This document shows, in pieces, positions 1 to 58,928 of a stretch of DNA of 58,928 bases. Origin of the DNA: Bacteroidota bacterium (GTDB lineage Bacteria > Bacteroidota > Bacteroidia > Bacteroidales > B18-G4); contig JAHJRE010000139.1 of the NCBI GenBank assembly GCA_018831055.1, positions 102,380 to 161,307 of the forward strand, written 5' to 3'. A program made the position numbers and the translations under genes. The stretch's first letter is position 1, and each line of letters opens with the position of its first letter. The notes under the pieces are model-generated. The model made no database searches and was not told the origin of the DNA. It saw nothing but the letters and a program-made list of their open reading frames with translations.

Positions 1-1935
1 CTGTGCGCGTTTTTCGGAAAGATCCTGGTTATATAGCTCCGAGCCGACGTTGTCAGTATGCCCCGAGATTTCAATTTTCAAGGAAGGTACGTCATTAAGC
101 AGCTTGATCAGTCTTTCCAGCTCGGGAATGGATTCAGGCTTCAGAGTTGCTTTGTTAAACTCAAAAAAGATATTTTTCAGAACGATCTTACTGCCCACTT
201 CAACCTTTTTCAGCATAATATCTTTTTCCATTTCTCCCGGAACAACTGCCGGTGGGATTTCAATGTTTTCGGAGTGAAACAGGTAATCCCTGGCTTTAAC
301 GGCAAATCCGTAGCTTTTCCCTGAGGGAAGGGAAATAAAATATTCTCCTGTTCTTTCATCGGAAACAAAGCTGGCGATCATCTGATGGTTTTCATTATCG
401 TAAATTTCCATCATAACCCCAAGGGGGCCCTGAGTCACCATATCCATGATTTTACCTTTTATAGCTACAAGGGCAAATGCTTTTATCTCAACCTCCTTTT
501 CAAGGGATGTTTCGTTTACGGGCTTGACTTCAAAAGCCAGTAGTTCGTATTCCGATTTATGAGGCATGAGTTTTTCAGGTCCCAGGAATGTGACCCTGTA
601 AAGATCCCGTTTTCCGAACCCTTCCTGTTCAAAGGTGGAATAGTAACCATGTTTACCGGTAAGGTTTACGGAAAAGAAAACATCGTCGTCGGTAGTGTTC
701 ACGGGATACCCGAGGTTCACGGGTTCGGTCCACTGCCCGTTTTCGAGGGTTGTTTTAAATATATCGAAACCACCCAATGTCTTATGCCCACGGGAGCTGA
801 AATACAATGTTATTCCGTCTGCCTGCATGAAAACCCCTTCTTCATCATAAGGAGTATTTATAGCTGAGCCGAGGTTGACAGCATCTTCAAAATAGAACTT
901 TCCATCAGCAGATTTTGGACCGACTTTGCAGTAATAAATATCGCTGCCTCCGTATCCTCCTTCACGGTCACTCACAAAGTAAAGCCCCTGCATGTCGGGT
1001 GAGAAAGTGGCTGAAGTCTCCTGGTATTTTGTGTTGATCTCTTTGGGCAGGCTTTTGGGGTTTTCCCATTCGCCTTCAACGATGCGGCAAACGTAAATAT
1101 CGCCTCCGCTTTCATCCCCTTTGTAAATTAATACATTTGCCGCGTCGGGGGATAATCCCACAATGGCGTCATGGCTGTCCTGATTGAAAGGCTTGCCAGG
1201 ATTTTCAGGCTGCGACCAGATGTCGCCATCTTTCCTGGAAATGTAAATGTCTTCGTAGTATTCCCCATACACGGGATCTATTTTACCACCGGTGGTATTA
1301 TCCCTGCACGATGTGAACATAAGCACCGATTCATCGGCACTGATCACCGGGTTATACTCGGGAAATTTTGTGTTGATGTTATTGCCCAGATTATCAATGA
1401 ATACACGAATAGGATCCTTTACCAATTCTTTTCCATCTTCACATTCCTTGATCCGTTTCTCCAGTATGGAACCTTGTTCCGTGAGCTGGAAGGGTGTAAG
1501 AGAGTGACGGTAAAGCGTATAGCTTTCAATGGCTTTATCGAACTCATAATTCAGATGATAAGCTCTTGCGAGGTAATAGCGTGTATCGGGCATGGCCTTT
1601 TCATTCAGCTTCAGTGATTTTTCCAGGAAGGGTATGGCTTTCGTCTTTTGAATGGTATGCAGATAACACAGTCCGGTGTAATAGTTAACAATATCATTAT
1701 CGGGATTGAGCTGATTGGCTTTCAGGTAGATCTCCAAAGCTTCCGAATAGCGCGGAGGATCTTCTTCCAGGAGTTTCTGGGCATCTTTCAGCGATTTCAC
1801 GATTTCCTTAAGCTCTTTCTGCTTCTCTTCGGGGAAGTTTTCTTTTTCAAAAGTAACATTGACCTGGCCTGCGGAGCTGAGGCCTATTAATAATGCTACC
1901 AGGAAGGCAATTATTTTATAAAGATGGATATTCAT
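1..1935 (-). CDS. OmpA-family protein with TPR and PD40 repeats (C-terminus cut by window edge)
   Basis: Reading from ATG at 1935 toward the left edge gives 645 residues with no stop, so the gene is incomplete. It starts with a signal peptide (IIAFLVALLIGLSSAGQ). A TPR-like helical region follows at about residues 30-170, then PD40/beta-propeller segments of the type SPD..LYFVSDREGGYGGSDIY at about 190-420, then a beta-sandwich linker. At about 580 an OmpA peptidoglycan-binding domain begins, with FFEFNKATLKPES and ISGHTDNVGS. This order is standard for Bacteroidota OmpA/Pal-like envelope proteins, which anchor the outer membrane to peptidoglycan; some belong to gliding/T9SS machinery (PorE-like). 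It starts 4 bp after the stop of the TPR gene upstream, so the two are almost certainly co-transcribed. The exact cellular role is inferred, not shown. Confidence 0.85.
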   Translation of the reverse strand, partial: MNIHLYKIIAFLVALLIGLSSAGQVNVTFEKENFPEEKQKELKEIVKSLKDAQKLLEEDPPRYSEALEIYLKANQLNPDNDIVNYYTGLCYLHTIQKTKAIPFLEKSLKLNEKAMPDTRYYLARAYHLNYEFDKAIESYTLYRHSLTPFQLTEQGSILEKRIKECEDGKELVKDPIRVFIDNLGNNINTKFPEYNPVISADESVLMFTSCRDNTTGGKIDPVYGEYYEDIYISRKDGDIWSQPENPGKPFNQDSHDAIVGLSPDAANVLIYKGDESGGDIYVCRIVEGEWENPKSLPKEINTKYQETSATFSPDMQGLYFVSDREGGYGGSDIYYCKVGPKSADGKFYFEDAVNLGSAINTPYDEEGVFMQADGITLYFSSRGHKTLGGFDIFKTTLENGQWTEPVNLGYPVNTTDDDVFFSVNLTGKHGYYSTFEQEGFGKRDLYRVTFLGPEKLMPHKSEYELLAFEVKPVNETSLEKEVEIKAFALVAIKGKIMDMVTQGPLGVMMEIYDNENHQMIASFVSDERTGEYFISLPSGKSYGFAVKARDYLFHSENIEIPPAVVPGEMEKDIMLKKVEVGSKIVLKNIFFEFNKATLKPESIPELERLIKLLNDVPSLKIEISGHTDNVGSELYNQDLSEKRAQ

Positions 1936-1939
1936 ATCG

Positions 1940-2998
1940 TTATTTTTCACAGGTTTTTAAATATTCACCGGCAATTTCCACTCCGAGCGAAAGGGCTTTA
2001 TCCCAATCGCGGCATGCCCCTTTGTCGTCTCTGAGCATTTCCCTGGCTATGCCCCGGTTAAGGTAGATTTCGCCGTCATCCTGGCTGACTTTTAATATTT
2101 CATCGTAATCGGCAATGGCTTTACGGTATTCCTTGAGTTTGAACCAGGCATTGCCACGGTTATTCAGTGCCGGCAGATATTTGGGGTTCAGGCTGAGGGC
2201 CTGGTTGTAGTCTTTCAGGGCTTCATCATATTTGCCAAGTTCGTATAATGCTGTCCCACGGTTATTGTAAGCATAATAGTATTCAGGATTTATTTTAACC
2301 GCGGCTGTGAAATCCGTAACGGCTTCTTCATATTCCTTCAGTTCTTTTCTGATTAACCCCATATTGTTAAAGGCAAAGGCAAGGGTCGGGTCAAACAGGG
2401 TCGCTTTGTAATAGTCTTCCAGAGCCTCTTTTGGTTTACCAAGCATCCAGTTTGCACTGCCCCTGTCCTGGTATGCATAGGCGTAATTGCTTTTCAGGCT
2501 GATGGCACGGGTATAGTCGTCTTTGGCATTCTGGTATTCATCCAGCTTGAACCGGGCTCCGCCGCGGTAATAGTAGGCTTCGGGGAAATTCGGATTCAGG
2601 CTTATGGCTTGTGTAAAATCTTCGATGGATCCGTTCAGATCACCCAGGTAAAGCCGGCTCAACCCCCTCCCGAAATACACTTTGCCTGTGGGTTGCTTAT
2701 CGATAGCGCTGTTATAATCTTCCATCGCTCCGGCATAATCATTCAACTCATGTCTTATCTGAGCACGGTTATAAAGAGCCTGATAGAAATCCGGCTTTCG
2801 CTGTAAGGCATCATTAAGGCGGTGCATGGCAGAATCCAATAAACCTTCCCTGTAAAGTTCAATGCTTTCATTGTATTTTAACTCCGCCATCTGGTCGTCA
2901 GTGGCCAGGATTGTGCTGTCTGTTTCTGTGCTTATTTCCTGGCTGAAAAGGTCAGGGACCAGGAAAACCAGGCATAACAGGAGGATTGTTTTTTGCAT
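1940..2998 (-). CDS. Exported TPR-repeat protein
   Basis: The 352-residue protein has a signal peptide (MQKTILLLCLVFLVPDLFSQ) followed by roughly nine tetratricopeptide repeats from about residue 35 to 340. Repeat signatures such as YNNRGTALYELGKYDEALKDYNQAL recur every 34 residues. The tandem repeats are very regular, with NRG/DRG in helix A. TPR arrays are protein-protein scaffolds; after export this one would work in the periplasm or at the outer membrane. It is the first gene of a two-gene unit with the OmpA-type protein (4-bp gap), which suggests it is a partner of that peptidoglycan-anchored protein. No catalytic motif is visible and the specific function is unknown. Confidence 0.85.
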   Translation of the reverse strand: MQKTILLLCLVFLVPDLFSQEISTETDSTILATDDQMAELKYNESIELYREGLLDSAMHRLNDALQRKPDFYQALYNRAQIRHELNDYAGAMEDYNSAIDKQPTGKVYFGRGLSRLYLGDLNGSIEDFTQAISLNPNFPEAYYYRGGARFKLDEYQNAKDDYTRAISLKSNYAYAYQDRGSANWMLGKPKEALEDYYKATLFDPTLAFAFNNMGLIRKELKEYEEAVTDFTAAVKINPEYYYAYNNRGTALYELGKYDEALKDYNQALSLNPKYLPALNNRGNAWFKLKEYRKAIADYDEILKVSQDDGEIYLNRGIAREMLRDDKGACRDWDKALSLGVEIAGEYLKTCEK

Positions 2999-3181
2999 AT
3001 ATAAAATTTTGTTACGCTAATGTACAATAAAACTGTCATTCATTATAGTGTGATTTTTCATTCTATACACGGGACGGTATTGGAAGTAAGTGAAGTTTAG
3101 TATTAAAGTATTGCTATTGGGTATATTAATACAGCAAACGGAATTTAATGCAACACCTCAGTCAAGTTATCTGAATAAAAA

Positions 3182-3214
3182 TTTGAAATCAGCATATATT
3201 TTTTCTTACATTTG
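3182..3214 (+). promoter_or_regulatory. Bacteroidota-type promoter for the DUF5723 gene
   Basis: TTTG at 3182-3185 and TACATTTG at 3207-3214 are separated by 21 bp. This matches the Bacteroidota sigma-ABfr consensus TTTG-N(19-21)-TAnnTTTG. It lies 26 bp upstream of the ATG at 3241 in an AT-rich intergenic stretch. The call is by pattern only. Confidence 0.55.
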
Positions 3215-3240
3215 ATCATGCAAACTAAATTCCTGGAATC

Positions 3241-4698
3241 ATGAAAAAAATCTTCGCATTATTGTTAATGGCATTATTTATGGGTGCATCCGAATATGCC
3301 GGGGCACAAATAGAATACGGTGCTTTTAATGCAACCGCTTCCGGTTCGTCGGTTGCCACGCTTACCGATTACCAGTGCCTGGGTGTTAACCCGGCCAACC
3401 TTGGATGGAAACGAAATAAGCATAATTTTAACCTGGGTTTCTTTGAAGGTGGTTTTTCTATTTTTAGTGAACCACTGGAGAAAAAGAATGTTTATAAAGA
3501 CCTTATCGGAAACAGCAAGAACTTTTCCAGCAAAGATGAAAGAACAGAAGCTATTGTTAATTTTACAGACACAAAACTACTCATCAAATTTTCGGAGACC
3601 CTCTTTGGCATTTCTTTTCAGAAAGATGGGATAGGAGGGTTTGCTTTTACCATACGAAATCACGTGTTCTGGAACAGTACGCTGAACCGGACTGCTTCAG
3701 AATTGTTATTCATGGGTTATCATGCCCCTTATTTCGACTCCCTTGCTGTGGATCAGCAGGGTGATACCATTGGCTATTCAACCAATCCGGAACTTGCTTC
3801 ACAACTGTATCACCCTACCGATATTTCCCATATCCTTTATAACGAATACATCCTGGGTTATGGAAGAAATATTATCGACAAGGAAAAATTCAAGTTTTAT
3901 GCCGGTATCGATATTAAGCTGTTGCAGGGTTATGGCATCCTGAATTATAATTCTGTTTCTCCAATAGCCGTGGAAGGCTACCAGGCCTTAAGTAACAAAT
4001 ACGGGGTGAAGTACGATGAGCCAACTCCTTCTGCGCTAACCGGAGATGGATTTCAGACCGCGGGGCTTGGCTTCGGAGTGGATATCGGGGTTGCCTTTGA
4101 GATCATCCAAAAGATCAAAATCGGTTTGGCTTTGAATGATATCGGTTCCATCAAGTGGGACGGGAACGTTTATGGCGGGGAAAATGTCAACATTTATGAG
4201 ATCAAAACCCCCGGCATCAACAGTTATGATATTTTTAACGAGAGCGGCGGTATCATAGCCGATAACACCAATCTTGGCAAATGGAAAGGATTGGCAAGCA
4301 AAACGGTACAGCTTCCCATGCATCTCAGGTTCGGCGCCAGTTACCAGGCTTTGGAGAATTTTGCCGTAGGCGGTGAGTTCTTTTATGGTTTCAACGACGA
4401 TCTGCCGGGTGCACTTACCGAGCCATTTTATGCCATCGGGACACGCTATCTTCCTCTCGACTGGGTTCAGCTTTCTCTGGGATTCAATTATGGCGGCGGT
4501 TTTGGATGGAATATCCCGATTGGCGTAACCTTTATACCGGTAAATAAAGACAATGTCTCCTGGGAAATCGGTTTTGCCAGCCGCGATGCAGCTACCTGGT
4601 TCCGCCAGAAAGACCCGCACGTCTCCCTCGTATTTGGTTTCCTGAGGTTTAGCTTTGGGACAAACGAAGTTGAAAAACGTTTCCTGGATGAGATGTAA
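3241..4698 (+). CDS. DUF5723-type outer-membrane beta-barrel protein
   Basis: This 485-residue exported protein has a clear signal peptide (MKKIFALLLMALFMGASEYAGAQ). The mature N-terminus contains the segment LTDYQCLGVNPANLGW, typical of the PorV/FadL-like and DUF5723 barrels of Bacteroidota in which an xNPAxL motif follows the first strand. The rest is a long run of amphipathic beta-strands (for example LGFGVDIGVAFEI, KIGLALNDIGSI, LSLGFNYGGGFGWNIPIGVTF). These proteins are predicted outer-membrane barrels of unknown substrate. It is monocistronic with its own promoter-like sequence and ends 8 bp from the convergent lipoprotein gene. Confidence 0.8.
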   Translation: MKKIFALLLMALFMGASEYAGAQIEYGAFNATASGSSVATLTDYQCLGVNPANLGWKRNKHNFNLGFFEGGFSIFSEPLEKKNVYKDLIGNSKNFSSKDERTEAIVNFTDTKLLIKFSETLFGISFQKDGIGGFAFTIRNHVFWNSTLNRTASELLFMGYHAPYFDSLAVDQQGDTIGYSTNPELASQLYHPTDISHILYNEYILGYGRNIIDKEKFKFYAGIDIKLLQGYGILNYNSVSPIAVEGYQALSNKYGVKYDEPTPSALTGDGFQTAGLGFGVDIGVAFEIIQKIKIGLALNDIGSIKWDGNVYGGENVNIYEIKTPGINSYDIFNESGGIIADNTNLGKWKGLASKTVQLPMHLRFGASYQALENFAVGGEFFYGFNDDLPGALTEPFYAIGTRYLPLDWVQLSLGFNYGGGFGWNIPIGVTFIPVNKDNVSWEIGFASRDAATWFRQKDPHVSLVFGFLRFSFGTNEVEKRFLDEM

Positions 4699-4705
4699 TC
4701 CGGCG

Positions 4706-5149
4706 CTATTTGTCGTCGTTGATCGTTAAAGTTTCTTCTATGGTGTCGCCATCAGAGAATTCATGATAATAGATGGTGGCATTGCTCCAGTTTTTTACGG
4801 CCGGCAAATCGGGTGCCGTTGAAGTGATAAATGCTTCATCGAGCGTGTTATCGAGTACCATGCTTACATAGGTTGAGGAAAACATCCCGAGGGTATCGGT
4901 ATTTCCCTCAAAGTTGTTTACATAGGAGGCTTCATTGGCGCCACAAGCGTTTCTTTCCATCCGAAGGGTTACCAACTCCCCTGCAATGGGCACTCCGGTA
5001 TTCGAATTAACCACAACCGTGGCTTTCAAAGTCAGGTTTTTTGCCGCGGCTTTGGTGTCTTCACAGGCGTCTTTTTTTTCTTCTTTACAGGAAACCAGGA
5101 TCAGGCATCCTGCCAGCAGAATTACTATGGGTTTGATAAGGGTTTTCAT
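4706..5149 (-). CDS. Small lipoprotein of unknown function
   Basis: The 147-residue protein has a lipoprotein signal peptide with lipobox LVSC, giving an acylated Cys at residue 21, followed by a charged KEEKKD linker. The mature part has two further cysteines (CEDTKAAAKN and NACGANEAS), and beta-rich segments such as NLTLKATVVVNSNTGVPIAGELVTLRMERN read like an Ig/transthyretin-like sandwich. I do not recognise a named family. It is divergent from the Orp operon, sharing the 127-bp region 5150-5276, and convergent with the DUF5723 gene. Because it is divergent, the palindrome at 5238-5259 could affect its expression too. Confidence 0.75.
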   Translation of the reverse strand: MKTLIKPIVILLAGCLILVSCKEEKKDACEDTKAAAKNLTLKATVVVNSNTGVPIAGELVTLRMERNACGANEASYVNNFEGNTDTLGMFSSTYVSMVLDNTLDEAFITSTAPDLPAVKNWSNATIYYHEFSDGDTIEETLTINDDK

Positions 5150-5237
5150 TGTTGCTTTGTTTTGGGTTGGAATATAAAGATAGTTAAAGAGGATATAAAA
5201 GTAAATGATCTGTTGTCAAAAAATGAGGTTTATTTTC

Positions 5238-5259
5238 ATAATGAGAATATTCTCATTAT
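5238..5259. promoter_or_regulatory. Perfect 22-bp palindromic operator upstream of the Orp operon
   Basis: The arm ATAATGAGAAT is followed immediately by its exact reverse complement, giving a 22-bp perfect dyad with no spacer. It overlaps the first bases of a TAnnTTTG promoter box (TATATTTG, 5257-5264) and ends 17 bp before the ATG of the DUF134 gene. That placement is classic for a repressor site. The DUF134 HTH protein encoded just downstream is the obvious candidate ligand. The core TGAGAAT-ATTCTCA also resembles a Fur-type site, so an iron-responsive regulator is the main alternative. Confidence 0.75.
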
Positions 5260-5264
5260 ATTTG
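5257..5264 (+). promoter_or_regulatory. -7 box of the Orp operon promoter
   Basis: TATATTTG fits the Bacteroidota -7 consensus TAnnTTTG and is located 13 bp upstream of the ATG at 5277. The -33 element is not convincing: the best candidate is TTTA at 5229-5232, slightly outside optimal spacing. The box overlaps the palindromic operator by three bases. Confidence 0.45.
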
Positions 5265-5276
5265 CAAAAAAATTAC

Positions 5277-5705
5277 ATGCCCCGTCGCAAACATCCCAGA
5301 AAAATCGTTGCCCCTCCGGGTTTCAAAGGCTACCGGCCTTATGGGATTGCTTTTGAGCCTGAGGAGGATGTGGAATTGCTGTACGAAGAGTACGAAGCGA
5401 TCAAACTCTCGGATTATGATCTGATGCCGCATCATGAAGCCTGTGTCCTTATGGGTATTTCAAGGCCTACCTTTGCAAGGATTTATGAAAGTGCCCGCAG
5501 GAAGATAGCCCGCGCCATGGCGGAAGTATTACCGATACGTTGCGTTTACGGAAATGTGTATTTCGAAGGAAAATGGTTTGTTTGCGGCCGGTGCGACAGC
5601 TTATTTACCTTACCCGGAAAGGAGTTTGAAAGGAAATGCCCGGTCTGCGGGAATGGTGAAGTGGGGGTACTGGAAAATGGACCGGAAAAGGAAAACGCTG
5701 GGTGA
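5277..5705 (+). CDS. DUF134-family HTH regulator, first gene of Orp operon
   Basis: The start at 5277 gives MPRRKHPRKI, the usual N-terminus of DUF134 proteins; an in-frame ATG at 5205 lies upstream of the promoter/operator and is unlikely. The 142-residue product has PPGFKGYRPYGIAFEP near the N-terminus and VELLYEEYEAIKLSDYDLMPHHEACVLMGISRPTFARI as the HTH (sigma-70 region-4-like, about residues 38-85). The C-terminus is a short zinc ribbon with two CxxC pairs (CGRC and CPVC). Members are typically encoded beside NifX/NifB-like and MinD-ferredoxin genes, as here. It is probably a DNA-binding regulator of this operon, plausibly autoregulatory through the palindrome at 5238. The target site is inferred. 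Confidence 0.85.
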   Translation: MPRRKHPRKIVAPPGFKGYRPYGIAFEPEEDVELLYEEYEAIKLSDYDLMPHHEACVLMGISRPTFARIYESARRKIARAMAEVLPIRCVYGNVYFEGKWFVCGRCDSLFTLPGKEFERKCPVCGNGEVGVLENGPEKENAG

Positions 5706-5745
5706 AAAATGAGGGAAAATATGAAAAAATAATTAACATTCTTTA

Positions 5746-6066
5746 ATGATGAAAACAGTTATTACTTCAAGGGAAAACCACACAGATTCGTTGATGGATC
5801 CCAGGTTTGGGCGTTGTGCCTTTTTTTGCCTGTATGATGAGGATACGCGGGAAACGTCTTTCCTGGAAAATGCCGGCAAGGAACAGAGCGGGGGAGCCGG
5901 AACCTTAGCCGCAGAGAAAATGATAGAATTGGGTGTGAAAAAGGTTCTTTCCGGGGATTTCGGTCCAAAAGCCAAGGATCTTCTTGATAAATTCGGAATT
6001 CAGATGGTTGTCATCAGGGATCATAACCAGAAGATCAGCGATCTGATAGCAAAACTTCAGGGATAA
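5746..6066 (+). CDS. Orp-like NifX/NifB-family (dinitrogenase Fe-Mo cofactor biosynthesis domain) protein
   Basis: The 106-residue single-domain protein of the Nitro_FeMo-Co family carries the diagnostic DPRFGRCAFFCLYD (residues 18-31), GGAGTLAAEKMIELGVKKVLSGDFGPKA and a C-terminal helix. Family members bind metal-sulfur clusters such as NifB-co; in Desulfovibrio the orange protein Orp binds a Mo-Cu-S cluster. No nif genes are present, so a nitrogenase role is unlikely. It is the second gene of the operon, 40 bp after DUF134 and 11 bp before the first MinD-type ATPase, which matches the Orp arrangement. The metal bound here is unknown. Confidence 0.88.
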   Translation: MMKTVITSRENHTDSLMDPRFGRCAFFCLYDEDTRETSFLENAGKEQSGGAGTLAAEKMIELGVKKVLSGDFGPKAKDLLDKFGIQMVVIRDHNQKISDLIAKLQG

Positions 6067-6077
6067 CGTGCTGGGAG

Positions 6078-6950
6078 ATGCCATTTAAAATTGCTATTGC
6101 CAGCGGAAAAGGGGGTACCGGTAAGACTACTGTCGCGGTCAATCTTTACTGGAACCTCGTTCAAACACGTGATAAGGCCACTTTGCTGGTCGACTGTGAT
6201 GTGGAGGAACCCAATGATATCCTTTTCTTTCCGGGTGCCGGAATAAAATTCAGGGAGGATATCACACAGCCCGTTCCTGAGATTGACCCGGATCTCTGCA
6301 CCTATTGCAGGAAATGTGTACGTTACTGTCAGTTCAATGCCATCACCGTGATACCTCCCGTAAAATTTGCACAGGTTGCTCCCGATCTGTGCCATTCCTG
6401 CGGTGCCTGCCTCTATGCATGTGAGGATAATGCCATTGTTGAAAAGCCGGTCGTTATTGGCACGCTTACCCATTATTCTGCCGGAGATGGCAAAGGTTTG
6501 ACGGAGGGAAGACTTAAGGTCGGGCTTGCTTTGCAAACCCCGGTCATACGGCGGGTGAAAAATATCCATGATGATTCTGCCGCATACGTTATTTACGATT
6601 CACCTCCCGGAACAAGTTGCCCGGTCGTTGCCGTGATTTCCGATGCCGATTATGTGATCCTGGTAACCGAACCCACGCCCTTCGGTTTACATGACCTGAA
6701 AATCGCTGTTGACGTGGTCAGGCAGGTCGACAAGCCTTTCGGGGTGGTGATCAATAAAGCGGGACTTGGGAATGAAGAGGTTTATGACTTCCTGGAGGAA
6801 GAAAACATTCCTGTTTTAACACAGATCCCTTTCCGAAAGGATTACGCCCGGCAATACTCCGAAAGCCTTATCCTGTCGGAAGACAATAAGGAATACAGGG
6901 TTTATTACCAGGAAATTATGGATAAGATATTCGATTCAAGCCGCATATGA
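6078..6950 (+). CDS. MinD/Mrp-type P-loop ATPase with inserted 2x[4Fe-4S] ferredoxin domain (first copy)
   Basis: This 290-residue ATPase has a deviant Walker A, SGKGGTGKTT (residues 9-18), and the MinD/Mrp switch region DCDVEEPN. Two complete CxxCxxCxxxC cluster motifs are inserted at C74/C77/C80/C84 and C105/C108/C111/C115. The later part has DSPPGTSCPV and VTEPTPFGLHDLK, typical of the family. Such ATPases associate with Orp proteins and are thought to couple ATP hydrolysis and electron flow to metal-cluster assembly or to partner positioning. Its stop overlaps the ATG of the second copy (ATGA, 6947-6950), so the pair is translationally coupled and probably forms a heterodimer. Confidence 0.9.
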   Translation: MPFKIAIASGKGGTGKTTVAVNLYWNLVQTRDKATLLVDCDVEEPNDILFFPGAGIKFREDITQPVPEIDPDLCTYCRKCVRYCQFNAITVIPPVKFAQVAPDLCHSCGACLYACEDNAIVEKPVVIGTLTHYSAGDGKGLTEGRLKVGLALQTPVIRRVKNIHDDSAAYVIYDSPPGTSCPVVAVISDADYVILVTEPTPFGLHDLKIAVDVVRQVDKPFGVVINKAGLGNEEVYDFLEEENIPVLTQIPFRKDYARQYSESLILSEDNKEYRVYYQEIMDKIFDSSRI

Positions 6951-7825
6951 TTTGTGAAATTACCATACTGAGTGGAAAAGGGGGGACCGGAAAGACTTCG
7001 GTGACAGCCGCCCTCGCGCAGATTGCCGGCAATGCTGTTTTCAGCGATTGCGATGTGGATGCTTCCGACCTGCATTTGTTGTTAACGCCGGAGATCAAGG
7101 AAGAGCACGAATTCGCGGGTGGCAGGAAAGCCTGGATAAATCCTGCCAAATGCATAAGCTGCGGGATATGCCAGGATGCCTGCCGCTTCGATGCCATACA
7201 TAAAATCAATGGCCATGCCTTTTATGTGAATCCTTTCCAATGTGAGGGCTGCCGCTTATGCGAACGCATTTGCCCGGCTTCGGCTATTACATCCTCCGAA
7301 CCTATGAACAACCGCTGGTTTGTCTCCGAAACGCGTTTCGGCACCATGGTGCATGCCCGCATGGCTCCCGGAGAGGAGAATTCCGGGAAACTTGTCACGG
7401 CTGTCCGGGAAAAAGCACGGGAACTGGCTGAGGATTCCGGCTATGATTATATTATCAACGACGGACCTCCCGGAATAGGATGCCCGGTGATAGCCTCGCT
7501 CACCGGAGTGAACAAGGTACTGATGGTGATTGAACCCACCAAATCAGGGCTACATGATATGGAACGCCTGTCGGAACTGACAAGGAAATTTGGTATCAGG
7601 ACCTATGCATTGATCAATAAGGCCGATCTGCATCCCGGCCTCACCGCTTCTGTCTCCAACCGCCTGAAGGAGCTGGAAATATCATGCCTTGGAGAGATCC
7701 CTTTTGATGAGAATTTCGTTAAAGCCATGGTATCAGGACAAACCATCCTGGAATATGTACCGGATTCGGCTTCATCCCTGATAATCCGCGAAGCCTGGAA
7801 TGCTTTGGTAATGGATGTAAACTAA
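6947..7825 (+). CDS. MinD/Mrp-type P-loop ATPase with inserted 2x[4Fe-4S] ferredoxin domain (second copy)
   Basis: This 292-residue paralogue of the preceding gene has Walker A SGKGGTGKTS (9-18), cluster cysteines C69/C72/C75/C79 and C99/C102/C105/C109, then NDGPPGIGCPV and IEPTKSGLHDMERL. The two copies keep the same domain order but have diverged considerably, consistent with an obligate heteromeric pair rather than a recent duplication. It is the last gene of the four-gene operon and ends 5 bp from the convergent TonB receptor stop, with no obvious hairpin terminator between. Confidence 0.9.
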   Translation: MICEITILSGKGGTGKTSVTAALAQIAGNAVFSDCDVDASDLHLLLTPEIKEEHEFAGGRKAWINPAKCISCGICQDACRFDAIHKINGHAFYVNPFQCEGCRLCERICPASAITSSEPMNNRWFVSETRFGTMVHARMAPGEENSGKLVTAVREKARELAEDSGYDYIINDGPPGIGCPVIASLTGVNKVLMVIEPTKSGLHDMERLSELTRKFGIRTYALINKADLHPGLTASVSNRLKELEISCLGEIPFDENFVKAMVSGQTILEYVPDSASSLIIREAWNALVMDVN

Positions 7826-7830
7826 ACTCC

Positions 7831-10728
7831 TTAGAAAGAAAGCTTTATCCCAATTCTTCCCCACCATGAATAATATTCCTGCTTCAGGATGCGGTCTTTC
7901 GTGCCCAGATAGAATTTCAGCGGGGCATTGGTAAGATTGATCACATCCACGAATACCTTCATGTATTCCGTAACCGAATAATTGGCGGTAAAATCCAGAT
8001 GCCAGGCTTGATCGTAGTATTCATCGAGGTCTTTATCGGCACCCAGTTTATACAGGAATGCATCATGATAGTTGGCCGAGATCTTGGCGTAAAACCTTTC
8101 ACTCTCATAGAAAGCAGCAAGGTTTGCTGTATGTTTTGCCTGTCCGGGCAGGGTGATCCTTTCCTGCTCGGTGTCGGAGCTGAAAAGGCTAAGGTCATCT
8201 TCTCCGAAAATCACAACGGCATCGGAATAATTTGCAGGAAATCTCTTATTGATGTAGGCTTCTGAATGGGTATAGGTGTAATTCAGGTAAAGACCGAAAT
8301 TTTTCCAGAATCCTTCCAGGAAATTGAATTTGAACTGGGAAAGCACTTCAGCACCGAGTACATAGGCTTTATTACCGTTAACAGCCTTGGTTATCTCCAC
8401 CAGTCCGTAGTTCTGAGGATCGCCTTCGTGGGCAAAGCGTTTATAATAGAAGATAAAATCATGGATATTCTTGTAAAAAAATCCTCCCGACACAAGGCCT
8501 TGTCCCCGTAAATACTTTTCTCCAAGCAGGTCGACGTTCAGGGAAGTAGGAAATTTCAGGTCGGGATTACCATATTTCACCTCATCATAATCCTGTTCAC
8601 GATAGGGCAGAACATCCTCAAAATTTGGTCTGGAATAGGTGTAGGTTACTGCTGCTCTGATGTTTGTATTTTCGTTCAGCATATATTTTGCCTGCACCTG
8701 TGGAAGGAAAAACTCGTGCGACCGCTTATCGGTCAGCGTATCCATATCTCTGTAATTGCCATTTTTAGTAATGATGCGCCTGCCTTCATAATCTATGTCG
8801 GTTCTCTCATAACGAACGCCTCCTAAAATCATTAACCGGCGGATGTCGTGCCTGAACATTGCATAGGCTGCATAAATATTTTCACCGGCTTTGTAATCCT
8901 CTCCATAAGTCTGCATTTTGGTTTCGGTACGGTCGATAATGAAATATTGCGTGTAAAACTCGAAGAAATTTCTCATTTCCTGGGCACCGGGCATGTAATC
9001 AATAAGGTAATCGTGGTTGAGGAGATTGTCGTCGCTGAATCCGTCCGTGATCGATGCCAGGGACAGATCAGGGCCTGTTCCGGGATATATCTGGCTGTTC
9101 GGGAAATAGGCCCCATAATCAATAGCGGTATTGTTGCGTTCTTTATCTTTCATCCTGACTTTTGCCCCGAATTGTATAAATCCCTGACTTTCGTCAGTAA
9201 AACGGTAAGGTACATTAAAATTTACCTTTCCGGTAATATTGTTGTCAGTGGTAAGGCTCTCCTTGAATAACAGGTTGTCGAGGTCGTATTTATCGTAAGC
9301 ATAAACGTAAACGGCACTTGCAGAATCAGGATACTCAACCCGTGGCCAGTCGGGATCCGACTTATCTATTTTCATCACTATAGCCTGTCCGGGGTTTTCA
9401 AACTGTGTTTCCATGCGGTTTGGTTCATTTTCCGATGCCATGGCATAAGCTGCTTCGTAATCGATTGAAAATCCTTGAAAGATATGTTCTCCCCCCAGGT
9501 TGATGGTATTGATATTTTGAATTTTGGTTCTTTGCTTGAGATCATGTTTGATGCCACCATAGAGGTAATAGTCTTCGGTGATGGCATCGTCGAGATCATA
9601 GATCTTCCTGCGTCGTAACTCATCATCGGTGAAGTTGTTGATCATACCCCTGAGGTAGAAGGAGTTGTTTTCATTGAGTTGGTAATCGAGTGTGGCGCTC
9701 AGTCCAATCCTTTTACGCGTAATGTCATAGTGCCTTAACTGGAATTCACGATACTGAACGTAGTAATTATCCTGGCCCTGGCTGGTACTTCCCCAGAATG
9801 GCCCCTTGGCGTATTTGAACTCCATGTTGTCGGATCCCTGATTGTTCACATAATAGCTGGCATTCATCTGAAACCCGAATTTCTGGTAGCGCTGGCCATA
9901 GGAAAACTGAACCTGGTAATTGCCTGTTTGCCTAAGGTTATTATAGCCACCGGCCAGTGTTCCCTTGATCTCCGGTTTATCTCCGAAGGCTTTCTTTGTG
10001 ATGATGTTCACGGTCCCCCCGATTCCGTCTCCATCCATATCCGGCGTAAGCACTTTGGTGATCTCAATGAATTCGATCTGGTCGGCAGAGATAATATCCA
10101 TTCCTACATACCTGACGTTGCCTTCGGGGGATGGTATCTGTTCTCCGTTGATGTTGAAGTTGGTTAGTTCGGGTGGTGTTCCCCTGAGTTGTACATATCG
10201 TCCTTCTCCCTGGTCCCGTTGTAAAGTGATACCAGGAATGCGCTGAATGGCTTCAGCGGCGTTCATATCGGGAAACTTCTCGATTTGCTCCGATGAAACA
10301 ACATTTTTAATGTTTTCTGCTTCTTTTTGCTCAATCATGGCCTTCACCTGACCTTCGGCCTGGCTGGTCACCCTCACTTCATTAAGATTCGTGGAGACAG
10401 GTTTCAGTTTTATATGAACATGATGCTTTTTATTCTTTTTGAAGCTATAAATGAGAGTGTCAGGCTGGTAGCCGATATAGGATATTACAAGAGTTACAGG
10501 ATCTTCCTTTATTCCGGGAAGTTCAAATTCCCCGTTTAAACCGGTTGTTGTTCCTTTGTCGGTATTGGCGATTATAACAGATGCGCCCGGCAAAGCCTCT
10601 CCGCTCGAATGATCTGTTATCTTGCCGCTTATCTTGTTAACCTGGCCAGATACACTAAGTCCGGCAAGGATCGCGATGGACATAATCCATGCTTTTGCAT
10701 ACTTTGCTGCAAAACCTGACATCCTCAT
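7831..10728 (-). CDS. TonB-dependent outer-membrane receptor
   Basis: The 965-residue receptor has a signal peptide ending near VSGQ, then a carboxypeptidase-regulatory-like beta-sandwich (ISGKITDHSSGEALPGASVII, residues about 33-118). The plug follows (FPDMNAAEAIQRIPGITLQRD, YVQLRG, GGTVNIITKK; about 145-245), then a 22-strand barrel ending in the canonical aromatic terminus IGIKLSF. These transporters import siderophores, vitamins or glycans with TonB energy. No SusD-like partner is adjacent, so it is not a standard polysaccharide utilisation pair. The plug style (VTSQAEGQVKAMIEQKEAENIKNV) resembles receptors that sit beside secreted phosphatase/peptidase genes. The T9SS cargo gene upstream on the same strand is a possible partner. 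The substrate is unknown. Confidence 0.9.
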   Translation of the reverse strand: MRMSGFAAKYAKAWIMSIAILAGLSVSGQVNKISGKITDHSSGEALPGASVIIANTDKGTTTGLNGEFELPGIKEDPVTLVISYIGYQPDTLIYSFKKNKKHHVHIKLKPVSTNLNEVRVTSQAEGQVKAMIEQKEAENIKNVVSSEQIEKFPDMNAAEAIQRIPGITLQRDQGEGRYVQLRGTPPELTNFNINGEQIPSPEGNVRYVGMDIISADQIEFIEITKVLTPDMDGDGIGGTVNIITKKAFGDKPEIKGTLAGGYNNLRQTGNYQVQFSYGQRYQKFGFQMNASYYVNNQGSDNMEFKYAKGPFWGSTSQGQDNYYVQYREFQLRHYDITRKRIGLSATLDYQLNENNSFYLRGMINNFTDDELRRRKIYDLDDAITEDYYLYGGIKHDLKQRTKIQNINTINLGGEHIFQGFSIDYEAAYAMASENEPNRMETQFENPGQAIVMKIDKSDPDWPRVEYPDSASAVYVYAYDKYDLDNLLFKESLTTDNNITGKVNFNVPYRFTDESQGFIQFGAKVRMKDKERNNTAIDYGAYFPNSQIYPGTGPDLSLASITDGFSDDNLLNHDYLIDYMPGAQEMRNFFEFYTQYFIIDRTETKMQTYGEDYKAGENIYAAYAMFRHDIRRLMILGGVRYERTDIDYEGRRIITKNGNYRDMDTLTDKRSHEFFLPQVQAKYMLNENTNIRAAVTYTYSRPNFEDVLPYREQDYDEVKYGNPDLKFPTSLNVDLLGEKYLRGQGLVSGGFFYKNIHDFIFYYKRFAHEGDPQNYGLVEITKAVNGNKAYVLGAEVLSQFKFNFLEGFWKNFGLYLNYTYTHSEAYINKRFPANYSDAVVIFGEDDLSLFSSDTEQERITLPGQAKHTANLAAFYESERFYAKISANYHDAFLYKLGADKDLDEYYDQAWHLDFTANYSVTEYMKVFVDVINLTNAPLKFYLGTKDRILKQEYYSWWGRIGIKLSF

Positions 10729-10763
10729 ACAATGCTTTTTTAGGGTTTGGGAAAGATTAAAAA

Positions 10764-10813
10764 AGGATGCAGGCTGCAGGGTACAGGTTGCAGGGTGCAG
10801 CCTGCACCCTTTT
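10764..10813. repeat. GCAGG-type degenerate short repeat
   Basis: This is a 50-bp run of near-identical words GCAGGCTGCAGG / ACAGGTTGCAGG / GCAGCCTGCACC between two co-directional genes. It can fold on itself (GGGTGC...GCACCC). The same word family reappears at 15447-15573. It looks like a mobile or slippage-derived intergenic repeat rather than coding sequence. Confidence 0.7.
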
Positions 10814-10840
10814 AAGATCGTTCCTGAAAACTCGGTTGTT

Positions 10841-11830
10841 TTAATTGATAACCAAACTGCCTGTGTAGAGGATATTTTCCTGGGTTGCTTTTACAACATA
10901 GATACCCTTGGGCAATCCTTGTGTGTTAATCTTTACCAGCTGTGAACCTTCGGCATGAAGGGCTTTTACTTCCTGTCCGGCCTGGTTGTAAATAGTAATA
11001 TCAACCGGATTATCTGATTCGAGTGAGATATTCAATTCTCCGTTAACCGGTGGATTGGGATAGATATTCAGCATTTTGTGGCTAATGATTTCATTGACAC
11101 CGGCAACGGAATAGGTAACAACCAGCGTGGGTATCCTTTCCGGGTGATGCTGTCCGTCGCCACCGTCTTCCGGGTCAGCGATGTTTTCGAAAGCTTCCAT
11201 TTCCCTTGCGTTCTCCATGTCGCTGGGGCCCTGGTCTTCTCCAAGGAACATCAGTGCAAGCGCATTTCCGGAAGTCCATCCTGCGCGGTTCACGATTTCC
11301 TGGATAACAGGAGAGATGTCAACCGTGTTGTAAAATCCCCAAAGAACCCACTCTTCAGCAACTTCCCACATGACCGATGCTGTTGTCTGAGGTCTGTCGG
11401 TGATGAGCTGCTCAAGTGCATAGGTTTCTGCATTGTCGGCTGCTTCACCAACTATGGTGATCCTTGCCACATCTTCGGCAGTCTTTCCTTCGTGTGAACA
11501 AACCCTTATATAAGCGGATTCGATGACGGCATCTTTCGGGATGGTCACATTCTGAAACCTGAATCCGGCATAAAGGATATTCTGATCTACCGGGTCCCCT
11601 TCCCATCCTGCATCAATATCATCGTCCTCCAGGGAGTCCATTTCATTGTTTTCCTGCTCGGCGTCGTCGGATGAAGTGTTAACTGTGATAATCGTTCCGT
11701 TGCTAAGTTCAACCTGAATGGGATCTCCATTCTGAACGATTGGAATTTCCAGCGTTGTCTTCTGCCCGTTGGTTACGAGCCAGAATAATAACAAAGCTGC
11801 AAAAATAAAGGATTGTAGAATTCTTTTCAT
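10841..11830 (-). CDS. T9SS-secreted protein with DNRLRE-like domain
   Basis: ATG at 11830 gives MKRILQSFIFAALLLFWLVTNGQ, a good signal peptide; a TTG three codons upstream is less likely. The 329-residue product has an acidic stretch (EQENNEMDSLEDDDIDAGWEGD) followed by a beta-sandwich reading LYAGFRFQNVTIPKDAVIESAYIRV, similar to DNRLRE-type carbohydrate/surface domains of secreted proteins. The last 75 residues form a type A T9SS sorting domain (IYPNPPVNGELNISLES, ending LVIN). It would be exported by Sec, translocated by T9SS and released or anchored at the surface. It precedes the TonB receptor on the same strand with a 112-bp gap containing the GCAGG repeat. Confidence 0.82.
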   Translation of the reverse strand: MKRILQSFIFAALLLFWLVTNGQKTTLEIPIVQNGDPIQVELSNGTIITVNTSSDDAEQENNEMDSLEDDDIDAGWEGDPVDQNILYAGFRFQNVTIPKDAVIESAYIRVCSHEGKTAEDVARITIVGEAADNAETYALEQLITDRPQTTASVMWEVAEEWVLWGFYNTVDISPVIQEIVNRAGWTSGNALALMFLGEDQGPSDMENAREMEAFENIADPEDGGDGQHHPERIPTLVVTYSVAGVNEIISHKMLNIYPNPPVNGELNISLESDNPVDITIYNQAGQEVKALHAEGSQLVKINTQGLPKGIYVVKATQENILYTGSLVIN

Positions 11831-11911
11831 AGCGGTCAATTTAAGTTAAACTTTCGTGTTAATTAAAACCCGAAAGTATTAATAGTCAACCGCAACGATG
11901 GGAACTCAGCT

Positions 11912-11941
11912 TTAAGTTTATGTTAAGTTTATGTTAAGTTA
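11912..11941. repeat. 11-bp tandem repeat overlapping the aspD stop codon
   Basis: TTAAGTTTATG occurs at 11912-11922 and 11923-11933, followed by a partial third copy TTAAGTTAA that contains the aspD stop codon (TAA on the minus strand, 11939-11941). This is probably replication slippage. Confidence 0.6.
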
Positions 11942-13591
11942 ATTTTTCTTCCAGGCTTCCAGATACTCTTCGACTATCGTTTTAATGGATTTGGCAATAA
12001 TAACATAGTCTTCATTTTTCAGATTCGCCAGAGATACACGGATGGACCATTCGGGTGCGTCGAAGCCGCCTCCGTTGAGCAATACGACCGAGCATAACTC
12101 AGCCAGACGGAACAGTATGTCAACCGGTTCAAAGTTCTTTTTCAGGTATTTTGCGAAATCTTTACCATAATTCTTTTTTGCCCACAGCATGATATCCAGC
12201 TCCGCGTAATATCCGGCGCGGTCGGGATTGGGCTTGATGGTGAATCCCAGACCTTCCATCAATAACTTTAACCTGGATCCGACGATTTCCCGGGTCAGTG
12301 CTTTATATGCATTCTCACGGTCGAATAAGGCAAAAGCTGCGAAAAGCATCATCTGAGTCTGCTGGGGAAGCGAGAGCCCTGCAGTATGGTTAAGTGCTAC
12401 CATGCGGCTATCGGCCACCATGCGGTCGATGAACTTTAATTTTTCAGGATGAAGATGTATCGATTCGTACCTCTTGTGAAGGGCTTTTTTCTTGCTTTTC
12501 GAAAGGTCTTTGATCATTTTGTCAAAAACATTCTTCTCGTGCAGCGCTACAACACCGAGCCGCCATCCTGTACAACCGAAATATTTCGAGAAGCTATATA
12601 CACCAAGAGTATTGTGGGGTATTTCAGCCATAAGGGAACGAAAACCCTCTACAAAGGTCCCGTAAACATCATCGGTGATGAACATCAGGTTGGGATTGTC
12701 TTTTTTCACGATCTGAACGATCTTTTTCCTTTCATGCGGATTAAGCGCCACCGACGGGGGATTGCTTGGATTGACGAGGTAGGCTACCTTGATATCCGGG
12801 TCTTTAAGCTTTTCCAGCTCCTTGTCGGGGTATTCCCAGTTGTGGTACCCATCTTCCGATTTTCCTGTGGCTTTGATCAATACAACCTTAAAATGGAACC
12901 GGTCGAGCTCGGGTATCTCGATATACGGTGTGAAAGTTGGCACGAACAGGGCAACTTTGTCACCTCTTTTCACCAGGAAATTCTGCATAAGGGAATCGAA
13001 AATGTAGCACATGGCGGCGGTTCCGCCTTCCACTGCAAAGAGATCATATTTTCCACTGGGAGGCTTGTTGTTGCACATTTCTTTCATCAGGTAGTCGTGC
13101 ACGATAGCTTCGGCATGGATGAGCATACGGTCAGGTACCGGGTACTGGTCGCCGGTTACCCCTTCGGCCAGCTCATGAACAAAGGCGTCCGGGTCAAACT
13201 GGTGCTTTTCAACCCCATAACGGTATAATTCTTTTAACAATTCAATGCCAGGGCTTTCAGGGTGCTTATCCAGGAATTCCCGGAAGCGCTCTGCGATACC
13301 GTTATTCTCGGGTATGCCTGCGAGACCTTGTTTGTAATCCATAGTTTTACGACATTCTTCCATGGCGAAATTACCCAGTGTGAATAAGGCTTCACGTGGT
13401 GTGGTTGCCACCCAGTTGGGATTCCCGCGTCCTGCATTAAGCATGGCATGGGCACTTTTATCCCCGGGCCGGCCGAGGGGGTGACTGTTGGCCAGTGCAA
13501 TCAGATTGTTTTTAAGCTCGAAAGGACTCATGGTCTCAAGCTTTTTTTCTTCTTTTCTCGAAGTTTCGATTTTTTCTATTTTTTCTTTCAT
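11939..13591 (-). CDS. aspD: Aspartate 4-decarboxylase (bifunctional aspartate aminotransferase/decarboxylase)
   Basis: This 550-residue PLP enzyme of fold type I converts L-aspartate to L-alanine plus CO2. Recognisable features are LNAGRGNPNW at the N-terminus, GGTAAM (phosphate binding, from 189), VNPSNPPS (274), ITDDVYG (D307/Y310) and the Schiff-base lysine in YSFSKYFGCTGWR (K336). Length and motifs match AspD of Alcaligenes/Pseudomonas/Tetragenococcus rather than ordinary 400-residue aminotransferases. It follows the aspT antiporter gene with an 11-bp gap on the same strand. Together they form the aspartate-alanine cycle: proton consumption inside plus electrogenic exchange creates a proton motive force. 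The start at 13591 adds a charged 20-residue leader; M21 is an alternative. Confidence 0.93.
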   Translation of the reverse strand: MKEKIEKIETSRKEEKKLETMSPFELKNNLIALANSHPLGRPGDKSAHAMLNAGRGNPNWVATTPREALFTLGNFAMEECRKTMDYKQGLAGIPENNGIAERFREFLDKHPESPGIELLKELYRYGVEKHQFDPDAFVHELAEGVTGDQYPVPDRMLIHAEAIVHDYLMKEMCNNKPPSGKYDLFAVEGGTAAMCYIFDSLMQNFLVKRGDKVALFVPTFTPYIEIPELDRFHFKVVLIKATGKSEDGYHNWEYPDKELEKLKDPDIKVAYLVNPSNPPSVALNPHERKKIVQIVKKDNPNLMFITDDVYGTFVEGFRSLMAEIPHNTLGVYSFSKYFGCTGWRLGVVALHEKNVFDKMIKDLSKSKKKALHKRYESIHLHPEKLKFIDRMVADSRMVALNHTAGLSLPQQTQMMLFAAFALFDRENAYKALTREIVGSRLKLLMEGLGFTIKPNPDRAGYYAELDIMLWAKKNYGKDFAKYLKKNFEPVDILFRLAELCSVVLLNGGGFDAPEWSIRVSLANLKNEDYVIIAKSIKTIVEEYLEAWKKN

Positions 13592-13602
13592 GACAATAAA
13601 GA

Positions 13603-15309
13603 TTATGATCCGATAAGAAATACTATGATGATACCGCAGATGATCAGAAGGGTGTTCCCCACGGCGTAGGTCACGGTGTATCCCAGGGCAGGAAGTTTGC
13701 TGTCCAGAGCATCCTGAACGGCAGGCAGCCCGGCAGTGGTGGTACGCGCCCCGCAGCAGCAGCCCAGTCCGACCGCTACATCAAACTTAAACACATATCT
13801 TGCCATGATCATCCCTATGATCAGTGGTATTATTGTGGCTATGGCTCCGATCACAAACAACATGGGACCGACCTGCTCAAACCCATCCACGAAACCGGGT
13901 CCTGCGGAAATACCCACAACTGCTATAAAGGCATTTAAACCCAGGTTGTTCATGATCCAAAGGGCCGGTTCCGGTATCTGGGCAAAAGTCGGATGCTTGG
14001 AACGTAAATAGCCGAAAACCAATCCTGCAATCAATACACCACCACTGGTGCTTAAACTTACCGTAACTTTACCCAGATGGATGGCAAGTACTCCCAGCAA
14101 TCCGCCCAGCAGAATACCGATGCCAACCGAGATCATATCTGTTTTTTCCGTAGGCACATCCGGGAATCCAAGCTTTTTGGCAGCCTGGTCTATATCCGAT
14201 TTCGGCCCCACCAGATACAACATATCCCCTTTATGAAGCTGAGTGCCGGGCAATAAAGGGATTTCCATGCCACCACGGGTGATCTTTTCAAGGGATACCC
14301 TTAAATTGAAATCCATCTGGCTTAACTGCCTTATGGTCATTCCACATAGTTGTTTATTAACCAGGAGGACTTTCAGGTGGTCGATCTTGAAATCCAGTAA
14401 TTCTTTGTCGTAAATCTCCCGGCCGAGTTCCTTCATTTCGGAAATAACCTCATTGCCACGTCCCTGGATCACTACATCATCGTGAACTTCAAAAACATAT
14501 GCCGGTGTAACCTCCGGGACCTGCTTCCCGCCTTTTTTTCTTATTTTATCGATATAAATATGATAACCTTTTTCCAGGAAGTACTTTTGCAGCTCATCCA
14601 CGCTTTTTCCCACAGCCACGGAACCTGCATCCAGGTTATAGGCTCTTACAACGATGGTGCTGAATGCAGAGATCATGTTGGGCTGGTCCTGCGAACTCAC
14701 TCCCATGCTGGCTTCCAGGTCGATGCATTGCTGACGGGCCTTCTTCAGCCCTCCCCAGAACATCGGGCCAATCTGCGCCAGAAAGAATGCCGAGCCTATT
14801 GTACCAAAAAGATACGTCACGGCATAACAAACCGGTATAGCATTGATCATTGTCTGTTTGGCAGCAGCATCAAGGCTAAGGGATTGAATCGTATCACCGC
14901 CAACACCGATTACCGCGGAAATGGTCTGGGCTCCGGCAAACAAGCCTGCCGTCTGACCCGCGTTATATCCCATGGCCCTTGCAAGTAACCATGTAGCGAT
15001 AAGTCCGCTAACCGCCATCAAAAACGTGAAAATCAACTGAGGGATACCCGACTTTCTCAGACTGTTGAAAAACTGCGGCCCAACGCTGTATCCAACAGAA
15101 AACAAGAAAATCAGGAAGAAGATCTGCTTGACATTCGGTGATATGCCGATCTTCATCTGACCGACAATAACTCCTACCAGCAAAACACTGGTGACCGTCC
15201 CCAGGGAAAAACTCTTGTATCGGAATCTTCCGATGAAGAAACCCAAAGCAATGGTCATGAAAATGGCCAACTCCGGATATTGACGGAATGTGCTTAAAAA
15301 CCAGTCCAT
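13603..15309 (-). CDS. aspT: Aspartate:alanine antiporter
   Basis: The 568-residue membrane protein has two blocks of hydrophobic helices (residues about 10-200 and 390-568). These flank a soluble middle with two RCK_C/TrkA-C-like domains (AYNLDAGSVAVGKSVDELQKYF and GGMEIPLLPGTQLHKGDMLYLVG), which is the signature layout of the aspartate:alanine exchanger (AAEx) family. Glycine-rich segments such as GLFAGAQTISAVIGVGGDT and LGCCCGARTTTAGLPAVQDAL are conserved transport motifs. It exchanges external aspartate(-) for internal alanine, which is electrogenic. It is first in the operon with aspD. A TAnnTTTG box lies 43 bp upstream of the ATG. Confidence 0.92.
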   Translation of the reverse strand: MDWFLSTFRQYPELAIFMTIALGFFIGRFRYKSFSLGTVTSVLLVGVIVGQMKIGISPNVKQIFFLIFLFSVGYSVGPQFFNSLRKSGIPQLIFTFLMAVSGLIATWLLARAMGYNAGQTAGLFAGAQTISAVIGVGGDTIQSLSLDAAAKQTMINAIPVCYAVTYLFGTIGSAFFLAQIGPMFWGGLKKARQQCIDLEASMGVSSQDQPNMISAFSTIVVRAYNLDAGSVAVGKSVDELQKYFLEKGYHIYIDKIRKKGGKQVPEVTPAYVFEVHDDVVIQGRGNEVISEMKELGREIYDKELLDFKIDHLKVLLVNKQLCGMTIRQLSQMDFNLRVSLEKITRGGMEIPLLPGTQLHKGDMLYLVGPKSDIDQAAKKLGFPDVPTEKTDMISVGIGILLGGLLGVLAIHLGKVTVSLSTSGGVLIAGLVFGYLRSKHPTFAQIPEPALWIMNNLGLNAFIAVVGISAGPGFVDGFEQVGPMLFVIGAIATIIPLIIGMIMARYVFKFDVAVGLGCCCGARTTTAGLPAVQDALDSKLPALGYTVTYAVGNTLLIICGIIIVFLIGS

Positions 15310-15351
15310 ATATTACATTTATTTGATTTGGAAAACAATGGATTATGGATT

Positions 15352-15359
15352 CAAATATA
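15352..15359 (-). promoter_or_regulatory. -7 promoter box of the aspT-aspD operon
   Basis: On the minus strand TATATTTG matches TAnnTTTG, 43 bp before the aspT ATG. A weak -33 element (TTTC) lies about 20 bp further upstream. The call is by pattern only. Confidence 0.45.
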
Positions 15360-15446
15360 TTGATTTTATTTATACTATGAAAGGTTAATTAAAGATACAA
15401 AGTATGTTAATTAGCTTTTGTGAATGCTGGGAAACAATAACAAAAA

Positions 15447-15573
15447 GTTGCAGGCTACAGGCTACAGGTTACAGGCTGCAGGTGACAACTCATCCCTCAA
15501 TTCCCACACTCAAACTACCTGCAGCCTGCAGCCTGCAACCTGCCTCCTGCAGCCTGCCTCCTGCAACCTGTAA
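15447..15573. repeat. Inverted cluster of CAGGCTGCAGG-type short repeats
   Basis: The left half is a run of TGCAGGCTACAGG words; the right half, after a unique spacer of about 35 bp, is a run of the complementary CCTGCAGCCTGCAACC words, so the whole region can form a long imperfect hairpin. It contains several PstI-like CTGCAG sites. It is the same word family as 10764-10813, 5 kb away. It lies between the start of aspT and the stop of the next minus-strand gene. A short frame through it on the plus strand is low-complexity and not a gene. Confidence 0.75.
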
Positions 15574-15597
15574 CTTCACATTTATTGTTCCCGATTC

Positions 15598-17067
15598 TCA
15601 TTCTTCTTTTAATTTGAAATCCCCCAAAGCCTTGTTGAAGTAATAGGTAAACCCTATGACAAAAGCAATGCCGTGGTCGCGAACCCGTGTATTGTTTTCT
15701 ACATCTCCCACCAGTCCCAGGTTTTCCTCAGGTTCTGCAAAATCGACCAGTTGCCGCATGTTGTTTGTGAACCCCAGGGTGTATTCAAGCCCGGCTGTAA
15801 TCTGACTCTGTTTTTGTTTTAATGCCAATCCGGCCGTCAGGTGATAAATATCGTAAGGTCTTCCATACATAATGATCCCTTCCTGGTAATTCTCGTATTG
15901 ATCATTGAAATAGTTAAAATCGGTCCTGAAGCCCATCAGAAAATCAAGGCTGCCGGAAAGATACTGCTGCCAGCCTATCCCCAGATTTAAAACATCGTTG
16001 GCCCATCCTTTTACTTCCAGGAATTTGATCTCTCCGGTGGCTTCATTATAGAGCGATTGAGGGTAAACGACATAACGGGTTTCAGGGTCAATGATGTCAT
16101 AAGGTTTAATCCTGAAATAATACTCGGCTGCCAGTTCTATGCTCGTCTTTTCTCCTGAGTATTCTAGTCCAAAACCTATGGAAGCAGGATTTTTGTAATG
16201 CATGGGTAGATATTCCTGGCGGTCTACAGCCATGAAATCAAACCTAAAGTCATTTCCTGGCAAGACCCTCAGATTGTTGGCTATAACCTCTCCCTGGACA
16301 TCGGCGTCACCGTACAGATTGATGGTAGGCGTGGTAAACGTCAGCCCCAGTTTCCAGTTGCCAAAACGCATTGACATTCCAAGTTTCCAAAAAAGTTTCC
16401 AGTTCACATAAATGATTTCCTGAGACTCGGAAATACTTGAAATGTAATACACAGAATCTTCAACAGGTATGGCGGATGCAGCTACTTCCGACCGGAATGA
16501 CTGATAGCGGTAAGAGACAAAGGTCGTGATACCCAGAGATAGTTTTTCGGAAAAGCGGCGGCTTATTCCGATGCCACCCCACTGTTCCAGGAATTCGTTG
16601 GAATAGTCAAACGATCCGATATAACTCTCATTTCCCGGAATATCCTCCATTGCATCCAGTTCCCCGATTATCCGTTCATGGAATAGCAAACGGCTGTTGT
16701 ATCTGGTAAGGAGGATGAAACCAAGCTTGTAATCCGGATCCTTTATAAAATTCAGCATTCCGGAAAGCAGCTGAGGGTAATACGTGTAGCGGTTATAGTG
16801 AATGTCGTAATCCTGGCCAAGGACATTACTGAATCTGGTAAACTGAGCTTTATAAATGTTGGCATCAACGGAGATGGAGCTTCCTTCCAGGAATCCCAGG
16901 CCTCCGGGATTGTAAAAGATGGCGGTGTTATCGTTAACGCCCGCGATAACCGCTCCGCCCATCAACGATGAGCGGGCCCCGAATTGCTCCGCCCAGTAAT
17001 GATAATCCTGGCTCTGTAAAAGGATTGGAATAATAAAAAATATCAGTGGAATGGTGATTCTGTTCAT
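15598..17067 (-). CDS. FadL/PorV-like outer-membrane protein
   Basis: The 489-residue protein has a signal peptide (ITIPLIFFIIPILLQSQ). The mature N-terminus is SLMGGAVIAGVNDNTAIFYNPGGLGFLEGSS, i.e. the FadL/OMPP1 hatch-like signature with the NPGGL motif. The remainder is alternating amphipathic beta-strands (GIGISRRFSEKLSLGITTFVSYRYQS, HLTAGLALKQKQSQITAGLEYTLGF) ending in a strand finishing YYFNKALGDFKLKEE. The terminal KLKEE is unusual for a barrel, which normally ends in an aromatic residue. It probably transports hydrophobic molecules or is a PorV-like shuttle component. It is monocistronic. Confidence 0.75.
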   Translation of the reverse strand: MNRITIPLIFFIIPILLQSQDYHYWAEQFGARSSLMGGAVIAGVNDNTAIFYNPGGLGFLEGSSISVDANIYKAQFTRFSNVLGQDYDIHYNRYTYYPQLLSGMLNFIKDPDYKLGFILLTRYNSRLLFHERIIGELDAMEDIPGNESYIGSFDYSNEFLEQWGGIGISRRFSEKLSLGITTFVSYRYQSFRSEVAASAIPVEDSVYYISSISESQEIIYVNWKLFWKLGMSMRFGNWKLGLTFTTPTINLYGDADVQGEVIANNLRVLPGNDFRFDFMAVDRQEYLPMHYKNPASIGFGLEYSGEKTSIELAAEYYFRIKPYDIIDPETRYVVYPQSLYNEATGEIKFLEVKGWANDVLNLGIGWQQYLSGSLDFLMGFRTDFNYFNDQYENYQEGIIMYGRPYDIYHLTAGLALKQKQSQITAGLEYTLGFTNNMRQLVDFAEPEENLGLVGDVENNTRVRDHGIAFVIGFTYYFNKALGDFKLKEE

Positions 17068-17120
17068 GGGGGTTGGGTTTGATTGATTTTCTGTATCTCT
17101 TAGTAAAAATACCTCAAATT

Positions 17121-17161
17121 TCCAGGAAATGATATTTTTGAGCCGTAAATGATTTCCTGGA
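17121..17161. promoter_or_regulatory. Inverted repeat upstream of the broken AraC/GyrI gene
   Basis: TCCAGGAAAT (17121-17130) and ATTTCCTGGA (17152-17161) are exact reverse complements separated by 21 bp. They lie 48 bp upstream of the regulator start at 17209 and upstream of the divergent outer-membrane gene at 17067. It may be an operator or a transcript hairpin; no poly-T tract follows. Confidence 0.4.
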
Positions 17162-17208
17162 TTTAAGGATATTTACAGACTTAAGGATTTAAGTTACTGC
17201 AAAGGGTT

Positions 17209-17822
17209 ATGAATAAATACCAAAAGGAATACATACACAGGATAAACCGTGTTATCGATTACATCGAAAAGAACCTTGATCAGGATCTTGGTCTTGAGAA
17301 ACTATCGGAAGTTGCTCATTTTTCTCCTTTTCATTTTCACCGGATCTTTTCCGCTTTCATGGGGGAGACCCTGAATGGTTTTATCCGCAGGATCAGGGTG
17401 GAAAAGGCTGCCAGCATGCTTTTGAATGAGTACAGGCTTACGGCCGGCTGATGCGCTGGGCAGGGCCCAGGGGACTGCTTGATAACCCGGATTTTAAAAC
17501 GGTGACTGTGTACCATGACGATCCTACGGTTACGGAAATCGATAAGGTCAGGCAAAGTGCCTGCATTACCGTCGACAGGGAGGTGAAGACCGAAGGGGAA
17601 TTCGGTAACCTGAAGGTGCCGGGCGGGAAATATGTCGTAGGCAGTTTTGAGATCCTTCCAACGGAATTCGAGCAAGCCTGGAACAGTGTGTGCCTGTGGC
17701 TCTCCCAGAGCGGTTACCAGCCTTCCGATGACAATCCTTATGAACTATACCACAACAACCACGACGAACACCCGCAAGGGAAATTTATTGTGGATATCTG
17801 TATCCCAGTGAAACCGATGTAA
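17209..17822 (+). pseudogene. AraC-family regulator with GyrI-like effector domain, broken by an internal deletion
   Basis: The 5' part (17209-17451) encodes the first AraC HTH of the family (IDYIEKNLDQDLGLEKLSEVAHFSPFHFHRIFSAFMGET...RVEKAASMLLNE) and then runs into TGA. A second frame (from about 17433, first ATG 17451) encodes the C-terminal two-thirds of a GyrI-like small-molecule-binding domain (LMRWAGPRGLL, FKTVTVYHDDP, GGKYVVGSFEI, HPQGKFIVDICIPVKPM). Intact relatives are about 280-310 residues and contain the second HTH, a linker and the first GyrI strands between these points. Roughly 110-130 codons are missing here and the join is out of frame. The gene is therefore probably non-functional unless the short pieces act separately. 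Confidence 0.75.
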
Positions 17823-17902
17823 TTAAATTCCCTGTTCAAAAAAGGCCATGGCCGGGTAGATTAGGATTATCTCACCGGCTGTGGCTTGTTCTTTTCCATC
17901 AA

Positions 17903-20281
17903 TCATTCATACCGCAGGTTCTCAACCGGGTTGCGGTTGTTTTCCTTCCGAACCAAAACTAGGGTTAATGCTGTCACTATCGTGAACAGAATAAGTCCTG
18001 CCAGCATAAAGGCCACCAGGGGAAGCGCAATCCGGTAAGAATATGCATTTAGCCAATCCTGGACTATCCATGCTGCGAATGCCAGGGAAATCGCAAAAGC
18101 GATCGCAAAAATCCAGCCTGCTTCTTTCACAAACATCCTTTCAATGGCTGAAGTGCCTGCCCCAAAAACCCTGCGGATGGATATCTGCTTTCGTTGCCTT
18201 ACCACCGAATAATATACCATGCCTCCCAAGCCAAACATGGAGATGATCATTGACAGGATCATGATGATCAAACCCAGCCTCAGCATGCTGATCTCACTGC
18301 TGTATTGGCTTTTTACCAGATCTTCCAGGAAATAATAATCAAATCCATACTGTGCTCCCCTGAAAGGTGCCGTGGCTGCCTCAATGTACTGAATGGTCTC
18401 GGTTATTCGCTGTGGATTGATCCTGACATAAAACTCCAGGAAGCTCTCGGGGTGGTAGATCATCACCATCGGGTCTACCTGATATTGCAAGGGCATAAAA
18501 TGAAAATCTTCTGTGATGCCTATGACTGTTGCGGTTGAATTAAATGATCCCAGCAGGAACCTTTCACCCACACGGATATTTCCCAGCATCTTCCTGGCGG
18601 TTTGATTGATCACAACAGGGGAAGAAAGACGGTACTCCCCGTCAAAATAGCCTTTCATGTTCATGCTTTCAGGGAAAAATGCACCCTCCTTCAGGGTAAT
18701 GCCAAATGTTGAAAGATAATCAGGATCGGCCGAAAACAATGCAAAAGCCAGGTCTTTACCTCCTGCTGTACGCTGTACCTTGAACTTGTCAAAGTTGTAG
18801 TTTACCGGCGGCTTACCTGATGCCGTTACACGTAAAATATCCGGGTTCTTCAGCAGTTCGTTTTTGATCTCTTCATATTTGTATATAAATCCCTGCGTCT
18901 TCACTCCGATGATATTTTCCAGGTCGAGACCTTTGTCTTTGTCCTGCATATACTTAATCTGAAGGTAAATGCTGATAAAGAACATGATAAAGACAAAGGA
19001 AATGATCATCTGTAAGGGTGTGATGTATTTGCTTACGTTTTGTCGCATATGCGCCACCCTCACGCCGGAAAGCAGGTCAATTGTGCGGAATGAAGAAAGG
19101 TACAGGGACAGGTACGCGCTTGCAATTCCTCCGGTAAGCATCATGGCGCCAAGGAAATATGCCATCAACCTGTAATCGAAATTCAATGATAGCTCTTTGT
19201 TGGTCAGGACATTGAAATAAGGAAGAACCGTCATAACAATCAGGATGGCCAAAAGAAAAGCCACCAAGGTATAAATCATATTTTCAGCCAGAAAGTGCAG
19301 GATCAGCCTGGTTTTTTCGGAGCCGAACAACTTTTTGATGGCTATTTCCTTTCTTCTTTTTTCCGATCGGGCTGTTGCGATAATAATGAAGTTGAGTCCC
19401 GACAGGATCATCACCAGCACCATCCCAACCATAATGATCCTGACATAGCGTATACCGGTGTTCGAAAACGAATGGCGATCGGAAAAATCGGTATGCAGGT
19501 GAATGCTTTCCAGGGGTTGGAAATATAGCAGTGTTGGTTCATCCACCCTGCCTTCGAGGTAATTTATAAACTTTCTGAGCTGGGTTTGAGTAATTGTAGC
19601 ATTTTTTTCAAGCTCAATGTAGGTTACTGTTTCCGCTCTGTCCCAGCGGTCGAATAAACGTGCCAGATACGGATTGCTGTTGTGTGGGGCAAGTGCCTCA
19701 AACTGCAGATGAGAGTTATGGGGTACTTCGACGATAGCGGAAATCACATAACGCGTATCGCCGTAAAAGCTCATAATTATCTCCTTCCCCAGGCAATCAG
19801 TGCTTCCGAAAAGTTTAAGGGCACATTTGCTTGTTATTACAAGGGAATTGTGATTTGGGAAGTATAATTCCCCGGTCTTTCCAATTTCAGGAAAGCTGAA
19901 CATCCTGAAGAAATCTTCGTTGGTATATTCAACTTTAACTTTAATCCGTTTATCTCCTGCCAGGAAATCCCTTTCAATGCTTTCTCTCAATACAGGAGCT
20001 GCATTTCTTATCTGAGGGTTTTCATTCTTCAAAGCCTGTCCAAGCGGAGCCGGGGTAAGCGTGCTCTTAACGGCTCCATCTCCGTTTACCTTTATGCTTA
20101 GTATCCTGTATATTCTATTCGAGTTTTCATGGAATTTATCAAAGCTGTATTCTTCTGTCAGCCACAGATACATGATCAGGCTGAGGCTGATGCCTATTGC
20201 CAGGCCGGCGGTATTCAGGATGGCAACCGTTTTATCGTGTATGAAATTGGTGGCAAATAGCCGGAAAAAGATTTTTAACAT
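17903..20281 (-). CDS. FtsX/MacB-type ABC transporter permease
   Basis: The 792-residue Bacteroidota permease has one N-terminal transmembrane helix (TAGLAIGISLSLIMYLWL, about 25-42), a MacB-like periplasmic domain (45-270), three helices near 285-395 (VLVMILSGLNFIIIATARSEKRRKEIAIKKLFGSEKTRLI), a second periplasmic domain and three C-terminal helices (about 670-775) with RQRKQISIRRVFGAG. The duplicated R-x-x-EIAIKK/QISIRR coupling segment is diagnostic of FtsX repeats. These permeases work with MacB/LolD-type ATPases in mechanotransmission, lipoprotein or peptide export. No ATPase gene lies beside it, so the partner must be elsewhere. Confidence 0.88.
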   Translation of the reverse strand: MLKIFFRLFATNFIHDKTVAILNTAGLAIGISLSLIMYLWLTEEYSFDKFHENSNRIYRILSIKVNGDGAVKSTLTPAPLGQALKNENPQIRNAAPVLRESIERDFLAGDKRIKVKVEYTNEDFFRMFSFPEIGKTGELYFPNHNSLVITSKCALKLFGSTDCLGKEIIMSFYGDTRYVISAIVEVPHNSHLQFEALAPHNSNPYLARLFDRWDRAETVTYIELEKNATITQTQLRKFINYLEGRVDEPTLLYFQPLESIHLHTDFSDRHSFSNTGIRYVRIIMVGMVLVMILSGLNFIIIATARSEKRRKEIAIKKLFGSEKTRLILHFLAENMIYTLVAFLLAILIVMTVLPYFNVLTNKELSLNFDYRLMAYFLGAMMLTGGIASAYLSLYLSSFRTIDLLSGVRVAHMRQNVSKYITPLQMIISFVFIMFFISIYLQIKYMQDKDKGLDLENIIGVKTQGFIYKYEEIKNELLKNPDILRVTASGKPPVNYNFDKFKVQRTAGGKDLAFALFSADPDYLSTFGITLKEGAFFPESMNMKGYFDGEYRLSSPVVINQTARKMLGNIRVGERFLLGSFNSTATVIGITEDFHFMPLQYQVDPMVMIYHPESFLEFYVRINPQRITETIQYIEAATAPFRGAQYGFDYYFLEDLVKSQYSSEISMLRLGLIIMILSMIISMFGLGGMVYYSVVRQRKQISIRRVFGAGTSAIERMFVKEAGWIFAIAFAISLAFAAWIVQDWLNAYSYRIALPLVAFMLAGLILFTIVTALTLVLVRKENNRNPVENLRYE

Positions 20282-20386
20282 AAAAGGTTATTCTTAGCTA
20301 CCACCAATATGGTCATAAATAGCCTTTTTTTTAGGTTAAGTTATATGAATGGAGTGTTTGGGTTTGCAGGAATAAGCTCTGCCGCA

Positions 20387-21133
20387 TTATTTGCTTTCCG
20401 GTACCAGCTTCTCCACGGTGAATTCTTCGTCGGATAGATTCTGGTCGAAGATAACTTCTGTCATCAAAATTCGGGTGGCATGATCTTTTTTGAGATCTGT
20501 CATTGTCACTTCTTCGGCATTCCAGTATTTTCCTGTTTTGCGATACCTGTAATCGGCTTCTTTTTCCAGGATGCCCTTTTTATTGTAGTAATCGATATGG
20601 ATGGGGTAATAGTTTGTTTTATCAACTTCCAGGATAAGCTTCGAATAATTCGACTTTTCCGCATCAGGTTTTAGTTCCAGGATGTATGAGTTTTCCCGTG
20701 TTTCCAGGAGTTCTGCTTTGTATTCCTGTGCATAGGAACCCACCGACATGTCTTCATAAGAAAAATCAGTTCCTGTAAATGCCTGACTTTTAGCCAGCAG
20801 GGATATCTTTTTGGGCTTACCGAAAGCAGGCATGTAAAGCCACATTACTCCATCGGGTAACGATAGTGTGGCAATTCCTGCCTGTGACTCAGGATATGTA
20901 TAGCGGTATAGCTTTTTGTCGGTTCCTTTTTGCATCATAAACGCTTCCCTCACCTTTTCTTCCTGCCCTTTCTTCATAAGGATGATCTTGACTTGTCCCT
21001 GTTTGTCTTTGGGGGCGAATATTACCTGATCGAGCTTTTCAAGGATGGTTCTGGCATCCTGGGAAAAGACGGTCCTCGTTCCTGAAAAAATTATTATGGC
21101 AAATACCAACAGGGAAATTCGAATTGAACTCAT
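20387..21133 (-). CDS. LolA-like outer-membrane lipoprotein-sorting family protein
   Basis: The ATG at 21133 gives MSSIRISLLVFAIIIFSGTRTVFSQ, a normal signal peptide; an ATG 16 codons upstream would bury it. The mature part of this 248-residue protein shows the LolA/LolB half-barrel pattern of the family often annotated as outer-membrane lipoprotein-sorting protein: GQVKIILMKKGQEEKVREAF, DGVMWLYMPAFGKPKKISL, GTDFSYEDM and EVDKTNYYPIHIDYYNKKG. Family members are periplasmic lipid or hydrophobic-molecule carriers commonly encoded next to MMPL/RND exporters. Here it is 67 bp downstream of one on the same strand, so it probably receives that exporter's substrate. Confidence 0.82.
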   Translation of the reverse strand: MSSIRISLLVFAIIIFSGTRTVFSQDARTILEKLDQVIFAPKDKQGQVKIILMKKGQEEKVREAFMMQKGTDKKLYRYTYPESQAGIATLSLPDGVMWLYMPAFGKPKKISLLAKSQAFTGTDFSYEDMSVGSYAQEYKAELLETRENSYILELKPDAEKSNYSKLILEVDKTNYYPIHIDYYNKKGILEKEADYRYRKTGKYWNAEEVTMTDLKKDHATRILMTEVIFDQNLSDEEFTVEKLVPESK

Positions 21134-21200
21134 AATAAAACAGGTTTGTATGATAAAAATATCTTCGATACAAAAATACAAAGCTTAGGAATGGGAAAGG

Positions 21201-23456
21201 TTAACTTTTTGTTAAAAGGTTTTTTCTTTTTGCCAGGATGAGGATCACCGGCAGTAGTGTGAGGGAACCCAGGCCTGAAAATATCATACTGATCGCGATC
21301 AGCAAGCCGAAATATTCAAGAGGTACCATTTCGGAAAACAGCAAGACCAGGAAGCCTGCTGAAACCGAAAGGACATTGATGATGATGGCTTTACCGCTGA
21401 TCATGATCGTGTCACGCAGCGACCTGTATATATCCTGTCCCTTTTTGTAAGTATGATCGAAATGGGAAATGATATGAATGGAGTAATCTATCCCTATCCC
21501 CAGGGCAACGCTGGCAACCAATACAGTCCCTATATTCAGAGAGATACCCAGGTAACCCATAAATCCGAATAAGATGATGATGGACGCTACAATAGGGATG
21601 ATGGCGAATAATCCTTTAATGAAGGACCGCAATATCAGTCCCACTATGATCACCACAAAAACTATTGCTATGGAAAGACTTGCAAACTGGCTGTTGATAA
21701 GGCTTTTATCCATGGTTACATCGACGAAAGGCATGCCTGTGATTTCAATGGAACATGTTTCCGTTGAGTTTTCCAGGATGAACTCCTGCATGTATTTGGC
21801 GAATTCCTTCTTCGATTGGTTATCGGGGGAGGTGAATTTAGAGAGGATAATCCCTTCGCTGAGGTCGCTGCTTACAAACCTTTCCAGATATTCCTGTCCG
21901 TCGAGCAGAAACCATAGCTGTTCAATCTTATCCCGGTCGGATGGAATATCCCTGCCTTCGCCCAGGGCTTCGTTCATGTCGGCGATGATGTCGACTACCG
22001 ACTGCGTCGTAAGGATATCGGGGCTTTTTTTCATGTATTCCTGCGTGCGCATCATGGTTTGCAGTACCTCAGGATTTTGCATGTCGCCGCGGAACAACAC
22101 GAAAACAGGCTTGGAACCTCCGAACTTGCTCACCATAATGTCTTCGGCAACACGCGTGGGATTTCCTTTACGGAAATAATCGCGTATGTTGACGCTGCGC
22201 TCTATCATGAAGATACCTCCGGAGCTTAGGATGATCAGCAAGATCCATGCTGTGAGTGTGTATTTCGGGTGCATGTAAAGAAGTCGCTTGATGGGAGAGA
22301 GGATATACTCCGTCATGAAGGACTTCCGGTTCCTGCGCCGTTGCCTTTCAATAGCCTTAGCCCTGGGTGGCATGGCGGAGACAATAGCCGGGACAAGAGT
22401 GAGAGAGAGCATAGCCGAAAGGAAAGTACCCAGGGCCGTGAAAATCCCAAAATCGCGGATCATGGTGAGGTATGACCCGAAAATGAAGGAAATGAACCCG
22501 ATCATGGTTGTAAGAGCTGCAAGCAATACCGGTATGAAAATGTATACGAGTGCATGCGTGATCACTTTTTCGGTACTTGTCCCACGCTCTATATTTATCC
22601 TGTTAACCACATGGATGGTATATGCACTCCCGACAGCCAACAAAATGATCGGGATATTGTTGGATATCATCGACATTTCATAACCGCTGATCGCCATGAT
22701 GCCGATGGTCCATATTATCGCGATCGCAGAGGTCAGCAACGGGAGGATTACACCGCGGGCGGTGCGGAAGCTTATCAAAAGCACCAGCGCAATCACGATG
22801 AATGAGATAGGGATAAGGGTGATCAGATCCGCTGAGATAAGATCGGAAATGGAGGTCACCATCATGGGGGATCCGGCATAATAAACCTTTTCCGGGATGT
22901 CGAGAGCTTCCGTTTTTTGGATCACGGCCTCAGCAACTTCACGTACATCCGCATCTTCGGCAACCGTGAACATCACAACAGTGGCTGTTCCGTCGGCAGA
23001 GATAAGATTCCCTCTGTATAAATCTTTCGACATCACCCTGGCCCTCAGATGGTCAAGCTCTTCCTGGGTATCCGGCAGGTCGTACTCATCGATAAGCTTG
23101 CCAATCTCCATACCGTATTCACCGGTTTGTATATCCATCATGTTGGAAAGACTTGTAACGGAATAAACCCCGCTTATCCCTGCAATAGTATCGGTAAGCT
23201 GCGCGATCCTTTCCAGGATTTCCGGACGGAAAATGTCCTCCGCCTCAAGGATCACCATTCCTATGCTGTTTCCACCGTATTTGTTGCCGATCTCTTTGAG
23301 CAGCCTGGCGTCTTTGTCTTCGTCGGGAAGGTTGCTGATAACATCGGAGTTGATTTGTATATTCGGTATCTGGTATCCTGCAAATGCAGTGATTAATACT
23401 ACCAGGATTATGATCAACCAACGAAAGGTGTATATATTACGGGCTATCTTGTTCAT
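21201..23456 (-). CDS. MMPL/RND-superfamily exporter
   Basis: ATG at 23456 gives MNKIARNIYTFRWLIIILVVLITAF, starting just before the first transmembrane helix; upstream in-frame residues are not needed. The 751-residue protein has the two-fold RND layout: TM1, a large periplasmic loop (about 45-210), TM2-6 (SADLITLIPISFIVIALVLLISF ... ISNNIPIILLAVGSAYTIHVVNR), TM7, a second loop, then TM8-12 (VALGIGIDYSIHIISHFDHT). The GIGIDYSIH/GSAYTIHV pair is typical of HAE3/MMPL and hopanoid-type transporters. It is probably driven by a proton gradient and exports hydrophobic or lipid molecules to the periplasm, where the adjacent LolA-like protein would accept them. The substrate is unknown. Confidence 0.9.
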   Translation of the reverse strand: MNKIARNIYTFRWLIIILVVLITAFAGYQIPNIQINSDVISNLPDEDKDARLLKEIGNKYGGNSIGMVILEAEDIFRPEILERIAQLTDTIAGISGVYSVTSLSNMMDIQTGEYGMEIGKLIDEYDLPDTQEELDHLRARVMSKDLYRGNLISADGTATVVMFTVAEDADVREVAEAVIQKTEALDIPEKVYYAGSPMMVTSISDLISADLITLIPISFIVIALVLLISFRTARGVILPLLTSAIAIIWTIGIMAISGYEMSMISNNIPIILLAVGSAYTIHVVNRINIERGTSTEKVITHALVYIFIPVLLAALTTMIGFISFIFGSYLTMIRDFGIFTALGTFLSAMLSLTLVPAIVSAMPPRAKAIERQRRRNRKSFMTEYILSPIKRLLYMHPKYTLTAWILLIILSSGGIFMIERSVNIRDYFRKGNPTRVAEDIMVSKFGGSKPVFVLFRGDMQNPEVLQTMMRTQEYMKKSPDILTTQSVVDIIADMNEALGEGRDIPSDRDKIEQLWFLLDGQEYLERFVSSDLSEGIILSKFTSPDNQSKKEFAKYMQEFILENSTETCSIEITGMPFVDVTMDKSLINSQFASLSIAIVFVVIIVGLILRSFIKGLFAIIPIVASIIILFGFMGYLGISLNIGTVLVASVALGIGIDYSIHIISHFDHTYKKGQDIYRSLRDTIMISGKAIIINVLSVSAGFLVLLFSEMVPLEYFGLLIAISMIFSGLGSLTLLPVILILAKRKNLLTKS

Positions 23457-23613
23457 TACAGCAGGATTTTTTCCATGAAAATGCAAAATTAGCAATAATC
23501 AGGGCAGATACATGACTTGCCAGGATAATAGTTTTCTGACAGGCGCAAGTTTTCCGTCTCAGAATTGTCTAAACCATGAAAAGCATTTAAAATTCATTAT
23601 TAAAATCTTAACT

Positions 23614-24000
23614 ATGAAAACATTAGCAAAACTTATGCTGACCGCGGCATTGTCGCTCTTTATCCTGGGATCTCTGAGTGCACAGGATGCAAACGTAAAA
23701 GACAACGTTAAGACAACCACAGGCACTTCGGTCACACCCGGAAAATTTGTGGATAACAACAATGACGGAATTTGTGACAATGCCGTAGCACGTGGTAATT
23801 AAGGACAAGGCCGGAATTTTGTGGATAAAGACGGAGACGGCGTTTGTGATAACTGGAAAACAACTAATTGTAAAGGGAAAAAGGGTTGTTGCGGATACGG
23901 CAGAAACCATGGGGGGAAAGGACAAGGACTAAGGCTCAGGGACGGATCATGCCTGCGTAATGCCGCAGATAAAAATGCAAATCAGCCGAAAACTAAGTAA
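23614..24000 (+). pseudogene. Small secreted DxNxDG-repeat (EF-hand-like) protein interrupted by an in-frame TAA
   Basis: ATG at 23614 gives a signal peptide (LMLTAALSLFILGSLSAQ) and a first loop KFVDNNNDGICDN, then TAA at 23800-23802. The same frame continues without a break to a second TAA at 24000. That second part encodes another loop of the same type (NFVDKDGDGVCDN), a Cys/Gly-rich segment (CKGKKGCCGYG) and a basic tail. A strong hairpin terminator follows 24000, not 23802, so the original gene evidently spanned 129 codons. The loops resemble dockerin/EF-hand calcium-binding loops with a following CDN. The location ahead of an ECF sigma/anti-sigma/periplasmic sensor operon suggests a metal or envelope-stress role. 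A CAA-to-TAA change (Gln in an RGNQGQG-like linker) would explain the break. Confidence 0.7.
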
Positions 24001-24022
24001 TTTTATATCCAGTCTGGTTAAA

Positions 24023-24058
24023 ATGCAGGAAAGATGGTGAACGTCTTTCCTGCATAAT
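24023..24058 (+). terminator. Hairpin terminator after the small DxNxDG protein
   Basis: ATGCAGGAAAGA (24023-24034) pairs perfectly with TCTTTCCTGCAT (24044-24055) around a 9-nt loop, followed by AATTT. It separates the small protein from the sigma-factor operon starting at 24087. Confidence 0.65.
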
Positions 24059-24086
24059 TTATCAATACTGACTAATAAAACGGTTC

Positions 24087-24638
24087 ATGACCGACAGGGA
24101 GCTGAAAGAAGGAATCATCAGTAAAGACGGGGATGCCATACGGTATCTGGTTGATAAATACCAGGAAAAGGTTGTCAGGACTGCCTACAGGTATACTGGC
24201 AATATGGAGGATGCCGAAGATCTTTCGCAGGAGATATTCCTGGAAATACTACGTTCGGCAGAGAGGTTCCGGGATGAATCGTCCATATCCACCTGGATAT
24301 ACAGGATAACCGTGAATTACTCACTCAATGCCGTGAAGAGAAAAAATGGCTTTCTTAAATTTTTTAGCGGAAGCCGTCTCCAGGAAACAGATGAACCCAA
24401 TGATATCCGCGATTTCCTGGGAGAAGAAGAGAATGTAAAACTCATTTACAGCAGCATTTCGGCCTTACCCGCACGACAGAAGACAGCTTTCATCCTGCAT
24501 CGGTTTGAGGATTTGTCATATAAGGAAATATCCGAAGTCATGAAAGTGAGCCTTTCTTCCGTTGAATCGCTGATACACCGTGCCAGGATGAATCTATACG
24601 GAAAGCTTGCAGGTCATTTTTCTGAATATATAAAGTAA
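24087..24638 (+). CDS. ECF-type RNA polymerase sigma factor
   Basis: The 183-residue sigma factor has a region 2 (YLVDKYQEKVVRTAYRYTGNMEDAEDLSQEIFLEI, about 20-60, with the DAEDLSQE core). A region 4 follows at about 120-175 (ALPARQKTAFILHRFEDLSYKEISEVMKVSLSSVESLIHRAR). It lacks regions 1 and 3, as expected for ECF factors. It is followed by a zinc-finger anti-sigma gene 8 bp downstream and a membrane-anchored periplasmic gene overlapping that by 4 bp. This forms a compact regulatory operon that probably responds to an envelope or metal signal. Confidence 0.93.
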   Translation: MTDRELKEGIISKDGDAIRYLVDKYQEKVVRTAYRYTGNMEDAEDLSQEIFLEILRSAERFRDESSISTWIYRITVNYSLNAVKRKNGFLKFFSGSRLQETDEPNDIRDFLGEEENVKLIYSSISALPARQKTAFILHRFEDLSYKEISEVMKVSLSSVESLIHRARMNLYGKLAGHFSEYIK

Positions 24639-24646
24639 ATACGCAT

Positions 24647-25081
24647 ATGGATTGTAAGACATTTTACGGGAAACTGCCGGATTATTTCAGGAAAGAACCG
24701 GATCCGGAGTTTAAAAGGGAAATGGATAAGCATATGGAAGGATGCGTTGATTGCCAAAGACTGGCCGAGAGGATACAATCCCTTGAGACCTTGATTGACC
24801 GTGAGAAAGAGGTAAAGGTCAATCCCTTCATGACATCCCGCATCCTGAATTATCTTGAAAACAGGATGGCGGTTCCGGAAACACCCCGGATATATTTCTG
24901 GAAGCCTGCCCTGGTCACACTTGGCCTGTTGGCGGCGATGGCAGTAGGAATAACCCTTGGAAGCGGCGGCGCGAAGATGACGATGACAGAGGAGGATAGC
25001 CTGGATAAGATCCGCTCCGGCCTGTTTGTAAATGATTTCATGGATGAAAATATAAGTATTAACCAAAATCCCGAGCCATGA
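24647..25081 (+). CDS. Zinc-finger anti-sigma factor
   Basis: The 144-residue protein has an N-terminal zf-HC2 motif H29-x3-C33-x2-C36 (DKHMEGCVDCQRL) plus C3, the classic zinc-binding anti-sigma domain that holds ECF sigma factors inactive. A single transmembrane helix follows at about 86-108 (ALVTLGLLAAMAVGITLGSG), then a short periplasmic tail. Its stop overlaps the ATG of the next gene (ATGA, 25078-25081), so translation is coupled. By context it sequesters the sigma factor encoded 8 bp upstream. Confidence 0.88.
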   Translation: MDCKTFYGKLPDYFRKEPDPEFKREMDKHMEGCVDCQRLAERIQSLETLIDREKEVKVNPFMTSRILNYLENRMAVPETPRIYFWKPALVTLGLLAAMAVGITLGSGGAKMTMTEEDSLDKIRSGLFVNDFMDENISINQNPEP

Positions 25082-25593
25082 GACTATCAGGAATGAATTC
25101 ATTGAACAGAACCCTTTTCTGGGTCTTCCTGTTCCTGGTTGTGATCAATCTTTCCGTGCTGATCTCCTTTTTTGTGCTGGTAAACCGGCAGGAGAAAGCC
25201 TTGAGCACTGAGACCCGGGATATCACCGCCGGGATCATCCGCAATGAACTGGATCTCACAGAAACACAAATACCCCGTTTGTGCAGCATACAGGATTCTT
25301 TCCGAAATCATGCACAGCCATTGGCATTGGCCATCCGCGAAAAACGAAACGAAATACTGGATCACCTTTACTCCGATGAACCAGACACCCTGGTGTTAAA
25401 CACCCTGGTCACAGAACTGACCCAGATGCAGATTCAACTCCAGAAAGCCAATATTGATCACTACCTCCAGGTAAAAAGCCTTTGTAACCCTCACCAGAAA
25501 GACAAGCTGCACAAAATGTATTGCAGGATCTATGGCTGCCGTGAAAAGGAACATGGCAGGCAGGAACGGCACAGACAGGGATGGAGGGAGTGA
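25078..25593 (+). CDS. Membrane-anchored periplasmic heavy-metal-sensor/CpxP-like protein
   Basis: The 171-residue protein has one N-terminal transmembrane helix (FWVFLFLVVINLSVLISFFVLV, about 14-35) and a mostly helical periplasmic domain (about 45-150). That domain reads LDLTETQIPRLCSIQDSFRNHAQPLALAIREKRNEILDHL ... LTQMQIQLQKANIDHYLQVKSLCNPHQKDKLHKMY, with the spacing of the Spy/CpxP/CnrX helical-hairpin family (LT..Q...L). In CnrYXH-type systems such sensors bind metal and release the anti-sigma. The C-terminus (CRIYGCREKEHGRQERHRQGWRE) is Cys/His-rich and could bind metal. It is coupled to the anti-sigma gene by a 4-bp overlap. Confidence 0.8.
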   Translation: MRLSGMNSLNRTLFWVFLFLVVINLSVLISFFVLVNRQEKALSTETRDITAGIIRNELDLTETQIPRLCSIQDSFRNHAQPLALAIREKRNEILDHLYSDEPDTLVLNTLVTELTQMQIQLQKANIDHYLQVKSLCNPHQKDKLHKMYCRIYGCREKEHGRQERHRQGWRE

Positions 25594-25658
25594 GATCGCA
25601 GAGATCAGATCGCAGATCGCAGATCGGAGAAAGAAATCGCAGATCGCAGATCGCAGAA
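25592..25658. repeat. GATCGCA direct-repeat cluster
   Basis: The word GATCGCA (or AGATCGCA) occurs at least seven times, some copies imperfect, in about 65 bp just after the stop of the sensor gene. It begins inside the stop region (TGAGATCGCAGAGATCAG...). Every copy contains a GATC site. This could be slippage or a protein-binding cluster; it lies outside coding sequence. Confidence 0.75.
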
Positions 25659-25804
25659 TAAACGCTCATCACATAATTTCACACTGATAACGAGATATTT
25701 ATTATTAGTAAAAAATGAATAACTATTTTTATTCCTGAATGGATTTTGTATGTATTTTCCTTAACTTGTAACCCAATACCATTTAATAACCTAAAAAGCC
25801 ATTC

Positions 25805-26305
25805 ATGAAGACAAAACTTACCTTGTTGATTATCCTGGTCCTTGCCATTGCAGCCGGTGGCTGTAAGAAAAAGAAGTCGGAAGACAACGACCCCAGGCCT
25901 TATGCCCTCTTTGCCATCGAAGGGAAAAAGGTGCAATACAACGATTATTCGAAGTTCAAACGCTTCTGCGTTATGTCGCATTTTTGCGGCGATTTCATGC
26001 TTAACAAGGATGATGCCGTTAATAACTATATTGGCATCGGCCTGCCCGATCATGTGAAAGCCGATACGGTTTACAAAACCGGCGATCATCATTTTTACCT
26101 GATGTATATTAGTCCGGATGGAAATTACTACAGGTCAGGCTCAGGCGGCCATGCCACAGTGAGCATCGATCTTTGGGAAGGCAACGGTGGCTGGGTCAAG
26201 GGAAGGTTCTCCGGGTCGCTGCATAATGAAAACGATCCGCTGAACGATTCAATCGTACTCCAGGATGGGTATTTTCAGGGCTTGATCTATTACGTCACAA
26301 AATAG
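25805..26305 (+). CDS. Lipoprotein of unknown function
   Basis: The 166-residue protein has a lipoprotein signal (LTLLIILVLAIAAGGC, acylated C20) and a lysine-rich linker (KKKKSEDND). The rest is a beta-rich domain (YALFAIEGKKVQYND, VSIDLWEGNGGWVKGRFSGSL, DSIVLQDGYFQGLIY) in the style of small Bacteroidota immunoglobulin/lipocalin-like surface lipoproteins. Two cysteines (C54 and C60 region, FCVMSHFCGDF) may form a disulfide. No known family is recognised. It is convergent with the NRPS gene, 14 bp away. Confidence 0.7.
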   Translation: MKTKLTLLIILVLAIAAGGCKKKKSEDNDPRPYALFAIEGKKVQYNDYSKFKRFCVMSHFCGDFMLNKDDAVNNYIGIGLPDHVKADTVYKTGDHHFYLMYISPDGNYYRSGSGGHATVSIDLWEGNGGWVKGRFSGSLHNENDPLNDSIVLQDGYFQGLIYYVTK

Positions 26306-26319
26306 ACGACTCCTCCCTG

Positions 26320-29300
26320 TCATGATCCCAGAATATCCAGGATGGTTCCTGCCGTGATCTTCATCAACTCCGGATCCCGTATGATGGAATGGTGATCCCC
26401 GGGGATATTGTGCACTTTTATATTCAGGTTACCAAACTGTTCCCAGCCCAGAAGAGGATCGGGATGCAGGCTCTTTTCCGAACGGATCAGATGGATGTTC
26501 ATCGGGTAATCCGGAGGCGTGTATTTTTTGTATGCAGCATTGAATCGCTCCAGGATGTAAAAATTCCTGTACTTCTCCGGCACTTTTTTACCCAGGATAA
26601 TGCTTATTCTTCTTATCCAACGGAATTTCATGCGCCGTAACTTACGGGTGAATGTCACTTTATGCTTTTGCGCATTCCACAAAAGCGGTGTCAGCGTGTC
26701 AATCAGGATGACGGATTTTACATTTTTACCCTTTTCTGCCAGCTTCCTGGATGTTTCAATCGCTACCAGCCCGCCAAAAGAATATCCTGCAACAACAAAT
26801 TCTTCCGCCTTAACCTCTTCTGTCAGTTCATCCGCGTAGGCAGATGCGATGGCCTCCACTGTCTTTAGCCGTATCCTTTCCCCGTCCGACCCCTGGGGGA
26901 TAAATGCCCAGTACGGCCTCTCCCGGCCCAGAAGCTTGGGCAGGTAGTTATTGGCGCTTTCTCCATAGATCATGACCAGCGGTGCCAACCTCCCCTGTGG
27001 CTGTATACGGGCAAGATGAAGATTGGATTTTCTTTCCTCATCAAGGCTTGCTTTGTCTTTTTCAGGAACCAACAACCTGCTGAACGACCGGATATCAGGG
27101 TGCGCATACAATTCGCGCAGGGGTATGGATAGTTCACCGTAAATATCCGATAACCTCGACAGGAATATTATGGCCGACAAGGAGTCGCCACCAAGATCGA
27201 AGAAGCTGTCGCTCACGCTGAAACCGCCGGTTTTTAATATTTCTTTCCAGATATTGTAAAGGTTCTCCTCCGTTTCATTGGCAGGAAGCAATATTTCTCT
27301 TGCACCGGTTTGCTTGTTTTCCGGTGCCGGCAACGCTTTTGGATCGATCTTCAGGCTGGTTGTCAGGGGAAAGGATTCCAACCGGATAAATGCCGATGGG
27401 ACCATGAAATCGGGAAGCCTGGTTTTAAGATATTCCCTGATCTCCTCCTCCGATAAACTGTAGCCTTCTTTTACGGTATAGTAAAATACCAGCCGGTCTT
27501 GCTCCCTGACAGGCATGGTATAGCTTTGTGCCAGTTTTTTCATCCCGGCAGCTACGGCATCTACCTCTCCGGGCTCTATCCTGAAACCCCGGATCTTAAT
27601 CTGGTTGTCGGTCCGGCCAATAAATTTCAGATTTCCTCCGGGATAAAAAGCAGCCAGGTCGCCGCTCCGGTAAACCCTGCTACCGGGAAGACCAAAGGGA
27701 TCGGGAATAAATTTCTCACCGGTAAGCTGCGGGTTGTTGAGGTAACCGCTTGCAATGCTTTTCCCGCCAATCCATAGTTCACCGGCAACCCCGGGCGGCA
27801 TCAGGTTGCCGTACGAATCAACGATATAGGTCTTTACGTTTCCAATAGGCCTTCCAATGGGCACGCTGTCGAAGGTCTTTACCTCTTCCCCCGCAAAATA
27901 TGCGGTAGCTACCACTGTCGTTTCTGTTGGCCCGTATGTGTTTACTACCTGTGGATGGGTTCCGGCATAAGCCATCCATTGCAGGAGGTTTTCTTTTTTG
28001 GCTGCTTCACCTCCCAGGATGATGAGGCGCATTGCCTTTTCAAACGATAACCCTTTGCGGATGATCTCACCGGAAATATTGTGCCAATAAGCTGTTGGCA
28101 GATCCAGGATGGTGATCCGGTGCTTTTTGCAGAATTCCGTAAATGATTCCGCACTGCTGATCATGTCTTCCGTCCTCAATACCAGGCAACCACCACTGCT
28201 GAGCGTCGGGAAGATCTCTTCGGCTGCCGCGTCAAAAGTTATCGAAGCAAATTGCAGCATCCTGTCGCCGGCTCCGAGCCTGTAATTGGCAATGGTTGCC
28301 AGGGTAAAGGATATGAGAGCACCGTGACTTACCACAACCCCTTTGGGCTTTCCGGTTGAGCCGGAGGTAAAGATCACATAGGCAGGGTTATCCTGCCTGA
28401 TCTCCGGCAGCCTGTCCTGAATATCCTCCTGTGAAAGATCCGGTATAAGCTCTTCCGCCACCAGGATATGTCTTATGCTTTCCGGTAGCTTTTCAAGATA
28501 TTTCCTGTTTGTTAATACTATTCTGAATCCTGTTTCTTCGCAGATGAGGTTTATCCTTTCGGCAGGATATTTTGTATCCAACGGCACATATGCCCCGCCT
28601 GCTTTCAGTATTCCCAGGATGGTGATGATCATTGCCGGTGAGCGGTCGATAAGCAGTCCTGCCAGGAAGGGCTGCGACAACCCGAGCGAAAGAAGATATT
28701 GCGCCAGCCTGCCGGATGCTTCGTCCAGCTCCCGGTAGGTGAGCATGGTGTCTTCGAATTGCAGGGCAATGGCATCAGGACTTTTCTCTGCCTTTTGACG
28801 GAACAGCTCAGGAAAGGTTAAGCCTGCAGGTACTTCCATATCCGTGTTGTTCCAGTCTTCCAGGATGAGCTTTTCAAGCGATACCGGTATAAGGGGTATG
28901 TCTCTCAGGATTTTTTCAGGATGCTTTTGCTGATGCAGATGAAATGCTTTAAAACATTCCTGGAATAGCTCCCGGCTTTCGGTGCTTACCTTTTCCGAAA
29001 TAAGCTGTAGAATGACTTTGCCTTTTTCGTAACGGATCCGGCAGTTATCCTGCCAGCTTGTCCGCTGTAAGCGTGGGTGCCGGTAATAAATGTCTTTTGC
29101 AAAGCTGAACGATTCCTTGTTCCTGCGGATCATTCCGCTGATTACCCCGATGTTTTCGGAACAGCTGATGTGGGGATCGGTCTTAATATTCAATGGAACT
29201 AACGGAGAATAAAGAATATCCATCCATTTCCGGTTCGATCCGGGGCTTGCGGCGTCCATGACAAGGGTCAGGGAAGGGTTTCCCGAAAGTCTTGCCAGGA

Positions 29301-32300
29301 AAACGGATACAAGCGCAATGGATGCCTCCTCACTATTGTCTTTTCCTGTCTCCAGGATGATCTCATCAAGAGATCCATCTTCCAGCGGGAATTGAAACCT
29401 CTCTGCCCGCGCCAGTTGCCTTATCCAGTATGGTTCTTTCCGGGCTGACTCACGATAGGTTGCGGTAAGCAAAACACTATCGGGCTTGGGGATTTCAGGC
29501 ATCCTCCCGGCAGGTCTAACCCCGGCCGGCCTGCAAAAATCTTCCATTACCAAGGGCTCCCCGTCGATGGTTCTGATCTTTTCAATGATAATATCCCTGG
29601 TTTGTGTGCCTATGGTTATCTCACCGTGATCGCAACCGGTAATCATTCCGGGATATTTGCCCCTGGCATGCTCCGATATCCTGAGTTTTTCAATGATAAA
29701 CAAATTGTTCTCTTTCCAAAGCTTGGGCGTTCCCAGGTCGTTGTCGAATTTCCCGCGGAACGTCAGGGAGCGGTAAAGGGCATCGATCTGCTCTGCCGTT
29801 TGGTTCCAGGATATAACACAGGCATTGTCAGGCCGTTCGTATTTGCCGTGGTAAGTTCTCAGAGAGAGGTCCTGCCTCTGCGGAACAAGTGTTCCTTCCG
29901 TAAGGCCGTTGATCAGCTCTTCGAAGCTGCTGACGGCCAGTTCAAAGCTTCTCAGGTCAAGCGAGGAGGCAACATCCCGGTCATTTACAGGAAATGATTT
30001 TTGTATCAGTATGTCCCCTGCATCTATTTCGCTGATCACATAATGCCAGGTGATCCCGTGAAATGCTTCCCCGTTCCGGATGGCGTAATGGGATGCAAAC
30101 AACCCTGCATTTAACGGCAGTAACGAATTGTGATAGTTGATGCATCCTTTTTCCGGTACCTGTATCAGCTCCCCGGGGATAATATAAGAGTTGTTTATGC
30201 TGAAAAGATAATCGAATTGTTTGTCTTTCAGGATGTTGGTAATATCTTTGCGGGGGGATAGGATAGCGGTGTTATGCATCCTGGCCCAAACCACCGTATC
30301 GGGATCGGAAGAAATGATACCGTTGATCTTCCATCCTTGCCGGAGCAGGGTGGCGGCACACAGGTTAAGGGTGTTGCCGTCGCCCATCAGATAACAGGTA
30401 TTTACAGATAGACTTTCTATGCCTGACTCTAGCTCCTTAATCGCGGACAGGGGATTGATCAGAACTGCTCCCAACAGCCTGTTGAACCCTTCGGACAGAT
30501 CTTTGATTTCTGTTTCCTGGAACAGGGAAGTGTCATACTCCATCCAACATTCCAATCCTTCCTTAACCTTTTCTATGTTCAGCGTAAGATCGAACTTGGA
30601 ACTACGGTTTCCCATTTCTTTTTGCAAAACCTTCAATCCTGAAAACTCCATTTCAGGATTGTACCAGTTCTGCATGATAAACAGGGCCTGGAAAACCGGG
30701 TGTACGTTGTTTTCTGTTCTGATGCCCAGGTCTTTTACCAGTTGTCCGAAAGGATAGGCGGTATTTGAATACGCTCCCATACCTGCTTTATGGACTTCCT
30801 GTAAAAATTCTTCGAAACCCATACCCGGTTTGATTTCACCCACAAGCGAGATCATGTTGGTAAAATAACCGATCAGATCCTCGGTCTCTGAGGGTTTCCG
30901 GTTTGCATAGGGCGTTCCGACAAGGATGCGATCTTCGTTGAGGTATTTATGCAGGAGAATAAAGTAAACACTCAGCAGGGTAATGAAAGGACTGGTTTGA
31001 TAACGGGCAGCCAGTTTGGAAACCTGACCGGATACTTCTTCCGGGATGATCCACCAATATCTTTTTCCTGAACCGGGACCTTCCCTGCGGGATTTATTCC
31101 TGAAAAGTCCTGCCGGGTCCGGTCTGGGTGTAAGGACACGCTCCCAGTATTCTTTTTCCGGCCCCATATGTCCCGAACGATATTCATTCCATTGCCACTC
31201 TGCATAATCCACGTTTTGTATCCTGAGTTGACCGGACAGGGCTTGTGTGCCATCAGCGACCGAACTGTAAATTTCCTTCAAAGCTCTGAAAAGCACTCCC
31301 ATCGACCATCCGTCGAAAATGATATGATGTATGGAAAAATTAAGGTAATACAGTTCTTCTTCCATTCTGACCAGGTGGAACCTATATAGAGGGCAAAGTT
31401 CCAGGTCAAATATGTGATGAGCCAGCTCATCCAGGATCTTTTGGGTTTTGGCATGATTCAAAGGATCATGATGCAGATCGCTGAACGGTAAATCCAGCGG
31501 GCTGTCTTCGTGGATGACCTGAACGGGTAATCCGTCCTGTACCGGGAATGATGTCCTCAGGTCCTCAAAGCGCCTGATAATGATTTGGATTGATTTCCTG
31601 AGAATTTCACGATTCAGGGTACCTTCAATCTTTATTTGCAGGACGATATTGTGCGATATCCTGCCTTCGTCCATCTGGTGGAGGAACCAGAGTTCCTGCT
31701 GGGTCACCGACAGGGGGTAGGAGGGAAGGTTGCGCGGTATGGCCGGGATCACCTGCCGTTCATGAGCAGACTTGCTGTTCAGGATTGTGGCTGTTTCTTT
31801 TATGCTTGAATGCTCGTAAAATTCCTGCACGTTCAGGGATATTCCAAATGTTTCGGATATCCTGGAAATGATCATGGCTGCCTGGATGGAGTCCCCGCCA
31901 AGCGTGGCAAAGCCGGCATCTGTGCTGATAGTATTCATATCCAGGACGGAAGCCCAGATGTTCTGTAGTTTCTGTTCGGCTTCATTGGAGGGTGGCACAT
32001 GATGGCTGTCCGGCAGATTCTCAAATGTCATTTCCTTCAATGCCTTTCTGTCTGTCTTGCCCGCGCTGGTCCTGGGAAATTTTTCCAACTGACGGTAGTA
32101 TGCCGGAACCATATATCCTGGAAGATAATGGCTGATAAAGCTTCTCAATTCTGATGCCGGCAATGCTTTGTTATCCCGTGTGGTGTAGAATAATCTGAGT
32201 TTTTTCACATGGCCGTCATCAAAATCGATGACGGCATTATCGGTGATCAGTGGGTGTTTTTCAACAACAGCTTCAATGTCACCCAATTCCACCCTGTATC

Positions 32301-33531
32301 CGCGTATCTTCACCTGGAAATCGTTACGTCCGGCAAACTCAATGTTCCCGTCTTCCAGATAGCGGCCTGTGTCGCCTGTCAGGTAAATACGTGCCGATGG
32401 ATCTGCACGGAAAGGATCCTGGATAAATTTCCTGTCTGTCAGCTCCGGGTCGTGCAGGTACCCACGGGCAAGGCCGGGTCCGCCGATGACGATCTGCCCG
32501 CTCTCCCCGGGGCCGGCTTTATGGAAATTTTCGTCTGCCAGGGTTACCTCATAGCCGGGAACAGCCTTTCCAATGGGTGTCCTGCGATCCGGCTCCGTTG
32601 CGTGTTCAAATTTGTAAAAAGTGGCGCAAATAGTAGTTTCTGTGGGTCCGTAGCCGTTGATCACTATCAGATCTTCCGATTTATCCCTGATTCTTTGCAG
32701 GATGCTTTGACGAATGGGTTCAACACCCACCAGCAAGCGGCGGAGCGGGAACAGCTCTTCCCGCTTTTCCATGGCATTAACCAGTTCCGAAAGGATGGAG
32801 GGAGGAAAATAGGCGCATTGGATACGGTTCCTGAAAAGGTAATCAGCAAAATCCTGAACGTTGATCAGGTCTTCTGTCTGTAAAAGATGCAGGCTTCCGC
32901 CGAAAGGTATTGATATGAAGAATTCCCATACAGAAACATCGAAGGTAAAGGGAGTCACAGACAAGCAGACCTCCGCGTCTCCGGGGGGAGCAACCGTGTT
33001 GAAACCCTCCAGAAGGGTCATCAGCGCCCGGTGTTCGATCATAACACCCTTGGGAATGCCCGTAGAACCTGATGTGTAAATGACATATGCCAGATCATCC
33101 GGCATGACATTAACCCTTGTGGCTGGATCATCTGCTTGCTGCGCCGTTAAACTGATATCCCCGAAAGTAAGAACTTTAAAAGATCCTTCTGGCAACGAAT
33201 TTCTGTGTTTTTCTGAGGTAAGGATAGTTCCTGTGCCGGAGTTGGCAATGATCAGGTTCCTTCTTTCGGGGGGATAAGCAGGATCTATGGGCAGATAGGC
33301 TCCTCCGGCCCTTAAGATGCCAAAGATGCCGGTGATCATCTCCGGGGACCTGTCGATAAAAAGACCAACAATACTGTCTTTACCAACCCCTTCCTGCCTG
33401 AGCCGCCGGGCTATTTTCGCCGATTCAGCCTCAAGCTCACCGAATGTTATTTCCTGTCCGTAAAAATGTAAAGCAATCCGATCAGGATGCTGTTTAGCCT
33501 GATTTTCAAAAAGCTCTACGATGGTTTTCAT
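26320..33531 (-). CDS. Dimodular NRPS with internal formyltransferase domain: A-PCP-C-F-(half C)-A-PCP-TE
   Basis: This is a 2403-residue non-ribosomal peptide synthetase. Order by residue: adenylation 1 (20-500; YTSGSTGIPKG 152-162, GYGPTETT), carrier 1 (510-580, phosphopantetheine Ser548 in GGDSI), condensation (603-1030, HHIIFDG 735-741), formyltransferase (1043-1335). A C-domain-like C-terminal half without HHxxxDG (about 1351-1560) follows. Then come adenylation 2 (1570-2075; FTSGSTGKPKG), carrier 2 (Ser2117) and thioesterase (2185-2400; GYSFG with Ser2251, His2380/2381). The formyltransferase keeps N1132, H1134 and D1170 with the same spacing as Fmt N108/H110/D146, so it is probably active. 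It should make a released dipeptide or modified dimer. No MbtH, PPTase or tailoring gene except the upstream spermidine-synthase-like gene is adjacent. Confidence 0.9.
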   Translation of the reverse strand: MKTIVELFENQAKQHPDRIALHFYGQEITFGELEAESAKIARRLRQEGVGKDSIVGLFIDRSPEMITGIFGILRAGGAYLPIDPAYPPERRNLIIANSGTGTILTSEKHRNSLPEGSFKVLTFGDISLTAQQADDPATRVNVMPDDLAYVIYTSGSTGIPKGVMIEHRALMTLLEGFNTVAPPGDAEVCLSVTPFTFDVSVWEFFISIPFGGSLHLLQTEDLINVQDFADYLFRNRIQCAYFPPSILSELVNAMEKREELFPLRRLLVGVEPIRQSILQRIRDKSEDLIVINGYGPTETTICATFYKFEHATEPDRRTPIGKAVPGYEVTLADENFHKAGPGESGQIVIGGPGLARGYLHDPELTDRKFIQDPFRADPSARIYLTGDTGRYLEDGNIEFAGRNDFQVKIRGYRVELGDIEAVVEKHPLITDNAVIDFDDGHVKKLRLFYTTRDNKALPASELRSFISHYLPGYMVPAYYRQLEKFPRTSAGKTDRKALKEMTFENLPDSHHVPPSNEAEQKLQNIWASVLDMNTISTDAGFATLGGDSIQAAMIISRISETFGISLNVQEFYEHSSIKETATILNSKSAHERQVIPAIPRNLPSYPLSVTQQELWFLHQMDEGRISHNIVLQIKIEGTLNREILRKSIQIIIRRFEDLRTSFPVQDGLPVQVIHEDSPLDLPFSDLHHDPLNHAKTQKILDELAHHIFDLELCPLYRFHLVRMEEELYYLNFSIHHIIFDGWSMGVLFRALKEIYSSVADGTQALSGQLRIQNVDYAEWQWNEYRSGHMGPEKEYWERVLTPRPDPAGLFRNKSRREGPGSGKRYWWIIPEEVSGQVSKLAARYQTSPFITLLSVYFILLHKYLNEDRILVGTPYANRKPSETEDLIGYFTNMISLVGEIKPGMGFEEFLQEVHKAGMGAYSNTAYPFGQLVKDLGIRTENNVHPVFQALFIMQNWYNPEMEFSGLKVLQKEMGNRSSKFDLTLNIEKVKEGLECWMEYDTSLFQETEIKDLSEGFNRLLGAVLINPLSAIKELESGIESLSVNTCYLMGDGNTLNLCAATLLRQGWKINGIISSDPDTVVWARMHNTAILSPRKDITNILKDKQFDYLFSINNSYIIPGELIQVPEKGCINYHNSLLPLNAGLFASHYAIRNGEAFHGITWHYVISEIDAGDILIQKSFPVNDRDVASSLDLRSFELAVSSFEELINGLTEGTLVPQRQDLSLRTYHGKYERPDNACVISWNQTAEQIDALYRSLTFRGKFDNDLGTPKLWKENNLFIIEKLRISEHARGKYPGMITGCDHGEITIGTQTRDIIIEKIRTIDGEPLVMEDFCRPAGVRPAGRMPEIPKPDSVLLTATYRESARKEPYWIRQLARAERFQFPLEDGSLDEIILETGKDNSEEASIALVSVFLARLSGNPSLTLVMDAASPGSNRKWMDILYSPLVPLNIKTDPHISCSENIGVISGMIRRNKESFSFAKDIYYRHPRLQRTSWQDNCRIRYEKGKVILQLISEKVSTESRELFQECFKAFHLHQQKHPEKILRDIPLIPVSLEKLILEDWNNTDMEVPAGLTFPELFRQKAEKSPDAIALQFEDTMLTYRELDEASGRLAQYLLSLGLSQPFLAGLLIDRSPAMIITILGILKAGGAYVPLDTKYPAERINLICEETGFRIVLTNRKYLEKLPESIRHILVAEELIPDLSQEDIQDRLPEIRQDNPAYVIFTSGSTGKPKGVVVSHGALISFTLATIANYRLGAGDRMLQFASITFDAAAEEIFPTLSSGGCLVLRTEDMISSAESFTEFCKKHRITILDLPTAYWHNISGEIIRKGLSFEKAMRLIILGGEAAKKENLLQWMAYAGTHPQVVNTYGPTETTVVATAYFAGEEVKTFDSVPIGRPIGNVKTYIVDSYGNLMPPGVAGELWIGGKSIASGYLNNPQLTGEKFIPDPFGLPGSRVYRSGDLAAFYPGGNLKFIGRTDNQIKIRGFRIEPGEVDAVAAGMKKLAQSYTMPVREQDRLVFYYTVKEGYSLSEEEIREYLKTRLPDFMVPSAFIRLESFPLTTSLKIDPKALPAPENKQTGAREILLPANETEENLYNIWKEILKTGGFSVSDSFFDLGGDSLSAIIFLSRLSDIYGELSIPLRELYAHPDIRSFSRLLVPEKDKASLDEERKSNLHLARIQPQGRLAPLVMIYGESANNYLPKLLGRERPYWAFIPQGSDGERIRLKTVEAIASAYADELTEEVKAEEFVVAGYSFGGLVAIETSRKLAEKGKNVKSVILIDTLTPLLWNAQKHKVTFTRKLRRMKFRWIRRISIILGKKVPEKYRNFYILERFNAAYKKYTPPDYPMNIHLIRSEKSLHPDPLLGWEQFGNLNIKVHNIPGDHHSIIRDPELMKITAGTILDILGS

Positions 33532-33567
33532 ACATGCTGGTATTCTTCCTGGTTACTTCTGATATAG

Positions 33568-35823
33568 TTATTTATTAAGCAGGCTTTCCCTGATTTTCAA
33601 TCCAAGATAATATTCTCCAACCGGTTTCCATTCCCTGTTTATTGGATAACCAACGGTAATGGATTTAATATAGTCCTGATCGCCCAGGTAACATCCTTCA
33701 TATTCTGCCCTGCCGCTTTTTTCTTCCTCGGTGAAACGGCTCATAAGTATATTCTTCATTTCTTCATTCAACTCGAACGGGCTGTTTGAGGCCAGGCAGA
33801 AAAAGTCGTATTGCCTTACGTATTTAAAGGCTGTAGCTATGGTTTTAGGCATTACCCGGAACTCATCCATCCACGCCATAAAGATACCATCAGGAGTAAG
33901 ATGATCGCTGATCTCCCTGAAAAAATAATCGGAGTAAAGGTTATTGCTGTATGCAGTCCTTGTTCTTAAAGGATCGATCAGGATCAGGTCAAAGGTCTCA
34001 TTGGAATTTAACAGGTAACGCCTGCCATCATCCACAACAAGTTCCAGCCTGGGATCCGCGAACATCTCCCTGAAAAACTCCATTTTATTCAGATTCTTTA
34101 TCAGAGCATGATTGATCTCTATGGATGTTACTTTTTTCAGATTTGGCATTTCCAGGACTATCTCCGTGATGGTACCGTTGCCGAAACCAATTACCAGGAC
34201 ATTTTCCACCTTTTTTGAATAGAAAATTGCCTCCCCGGCTTCAAAATGGTAGCTATACAATGGCCTCCAGCCATGTTGTATCCCGTTGATGTAATTTACC
34301 ATGCTATCTCCTTTGACAAACGTAATCACTACGCCGTCAATTCCTTCCTCCAGGTAGGTTTCATAATTGTTTTCAAGCTGTACATGAATGGTTTTGTAAA
34401 GTTGCCCGGGACCAGGCATGAAAAGAATACCGGAAACGATAAGCACTGCTACAACGGCTACACGCACAACCGTGCGCAATTGCTTTTGTCTGTATCGGTT
34501 TATGAACAAACCAAAAAGGATACCGACGATAATAAATGCCAGGATGGTTGTTTCACTGCTGAATGCTGGCAGGATAACGAAACCGGTCAGAATACCACCC
34601 AAAACATTTCCCACAATGTTGAAAAAATATACTCGTCCGATAGTAGACCCTTCTCTGTCAGGTCTTTCCAGTGCCAGGGAGGATATTAACGGAAAGCTTG
34701 CTCCCATAAGTAGAGTAGGTATCAGCACGAATATCCCTGCCCAGAAGAAAATATCAAAAAGCTTGTATAATCCCAGGAAGAATGCTCTCAATGATTCTGT
34801 CGAAGGCAGATTGGGATCCGGATGATAGAGGTTCGTAAACGATAATCTTGTAAGTATTTCAAAACCGGTATATCTTGTCAGATAATAATACCCCAGGAAA
34901 GCTGCCAGCACAAAGGCTCCTATGAGGAATTGTATGAGGAAGAAGACATTTCTGCGGTCAATGGTCCTTTTCCGGATAAACCGGTTCATAAAATAGCTTC
35001 CCAGTGCAATACCGAACAAATATACTGCCAGCACGGAAGAGAAAACATAAGGAGATGCTTTTACAAAAATCCCAACAACCCTGAACCAAATGATCTCATA
35101 TCCAATCGCAAGGAAGCCTGTCACAAAAACAAGGGAATACACCAGGTAACGGTTGAGGGGCTTGTATTCCGATTCCTTTTGCTCCTGCAATACGGGCTTT
35201 GCGGCTGCCGGTGCTGATTTCCTGTTTATGACAAAAATTAATCCGGCCAGAATTAGGTTTATAATTACAGCAATATACACTCCGGTATCAAGTCCAAACA
35301 ATGAGATGATCACATAACTCGTTATCAACGCACCAAATGCTGCCCCCAGGGTATTGATGAAATAAAGGAAACTTACACTGTTGAGGAAGTTCTGTATATA
35401 GGAATTGAAAATCTTTGTGAGGAGAGGCAAGGTAATTCCCATCAAAAGGGTAGGAATGCTCAGAAATAGAAAAACATAAACCGAAACCAGCGGATAACTG
35501 CTTCCTGCTGTATAAATACCCAGTAATTTCAGAAAGGGAAGGCTGATGATACCAAAAACGCCTATCAGAAGTTCTATGAAAAAATAAAGAAGTATTTTCT
35601 TTCGAACTCTTTCGGCGAGATATCCGCCAATCAATGCCCCGATACCCAATCCAAACATATATATGCTGACAATCAGCGTCATGGATATGGCGCCCAATCC
35701 ATAATGCATGGTTAAAACCCTTTGCCATACGACCTGGTAGATCAGACTGGAGAATCCTGAAAAGAAAAATATCCACGCCAGAAGTACCGTAGTCCGGGTG
35801 AAGAAGTCAGATTTTGGTTTCAT
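33568..35823 (-). CDS. Membrane-embedded spermidine-synthase-like (fused MFS-type/aminopropyltransferase) protein
   Basis: The 751-residue protein has about 12-14 transmembrane helices (residues 12-470) with MFS-like glycine-rich segments (YMFGLGIGALIGGYLAERV, TLLMGITLPLLTKIF). A C-terminal Rossmann domain follows (about 500-740) with VLVIGFGNGTITEIVLE (motif I), SIEINHALI and LELVVDDGRRYLL...DLILIDPLR, typical of spermidine synthases. Fused forms of this kind are widespread but mostly uncharacterised; the aminopropyltransferase activity is uncertain. It is on the same strand as the NRPS with a 36-bp gap and no terminator, so co-transcription is likely. It might supply, transfer or export a polyamine-like group for the NRPS product; this is inference. 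Confidence 0.85.
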   Translation of the reverse strand: MKPKSDFFTRTTVLLAWIFFFSGFSSLIYQVVWQRVLTMHYGLGAISMTLIVSIYMFGLGIGALIGGYLAERVRKKILLYFFIELLIGVFGIISLPFLKLLGIYTAGSSYPLVSVYVFLFLSIPTLLMGITLPLLTKIFNSYIQNFLNSVSFLYFINTLGAAFGALITSYVIISLFGLDTGVYIAVIINLILAGLIFVINRKSAPAAAKPVLQEQKESEYKPLNRYLVYSLVFVTGFLAIGYEIIWFRVVGIFVKASPYVFSSVLAVYLFGIALGSYFMNRFIRKRTIDRRNVFFLIQFLIGAFVLAAFLGYYYLTRYTGFEILTRLSFTNLYHPDPNLPSTESLRAFFLGLYKLFDIFFWAGIFVLIPTLLMGASFPLISSLALERPDREGSTIGRVYFFNIVGNVLGGILTGFVILPAFSSETTILAFIIVGILFGLFINRYRQKQLRTVVRVAVVAVLIVSGILFMPGPGQLYKTIHVQLENNYETYLEEGIDGVVITFVKGDSMVNYINGIQHGWRPLYSYHFEAGEAIFYSKKVENVLVIGFGNGTITEIVLEMPNLKKVTSIEINHALIKNLNKMEFFREMFADPRLELVVDDGRRYLLNSNETFDLILIDPLRTRTAYSNNLYSDYFFREISDHLTPDGIFMAWMDEFRVMPKTIATAFKYVRQYDFFCLASNSPFELNEEMKNILMSRFTEEEKSGRAEYEGCYLGDQDYIKSITVGYPINREWKPVGEYYLGLKIRESLLNK

Positions 35824-36039
35824 AATTGCTGGTTTTTGCTTAAAGATGAATGAGTTATAAGTTTATCCGGTTTTGTTTGGCTTTTACAATATCCTATTTT
35901 TCTTATTACAGAACAAATGGACACGTTAAGATTTAAACTCAATTATAGTTAATCGGGTTGCATTTTCCCGTTTGAAATTTTTACGAAAAGGAGGTATAAT
36001 AGACAAATAGTAGGCTGTTTTTTTCAACAGTCTTTATGC
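35824..36039. other. Intergenic region without recognisable genes
   Basis: AT-rich sequence between the spermidine-synthase-like start and the transposase remnant. No open frame of a recognised family, no repeat and no convincing promoter box were seen. Confidence 0.5.
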
Positions 36040-36255
36040 CTATTTAAACTCATCAATAAATTTCTTTTTCCTTTCAATGGACAATCCATTGTGATTTCTG
36101 AGTTTAGTCTTCAAAACAGGAAAATGGCCTTCTATGGCATTTGTTGTATTGGGTATGTTAAGCTCCATATGATCATACCATGTATATAGCCATTTAAAAT
36201 TGTTTTTCAGCATACGGCAAGCACTTCTCAGTCTCTATTGAATGTAATGGCTTTT
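36040..36255 (-). pseudogene. Transposase C-terminal remnant
   Basis: The minus-strand frame ending at TAG 36040-36042 reads LRSACRMLKNNFKWLY, ...MELNIPNTTNAIEGHF, PVLKTKLRNHNGLS and IERKKKFIDEF. This is the conserved C-terminal block of Bacteroidota DDE transposases (pattern NIPNTTN-x-hydrophobic-(E/D)G-x-F ... LK-x-K-x-R-x-H-x-GLS), possibly the Zn-binding variant of IS256-like elements. An in-frame TAG interrupts it just upstream of RLRSA, and the rest of the element is gone. It is a dead insertion-sequence relic next to a lone palindromic repeat copy. Confidence 0.65.
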
Positions 36256-36275
36256 CCCTGTTTCTTCACTTTTTG

Positions 36276-36375
36276 TTTATAAACATAAGACTTCTCCAAG
36301 GTCTGGTTCGCCAAAATCATAATCATTTTCCATCCAATTGAATCCGTTTTTTAATCCCGAAGAGGTTATATCTTT
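36276..36375. repeat. Lone, degenerate copy of the 168-bp array element
   Basis: TATAAACATAAGACTTCTCCAAGGTC and later TTAATCCCGAAGAGGTTATAT match, with changes, the first 100 bp of the units arrayed at 42609-43280 (ataaacataggacctcttcgaggtcc ... ttaatcccgaagggattacatgttta). Both hairpins are partly decayed (for example CTTCTCCAAG for CTCTTCGAG). The distance between the two hairpins is similar to the array units. This shows the element is dispersed, not only tandem. Confidence 0.7.
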
Positions 36376-36386
36376 ATTGATTATAT

Positions 36387-36425
36387 AAAAGGGACTCCAT
36401 CCTACGGGATGGAGTCCCTTTTTAT
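36387..36425 (-). terminator. Strong bidirectional hairpin terminator
   Basis: GGGACTCCATCC (36391-36402) pairs perfectly with GGATGGAGTCCC (36407-36418) around TACG. It is flanked by AAAA on one side and TTTTTAT on the other, so it can work in both directions. It lies 24 bp after the stop of the NmrA-like gene on the minus strand. Confidence 0.8.
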
Positions 36426-36448
36426 ATGACTGTGTCGTCAATTTTAAG

Positions 36449-37273
36449 CTATACCTTCTTCTCCAGCCACTTCTTAAACGTTGTTTCCGGTTTGCCCAGC
36501 AATTTATCGGTAAAAGTTGGATCCCCCTGTTCCCTGGCTTTCTCGAAGTAGCCATAAAGCAAGGCTACCATTTTCATTTCTTTTTTCCCTGTTAAGGTTC
36601 CGATCAGTTTCATCATCCATAAGGGAATGTCCGATACTTTTTTTATTTCAGGATGGACCTTACCGACATATTCTACCAGCAGGTCGCGCATTTTGTGATA
36701 TTCAGGCCCGAAAACAAAGAAAATGTTGTTTCTGGCTTCAGGTTTTGCGTAAGCTGCCGCAACCATCCTGGCATAATCATCGGCGGCCACCCAACGGTAG
36801 GGGTGGGGTTGCTTGCCAATCATCATGGCTTTGCCATTTCTGACCATCAACTCAAGGGATTCGAAGAACCAGGTTGGACGAAAGATCATGTAGGGTATCC
36901 CGCTGTTGATTAGCGCCAGCTCTGCCTGGTATTTCTTTTCAGTCATGAAAAACCAACGATTCTCTTCGCAAACGGATGCCCCGGAAATACCCGATATTGT
37001 GTTGATCCCGGCTTTCCTTGCTGCAGCAACTATTTGCTTCATGGCAGCTTCTTCATCAACTTTTGCGAGATTGGTGTGGATGGCGGTGCAACCCTTCATA
37101 GCACCTTCAAGATCGGCCGGATTGAAGAAATCTCCCCGGTAAACCTCAAATCCTTCCTTTTCTGAAACTGAACGTGAAAAAAGCCTTACATCATGACCGG
37201 CTTCTTTCAGTTTTTCTGCAACTGGCCGTCCTAACATGCCTTTGCCTCCGATAACTAGGATTTTTTCCGACAT
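36449..37273 (-). CDS. NmrA-like/atypical SDR NAD(P)-binding protein
   Basis: The 274-residue protein begins with a dinucleotide-binding motif ILVIGGKGMLGRPVAEKL (GGxGxxG, residues 5-22). It then shows the NmrA/atypical short-chain dehydrogenase pattern: VYRGDFFNPADLEGAMKGC, MTEKKYQAELALINSGIPYMIFRPTWFFESL and PYRWVAADDYARMVAAAY. The usual YxxxK catalytic pair is shifted (KKYQAE), as in NmrA-like and complex I NDUFA9-type proteins. It may be a quinone- or flavin-reductase-like enzyme or a redox sensor. It is monocistronic with a good terminator. Confidence 0.82.
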   Translation of the reverse strand: MSEKILVIGGKGMLGRPVAEKLKEAGHDVRLFSRSVSEKEGFEVYRGDFFNPADLEGAMKGCTAIHTNLAKVDEEAAMKQIVAAARKAGINTISGISGASVCEENRWFFMTEKKYQAELALINSGIPYMIFRPTWFFESLELMVRNGKAMMIGKQPHPYRWVAADDYARMVAAAYAKPEARNNIFFVFGPEYHKMRDLLVEYVGKVHPEIKKVSDIPLWMMKLIGTLTGKKEMKMVALLYGYFEKAREQGDPTFTDKLLGKPETTFKKWLEKKV

Positions 37274-37421
37274 AGAACAAATAGTTAAATGTTTTTTTTA
37301 TTTATTGCGCCGAAATTACAGAATATCAGGTTTCCGGTAAGATTATTTTTTGACAAATGAATTTTCAGAATTTTGCAACGAGTGTTATGGAAATAATAGA
37401 TAAACTTTATGGTTATAGCGA

Positions 37422-38603
37422 TTATGCCCCAATCCTGTATGTCTCTTTCTGAACCCTGCTCCGGTATTCCGTTGGCGTTTCTCCGGTGATCTTCCTGAAA
37501 GCATTGTAGAAGGCCGATTTGGAGTTAAATCCGCAATCCCAGGCCAGAGATATGATCTTCAGGTGATCATAATCAGGATCGTTCAGGTATTTTTTTACTT
37601 CCTCAATACGGTAAGAATTTACAAACTCGTAGAAATTCTGATGGAAATTTTCATTGATCACCTGGGAGAGTTTATGGAATGATGTATCCAGCTTTTCTGC
37701 AAGATCATTAATGTTGAGATCACAGTTGATGAAGGGCTTTTCAGTCCGCATGAGGACTTTTAGCTGTTGGGCTATTTCCTGGCCTTCTATGTCGTTTAAC
37801 CCCGAACGTTCATATTTTTTCCCGTTAATATTTTCTGCGTTTATTTTTGATACCAATCCCGGATTGATTGATCCTGTCTGGTTATATTCGCTGAAAATCC
37901 CTTCCTGCCTGTAACCGTAAATGCCCACCCCAAGAACGTATACCTCCAATACTATCACTGAAATCGTTGCCGTAGAATATGGAAAGTTAATAAGACCGAA
38001 TTCTCCAAGATATAATAAAAGAAAAGCAACCAGGAAATAGATCATTAAGCCTCCTGTCAGATAAAAGGCCCATCTTAAGTCCTTCTTCCTGATATTTGAA
38101 AAGAATGAATATACTTCTTTGCGATAAGTCCGGATCCTGAATAATGTCGCAATTAGGTAGAAGGGTGTAATCCAGTCCCAAATATATACCATCACGATAT
38201 TAAAAAGATCACTCCGGGTGGCATAAAGGAAAAACGGATCCTGTGTATTTCCTGATATCAGATATCGGGTATATGGTATCATGATGATAATCAGTGGCGC
38301 CAGATGAAAAAGGTGTTTACGGCGGAAGCGCAAATCAGGATGAACCAGAAAATCAATGTATAGTAAAGTTGCCGGTCCCAGGATGGCCCAATAAACAAGG
38401 TCCAGCACTATGATGCGGTTGTCTGCCTGACCGGTGATCGGTGTGCCGGTAAATCGATAGAAAAGCTCGGCTCCGATCATAAGCAGGGTTAATGCCAAAA
38501 GGTAGTCCTTTACCTGTTTTTTCTTTTTGAAAAGGATAAGGACAATAAACAACACTACCTGGCCCATGCCCAGCAATGCGATGTATTTTACGGGATTATC
38601 CAT
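37422..38603 (-). CDS. Membrane-anchored AraC-family transcriptional regulator (7TM-HTH)
   Basis: The 393-residue protein has seven or so N-terminal transmembrane helices (about residues 8-225, e.g. YIALLGMGQVVLFIVLILF, AFYLTGGLMIYFLVAFLLLYL). A cytoplasmic linker and a C-terminal AraC HTH pair follow (about 285-385: INDLAEKLDTSFHKLSQVINENFHQNFYEFVNSYRIEEVKKYL ... IISLAWDCGFNSKSAFYNAFRKITGETPTEYR). This architecture is common in Bacteroidota and couples an unknown membrane signal to transcription. It is divergent from the VCBS/LamG protein gene with a 174-bp gap, which makes that gene a candidate target. Confidence 0.88.
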   Translation of the reverse strand: MDNPVKYIALLGMGQVVLFIVLILFKKKKQVKDYLLALTLLMIGAELFYRFTGTPITGQADNRIIVLDLVYWAILGPATLLYIDFLVHPDLRFRRKHLFHLAPLIIIMIPYTRYLISGNTQDPFFLYATRSDLFNIVMVYIWDWITPFYLIATLFRIRTYRKEVYSFFSNIRKKDLRWAFYLTGGLMIYFLVAFLLLYLGEFGLINFPYSTATISVIVLEVYVLGVGIYGYRQEGIFSEYNQTGSINPGLVSKINAENINGKKYERSGLNDIEGQEIAQQLKVLMRTEKPFINCDLNINDLAEKLDTSFHKLSQVINENFHQNFYEFVNSYRIEEVKKYLNDPDYDHLKIISLAWDCGFNSKSAFYNAFRKITGETPTEYRSRVQKETYRIGA

Positions 38604-38777
38604 GAATCAAAAGTAAAGCTATTCCATGTGAAATGTTTTATGAATCTGCATTTTGCACAAGCGGATTAACGGATAGTATGTATCGCAGGTTGGATAAGTT
38701 GTTGTCCCGACCGATCAAACAGGACTCATTTCTCCGGGATGCAGGATACTTTTGAAGTAAATTTTAAATTTTTAAGT

Positions 38778-41141
38778 ATGAAAAAGTATTTGTTACTCCC
38801 TGTTGCTGCTTTCCTGATCCTGCATCCTGCAGTTTTGTTTTCTCAGTTAGAGTTAACCGAAAACCTGATCCGCAAGGAATTTGGTGGGGCCTGTTCGCTG
38901 GCTGCGGCAGACTTCAACAATGACGGATACTTCGACTTTGCCATAACGGCATCCGACAGTGGCCATGTTGGATGGTTCGAAAATGATGGAACACAACAGT
39001 TCATCCGGCATATGATCACGGAAGATTTTCCGGGAGCCAGAGCTCTCGATATTGCCGATTTTGATGGTGATAATGATATGGATGTTGTAGCCACTGCTTA
39101 TAATGCAAACAGGATTTCCTGGTTTGAGAATGACGGGTCGGGAAATTTCACCGAACATATTCTTGTTGATAACTGGACCGGGGCCAGTTATGTCTTCACC
39201 CGGGACCATCTGGAAGGCATCGACCTGGACATGGACGGAGACGGTGATACCGATGTGCTGGCCACAGCCTGCGGCGGAGATATTATTTCCTGGTTTGAAA
39301 ATGATGGTAATCAGAATTTTACCGAACATATCCTGAAAGATAACTGGGATAAAGCGAATTATGCCACAGCCACCGATCTCGACGAAGACGGGGACATGGA
39401 TGTGATCGCCACGGCTAAAGCCGGACAAATCGTATGGTTTGAAAATGATGGTTTCATGACTTTTACTGAACATGAGATATTCACAGGATGGGCTGGTCCG
39501 AATTCCGTTATGGCAACCGATATCGATGGCGATGGTGATGTCGATTTCGCCGCCACAGCTTGTGGTAGCGATGACAAAGTAGCCTGGTTTCAAAACGATG
39601 GTAACGAGAATTTTACGTATCACCTTATCCGGGAGAATTATAACGGGGCCAGGACGGTGAACATGGCCGATTTTTCCAACGACGGCGATATTGATATCCT
39701 TGCTATTGCCTGGCAGGGAGCTATCGCTTCCATCTTTGAAAACGACGGGGCACAGAACTTCACCGAATACATTTTCTGCGATGCTGCCTTTGATCTTTTG
39801 AAAACGGATATTCTTGACATAGACTTCGACGGAGACCTGGATATTATCGGTGCATGCTTCGGGGCCGATGAGATCCGCTGGTGGGAGAACGAACAATACG
39901 GCGCCCGCTTTGAAGGTACTCCGCTCTCAGGGCATATTCCGCTTCAGGTAAGCTTTACGGATAACTCTGTTTTCCCTTTCCCCATAGTTTATCGCGCATG
40001 GGATTTTGATCATGATGGTATTGTTGATTCCAATGAGGAAAATCCTTCCTGGATTTTTGAAAACCCGGGAAAATATACCGTAAGCCTCGAGGTAAGAACA
40101 GATTCGCTGAGCAGGATGGTTGTTTACGAAGATTATATTGCTGTTTTTGACGGGGAAAGCGCCCTGGAATTTAATGGCAGCGGCAGCTTTGCCTGGTGTG
40201 AGGCTACCCCGGAACTGGATCTTTGTGGTCCCTTTTCCCTCGAGGCTTGGATCAATCCTGCCACCTACGGAGCTGCCCCGGGGATGGGAATGGGAAGGAT
40301 CTTCGATAAAGGCAGATTCATGATATACCTCATCGCGTCATTATCCCCTTTCAACGATAGTTGCCTCGTGCTCGAAATGGAGCATAACAGCAAAGCAACC
40401 AGCAGGATATGTACCCCCGCAGGGTCCATCAAAACCGGCCAATGGCAGCATATTGCAGTTACCTACGATGCGGCGGGCCTTGTTACTATGTACATCAACG
40501 GGGAAGCGCAAACCCTTACCATAATCAATCCTCCCAACGGCCCGGTCATACATAATGCTGACAAACAACTTATCATTGGTAAATCAGCAACCATGCCCTA
40601 CAGTTCCTTCAACGGCATCATCGATGAAGCCAGGGTGTGGGAGTCAATCCGGTCGCAGGAAGAGGTCGAAACCCACATGGATCATTATCTCATTGGTAAT
40701 GAAAGCGGTCTCCTGGGATACTGGAAATTTAATGAAGGAGCCGGACCGGAAGCGGTTGACCTGACAGGCCATGGAAATAATTGCACACGCAACGGCGCCC
40801 AATGGTGCCAGGGTAAACACCTCGACAATCCCGTGAGCATTTACGATAATGATGGTTCTGGTTTGAATATCCTTGACTTGCAGGTTTTTCCAAATCCTTT
40901 TGATTCAGGAGCAGAGATACAGTTTCATCTGAATCAAACATCTTACCTGCATGTCGCGGTTTTTGACGTCCATGGCAGGTTGGTGAGGAATTTAACAGAA
41001 GGTATTCATCATGCAGGTAGTCAGCAAATTTTCTGGGATGGATCGACAACCCGGGGGAAAAATGCAGCCCCGGGAATATACATTTGCCGTATTCACGCAG
41101 GAAATGCGCATGGTGAAATTAAGATGGTAAAGGTTCGCTGA
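38778..41141 (+). CDS. T9SS-secreted VCBS/FG-GAP-repeat, PKD and LamG protein
   Basis: ATG at 38778 gives MKKYLLLPVAAFLILHPAVLFSQ; an upstream in-frame ATG at 38739 would precede the signal peptide. The 787-residue product contains about seven to eight VCBS/FG-GAP repeats at roughly 30-385, each with a DxDxDGDxD calcium loop and the phrase ISWFENDGxxxFTEHIL. A PKD-like domain follows (FTDNSVFPFPIVYRAWDFDHDGIVDS), then a LamG/concanavalin-like domain (FNGSGSFAWCEATPELDLCGPFSLEAWI ... GIIDEARVWESIRSQEEV). The C-terminus is an FlgD-like T9SS sorting domain (VFPNPFDSGAEIQFHL ... GIYICRI). It is probably a surface adhesin or glycan-binding protein. Confidence 0.9.
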   Translation: MKKYLLLPVAAFLILHPAVLFSQLELTENLIRKEFGGACSLAAADFNNDGYFDFAITASDSGHVGWFENDGTQQFIRHMITEDFPGARALDIADFDGDNDMDVVATAYNANRISWFENDGSGNFTEHILVDNWTGASYVFTRDHLEGIDLDMDGDGDTDVLATACGGDIISWFENDGNQNFTEHILKDNWDKANYATATDLDEDGDMDVIATAKAGQIVWFENDGFMTFTEHEIFTGWAGPNSVMATDIDGDGDVDFAATACGSDDKVAWFQNDGNENFTYHLIRENYNGARTVNMADFSNDGDIDILAIAWQGAIASIFENDGAQNFTEYIFCDAAFDLLKTDILDIDFDGDLDIIGACFGADEIRWWENEQYGARFEGTPLSGHIPLQVSFTDNSVFPFPIVYRAWDFDHDGIVDSNEENPSWIFENPGKYTVSLEVRTDSLSRMVVYEDYIAVFDGESALEFNGSGSFAWCEATPELDLCGPFSLEAWINPATYGAAPGMGMGRIFDKGRFMIYLIASLSPFNDSCLVLEMEHNSKATSRICTPAGSIKTGQWQHIAVTYDAAGLVTMYINGEAQTLTIINPPNGPVIHNADKQLIIGKSATMPYSSFNGIIDEARVWESIRSQEEVETHMDHYLIGNESGLLGYWKFNEGAGPEAVDLTGHGNNCTRNGAQWCQGKHLDNPVSIYDNDGSGLNILDLQVFPNPFDSGAEIQFHLNQTSYLHVAVFDVHGRLVRNLTEGIHHAGSQQIFWDGSTTRGKNAAPGIYICRIHAGNAHGEIKMVKVR

Positions 41142-41145
41142 CTCG

Positions 41146-41185
41146 TTTGGGGAGATGCTGTTTGCGTCTCCCCAAATATTTTATT
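41146..41185 (+). terminator. Hairpin terminator after the VCBS/LamG gene
   Basis: TTTGGGGAGA (41146-41155) pairs with TCTCCCCAAA (41167-41176) around an 11-nt loop, followed by TATTTTATTT. It lies immediately after the stop at 41141 and before the MFS gene. Confidence 0.75.
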
Positions 41186-41228
41186 TCTTTGATTGTTTTC
41201 CCGAAATGATCCTTAATTTAGCCTCTGT

Positions 41229-42596
41229 ATGCCTGCGGGAAAGCTTTCACACGAAAACAGCATGCTGGGCTCGGTTTACATTGGTGCCCTGCTTGTATTG
41301 ATGGATCTCAGCGCCATCAATATCGCCCTGCCGACCATCGGGGCTTTCTTTGATATGGAACCCGCGGAGGTGTCATGGCTGCTCATCCTCCCCATGCTTA
41401 CTTCAAGCGGCTTTTCAATGATCTCAGGACGGCTGACCGAGCTTGCCGGTCCCAGGAAACTGCTTCTGATGGGTAATGCTTCCTTCATGGTGCTGACATT
41501 CCTTTGCTTCGTCGTAAAGGATTTCGAGTGGATACTGGCATTCAGGATTTTACAGGGTTTTCCCCAGTCGTTGATTTATGTGATGGGACCGGCGCTTATC
41601 CGGCACAGGCTTCATTTCTCCAGGAGGCAGCAATCATATGGAATATGGATGATGTGTACCGGCATTGGCATCGCTCTGGGCCCGTTCATCGGGGGATTCC
41701 TGGTTGAAAACCCGGGCTGGAACTATGTGTTCCTGATCAATGTCCCCCTGGCTTTGGCCGGGTTTGTTTTTGCCCTGGGAATGGAGAAATCCAAAGGATC
41801 CGGAGCCATTTGGAATAAACTGGATATTCCCGGTTCTGTGCTGAGTTTTGTCTTTCTTGCTTTACTGGTTTTCGGACTGGGTCTTGCCCGCAGGAAGGGC
41901 ATCGCCGATCCGCTCGTGGCCAGCTTATTGATCTTATCCGTCGTTTTCCTGGTGCTATTTTTAAAACAGGAAAGGAAGACACGCTATCCGGTCTTCGACC
42001 TCAGCCTTTTCAGGATCAGGAATTTCAACCTCAGCATGACGGGTTTTTTCATATTCTTTTTCATTAACGTGGGGTCGAGGTTCCTGAGGCCTTATTATTT
42101 CGAGGAGGGCTTGTCCCTTTCACCCCGCGAATCCGGGTACCTTATGATGATAGCACCCCTGGTACTGGTCCTTGTTTCAGGGCTGAGCGGGTTTGTGGGC
42201 CGCTTTTTGTCTTCTTACAGGATGTATTTGTCGGGAACTGTGTTGCTGGCCGTTAGCACGCTGATGTTTTGCCTCTGGGACGGGCAGTCACAGACCTGGT
42301 TCCTGGTAATAACCATGGTAATCCTGGGCGTAGCCATGGGATTGTATTACCCGGTGTCGAGTTTTGTGGGTATGTCGGGACTGCCCGACGGGAAGCACGG
42401 CATGGGCTCGGCCGCTATCTCGGTTTCCAAAAGCCTGGGGAAACTGATGGGCGTGCTGGTGTTCTCGCAGATCTTTACCTGGCTGTTGCTCGAAGCCGGG
42501 AACGATATTGTGGGTGCATTCCGGATCACGTTTGTCATTGCAACGGGACTGGCCTTCTTGTCGGTGGTATTGTCGGTGTTTTTGAGAAGGGTGTGA
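41229..42596 (+). CDS. MFS drug exporter (DHA2/EmrB-QacA type)
   Basis: The 455-residue permease has 12-14 hydrophobic helices. The N-terminal MDLSAINIALPTIGAFFDMEPAEVSWLL is the D1-motif signature of the 14-TM DHA2 family (LDxTIVNVALP in classical members). Motif A-like ISGRLTELAGPRKLLLMG and motif C-like GIGIALGPFIGGFLVENPGWNYVFLINVP are also present. It should be a proton-coupled exporter of amphiphilic compounds or drugs. No regulator or membrane-fusion partner is adjacent; it stands alone between a terminator and the repeat array. Confidence 0.9.
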   Translation: MPAGKLSHENSMLGSVYIGALLVLMDLSAINIALPTIGAFFDMEPAEVSWLLILPMLTSSGFSMISGRLTELAGPRKLLLMGNASFMVLTFLCFVVKDFEWILAFRILQGFPQSLIYVMGPALIRHRLHFSRRQQSYGIWMMCTGIGIALGPFIGGFLVENPGWNYVFLINVPLALAGFVFALGMEKSKGSGAIWNKLDIPGSVLSFVFLALLVFGLGLARRKGIADPLVASLLILSVVFLVLFLKQERKTRYPVFDLSLFRIRNFNLSMTGFFIFFFINVGSRFLRPYYFEEGLSLSPRESGYLMMIAPLVLVLVSGLSGFVGRFLSSYRMYLSGTVLLAVSTLMFCLWDGQSQTWFLVITMVILGVAMGLYYPVSSFVGMSGLPDGKHGMGSAAISVSKSLGKLMGVLVFSQIFTWLLLEAGNDIVGAFRITFVIATGLAFLSVVLSVFLRRV

Positions 42597-42608
42597 TGGG
42601 GTTCCGGT

Positions 42609-43280
42609 CTATAAACATAGGACCTCTTCGAGGTCCTATACGTAATAGAAATGATAATTTCCAATCTCTTTGAATACCAGTCTTAATCCCGAAGGGATTA
42701 CATGTTTATAACACCAATGCGGCATAGTAATGTGCGACCCCTTCGGGGTCGAATGTGCTATACCCAATCGTTTTGGCTATAAACATAGGACCTCTTCGAG
42801 GTCCGGTACGTAATAGAAATGATAATTTTCAATCTCTTTGAATACAGGTCTTAATCCCGAAGGGATTACATGTTTATAGCAAGAATGTGGGATAACCTTG
42901 TGCGACCCCGAAGGGGTCGAATGTGCTATGCCCAATCGTTTTGGCTATAAACATAGGACTTCTTCGAGGTCCGGTACGTAATAGAAATGATAATTTCCAA
43001 TCTCTTCGAATACCGGTCTTAATCCCGAAGGGATTACATGTTTATAGCAAGAATGTGGGATAACGTTGTGCGACCCCGAAGGGGTCGAATGTGCTATGCC
43101 CAATTGTTTTGGCTATAAACATAGGACCTCTTCGAGGTCCGGTTTGTAAGTATAATATTCATTTCCAATCTGATCGACGCCCGGCCTTAATCCCGAAGGG
43201 ATTACATGTTTATAGCAAGAATGTGGGATAACCTTGTGCGACCCCGAAGGGGTCGAATGTGCTATGCCCAATCGTTTTGC
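42609..43280. repeat. Tandem array of four 168-bp palindromic repeat units
   Basis: Units start at 42609, 42777, 42945 and 43113, each exactly 168 bp from the next, with only point differences. Every unit holds three perfect 7-3-7 hairpins: H1 GGACCTC-TTC-GAGGTCC, H2 TAATCCC-GAA-GGGATTA, H3 CGACCCC-GAA-GGGGTCG (unit 2 positions 42788-42804, 42852-42868, 42903-42919). H1 to H2 is bounded by an outer inverted repeat, CTATAAACAT ... ATGTTTATAG, making a roughly 103-bp element followed by a 65-bp linker with H3. No credible gene lies inside; a short minus-strand frame is made of repeat sequence. A diverged copy is at 36276-36375. Confidence 0.9.
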
Positions 43281-43287
43281 CTCCGGC

Positions 43288-43319
43288 TTTGTGTATTTCA
43301 AATGATTTTATTATTTTTG
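43288..43319 (+). promoter_or_regulatory. Promoter of the DUF4143 AAA ATPase gene
   Basis: TTTG (43288-43291), 20 bp, TATTTTTG (43312-43319) is a near-perfect Bacteroidota promoter. It begins just after the last repeat unit and lies 49 bp before the ATG. Confidence 0.6.
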
Positions 43320-43320
43320 C

Positions 43321-43364
43321 TAAATAGTAAATAGTAATTATGATTAAAATTACTAAATAGTAAT
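43321..43364. promoter_or_regulatory. TAGTAA-type repeats in the leader of the ATPase gene
   Basis: TAAATAGTAA is repeated three times between promoter and start codon. The last copy lies in a 16-bp inverted repeat ATTACTA-AA-TAGTAAT (43349-43364), five bases before the ATG. The site is downstream of the promoter, a location suited to repression or translational control. No Shine-Dalgarno sequence is present. Confidence 0.5.
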
Positions 43365-43368
43365 TAGT

Positions 43369-44616
43369 ATGAAAACTGAAGACTTACGTGAATTATTGAT
43401 CCGGCAAAGGAAAATTTATGAAGAGTTTTTGATAGAAAGGGAAAGAAGAAGTGACCTGGACGCCCTTGATGAATTTGTAACAGTTATCACCGGGGTAAGA
43501 AGATGTGGAAAATCTACCTTGCTGAAGCAAGCTTTTTTTGAGGAAAGCTATTTTGTGAACTTTGATGATGAGCGTTTCATCAATTTCAGGATTGAAGATT
43601 TTAGTAAATTATTTGAGCTTCTTCACGAATTATTTGGAAATAAAAAGTACTTCATTTTTGATGAAGTTCAGAATGTTACCGGATGGGAGCGGTTTGTCAG
43701 ACGGCTGAACAATGAAAAAATGAAGGTTTTTATTACAGGATCAAATGCAAACCTGCTTAGCAGGGAACTAGGAACCTACCTGACGGGAAGGACGATAATG
43801 ATAGAATTGTATCCTTTTTCATTCAGGGAGTTCCTGTTATTTAAAGGCTTGAGTTTTGATGTTAAACGATTGGTACTCGAAGAGAAAGCTGAACTAAAAA
43901 GACAATTCTATGAATATATGGAAATAGGAGGGTTTCCTGAATATGTGAGAACCAAAAAGCCTGAATACCTTCAGGCACTATTCAACAATATAATTTTCAG
44001 GGATATCGTTGGAAGATATAAAATAAGGGCAGAAAGGGAACTCAGGGAAATAGTATTGCATGCGATGAGTAACCTGGCCAAAGAGATCAGCTATAACAGC
44101 CTGAGAAAACTGACAGGACTTTCAAATACCAGCACCATCAGTGACTTTTTCTATTATTTTGAGAATTCATATCTTTTGTTCACGGTCCATCGGTATGACA
44201 ATTCCCTGAAAAAGCAAATTAACAATCCAAAGAAAGTGTATTGCATTGATACCGGACTTGCTTTCCAGCTTGGGTTCAGAACTTCAGAAGACAAAGGAAG
44301 GTTGCTTGAGAACATTGTATTTCTTCAACTCAAACGGTTGGGCAAGGATATCTATTTCCATAAAAGAAAGTACGAATGTGATTTCTTAATAAAGGATGGG
44401 ATAAGAATCACCAATGCCATACAAGTATGCCATTCGCTTGATACTGTTAACAGGGAAAGGGAGTATAGAGGCCTCTGTGAAGCAATCGAAGAGCATAAAC
44501 TCAATCAGGGTACCATCCTGACCTTTGAACAGGAAGAAGAGATTAATTATAATGGGAAAAAAGTAATAATCGAACCTGTTTACAAATGGCTTTTAGAGGG
44601 TAATGCTTTACAGTAG
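43369..44616 (+). CDS. AAA ATPase with C-terminal DUF4143 domain
   Basis: The 415-residue protein has a Walker A GVRRCGKS (G42-S49) and a Walker B YFIFDEVQ (D98/E99), followed by the sensor-like FITGSNANLLSRELGTYLTGR and the family phrase LYPFSFREFL. The C-terminal third (about 310-415) is the DUF4143, PD-(D/E)XK-like fold: DTGLAFQLGF, LLENIVFLQLKRLG, YFHKRKYECDFLIKDG and NAIQVCHSL. Hundreds of such ATPases occur in Bacteroidota and archaea in mobile, multi-copy families; their role is unknown, with nuclease or toxin-like functions suggested. It sits between the repeat array and a truncated T9SS gene, consistent with an inserted accessory gene. Its codon usage is more AT-rich than that of its neighbours. 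Confidence 0.88.
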   Translation: MKTEDLRELLIRQRKIYEEFLIERERRSDLDALDEFVTVITGVRRCGKSTLLKQAFFEESYFVNFDDERFINFRIEDFSKLFELLHELFGNKKYFIFDEVQNVTGWERFVRRLNNEKMKVFITGSNANLLSRELGTYLTGRTIMIELYPFSFREFLLFKGLSFDVKRLVLEEKAELKRQFYEYMEIGGFPEYVRTKKPEYLQALFNNIIFRDIVGRYKIRAERELREIVLHAMSNLAKEISYNSLRKLTGLSNTSTISDFFYYFENSYLLFTVHRYDNSLKKQINNPKKVYCIDTGLAFQLGFRTSEDKGRLLENIVFLQLKRLGKDIYFHKRKYECDFLIKDGIRITNAIQVCHSLDTVNREREYRGLCEAIEEHKLNQGTILTFEQEEEINYNGKKVIIEPVYKWLLEGNALQ

Positions 44617-44625
44617 TGACAGTTT

Positions 44626-45513
44626 CTATAGATTGATATTTCCTTTTATTTTTCCGGCCGACCGGATGCTGACCATATCCTTTGCAGGATTGGGAAAGAC
44701 GAAAACGTCACTTTCCTTACCTGGATAATAAGTTTGAATTCCTACCTGTAAGGGATTGAAAACACAGATCACATCCGGACCGGGAACCGGGCTGATGAAC
44801 AGGTCATAATCCTGGTTGTAAATCAACTCAGAGGAAATACCCGGCATCGGATAGGATATGCCATCATATTCCATGGATGATGAGGTAAGTACCAAAGGGA
44901 CCCCCTGCTGATCGATGGCAACCCGGTAGTTTGTACTTCCGGGAATGTCCATATCTATTGTTTCCAGGATTTCCCCTGTGAACGGGTCTACTTTGTACAT
45001 ATAATAGTGATCACCCAGCACGTAAAACAAACCATCAATGGGGTTATAACTTCCTGAATAGCTGCCTGGATAGATATCGAATTTATGTTCCATATAAGAA
45101 TTTTCGCCATCCAGGAATATGATCGGAACCTGAAGGTTTTGTCCCAGGGTGATAACCCTTTTGGAATCGCCGGTGAAGGCATAGCCATAGATTTCGGATT
45201 CGGGCACAGGAACCGAAGTGAGGAGTTCCATGGTCTGAGCATCCACAATGTTGAGCACAGAACCCAGGATGGGATCCTCATAACCGAACAACAAATATTG
45301 ATCATCCGGGCTCAGGGCGCTTGTTGAATGCTGGACAACCGTACCACCGGCACTCGTAAAACTGCAATTGACAGAGGCTTGATCCTGGATGGCGCTGGAA
45401 ACGCCGTCAATCAACATTTTTGTAATATATGCATTGCTTCCCATGTAATTAATCAGGTATCCGGTCTGCCCGACTGATGTGATAAAGGCATCAACAATCT
45501 GGCTGGCACTCAA
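44626..45513 (-). pseudogene. T9SS-cargo protein truncated at both ends
   Basis: The frame has no ATG or signal peptide: it opens after a TGA just upstream, reading KILATLSASQIVDAF, and only a TTG at 45513 can serve as start. The middle (ALSPDDQYLLFGYEDPILGSVLNIVDAQTMELLTSV, GYAFTGDSKRVITLG) is a YncE/WD40-like beta-propeller. The end enters a T9SS sorting domain (VFPNPAKDMVSIRSAGKIKGNINL) but stops after about 25 residues, where intact domains have about 70. The stop is 10 bp from the end of the DUF4143 ATPase gene. It is probably a remnant cut when the neighbouring DNA was inserted or rearranged. Confidence 0.65.
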
Positions 45514-45560
45514 TGTTGCAAGAATTTTTCATAACTTAGTCATGACAAAAAAATATGACC

Positions 45561-48500
45561 ATGAAAAAATCAATCCCCAGGATCATCTTATTAATGACCA
45601 TACTTTCCGTTTCGCTTCTTTGCTTCTCGCAAAAGAAAGCCGATACAAGCCTTTTGAACGACAAAACCTTCTCAGGACTGAAGCTGCGAAGCATCGGGCC
45701 GGCATTCAAATCCGGGCGTATCGCCGATATCGCCATACATCCTGAAAATGAGAATATCTGGTATGTCGCCGTCGGTTCCGGCGGGGTCTGGAAAACCGCT
45801 AATTCAGGAACCACCTGGGAGCCAATATTTGATGGGGAGAAATCCTATTCCATCGGCTGTGTGACCATCGATCCGAACAATCCGCACACGGTTTGGGTTG
45901 GTACCGGCGAAAACATCGGCGGACGGCATGTAGGCTATGGCGACGGGATATACCGCAGTGATGACGGCGGTTCTTCCTGGAAGAACATGGGACTTAAAGA
46001 GTCCCAACATATCTCAAAGATCATCGTTCATCCTGAAAACTCAGATGTCATCTGGGTTGCTGCACAGGGACCGCTCTGGAACAAGGGAGGTGAACGAGGG
46101 TTGTACAAATCTGCCGATGGGGGCAAGACATGGAAGAAGACCCTTGGCGATGAGGAATGGACCGGTGTGACGGATATCGTTATCGATCCGCGTGATCCGG
46201 ATGTCCTGTATGCTGCAACCTGGCAACGACACCGCAACGTGGCGGCCTATATCAGCGGAGGCCCGGGATCGGGTATCCATAAATCCGTTGATGGGGGAGA
46301 GACCTGGGAAAAGCTGAAGTCAGGGCTTCCCGGGTCGAACATGGGTAAGATCGGCCTGGCCATCTCTCCGCTAAAACCTGATGTCCTGTATGCCGCTATC
46401 GAGCTGAACCGGCGTACCGGCGGCGTTTACCGTTCGGATGACCGCGGGGCTTCCTGGAAGAAAATGTCGGATGCCGTCGCAGGCGCCACCGGACCGCATT
46501 ATTACCAGGAGCTCTTTGCACATCCCCATGTATTTGATAAGATCTTCCTGGTGGATGTGTGGATGCAGGTGTCGGACGACGGAGGGAAGACCTTTAAGAA
46601 TATGAACGAAAGCAAGAAGCACTCCGACAACCATGCCATCGCTTTCAGCAAAACGGACCCGGATTATATGCTTGTCGGGACCGACGGCGGATTGTACGAA
46701 ACCTTCGACGACACAAAGAACTGGAAATATATCCCGAACCTCCCGCTTACGCAGTTTTATAAGGTCAGCGTTGATGATTCGGAGCCGTTTTATTTCATTT
46801 ACGGAGGCACCCAGGACAATGGTTCCCAGGGCGGGCCATCCCGTACCGACAAAAGCGATGGCATCAGCAACCAGGACTGGTTCATCATCAACGGGGGTGA
46901 TGGCCATCAGACGGCCACCGAACCAGGAAATCCTGATATCGTTTATGCACAGTCGCAGCAGGGATACCTTGTGCGGAGAGATATGATTACGGGAGAAACC
47001 GTTGATATCCGCCCGCAGCCCGGCGAAGGGGAAGATGCAGAACGCTTTAACTGGGATTCACCCATCCTGGTCAGCCCTCATTCACCAACAACGATCTATT
47101 TTGCTTCGCAGCGTGTGTGGCGTTCCGATGACAGGGGCGATTCCTGGACAGCCATCTCCGGCGACCTTACCCGCGACCAGGAAAGGCTGACCTTACCCAT
47201 CATGGAACAGACACAGGGCTGGGATGAAGCCTGGGATATGGATGCCATGTCGGATTACAATACCATCACTTCCCTGGCGGAGTCGCCTGTCCGGGAAGGA
47301 CTGATCTATGCCGGAACCGACGACGGACTGATACAGGTTAAAGAGCCGGAAACAGGGGAATGGAGAAAGATCGAGGTGGGTAGCATGCCTGGCATTCCTG
47401 CAACGGCTTTCGTTAACGATATCAAAGCGGATCTGTTTGATGTCAATACCGTGTATGTTGTGCTTGATAATCACAAATTCTGCGATCTCAACCCATATCT
47501 CATGAAAAGCACCGACAGGGGCAAATCCTGGAAATCCATGAAAGGCAACCTCCCGGAAAAGACATTGCTCTGGCGGATCGTCCAGGATCACGAAAAGCCG
47601 GAACTCTTCTTCCTGGCTACGGAATTTGGTATCTGTTTCACGGTTGATGCCGGTGAGAAGTGGATCAGGCTGAAGGGCGGCGTGCCGACCATCTCCTTCC
47701 GCGACCTGGCCATACAGAAAAGGGAAAACGACCTGGTGGGCGCATCTTTCGGAAGGGGGTTCTATGTTTTTGATGACTACAGCGTCCTGCGCGAAGTCTC
47801 TGATGAACAGTTAAAACAAGAAGCCACCCTTTTCCCGGTCAGGGATGCATGGTGGTATATTCCCAGATATGGCAACTGGTCGCAGGGGGCTACTTTTTTT
47901 ACCGCCCCCAATCCTGACTATGGCGCCGTTTTTACCTATTACCTGAAAGAATCTTACCAAACCAGGAAAGACATGCGCCAGGTGAAAGAGTCGAAGCAAA
48001 AGAAAAACAAGGAAGCTGTTGTTTTTCCGGGATGGGAAGAGGTTGAGGCCGAGCGAAGGGAAGAGAAACCGCTTATTATTCTCACGGTTAAAGATGCGGA
48101 GAGCAATGTGATCAGGAAACTGGAAGGCCCAACAAGCAAAGGCTTTCACCGTGTCGACTGGGATCTGCGTTATTCCGCGGCCCGTGCCATCGACATACAT
48201 TCGGAAAGAAATGACGCCTGGTCTTCAGGATTGATGGTTGTACCGGGACAGTATACCGTTAGCATGGCAAAGCAGGTCAACGGGGTGGTTACAGAACTTG
48301 GCGGCCCTGTGGAGTTTGAGGTAGTCAGGATGCGTAAAGGGGGCCTGCAGGGAGCTTCGGAAGATGAGATCATTGCCTTTACCCTGGAAGTAAGAGAATT
48401 ACGTAAGGCTGCCGGCGCTGCATCCATCATCCTGGAAAACTCGATGAAGAAAACAGAGAAAATGCAGGATGCACTGACACGTGCTGAAGTTGTGCCCGGA

Positions 48501-48830
48501 GATCTTGAACAAAAACTTCATAAGCTACGTGCCGATCTACTCGACCTGGAAGAAAAGATGTACGGGAACAAATCGAAACAGGAAATCGGAGAGCAGTCGC
48601 CACCCAATATCAACACCCGCCTGTATTTTGCCATGGGCGGAACGGGAAGCACCTATGGCCCGACAAAATCGATGAAGGAAAGCCTGGAAATGGGAAAGAA
48701 AGAGTTTGCTGCCGTGAAATCCGAACTGGAGGAGATCAGTAATAACAGAATACCGGCATTGCTTAAAGCGCTGCAGGAAGCCGGGGCTCCGTGGATGGAG
48801 GGGATGGATTTGCCAAATGATTCTAAATGA
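45561..48830 (+). CDS. Large exported Asp-box (BNR/VPS10-sortilin-like) beta-propeller protein
   Basis: The start ATG at 45561 (alternative 45555) gives a signal peptide (SIPRIILLMTILSVSLLCFS). The protein of about 1089 residues has many Asp-box (SxDxGxxW) motifs: SDDGGSSW, SADGGKTW, SVDGGETW, SDDRGASW, SDDRGDSW and STDRGKSW. These are spread over residues 70-740, with VYRSDDRG/ISPLKPDVLYAAI spacing typical of the sortilin/VPS10-like propellers often annotated as glycosyl hydrolases in Bacteroidota. The C-terminal 300 residues (about 780-1089) contain an Ig-like segment (RVDWDLRYSA) and a helical tail. Binding or hydrolysis of a glycan or peptide is plausible, but no catalytic residues are identifiable. 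It lacks a T9SS sorting domain. Confidence 0.87.
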   Translation: MKKSIPRIILLMTILSVSLLCFSQKKADTSLLNDKTFSGLKLRSIGPAFKSGRIADIAIHPENENIWYVAVGSGGVWKTANSGTTWEPIFDGEKSYSIGCVTIDPNNPHTVWVGTGENIGGRHVGYGDGIYRSDDGGSSWKNMGLKESQHISKIIVHPENSDVIWVAAQGPLWNKGGERGLYKSADGGKTWKKTLGDEEWTGVTDIVIDPRDPDVLYAATWQRHRNVAAYISGGPGSGIHKSVDGGETWEKLKSGLPGSNMGKIGLAISPLKPDVLYAAIELNRRTGGVYRSDDRGASWKKMSDAVAGATGPHYYQELFAHPHVFDKIFLVDVWMQVSDDGGKTFKNMNESKKHSDNHAIAFSKTDPDYMLVGTDGGLYETFDDTKNWKYIPNLPLTQFYKVSVDDSEPFYFIYGGTQDNGSQGGPSRTDKSDGISNQDWFIINGGDGHQTATEPGNPDIVYAQSQQGYLVRRDMITGETVDIRPQPGEGEDAERFNWDSPILVSPHSPTTIYFASQRVWRSDDRGDSWTAISGDLTRDQERLTLPIMEQTQGWDEAWDMDAMSDYNTITSLAESPVREGLIYAGTDDGLIQVKEPETGEWRKIEVGSMPGIPATAFVNDIKADLFDVNTVYVVLDNHKFCDLNPYLMKSTDRGKSWKSMKGNLPEKTLLWRIVQDHEKPELFFLATEFGICFTVDAGEKWIRLKGGVPTISFRDLAIQKRENDLVGASFGRGFYVFDDYSVLREVSDEQLKQEATLFPVRDAWWYIPRYGNWSQGATFFTAPNPDYGAVFTYYLKESYQTRKDMRQVKESKQKKNKEAVVFPGWEEVEAERREEKPLIILTVKDAESNVIRKLEGPTSKGFHRVDWDLRYSAARAIDIHSERNDAWSSGLMVVPGQYTVSMAKQVNGVVTELGGPVEFEVVRMRKGGLQGASEDEIIAFTLEVRELRKAAGAASIILENSMKKTEKMQDALTRAEVVPGDLEQKLHKLRADLLDLEEKMYGNKSKQEIGEQSPPNINTRLYFAMGGTGSTYGPTKSMKESLEMGKKEFAAVKSELEEISNNRIPALLKALQEAGAPWMEGMDLPNDSK

Positions 48831-48881
48831 ATCTACTGACTGCTAAACAGCCATCGCCTTGTCAGGCAGAAAGTTGGAAGG

Positions 48882-49796
48882 TTACTTTATTTCCATCGTG
48901 GCTTTCATCCTGAATGGTATTTTCATGCCATCGGGTAACTGAGCGTTTGGATTGATCATAATTTCCCCTTCAAATGAGTATTCTGTGTGGGTTTGTATGA
49001 TCCAGCCATTAATTTTATTCACCTTTATTGCAGTGGCATACTCAACCTCAAGGTCGCTTCTTGCCGCCATTCCAAAAAAGTTAAAGGTTGAATCTGTGTT
49101 TGTCCTGAACCATGAGTTACCATTGATCTTATAATATTCATCCCCTTCTTCAAGCAGTATGTAATCGCCTTCCATTCTACCCGTTATCATATCTGCTCCT
49201 ATGGTTGATTCAATCCACCATCTTTCGTTTAAACGAACGGGGCTATCCGGATAAATATGCAATGCGGTCTCAATAGATTTTTTAAAAGCCTCGCTACCAA
49301 ATGCTTTCTTAAGTTGCAGTTCAAGTTGTGATTTTTCATTGGGAGAGATCCCTGCCAGACTATCCAGGATATTTTCCAGAATATCATCAAAACCGGATGA
49401 GTAGCTCATTTTGCCATCCTTCGTCATACTGCAGGAAAATGAATTTTCTGTCATTTCGGAAAGTGTTTTCGACAAAAGATCATATTCATTATCTGAATCA
49501 GAATTGTATCTCATAGTCTGATCCCTGACAGTGTTTTCCATTTCAAGACGCTCGTATTTTACCTCAAGCATGTACTCCTCATTTTGAATATCTTTTATAA
49601 AGAAATTCAATACACTTTCCAGCTTCATGTCCATCTTCATTAATTGCCCGTTAACTTCCTGGTTGATCGTAATGTTCGTGGTGGTTGAAAGTTTATAATC
49701 TGAGCCTTTTTCAAGTTTGTATGAAAGGTCTGTGTTTTGTGAGAATGAATGAAAACAACAGGAAATGAGGATAGAAAGCAGTAATGTGGGTTTCAT
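48882..49796 (-). CDS. DUF6263-type exported protein
   Basis: The 304-residue exported protein has a signal peptide (LLLSILISCCFHSFSQ) and the DUF6263 pattern: LEKGSDYKLSTTTNITINQEVNGQLMKMDMKLESVLNFFIKDI, EYMLEVKYERLEMEN and SSGFDDILENILDSLAGISPNEK. The end is GEIMINPNAQLPDGMKIPFRMKATMEIK. The fold resembles a large beta-barrel/lipocalin-like or LolA-like sheet. The function of this family is unknown. It is convergent with the Asp-box protein and divergent from the histidine kinase gene (209 bp apart). Confidence 0.8.
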   Translation of the reverse strand: MKPTLLLSILISCCFHSFSQNTDLSYKLEKGSDYKLSTTTNITINQEVNGQLMKMDMKLESVLNFFIKDIQNEEYMLEVKYERLEMENTVRDQTMRYNSDSDNEYDLLSKTLSEMTENSFSCSMTKDGKMSYSSGFDDILENILDSLAGISPNEKSQLELQLKKAFGSEAFKKSIETALHIYPDSPVRLNERWWIESTIGADMITGRMEGDYILLEEGDEYYKINGNSWFRTNTDSTFNFFGMAARSDLEVEYATAIKVNKINGWIIQTHTEYSFEGEIMINPNAQLPDGMKIPFRMKATMEIK

Positions 49797-50005
49797 AAGT
49801 TGTGATTTTTGGTTGCGCAGAATATCCTGCCAATGTTCAGTAAATATATTGATTTATGCTAAAAACGCGAACAGATTTTAATGCGAAGCTCCAGACTTCG
49901 ATTATAAATCGTATATTGCATATCAATCTGCCGAAGTATAACTGAATCTAAACAGCTTTGCTATTGCAAACCTGTCACGATTCGGTAAATTTTTTCAATG
50001 AATGA

Positions 50006-51943
50006 ATGATGAAAGGATGCGTGATCATATCTGTAATAATTCTCATGGCAGGCTGTCAACTTTCATCCCAGCCTTTAGACAGCCTTTTAAGCGAAATTCA
50101 GCAAACCACTGATGATTCGACCAAAGCAGTCTTGCTCTGTAAAGCTTCCATGCAGCTATATTATTCTTACCCCGATTCGGCGAACAAATTTATAATGCAA
50201 GCCAGGGAAATCGGCGAAAGAATTAAGGATAACACCATACTTGCCAAATCTTTTAATATCCAGGGGATCATTTATGATGTTACAAACAGATGGGACAGTG
50301 CCCTGATAAGTTACGAAAGAGCGCTTTTTTTAGCCGGGGAAGCCGGTGATAAGACCATCGAAGCTTCGGCTCTGAACAATATTGGTTTGATTTACTGGAA
50401 TAAAGGGGAGTATGATAAAGCAATAGATTTTTACAACAGTTCTCTTCTTTTGTTTGAAGAGTTGGATAATCAGCGTGGTATTGCCAATACCCTGAACAAT
50501 ATCGGGTTGATATTATGGGAGCAGGACAGGTTGGTGGAAGCGTTGGATTACCATCGTCGTTCGTTGAAAAAACGTTTGGCGATGGGTGACCATTACGGTA
50601 TTGGAGCATCTTACTCCAATATTTCAAGGCTGCACGATGAAACGGGAAGCAAGGACTCTGCTTATTTTTATGCTTATCGTGCTGTTGTTATTCAGCGGTC
50701 GATCCACGACAATTACGGCCTGGCCATTACTTTCAATAATCTGGCAAGCATGTACCAGGCTGATTACCGGATCGATTCTGCCTTTAAGTATTACTTTGCT
50801 TCCGTGGAGAGATATAAGGACCTTGGTAATTTGGGGCGTTGTGCCTCTTCATTATACAATCTGGCGGATCTTTATAAAAATTCCGGGGATCTGGCTTCAT
50901 CAGAGAAGTACCTCCTGGAAGCCCTGGATTATGCAAAGAAAGCTGATGCCAGAAACATCCTGTATAAGATTTATGGCAATCTCGGGCGGCTTTACCATGA
51001 AACGGGAAGAGACAGGCTCGCATACTCCAATCTATTACGAAGGATAGAAATCCACGACAGCATTTATGATATAGAAAGGGATGAAATAATTGCCGAAATC
51101 CAGGCGAAATACGAAACGGAGAAAAAAGATAAGGAAATTGCTTTGCTTGGACAAAAAGGGGCAGAGGCTGAGCTGAAAGTCGCTAAAAGGAACCGTACCA
51201 TTACCGGGCTGAGCCTGGGATCGTTGGCACTGGTTTTCCTCGGGTTGTTTGTTATACAGCGAAATAGAAGAAGGTCGCAGGCTGCCATCGACCGGGCTTT
51301 GATCCTGGAAAAGGAGAAAGGTCTGGAGGCTGTTTTTGCCGCCCAGGAAGAAGAAAGGAAGCGTATTGCCAAAGAACTGCACGACGGCATTGTCCAGGAA
51401 TTGGCAGGGGTAATCCTGGGTTGGAGAAGGCTGGCAGGTGAAAAGAGAGAGAGTGACACTGAAGAGTCATTCTTGTTGCATTCCCTTGAAGAAGCCTCAG
51501 GTGAACTCAGGGAAGTATCGCACCAGATGATGCCAAAAGCTATCAGTGAACTTGGCATAGTGGCCGCATTGGAAGATATGTTTCCAAAGACTTTCAGACA
51601 TGTGGAGATTAAATATGTATTTGAGCATTTTGGAATTGTTGGGCGACTTCCTGAAAAAATCGAACTGGCTTTATTCAGGATATCACAGGAACTGGTGAAC
51701 AACGTTATCAAGCATAGCGGAGCCGGGAATGTCAGCATACAATTGCTACAGACCAGTGGTAGTATTGTTTTAATTATGGATGACGATGGCAAGGGCTTTT
51801 CCGGGGATTTCAGGAATAAGGGAATTGGGTTGATGAACATAAAAAGCAGAGCAGAAACCCTTAAAGGTTCTGTATTATTTGAGAACAATACAAGCGGGGG
51901 AGCAACTGTTACTGTTAAAATACCTATACGACAGGATGATTAA
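50006..51943 (+). CDS. TPR-containing sensor histidine kinase (HisKA_3 type)
   Basis: The 645-residue kinase begins with a lipoprotein-like signal (IISVIILMAGC, C17), then about six TPR units (residues 80-345, e.g. ASALNNIGLIYWNKGEYDKAIDFYNSSLLLF). A coiled linker, one transmembrane helix (TGLSLGSLALVFLGLFVIQ, 400-418) and a HisKA_3 dimerisation box EEERKRIAKELHDGIVQELAG with phosphoacceptor His459 follow. The HATPase domain (about 535-640: ISQELVNNVIKHSG, MDDDGKGF, GIGLMNIKSRAETLKG) is NarX/DesK-like. The extracytoplasmic TPRs probably sense a protein or peptide partner. It overlaps the response-regulator gene by 8 bp. Confidence 0.92.
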   Translation: MMKGCVIISVIILMAGCQLSSQPLDSLLSEIQQTTDDSTKAVLLCKASMQLYYSYPDSANKFIMQAREIGERIKDNTILAKSFNIQGIIYDVTNRWDSALISYERALFLAGEAGDKTIEASALNNIGLIYWNKGEYDKAIDFYNSSLLLFEELDNQRGIANTLNNIGLILWEQDRLVEALDYHRRSLKKRLAMGDHYGIGASYSNISRLHDETGSKDSAYFYAYRAVVIQRSIHDNYGLAITFNNLASMYQADYRIDSAFKYYFASVERYKDLGNLGRCASSLYNLADLYKNSGDLASSEKYLLEALDYAKKADARNILYKIYGNLGRLYHETGRDRLAYSNLLRRIEIHDSIYDIERDEIIAEIQAKYETEKKDKEIALLGQKGAEAELKVAKRNRTITGLSLGSLALVFLGLFVIQRNRRRSQAAIDRALILEKEKGLEAVFAAQEEERKRIAKELHDGIVQELAGVILGWRRLAGEKRESDTEESFLLHSLEEASGELREVSHQMMPKAISELGIVAALEDMFPKTFRHVEIKYVFEHFGIVGRLPEKIELALFRISQELVNNVIKHSGAGNVSIQLLQTSGSIVLIMDDDGKGFSGDFRNKGIGLMNIKSRAETLKGSVLFENNTSGGATVTVKIPIRQDD

Positions 51944-52586
51944 TGTGCTTATAGCTGATGATCATAAGATCATGGTTGATGGTCTTTTACATATTCTGGA
52001 AGGTGATCCGGAGATAAATATCGTGGGAATCGCATTTAACGGAGCTGAAGTTCTGGCTATCCTGGAAAACACAAAAGCTGATATTGTGCTGCTCGATATT
52101 GATATGCCGGTGATGAATGGCATTGAATGCGCCCGGACAATAATTGAAACTTACCCCGATATTAAAACAACAATTCTGACCATGCACCAGGAAAATGCCC
52201 TGATCAGGAGATTTATTGAAATGGGGGTAAAGGGATATATGCTGAAAACCATCCCAGCACACGAACTGCTTTTTGCAGTTAAATTAATCTACCGGGGAGG
52301 AGAGTATTTCAATTCGGATGTTACCAGAGAACTTCTCGATCCTTCACCTGCAAAACCTCTGATTTCAGAAATCAGTCCCCTGGTTAACCAGCTAACTTCC
52401 CGGGAAAAGGAGATCATTAAATTGATCTGCGATGGGAATTCCAATACACAAATCGGGAAAAAGTTATTCATTAGTCCTAAAACCGTTGATAATCACCGCA
52501 CAAATATCATGGGAAAGCTCAATTTGCACAATGTTGCTGCTCTGGTGCGATTTGCCTTTCAAAATGGGCTCCTGGATGAAAAATAG
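51936..52586 (+). CDS. NarL/FixJ-type response regulator
   Basis: ATG at 51936 gives MINVLIADDHKIMVDGL, the normal receiver N-terminus; an earlier in-frame ATG at 51879 is inside the kinase gene. The 216-residue product has a receiver domain (acidic D8/D9, phosphoacceptor D54 in VLLDIDMP, and GYMLK) and a LuxR-type HTH (about 150-212: LTSREKEIIKLICDGNSNTQIGKKLFISPKTVDNHRTNIMGKL). It forms a two-component pair with the overlapping kinase gene. Targets are unknown; the next gene, a T9SS propeller protein, is a candidate. Confidence 0.93.
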   Translation: MINVLIADDHKIMVDGLLHILEGDPEINIVGIAFNGAEVLAILENTKADIVLLDIDMPVMNGIECARTIIETYPDIKTTILTMHQENALIRRFIEMGVKGYMLKTIPAHELLFAVKLIYRGGEYFNSDVTRELLDPSPAKPLISEISPLVNQLTSREKEIIKLICDGNSNTQIGKKLFISPKTVDNHRTNIMGKLNLHNVAALVRFAFQNGLLDEK

Positions 52587-52777
52587 GGTAATCACCCCAT
52601 GGATTTGCATATATCACCTCATTTCCTCCGCTTCTCTTCATGAATACCTTTGAACTGTTGATCACCCCGGCCCGATACTGAAGAAACATTGCAGGGTTAC
52701 TCATTCGTATTATTTGTATTGGGTCTGATCAACACAACTCAACAAGAATGAGTGCTCTGCATTTTTATTAAACTATC

Positions 52778-52783
52778 GGAGGA
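52778..52783 (+). promoter_or_regulatory. Strong Shine-Dalgarno sequence (unusual here)
   Basis: GGAGGA lies 7 bp before the ATG at 52791. Almost no other gene in the window has a recognisable Shine-Dalgarno sequence, as is usual for Bacteroidota, so this one stands out and supports the start at 52791 over the in-frame start at 52752. Confidence 0.5.
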
Positions 52784-52790
52784 ACTATTT

Positions 52791-54056
52791 ATGAAAAATC
52801 ATTTACTTACTTTATTGTTTTTATTGGCCTGCTTCCCGCTTATGTCGCAGTGGATACAGGTTAACAACGGGCTGGGGAACTTCCCGCCCACATCCATGTA
52901 CGTTTTCGTGGATACTGTTTATGTAGGAACTTTTGGTGGTGGAATTTACAGGACACTGGATGAAGGTAACCTGTGGACGGCCATCAACGGTGACCTCGCG
53001 AATCTGAATGTGAACGATATCCGTCCGGGCCCCATTCCCAAGAATATCTTTGTTGCCACAAGCACAGGTCCGTATTTTACCCAGGATCTGCTTAACTATC
53101 AGAACTGCACTTCCACAGGATTGACAAACACGGATATTCACTATTTCTGGTTTGGCGGAGATGATGCTACCGACTGGGCTGTTGGAACTAATGGTGGTGG
53201 TGTTTTTGCTTCCCCGGATTATTACGGACCATGGACGGCATACAATACAGGGATTTCAGGAGAAGGGCTCAAGGTAAACGATATAGGCGGATACTCTGAT
53301 AATAGTATCGATTACAGTGTTATGGCTACTGATGGTGGTATGTATTATTCGATGGATAACCTGGTGTCGTGGACTGAAAAAAACAACGGTCTGAGCGGTG
53401 ATGCCCTGCTGGTGCAAAAGCTCACGGGACTGGGATCCATGGTTATCATTGCTACTCGCGATGGACTGTTCATGAGTTATGATGGAGGAGATACCTGGAC
53501 GGAACAGATCGCGGATGAAAAACTGAATACGGTCTTTATTACTCAGTCAGCACTTTCTTCCACAGGCTTTTATTGCTTTGCTTTTGGAGAGAACGGTTTC
53601 TTCTCCGAAGATTTTATCAATTATAGTCAGGTTGATCTGAGCGGACTATCGGGAGGAGAGATCACCTGTGCAGCTGTTAATTCAAGCCATATGTTCCTGG
53701 GTACTACCCTCAGCGACAGATCCGGCGGTGGCGTTTTCAGGAAACCACTCGACCTGGTTGTGGGTATGCCGGATGAAAAGGAGAACATAAAAAATTTCGG
53801 ACAACTTAATCAAAACCAACCCAATCCTGTTACCACCTCAACAACAATCACCTATGTGTTGAACAATCCGGGAAGGGTAAATCTCAGAATTTTCAGTGCC
53901 CTGGGGCAGGAAGTCCAATCCCTTGTGAATGCTCACCAGGGTAAAGGTTTGCACCAGGTTACTTTTGCACCGGAGGGCTATGGGGGGATCTGTTTCTATT
54001 CCCTGGAGATTGATGGCGTGGTGGTTGGTTCAAGGAGAATGGCTGTGGTGAAGTAG
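52791..54056 (+). CDS. T9SS-secreted beta-propeller-like protein
   Basis: The 421-residue protein has a signal peptide (LLTLLFLLACFPLMSQ) and Asp-box-like propeller repeats (GGGIYRTLDEGNLWTAI, GVFASPDYYGPWTAYN, MYYSMDNLVSWTEKN, LFMSYDGGDTWTEQI). A C-terminal T9SS type A sorting domain follows (LNQNQPNPVTTSTTITYVL, NLRIFSALGQEVQSLV, GICFYSLEIDG ... RRMAVVK). It is predicted to be secreted through T9SS and displayed or released. It follows the two-component genes on the same strand, 204 bp downstream, so regulation by them is possible. Confidence 0.85.
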   Translation: MKNHLLTLLFLLACFPLMSQWIQVNNGLGNFPPTSMYVFVDTVYVGTFGGGIYRTLDEGNLWTAINGDLANLNVNDIRPGPIPKNIFVATSTGPYFTQDLLNYQNCTSTGLTNTDIHYFWFGGDDATDWAVGTNGGGVFASPDYYGPWTAYNTGISGEGLKVNDIGGYSDNSIDYSVMATDGGMYYSMDNLVSWTEKNNGLSGDALLVQKLTGLGSMVIIATRDGLFMSYDGGDTWTEQIADEKLNTVFITQSALSSTGFYCFAFGENGFFSEDFINYSQVDLSGLSGGEITCAAVNSSHMFLGTTLSDRSGGGVFRKPLDLVVGMPDEKENIKNFGQLNQNQPNPVTTSTTITYVLNNPGRVNLRIFSALGQEVQSLVNAHQGKGLHQVTFAPEGYGGICFYSLEIDGVVVGSRRMAVVK

Positions 54057-54065
54057 GTAAATTAA

Positions 54066-54150
54066 AAACCTCTGTGGAGCTCCTGAAATAATAACTTTCA
54101 CGGAGTTTCACAGAGGTTTCACAGGGTACCACAGAGGAAGTCTCTGCGGG
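54066..54150. terminator. CTCTGTG inverted-repeat intergenic structure between convergent genes
   Basis: AAACCTCTGTG (54066-54076) and CACAGAGGTTT (54109-54119) are exact reverse complements. Further partial copies (CACAGGGTACCACAGAGG) follow, then GGGACTTTTT. It sits between two convergent T9SS genes and may end transcription from both sides. Confidence 0.45.
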
Positions 54151-54160
54151 ACTTTTTCGT

Positions 54161-55735
54161 TTAGTCCCTATGAATAATCAATTTCCTGTAAACAACATCA
54201 TTAGTTAATACCAATCCTGCAAGATACATTCCTTCCTCGAGGAAATTCAGATTATAGGTTCCAACCGGAAATCCCTGTTCCTCAAATACTATTCTACCGG
54301 ATAGGTCATAAATCCGGAAAGCCCGGATATCTTCCCGTGAGAGATCGGTTTGTATTGAAAACTCACCGTTACAGGGGTTGGGCTGTATCCCGAAAGCATC
54401 CTGATCGTAATTGTTTTCAGAGAGGCCTGTCGGTAATCCGGAGTAAAACCTCACGATGACAAAATCCTGATCACCGGCGGCATTATATGCTCCGCCGGCT
54501 GCAAGGATCTTCCCGTTTTCCTGTATTGCCAGCGATTGGATGGCATCATTCATCGATCCACCCTGACTGATATCGTAAAAAGAAACCCCAAAATGCGTCC
54601 CAAAGTCAGCATCCAGGGACCCATCTTCGAGGTAACGTGCAAGGCAAAAGTCCATGTTGCTTGTGTTGGAATGATATCCTCCGGCAAGGATCTTGCCATC
54701 GGGTTGGTGAACCACTGAATATGCAGCATTGTCTCCTATCATATCGGTAATTACTACACCGTTCTCACCGAAACTATTATCGGGATAACCATAATTAAGA
54801 TAGCGGAACAATGCGAAATCTATGCTTTCCAGTCCAAATACCCGGCTGGCAACTACAATGCGGTACTGGGAATCAATGGAAAGGCTGGTTCCTGGGGAAA
54901 GAACCATGTTGCATAAGATATGACCATCGTTAATTGAAATACCGTTAATTCCAAAACCCGGATCAAGTGTGCCATCAAGCTTTAGCCTCACGAGGGCGAT
55001 GGCGTCATAGGTACTGCCGTAAGTTTGATAAGCATAAGAGGAAACCAGGATCTTGCCCTGATGCATAGCCACATCACCGGGCATATCGTAGGACCCGCTT
55101 GCCAGGTCAAGAACAATAAATCCATTGGTGCTGAAACCATTATCCAATGTTCCGTTTGGTAAAAACCGGCAAACAAAAAGATCTAAATCCGAACCAATAC
55201 TGATATCGGTTTGCCCGGCAATCACAATTTTACCATCCTCCTGTACGGTGATACAGGTGGCAATTTCATTCCCTCCCAGATCAATCGTACTAATGCCGGA
55301 AACTCCAAACGTGTTGTCAAGTCCTCCGTCGGGTAAAACCCGGGCTACGCTTATATCGGCGTCACCGCTGTTGGAATATCCGCAAATCAATATTTTCCCG
55401 TCGGCTTGCAATGCAATATCAAATACCTGGCTTACTTCAGTGCCAAAGTTGAAAGTAAAAACTCCTCCGCTTCCAAATGAGGCATCATAAGTTCCTTCGG
55501 ACTGATATCTTACCAATGTGCAGTATTGTTGCACCCCCAGTCCATTCGTATAACCGCCGGCCAGGATCTTTCCATCCGGCTGGATGATCACGGCCTGTGC
55601 ATCATTGTAACTTTTATAAATATCAGTCATCACTTTTCCGGAGTTACCAAATGTCTCGTCAATGGTTCCGGGTTGCTGGGCAAATGTCATCAACCCCAGT
55701 GTAAGCAGTAATAAGATAGTAATGTAGTTTTTCAT
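54161..55735 (-). CDS. T9SS-secreted delta-60-repeat protein
   Basis: The 524-residue protein has a signal peptide (ITILLLLTLGLMTFAQ) and about seven copies of the delta-60 repeat (for example IQPDGKILAGGYTN ... LVRYQSEGTYDASFGSGGVF, LQADGKILICGYSN ... VARVLPDGGLDNTFG). Residues from about 440 form a T9SS sorting domain (FGIQPNPCNGEFSIQTDL ... GMYLAGLVL). Delta-60 repeats form propeller-like surfaces in secreted proteins of unknown function. It is convergent with the preceding T9SS gene and divergent from the methyltransferase gene. Confidence 0.88.
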   Translation of the reverse strand: MKNYITILLLLTLGLMTFAQQPGTIDETFGNSGKVMTDIYKSYNDAQAVIIQPDGKILAGGYTNGLGVQQYCTLVRYQSEGTYDASFGSGGVFTFNFGTEVSQVFDIALQADGKILICGYSNSGDADISVARVLPDGGLDNTFGVSGISTIDLGGNEIATCITVQEDGKIVIAGQTDISIGSDLDLFVCRFLPNGTLDNGFSTNGFIVLDLASGSYDMPGDVAMHQGKILVSSYAYQTYGSTYDAIALVRLKLDGTLDPGFGINGISINDGHILCNMVLSPGTSLSIDSQYRIVVASRVFGLESIDFALFRYLNYGYPDNSFGENGVVITDMIGDNAAYSVVHQPDGKILAGGYHSNTSNMDFCLARYLEDGSLDADFGTHFGVSFYDISQGGSMNDAIQSLAIQENGKILAAGGAYNAAGDQDFVIVRFYSGLPTGLSENNYDQDAFGIQPNPCNGEFSIQTDLSREDIRAFRIYDLSGRIVFEEQGFPVGTYNLNFLEEGMYLAGLVLTNDVVYRKLIIHRD

Positions 55736-55840
55736 ATTGGAATTTTATAATATTTAAGTGCGCCAAAGATAAAACTTTATTTATATGTTAGTGCTAAGGC
55801 AAGGTTATTATTATCTTTACGAAAACAAATACTTATCCGT

Positions 55841-56689
55841 ATGGGACTTTCCGGTTTTCCAATGGTTGATGTTTTCCAGGATGCTGTTGAGCATAAGAAG
55901 GTGGCGGATGTCATTGCCCGACACCTTGTCGGCCGGGAAGACATACGGGATAAAGCTGTGAATGACCTGGAACTGGGTGAGGTCAGGCATATCCTTGATC
56001 TGGGATGTGGGTTTGGATTTTTTAGCAAAGTTCTGGCAGAACGGGTCCATCCCAATGCACAGATTACCGGAATAGACCTTTATCCCGGGTATGAAAAATG
56101 TTTCCTTCAAATAAGCAGGACTTCCGGGCGAAAATGCAGGTTCATCTGTGGTGACGGCTCGGTGATCCGAAAATTGAAAGATGCTTCCTTTGATCTGATC
56201 GTTTGCAGTTATGCTATGTATTTTTTTCCTGAATTGACCGGCGAGATATCCAGGATTTTAACGGATAAAGGAATGTTTGTTACCATCACTCATTCCCGTC
56301 CGCATATGGAAGAGTTTACGCTATACCTGAAGAATATTTTATCGGAAATGGAAATTCAGGTCCAAGAGGTTATCCCGCATGATGCACTTGTCGACCGCTT
56401 TTCTGATCTTAATGGTAAAGATATCATGGAGCCTTTTTTCCAGGAAATAACCCTGAAGAAATGTGATAATATGCTGAGGTTTGGTATAGATGATTTCAAC
56501 GATTTTCTGCAGTACTTTAATTTCAAATACAGGTTCTTTGTCCCTGAAAGCATTGATCCGCAAAAGAAACTGTATGATCTTCTGGTCGGGAAAATCCGTA
56601 AGGACCTTGAACGGGGGATGATATTGAACATTTCTAAAAACGATGTTATTTTCACCGGGTTCCGGCCTCGAAAATCAAATGTGTTATGA
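55841..56689 (+). CDS. Class I SAM-dependent methyltransferase
   Basis: The 282-residue protein has motif I ILDLGCGFGFF (51-61), motif II ITGIDLYP, CGDGSVIRKL and the post-motif FDLIVCSYAMYFFPEL. These are typical of UbiE/Methyltransf_11-like enzymes. The C-terminal 120 residues (FFQEITLKKCDNMLRFGIDDFNDFLQYFNFKYRFF) are a substrate-specific cap without a recognised signature. It overlaps the NUDIX-RsbRD gene by 4 bp (ATGA, 56686-56689), so the two are translationally coupled and probably act in one pathway. The methyl acceptor is unknown. Confidence 0.88.
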   Translation: MGLSGFPMVDVFQDAVEHKKVADVIARHLVGREDIRDKAVNDLELGEVRHILDLGCGFGFFSKVLAERVHPNAQITGIDLYPGYEKCFLQISRTSGRKCRFICGDGSVIRKLKDASFDLIVCSYAMYFFPELTGEISRILTDKGMFVTITHSRPHMEEFTLYLKNILSEMEIQVQEVIPHDALVDRFSDLNGKDIMEPFFQEITLKKCDNMLRFGIDDFNDFLQYFNFKYRFFVPESIDPQKKLYDLLVGKIRKDLERGMILNISKNDVIFTGFRPRKSNVL

Positions 56690-57681
56690 TCAGGAAAAAA
56701 ATCCGGTGTGCTTATTGTGGCGGACCCTTGGTTCGAAAAGATGAGGGTGACAGCTTAAGGGATTATTGTCCGGCCTGTAATGTGTTTTTTTATGAAAATC
56801 CTCTGCCTGTGGTTTCCAATATCCTGTTAGAAGACAGGAAGATATTGCTGGTGAAAAGAAAGCTTGACCCGAAAAAAGGGTATTGGTGTCTGCCTATGGG
56901 TTTTGCTGAGACCGGTGAAAGCATTGAATCCGCTGCATTGAGAGAGCTCAGGGAAGAAACAGAACTGGAAGGGAAGATCACCGGTTTGGTTGATGTGGAA
57001 TCAGGATACAGCGAAACATACGGCGACCTGCTTTTTTTGACTTTTGAAGCTGAAAAAACCGGTGGCGAAGCCATTGCGGGTGACGATGCCTCCGAAATAG
57101 GTTTTTTCTCTCTGGATAAACTTCCTGAAATGGCCTTCGTATCGAATATCCATGCCTTAGAAAAATTCATCCGGTCAAAACAGGAGTTCTGGACTATCAT
57201 TGACTCCTTCAAAAGGTCTTTAAATGGAGAGTCCAATGGCAAACCGGCCGGAGACTTCTTATCCGATAAACTGATACGTCTTATTGAAGATAACGCGGAG
57301 CTCATAGCCCAATACTGGCTGAATGATGTGAGAACCAGCCATTCAACTCCTACATACAGGCAATTTGACCCGATAGCATTGTCTTCCAGGAATATGATCG
57401 TGATCAGCCATTTTGGAGAATGGCTCGGGGGAATTTATTCAGGAAAAGAAATCAGGGAATTTTATGAAAAGCTCGGAGCAGACAGAAATATGGAGGGATT
57501 TAAACTAAGCGAGGTGCTCAGTGCTTTAAGCCTCACACGCAAAAATATCTGGGAATTTGCCCTTTCACAGAATGTTTGGAATAAAACCATCGACATTTAT
57601 ATGGCACTTGAGCTGGAGCGCAGGATGATGCTCTTCTTTGACCGGGCTGCCTATTGGATCGCAAGAGGATATGAATTGTAA
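56686..57681 (+). CDS. NUDIX hydrolase fused to an RsbRD-type N-terminal-like domain
   Basis: The 331-residue protein has an N-terminal zinc ribbon (C8, C11, C28, C31) as in NudC/ADP-ribose-type NUDIX proteins. The NUDIX box at 72-94 is G72-x5-E78-x7-REL-x-EE, with E93 replacing the usual Gly; the metal-binding E87, E90 and E91 are kept. Residues about 190-330 (LIRLIEDNAELIAQYWLNDVRTSHSTPTYRQFD ... FALSQNVWNKTIDIYMALELERRMMLFFDRAAYWIARGYE) resemble the helical RsbRD_N domain of stressosome RsbR-like proteins. It overlaps the methyltransferase gene. The activity is probably hydrolysis of a nucleoside diphosphate derivative, with the fused domain sensing or scaffolding. Confidence 0.8.
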   Translation: MIRKKIRCAYCGGPLVRKDEGDSLRDYCPACNVFFYENPLPVVSNILLEDRKILLVKRKLDPKKGYWCLPMGFAETGESIESAALRELREETELEGKITGLVDVESGYSETYGDLLFLTFEAEKTGGEAIAGDDASEIGFFSLDKLPEMAFVSNIHALEKFIRSKQEFWTIIDSFKRSLNGESNGKPAGDFLSDKLIRLIEDNAELIAQYWLNDVRTSHSTPTYRQFDPIALSSRNMIVISHFGEWLGGIYSGKEIREFYEKLGADRNMEGFKLSEVLSALSLTRKNIWEFALSQNVWNKTIDIYMALELERRMMLFFDRAAYWIARGYEL

Positions 57682-57777
57682 AATAAGTGATTTTGAATCT
57701 CATCCAATATTTACCTGACCTGTAGACGTTTGGTTTTTCCTTCAGGAATGTGTACCTTGCAGTAAAATTTGATTGTC

Positions 57778-58928
57778 ATGAAAACCATTTTCCTGCCAAC
57801 TTTCTTGGTTCTGCTATTGTTGTTCTCTTTTTCATCCAAAGCCCAGGATTTCTTCGTTGAATTTCAAAACACGGATTATCAGCAAACAGAAAAACTCTTC
57901 CTGGAAAATATAAATCAATATATTCCACAGAACGCCGATGGCACTTCTGAAAGATACATTGAGAGTATGGATCCGGGTTTTTTTGAAGCCTGGATATCAT
58001 GGATCATGGATGAAGCTCAGATACCTGGTGCTTCCCTTTGCTTTTTGAAAGATGGCCAAATGTACTGGAAATGGCATAACGGTGTTGCCAATCTTGCTCA
58101 GGGCAATCCTGTGAACGATTCCACGGTTTTCATGGCTTGTTCTATTTCAAAAACTGTTATTATTACCGCCATCATGCAGCTTTATGAAGAAGGGATGTTT
58201 CAGTTGGACGATGATGTCAACGAATATCTGCCTTTTGAAGTTAAAAACCCCCTCTTTCCGGATAGCATCATAACTTTTCGTTACCTGATGACTCATCTTT
58301 CCTCGATTAACGATAATCTTGAGCTGTTAAACAGCCTGATCACCTATGGGCACGATTGCCCTATTCCCATAAGTTCCCTTCTGGAAGCCTATCTGGTCCC
58401 CGGCGGGATGTACTTTACCGATCAGAGCTATGCTTCTTTTCCCCCTTTTCAGGAACATAACTACACAAACGTTGGAGCCACCCTCCTGGCATACCTGGTA
58501 GAACGCATGACGGATACCGATTTTGAGACCTATTGCCAGAACCATATTTTCCAGCCTCTGGGGATGGAGCAGACTTCCTTCCGTTTGGCAAATCTTGATC
58601 AGTCGAGGATTGCCACCCCCTACCTGCAACAGGATGGAACCCTGATACCAACCGATCATCCGGGTTTTCCGGTTTATCCTTCAGGTGCTCTCCGAACCAG
58701 TGCCATGCAGCTGGCAAAACTCCTGGGAATGTATATGCAGGGAGGAACCTATGAGGGTGTTACTATCCTGAATCAGAATACTGTGGATTTGATTACCACA
58801 TTGCAATACCCACAGGTTCTATGGCCGGAAATGATGGGGCTGATCTGGTTTTTCAATTATGGATTTTATAAACACGGAGGATACTTCCCGGGGGCACAAT
58901 CGGAATATGGGTTCAGCTGGGACCGGAA
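57778..58928 (+). CDS. Class C beta-lactamase-like serine hydrolase (C-terminus beyond window)
   Basis: The open frame runs from ATG 57778 to the right edge (384 residues, incomplete). It has a signal peptide (IFLPTFLVLLLLFSFSSKAQ). The catalytic motifs S122-x-x-K125 (ACSISKT) and Y229-x-N231 (HNYTNVG) are present, and KHGGYFPG near 370 is in the place of the HxG/KTG motif. The segments ASLCFLKDGQMYWKWHNGVAN and HIFQPLGMEQTSF are typical of the AmpC/estB/penicillin-binding-protein-like family. Such periplasmic enzymes hydrolyse peptides, esters or beta-lactams; most are not resistance genes. It starts 97 bp after the NUDIX-RsbRD stop. Confidence 0.85.
   Translation, partial: MKTIFLPTFLVLLLLFSFSSKAQDFFVEFQNTDYQQTEKLFLENINQYIPQNADGTSERYIESMDPGFFEAWISWIMDEAQIPGASLCFLKDGQMYWKWHNGVANLAQGNPVNDSTVFMACSISKTVIITAIMQLYEEGMFQLDDDVNEYLPFEVKNPLFPDSIITFRYLMTHLSSINDNLELLNSLITYGHDCPIPISSLLEAYLVPGGMYFTDQSYASFPPFQEHNYTNVGATLLAYLVERMTDTDFETYCQNHIFQPLGMEQTSFRLANLDQSRIATPYLQQDGTLIPTDHPGFPVYPSGALRTSAMQLAKLLGMYMQGGTYEGVTILNQNTVDLITTLQYPQVLWPEMMGLIWFFNYGFYKHGGYFPGAQSEYGFSWDR

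Follow-up and report, generated by a model that had tools for sequence, protein, structure and literature searches.

The repeat array and its neighbors

The window (the whole 58,928-nucleotide stretch of DNA analyzed, from a Bacteroidota genome) carries a tandem array of four 168-bp units between an MFS transporter gene and an ATPase gene (Table 1). Tandem Repeats Finder reports a single array at 42609–43279 with a period of 168, 4.0 copies, 91% matches and 0% indels, which bears out the exact register described in an earlier note on this DNA. Three hairpins per unit, H1, H2 and H3, start at unit positions 12, 76 and 127. Their coordinates match the spacings given in that note: 64 bp from H1 to H2, 51 bp from H2 to H3 and 53 bp from H3 to the next H1. 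All were said to be perfect 7-3-7 hairpins; 11 of the 12 are, and H1 of copy 3 (42956–42972) has one changed base. Under a first-order Markov null, the same 672 bp would hold 0.06 perfect 7-3-7 hairpins on average, and no more than 2 in any of 500 samples. The inverted repeat of CTATAAACAT and ATGTTTATAG flanking the outer hairpins is present as claimed, with one mismatch at 42702–42711. Compared pairwise, the units differ at 6 to 33 of their 168 positions. The loop of H3 reads TTC in copy 1 (42735–42751) and GAA in copies 2–4 (e.g., 42903–42919), flipped between identical perfect arms.

The array appears to be noncoding, as had been supposed. No ORF of at least 80 aa lies inside it, and two ORFs overlap just its first 56–65 bp. 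Being tandem units without variable spacers, the repeats also do not look like a CRISPR. The sequence flanking the array shows no continuation of the repeat (5/30 and 7/30 matches).

Several other features of the window are recorded here for completeness. Right after the decayed repeat copy listed in Table 1, at 36387–36423, there is a strong hairpin resembling an intrinsic terminator, with 12-bp GC-rich arms and a T tail (identified by eye). Short AT-rich repeats (CTAAATAGTAAATAGTAATTA and similar) occupy 43320–43370, immediately 5' of the AAA_14/DUF4143 gene, and are possibly an operator. A 21-bp CACAGAG-type repeat is present in two copies at 54096–54137. An empty-site comparison with 12 relatives gave no readable insertion event, since none of them has a good ortholog of the upstream MFS gene, and neither an insertion polymorphism nor an empty site came to light.

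Table 1. Coordinates of the array, its component elements and its neighbors in the window.
Feature	Coordinates	Strand	Remarks
Decayed single H1–H2 copy	36278..36377	+	71% identical to unit positions 2–101; no H3
DHA2/EmrB-like MFS transporter gene	41229..42596	+	Best NCBIfam match under its cut-off; stop codon 12 bp ahead of array
Whole array, four 168-bp units	42609..43280		5' end exactly at CTATAAACAT; 3' end just short of the next expected CTATAAACAT
H1 of copy 1, GGACCTC-TTC-GAGGTCC	42620..42636	+	CTATAAACAT ahead of the stem at 42609–42618
Three-hairpin element 1	42684..42804		H2 42684–42700, middle H3 42735–42751 (loop TTC), H1 of copy 2 42788–42804; delimited by comparison with other genomes
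Three-hairpin element 2	42852..42972		H2 42852–42868, H3 42903–42919, H1 of copy 3 42956–42972 (one changed base)
Three-hairpin element 3	43020..43140		H2 43020–43036, H3 43071–43087, H1 of copy 4 43124–43140
Truncated element 4	43188..43255		H2 43188–43204, H3 43239–43255; no third hairpin
AAA_14/DUF4143 ATPase gene	43369..44616	+	First gene 3' of array

Copies elsewhere in the genome

The array is not alone in its genome. The host assembly comprises 4.19 Mb in 342 contigs and is 96% complete, and a genome-wide search for units returned another array of the 168-bp unit at C75:24536–24870, which is 79–83% identical and reaches the contig end, besides the decayed copy of Table 1. Hairpins of the form CCCC-NNN-GGGGTC occur in 28 places in the whole genome (27 forward and 26 reverse matches), and the reversed-pattern control gives 0. 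They are found on contigs C44, C59, C75, C139, C179, C188, C221 and C222. On C44, C59 and C188, they sit in 51-bp direct repeats, and several are preceded by CTATAAACAT-GC (CTATAAACAT-GC-GACCCC). The CTATAAACAT tag alone is a poor genome-wide marker, with 23 matches in the own genome versus 15 for its reversed control; eight CTATAAACAT sites, on C7, C31, C84, C109, C125, C186, C191 and C193, lack such a hairpin.

The transposase of the host genome

The only match to PF01797 (Y1_Tnp) at E ≤ 0.001 in the genome is a 154-aa protein, P0001, encoded at C221:1872–2336. This tnpA gene is on a different contig from the window array and adjoins the 51-bp form of the repeat: a 7.4-copy, 51-bp array with the CGACCCC hairpin starts about 25 bp past its stop codon. 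The tag is degenerate in that array, appearing as TATAGATAT, TACAGATAT and TACAGACAT. The 51-bp array by tnpA also contains seven four-G-run (quadruplex-type) motifs spaced 51 bp apart on the tnpA coding strand (L044:2374–2680); the same regular expression finds two in L046 and none in the window.

P0001 carries the motifs DHLH (DHIH in the consensus of its clade, defined below), WQ and YIHNQKVHH. Judged by the motifs printed in PMC6006769, it appears to fit TnpA_Y1 subclass 1.2, for which DH(I/V)H, WQ, Y-x3-Q-x2-HH, a length of about 148 aa and a C-terminal extension are characteristic; this comparison covers the printed motifs and the length. The Y-x3-NP motif of class 2 RAYTs is absent. Among NCBIfam models, the IS200/IS605 family transposase scores 68.9 bits, above its cut-off of 55, and REP_Tyr_transpos scores 27.4 bits, below its cut-off of 80. 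An AlphaFold2 model of a TnpA from the same clade (L099; mean pLDDT 88) gives the clade a predicted HUH fold. Its closest structures are the TnpA proteins of ISDra2 and IS608, and the REP-bound tyrosine transposase 4er8 ranks 24 of 30 structure matches at E ≤ 0.001.

PMC6006769 (2018) describes subclass 1.2 as lacking IS properties and lists it in its own Table 1 with REP 'no'. The automatic REP search of that study relied on hairpins with a 5' GT(A/G)G foot, and because that foot was sought, the search would miss elements tagged with CTATAAACAT. In the open-access literature, we found no paper linking subclass 1.2 to REPs.

A clade of TnpA proteins is flanked by hairpins

Of 149 relatives, a count that takes in the own genome, 86 show a match of some kind to P0001. 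The 11 best-matching loci (the own locus and ten at 61–66% identity) all have nearby hairpins of the array type, and this set of the TnpA loci closest to P0001 (set A2) was chosen once their hairpins had been noticed. Of the next 19 loci, 16 have no hairpins and three have one each. Of these three single hairpins, the one at L074, CAATGCC-TTC-GGCATTG, resembles a REP stem and lies 1.3 kb off.

A scan of named genomes contributed 80 further loci, the best 80 of at least 534 confirmed, from Flavobacterium, Lacihabitans, Algoriphagus, Pedobacter, Labilibaculum, Chitinophagaceae, Bacteroidales and others. The resulting tree has 109 proteins; the duplicate L107 (=L055) was removed, and L116 and L147, which have one internal stop each, were entered with X. 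Clade membership was set by the tree, and hairpins were not used. In this tree, including the best 80 of at least 534 loci, the host protein falls in a clade of 46 with a support of 95/100. The hairpin counts around each gene take perfect hairpins of any sequence with a stem of at least 7 within 1 kb. At least one such hairpin is present at 41/46 clade loci versus 19/63 others, and at least two are present at 32/46 versus 5/63. Fisher tests of clade versus others give 4e-10 and 1e-11, respectively, with relatedness ignored. The clade loci contributed solely by the named-genome scan (again from the best 80 of at least 534) show a hairpin in 30/34 cases. Five of the 46 clade loci have no hairpin of stem ≥7; one of them stops at a contig end, and one has 126 bp upstream only. 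Mapped on the tree, the two-or-more-hairpin trait requires 17 changes, below all 500 shuffles (mean 31). The trait clusters on the tree yet spans more than one branch. A transposase gene flanked by REPs is the arrangement expected of a RAYT, and the 41/46 clade loci show it as a functional parallel only.

Outside the main clade, the locus of Algoriphagus boritolerans (L157, TnpA at 3001–3450) has 17 hairpins of another type within 1 kb. Their stems include GCGTTCC, ATGTCCC and TCGTTCC, and many are 51–55 bp apart. These suggest that more REP types exist in subclass 1.2.

The tag and the stem

The typical REP of this family consists of CTATAAACAT, 2 nt, and a stem of 6 to 7 bp closed by a 3-nt loop. 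Its tag, CTATAAACAT followed by NN, is neither the GT(A/G)G nor the CGTC by which REPs are recognized. We examined sites picked by the motif TATAAACAT and not by pairing. In the clade loci, 73/105 exact TATAAACAT sites have a perfect stem of 6 bp or more starting within 4 nt; in the other 63 loci, 0/6 have a hairpin. Four scrambled motifs are followed by a hairpin at 0/40 sites in clade loci and 3/53 in other loci. The 105 sites are spread over 24/46 clade loci, of which 21 have a paired site. One locus, L102 from Candidatus Parvibacillus calidus, gives 30 of the 105 sites (13 paired), and when it is excluded, the count is 60/75. The exact site is absent from 22/46 clade loci, including the own tnpA locus, where the array has TATAGATAT-like variants. 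Many REPs of L102 have a doubled CTATAAACAT motif, 16 bp apart, ahead of one hairpin.

With the stems of the 81 distinct sites in true register, 85% of their pairs (six per stem) are Watson–Crick, versus 17–39% when slid by 1–3. Fully paired sites number 51/81, versus 6.1 on average and at most 14 after 3'-arm swaps among sites, a comparison uncorrected for relatedness. Sixteen stem sequences are seen, including GACCTC and AATCCC, which are both outer stems of the window. This covariation among distinct sites documents that pairing is maintained while the sequence varies. The compensatory changes that the earlier note proposed to look for among the copies are abundant across relatives; among the four copies of the array there are none, just a single one-sided change, and covariation within the array is uninformative. 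Two of the outcomes that the note named as refuting it, no excess of compensatory changes and a single array in the genome, are not what is seen.

The three-hairpin element

When the 46 clade loci were scanned with degenerate tags allowed, 21 inward-facing ATGTTTATAG...CTATAAACAT pairs were found. Nineteen of these, from 13 clade loci, are 69–80 bp apart, and the value in the window is 75. All 19 enclose a middle hairpin, which is CGACCCC or CGACTCC in 15 and CGACCC, TGACCC or TGACCCC in 4. The two remaining pairs, 119 and 134 bp apart, fall outside the pattern, and the eleven outward-facing pairs have scattered distances (48–139 bp). The geometry recurs, in just 13/46 clade loci. Two inverted REPs forming a larger hairpin are what is called a REPIN or BIME, and the 19 inward pairs have this arrangement.

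Isolated elements were found as well, one in a Flavobacterium genome (L189) and two in a Labilibaculum genome (L190), with spacings of 50–51 and 52–53 bp. Since these isolated copies share nearly the 51/53-bp spacings of the window, the natural element there is H2–H3–next H1, with two outer hairpins, tags facing inward and a middle hairpin. The H1–H2–H3 phase in which the units were first described is probably not the biological one, and the 64-bp step from H1 to H2 would be the junction of tandem elements. An awkward fit to this phase is the decayed H1–H2 piece at 36278.

Because both tags are complementary to each other, the element could adopt a three-armed form as single-stranded DNA. Minimum-energy ssDNA folds of elements 2 and 3 pair both tags (z −4.2 and −5.4), forming one outer hairpin and a long two-tag stem capped by the middle hairpin; the folded stretches ended inside the last hairpin, which is hence missing from the folds. 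Element 1 does not pair its tags (z −2.7); it has a damaged tag and folds more weakly.

Distribution across genomes

Similar repeats had been said to occur in other Bacteroidota, and they do. The full pattern is present in 9/11 TnpA genomes searched, with up to 23 copies and a control of 0; these 11 were picked among the 80 loci that are the best 80 of at least 534. With these genomes and the several contigs of the own genome, the repeats have the character of REPs, that is, short, multi-copy, dispersed palindromes. Their copy numbers are low next to those of classical REPs.

In the near relatives, where a clade TnpA was taken as one of at least 60% identity, two or more CGACCCC-NNN-GGGGTCG hairpins occur in 8/11 genomes with a clade TnpA versus 5/138 others. 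Two of the five TnpA-less hairpin genomes (about 75% complete) share a genus with the two other members sampled, and both of those have TnpA. The three TnpA genomes without two such hairpins have 4-nt loops or different stems instead. In a phylum sample of 296 genomes, the REP pattern is found in 14, of which 12 have TnpA at E ≤ 1e-50 (72/296 overall). Leaving out the own genome, TnpA is present in 11/13 genomes with the pattern versus 60/282 without it. The Fisher tests on co-occurrence ignore relatedness. Many of the 14 genomes have a single site, and a few of these sites are imperfectly paired. The exact pattern is missing in 60/72 genomes with related TnpA (E ≤ 1e-50), so either other versions of it exist or the linkage weakens beyond the clade. 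REP-like hairpins without a detected clade TnpA occur in G007, G008, G091, G101 and G102 among the near relatives and in G181 and G452 in the phylum sample.

REPs of the single-contig genome G271 are found as far as 0.6–1.4 Mb from either TnpA match. The same genome has a large mosaic hairpin array at C1:3118500–3122300 (L184), with recurring spacings of 54, 125, 166 and 219 bp and the nearest TnpA match 1.4 Mb off.

Origin of the array

The earlier note had left three options: an RNA array, a protein-binding lattice or a REP/MITE-like mobile element. Because the repeats recur in the genome, are dispersed in others, and both adjoin and co-occur with one TnpA clade, the last is favored and the first two less so. 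We consider it probable that the array is a tandem BIME-like cluster of a non-autonomous REP/REPIN-type element processed by a subclass 1.2 TnpA. The unit of this process would be an element of about 120 bp composed, in this order, of an outer hairpin, ATGTTTATAG, a middle hairpin of the CGACCCC type, CTATAAACAT and a second outer hairpin, with hairpin spacings of about 51 and 53 bp. What the data show directly are the repeats with their copies here and in other genomes, their linkage to and co-occurrence with this TnpA clade, the covarying stems, the recurring geometry and a predicted HUH fold; binding, the cleavage site, mobility, what drove the tandem amplification and any effects on neighboring genes are inferred. 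The small HUH tyrosine transposase encoded on C221 most likely recognizes the elements and would act by single-strand cleavage and rejoining. By analogy to IS608 and ISDra2, and to the REPtrons studied by experiment (PMC8266576), it would be expected to bind the hairpin in single-stranded DNA, with the unpaired tag guiding the choice of cleavage site. The start of the array exactly at CTATAAACAT predicts a cut on or close to the 5' side of the tag. Such processing could amplify elements beside tnpA and disperse others. The tandem growth of the window array may have come from TnpA processing or from recombination between copies.

The main rival takes the hairpins for the subterminal ends of an IS200/IS605 insertion sequence, the array and dispersed copies for its internally deleted, MITE-like derivatives, and TnpA for a normal transposase rather than a domesticated, RAYT-like one. 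It is strengthened by the 24/72 TnpA genomes of the phylum sample that hold 2 to 6 related TnpA matches, and it agrees with the NCBIfam scores on either side of their cut-offs and with IS608 and ISDra2 as the best structure matches. The own, 96% complete genome, however, has a single PF01797 gene, and the ten nearest relatives of its product, at 61–66% identity, include no near-copies. At several loci, hairpin elements flank the gene on either side, and their number and position vary, unlike a single left and a single right end, and the REPs of G271 are found far from either TnpA match. Copies of the tnpA 3' end adjoin other REP copies at L056, as this rival would have it, but a further copy of that end is found in just 1/43 testable clade loci. 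On balance, we regard the insertion sequence as unlikely. At L056, in the tnpA orientation, the 3'-end copies are near 1172 and 2211, beside other REP elements, as if copied jointly. The proposition that a tnpA 3' end belongs to each element was rejected, since L056 is the one such case among the 43 clade loci, versus 3/59 other loci.

Much less credible is that an RNA function maintains the array, its hairpins serving as terminators, attenuators or exonuclease blocks where the MFS transcript ends. The array does begin 12 bp past the MFS stop codon, and a loose terminator scan of 42300–43600 gives 8 sites versus 1.2 in shuffles, six of them array hairpins. The tails of these hairpins, however, are TGTTTATA, derived from the conserved tag, and not T runs, and intrinsic terminators were rejected on that ground. 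There is no Rfam match at E ≤ 1 for a structured RNA family in 42400–43400, and the same elements are found by tnpA and at many other sites. Any effect on RNA could have come secondarily with the REPs rather than account for how they arose. A DNA-binding lattice for gyrase, an IHF/HU-like protein or a partition protein is the least plausible of all: it draws on the regular 51/53/64-bp spacing and on the fact that REPs elsewhere bind gyrase and other proteins, but the linked protein found is TnpA (the sole protein looked for), and because stems change while pairing stays, recognition of structure is favored over a double-strand sequence site.

Beyond the array itself, we lean somewhat towards a wider proposal: that this is a REP/REPIN system arisen from an IS200-like class 1 branch of HUH proteins, separate from the class 2 RAYTs, and spread through Bacteroidota, with a three-hairpin element bearing a guide-like CTATAAACAT and a TnpA of subclass 1.2. 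If true, it would supply a substrate, and hence a probable role, for a subclass listed without REPs, and REP/transposase partnerships would have evolved more than once. It predicts a strand-specific ssDNA substrate of CTATAAACAT plus hairpin, catalysis by the tyrosine Y115 and some function for the middle hairpin. It would also explain palindromic repeats of Bacteroidota that are otherwise left unannotated or guessed to be regulatory RNA.

Relationship to known systems

Of the TnpA_Y1 subclasses, 1.2 is the one that the host protein resembles in length, WQ, Y-x3-Q-x2-HH, occurrence in Bacteroidetes and low copy number in its own genome, as PMC6006769 describes it. The difference is in the REP 'no' of that paper's Table 1, whereas here one clade has REP-like elements on its flanks. 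Similar to the present system, subclass 2.6 (Bacteroidetes) and class 3 have 'atypical secondary structures' beside their genes, and further copies of these are present in the same genomes. The motif of subclass 2.6 is YIH(Q/N)NP and its core length differs; class 3 has Y-x4-Q, a different core length and a CnGA foot. Class 3 is placed chiefly in Planctomycetes, Acidobacteria and Proteobacteria, and with its class-1-like Y-x4-Q motif it is discussed as a possible intermediate of classes 1 and 2. As presented there, it is a precedent for REP-like structures outside class 2.

The IS200/IS605 elements (IS608, ISDra2) and their MITE-like derivatives share with the present system the nearest structures, the NCBIfam name, subterminal hairpins and the expected ssDNA chemistry; they differ in that here there is one tnpA in the genome and the hairpins are inverted modules of variable number. 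The CGTC-tagged REPs of PMC3733652 are REP-like palindromes reported from five phyla that include Bacteroidetes. They have stems of 8–9 bp, loops of 4–5 nt, a CGTC tag and no associated transposase, and they were rejected as a parent family on tag, stem, loop and the missing transposase.

Another close parallel is the REP/REPIN (BIME) system with TnpA_REP (RAYT) of class 2, as in the REPtrons of E. coli and Stenotrophomonas maltophilia (PMC6006769 and PMC8266576). In both systems, short hairpins follow a conserved 5' tag that is left unpaired, and they form inverted pairs and tandem clusters; some copies flank an HUH tyrosine transposase gene and others are dispersed. The tag here is CTATAAACAT, 2 nt from the stem, whereas theirs is GT(A/G)G; the TnpA motif is Y-x3-Q-x2-HH and theirs Y-x3-NP; and many elements here have a third, middle hairpin. 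The present system would work like REP/REPIN–RAYT yet lies outside those described, its tag being neither GTAG nor CGTC and its transposase not class 2.
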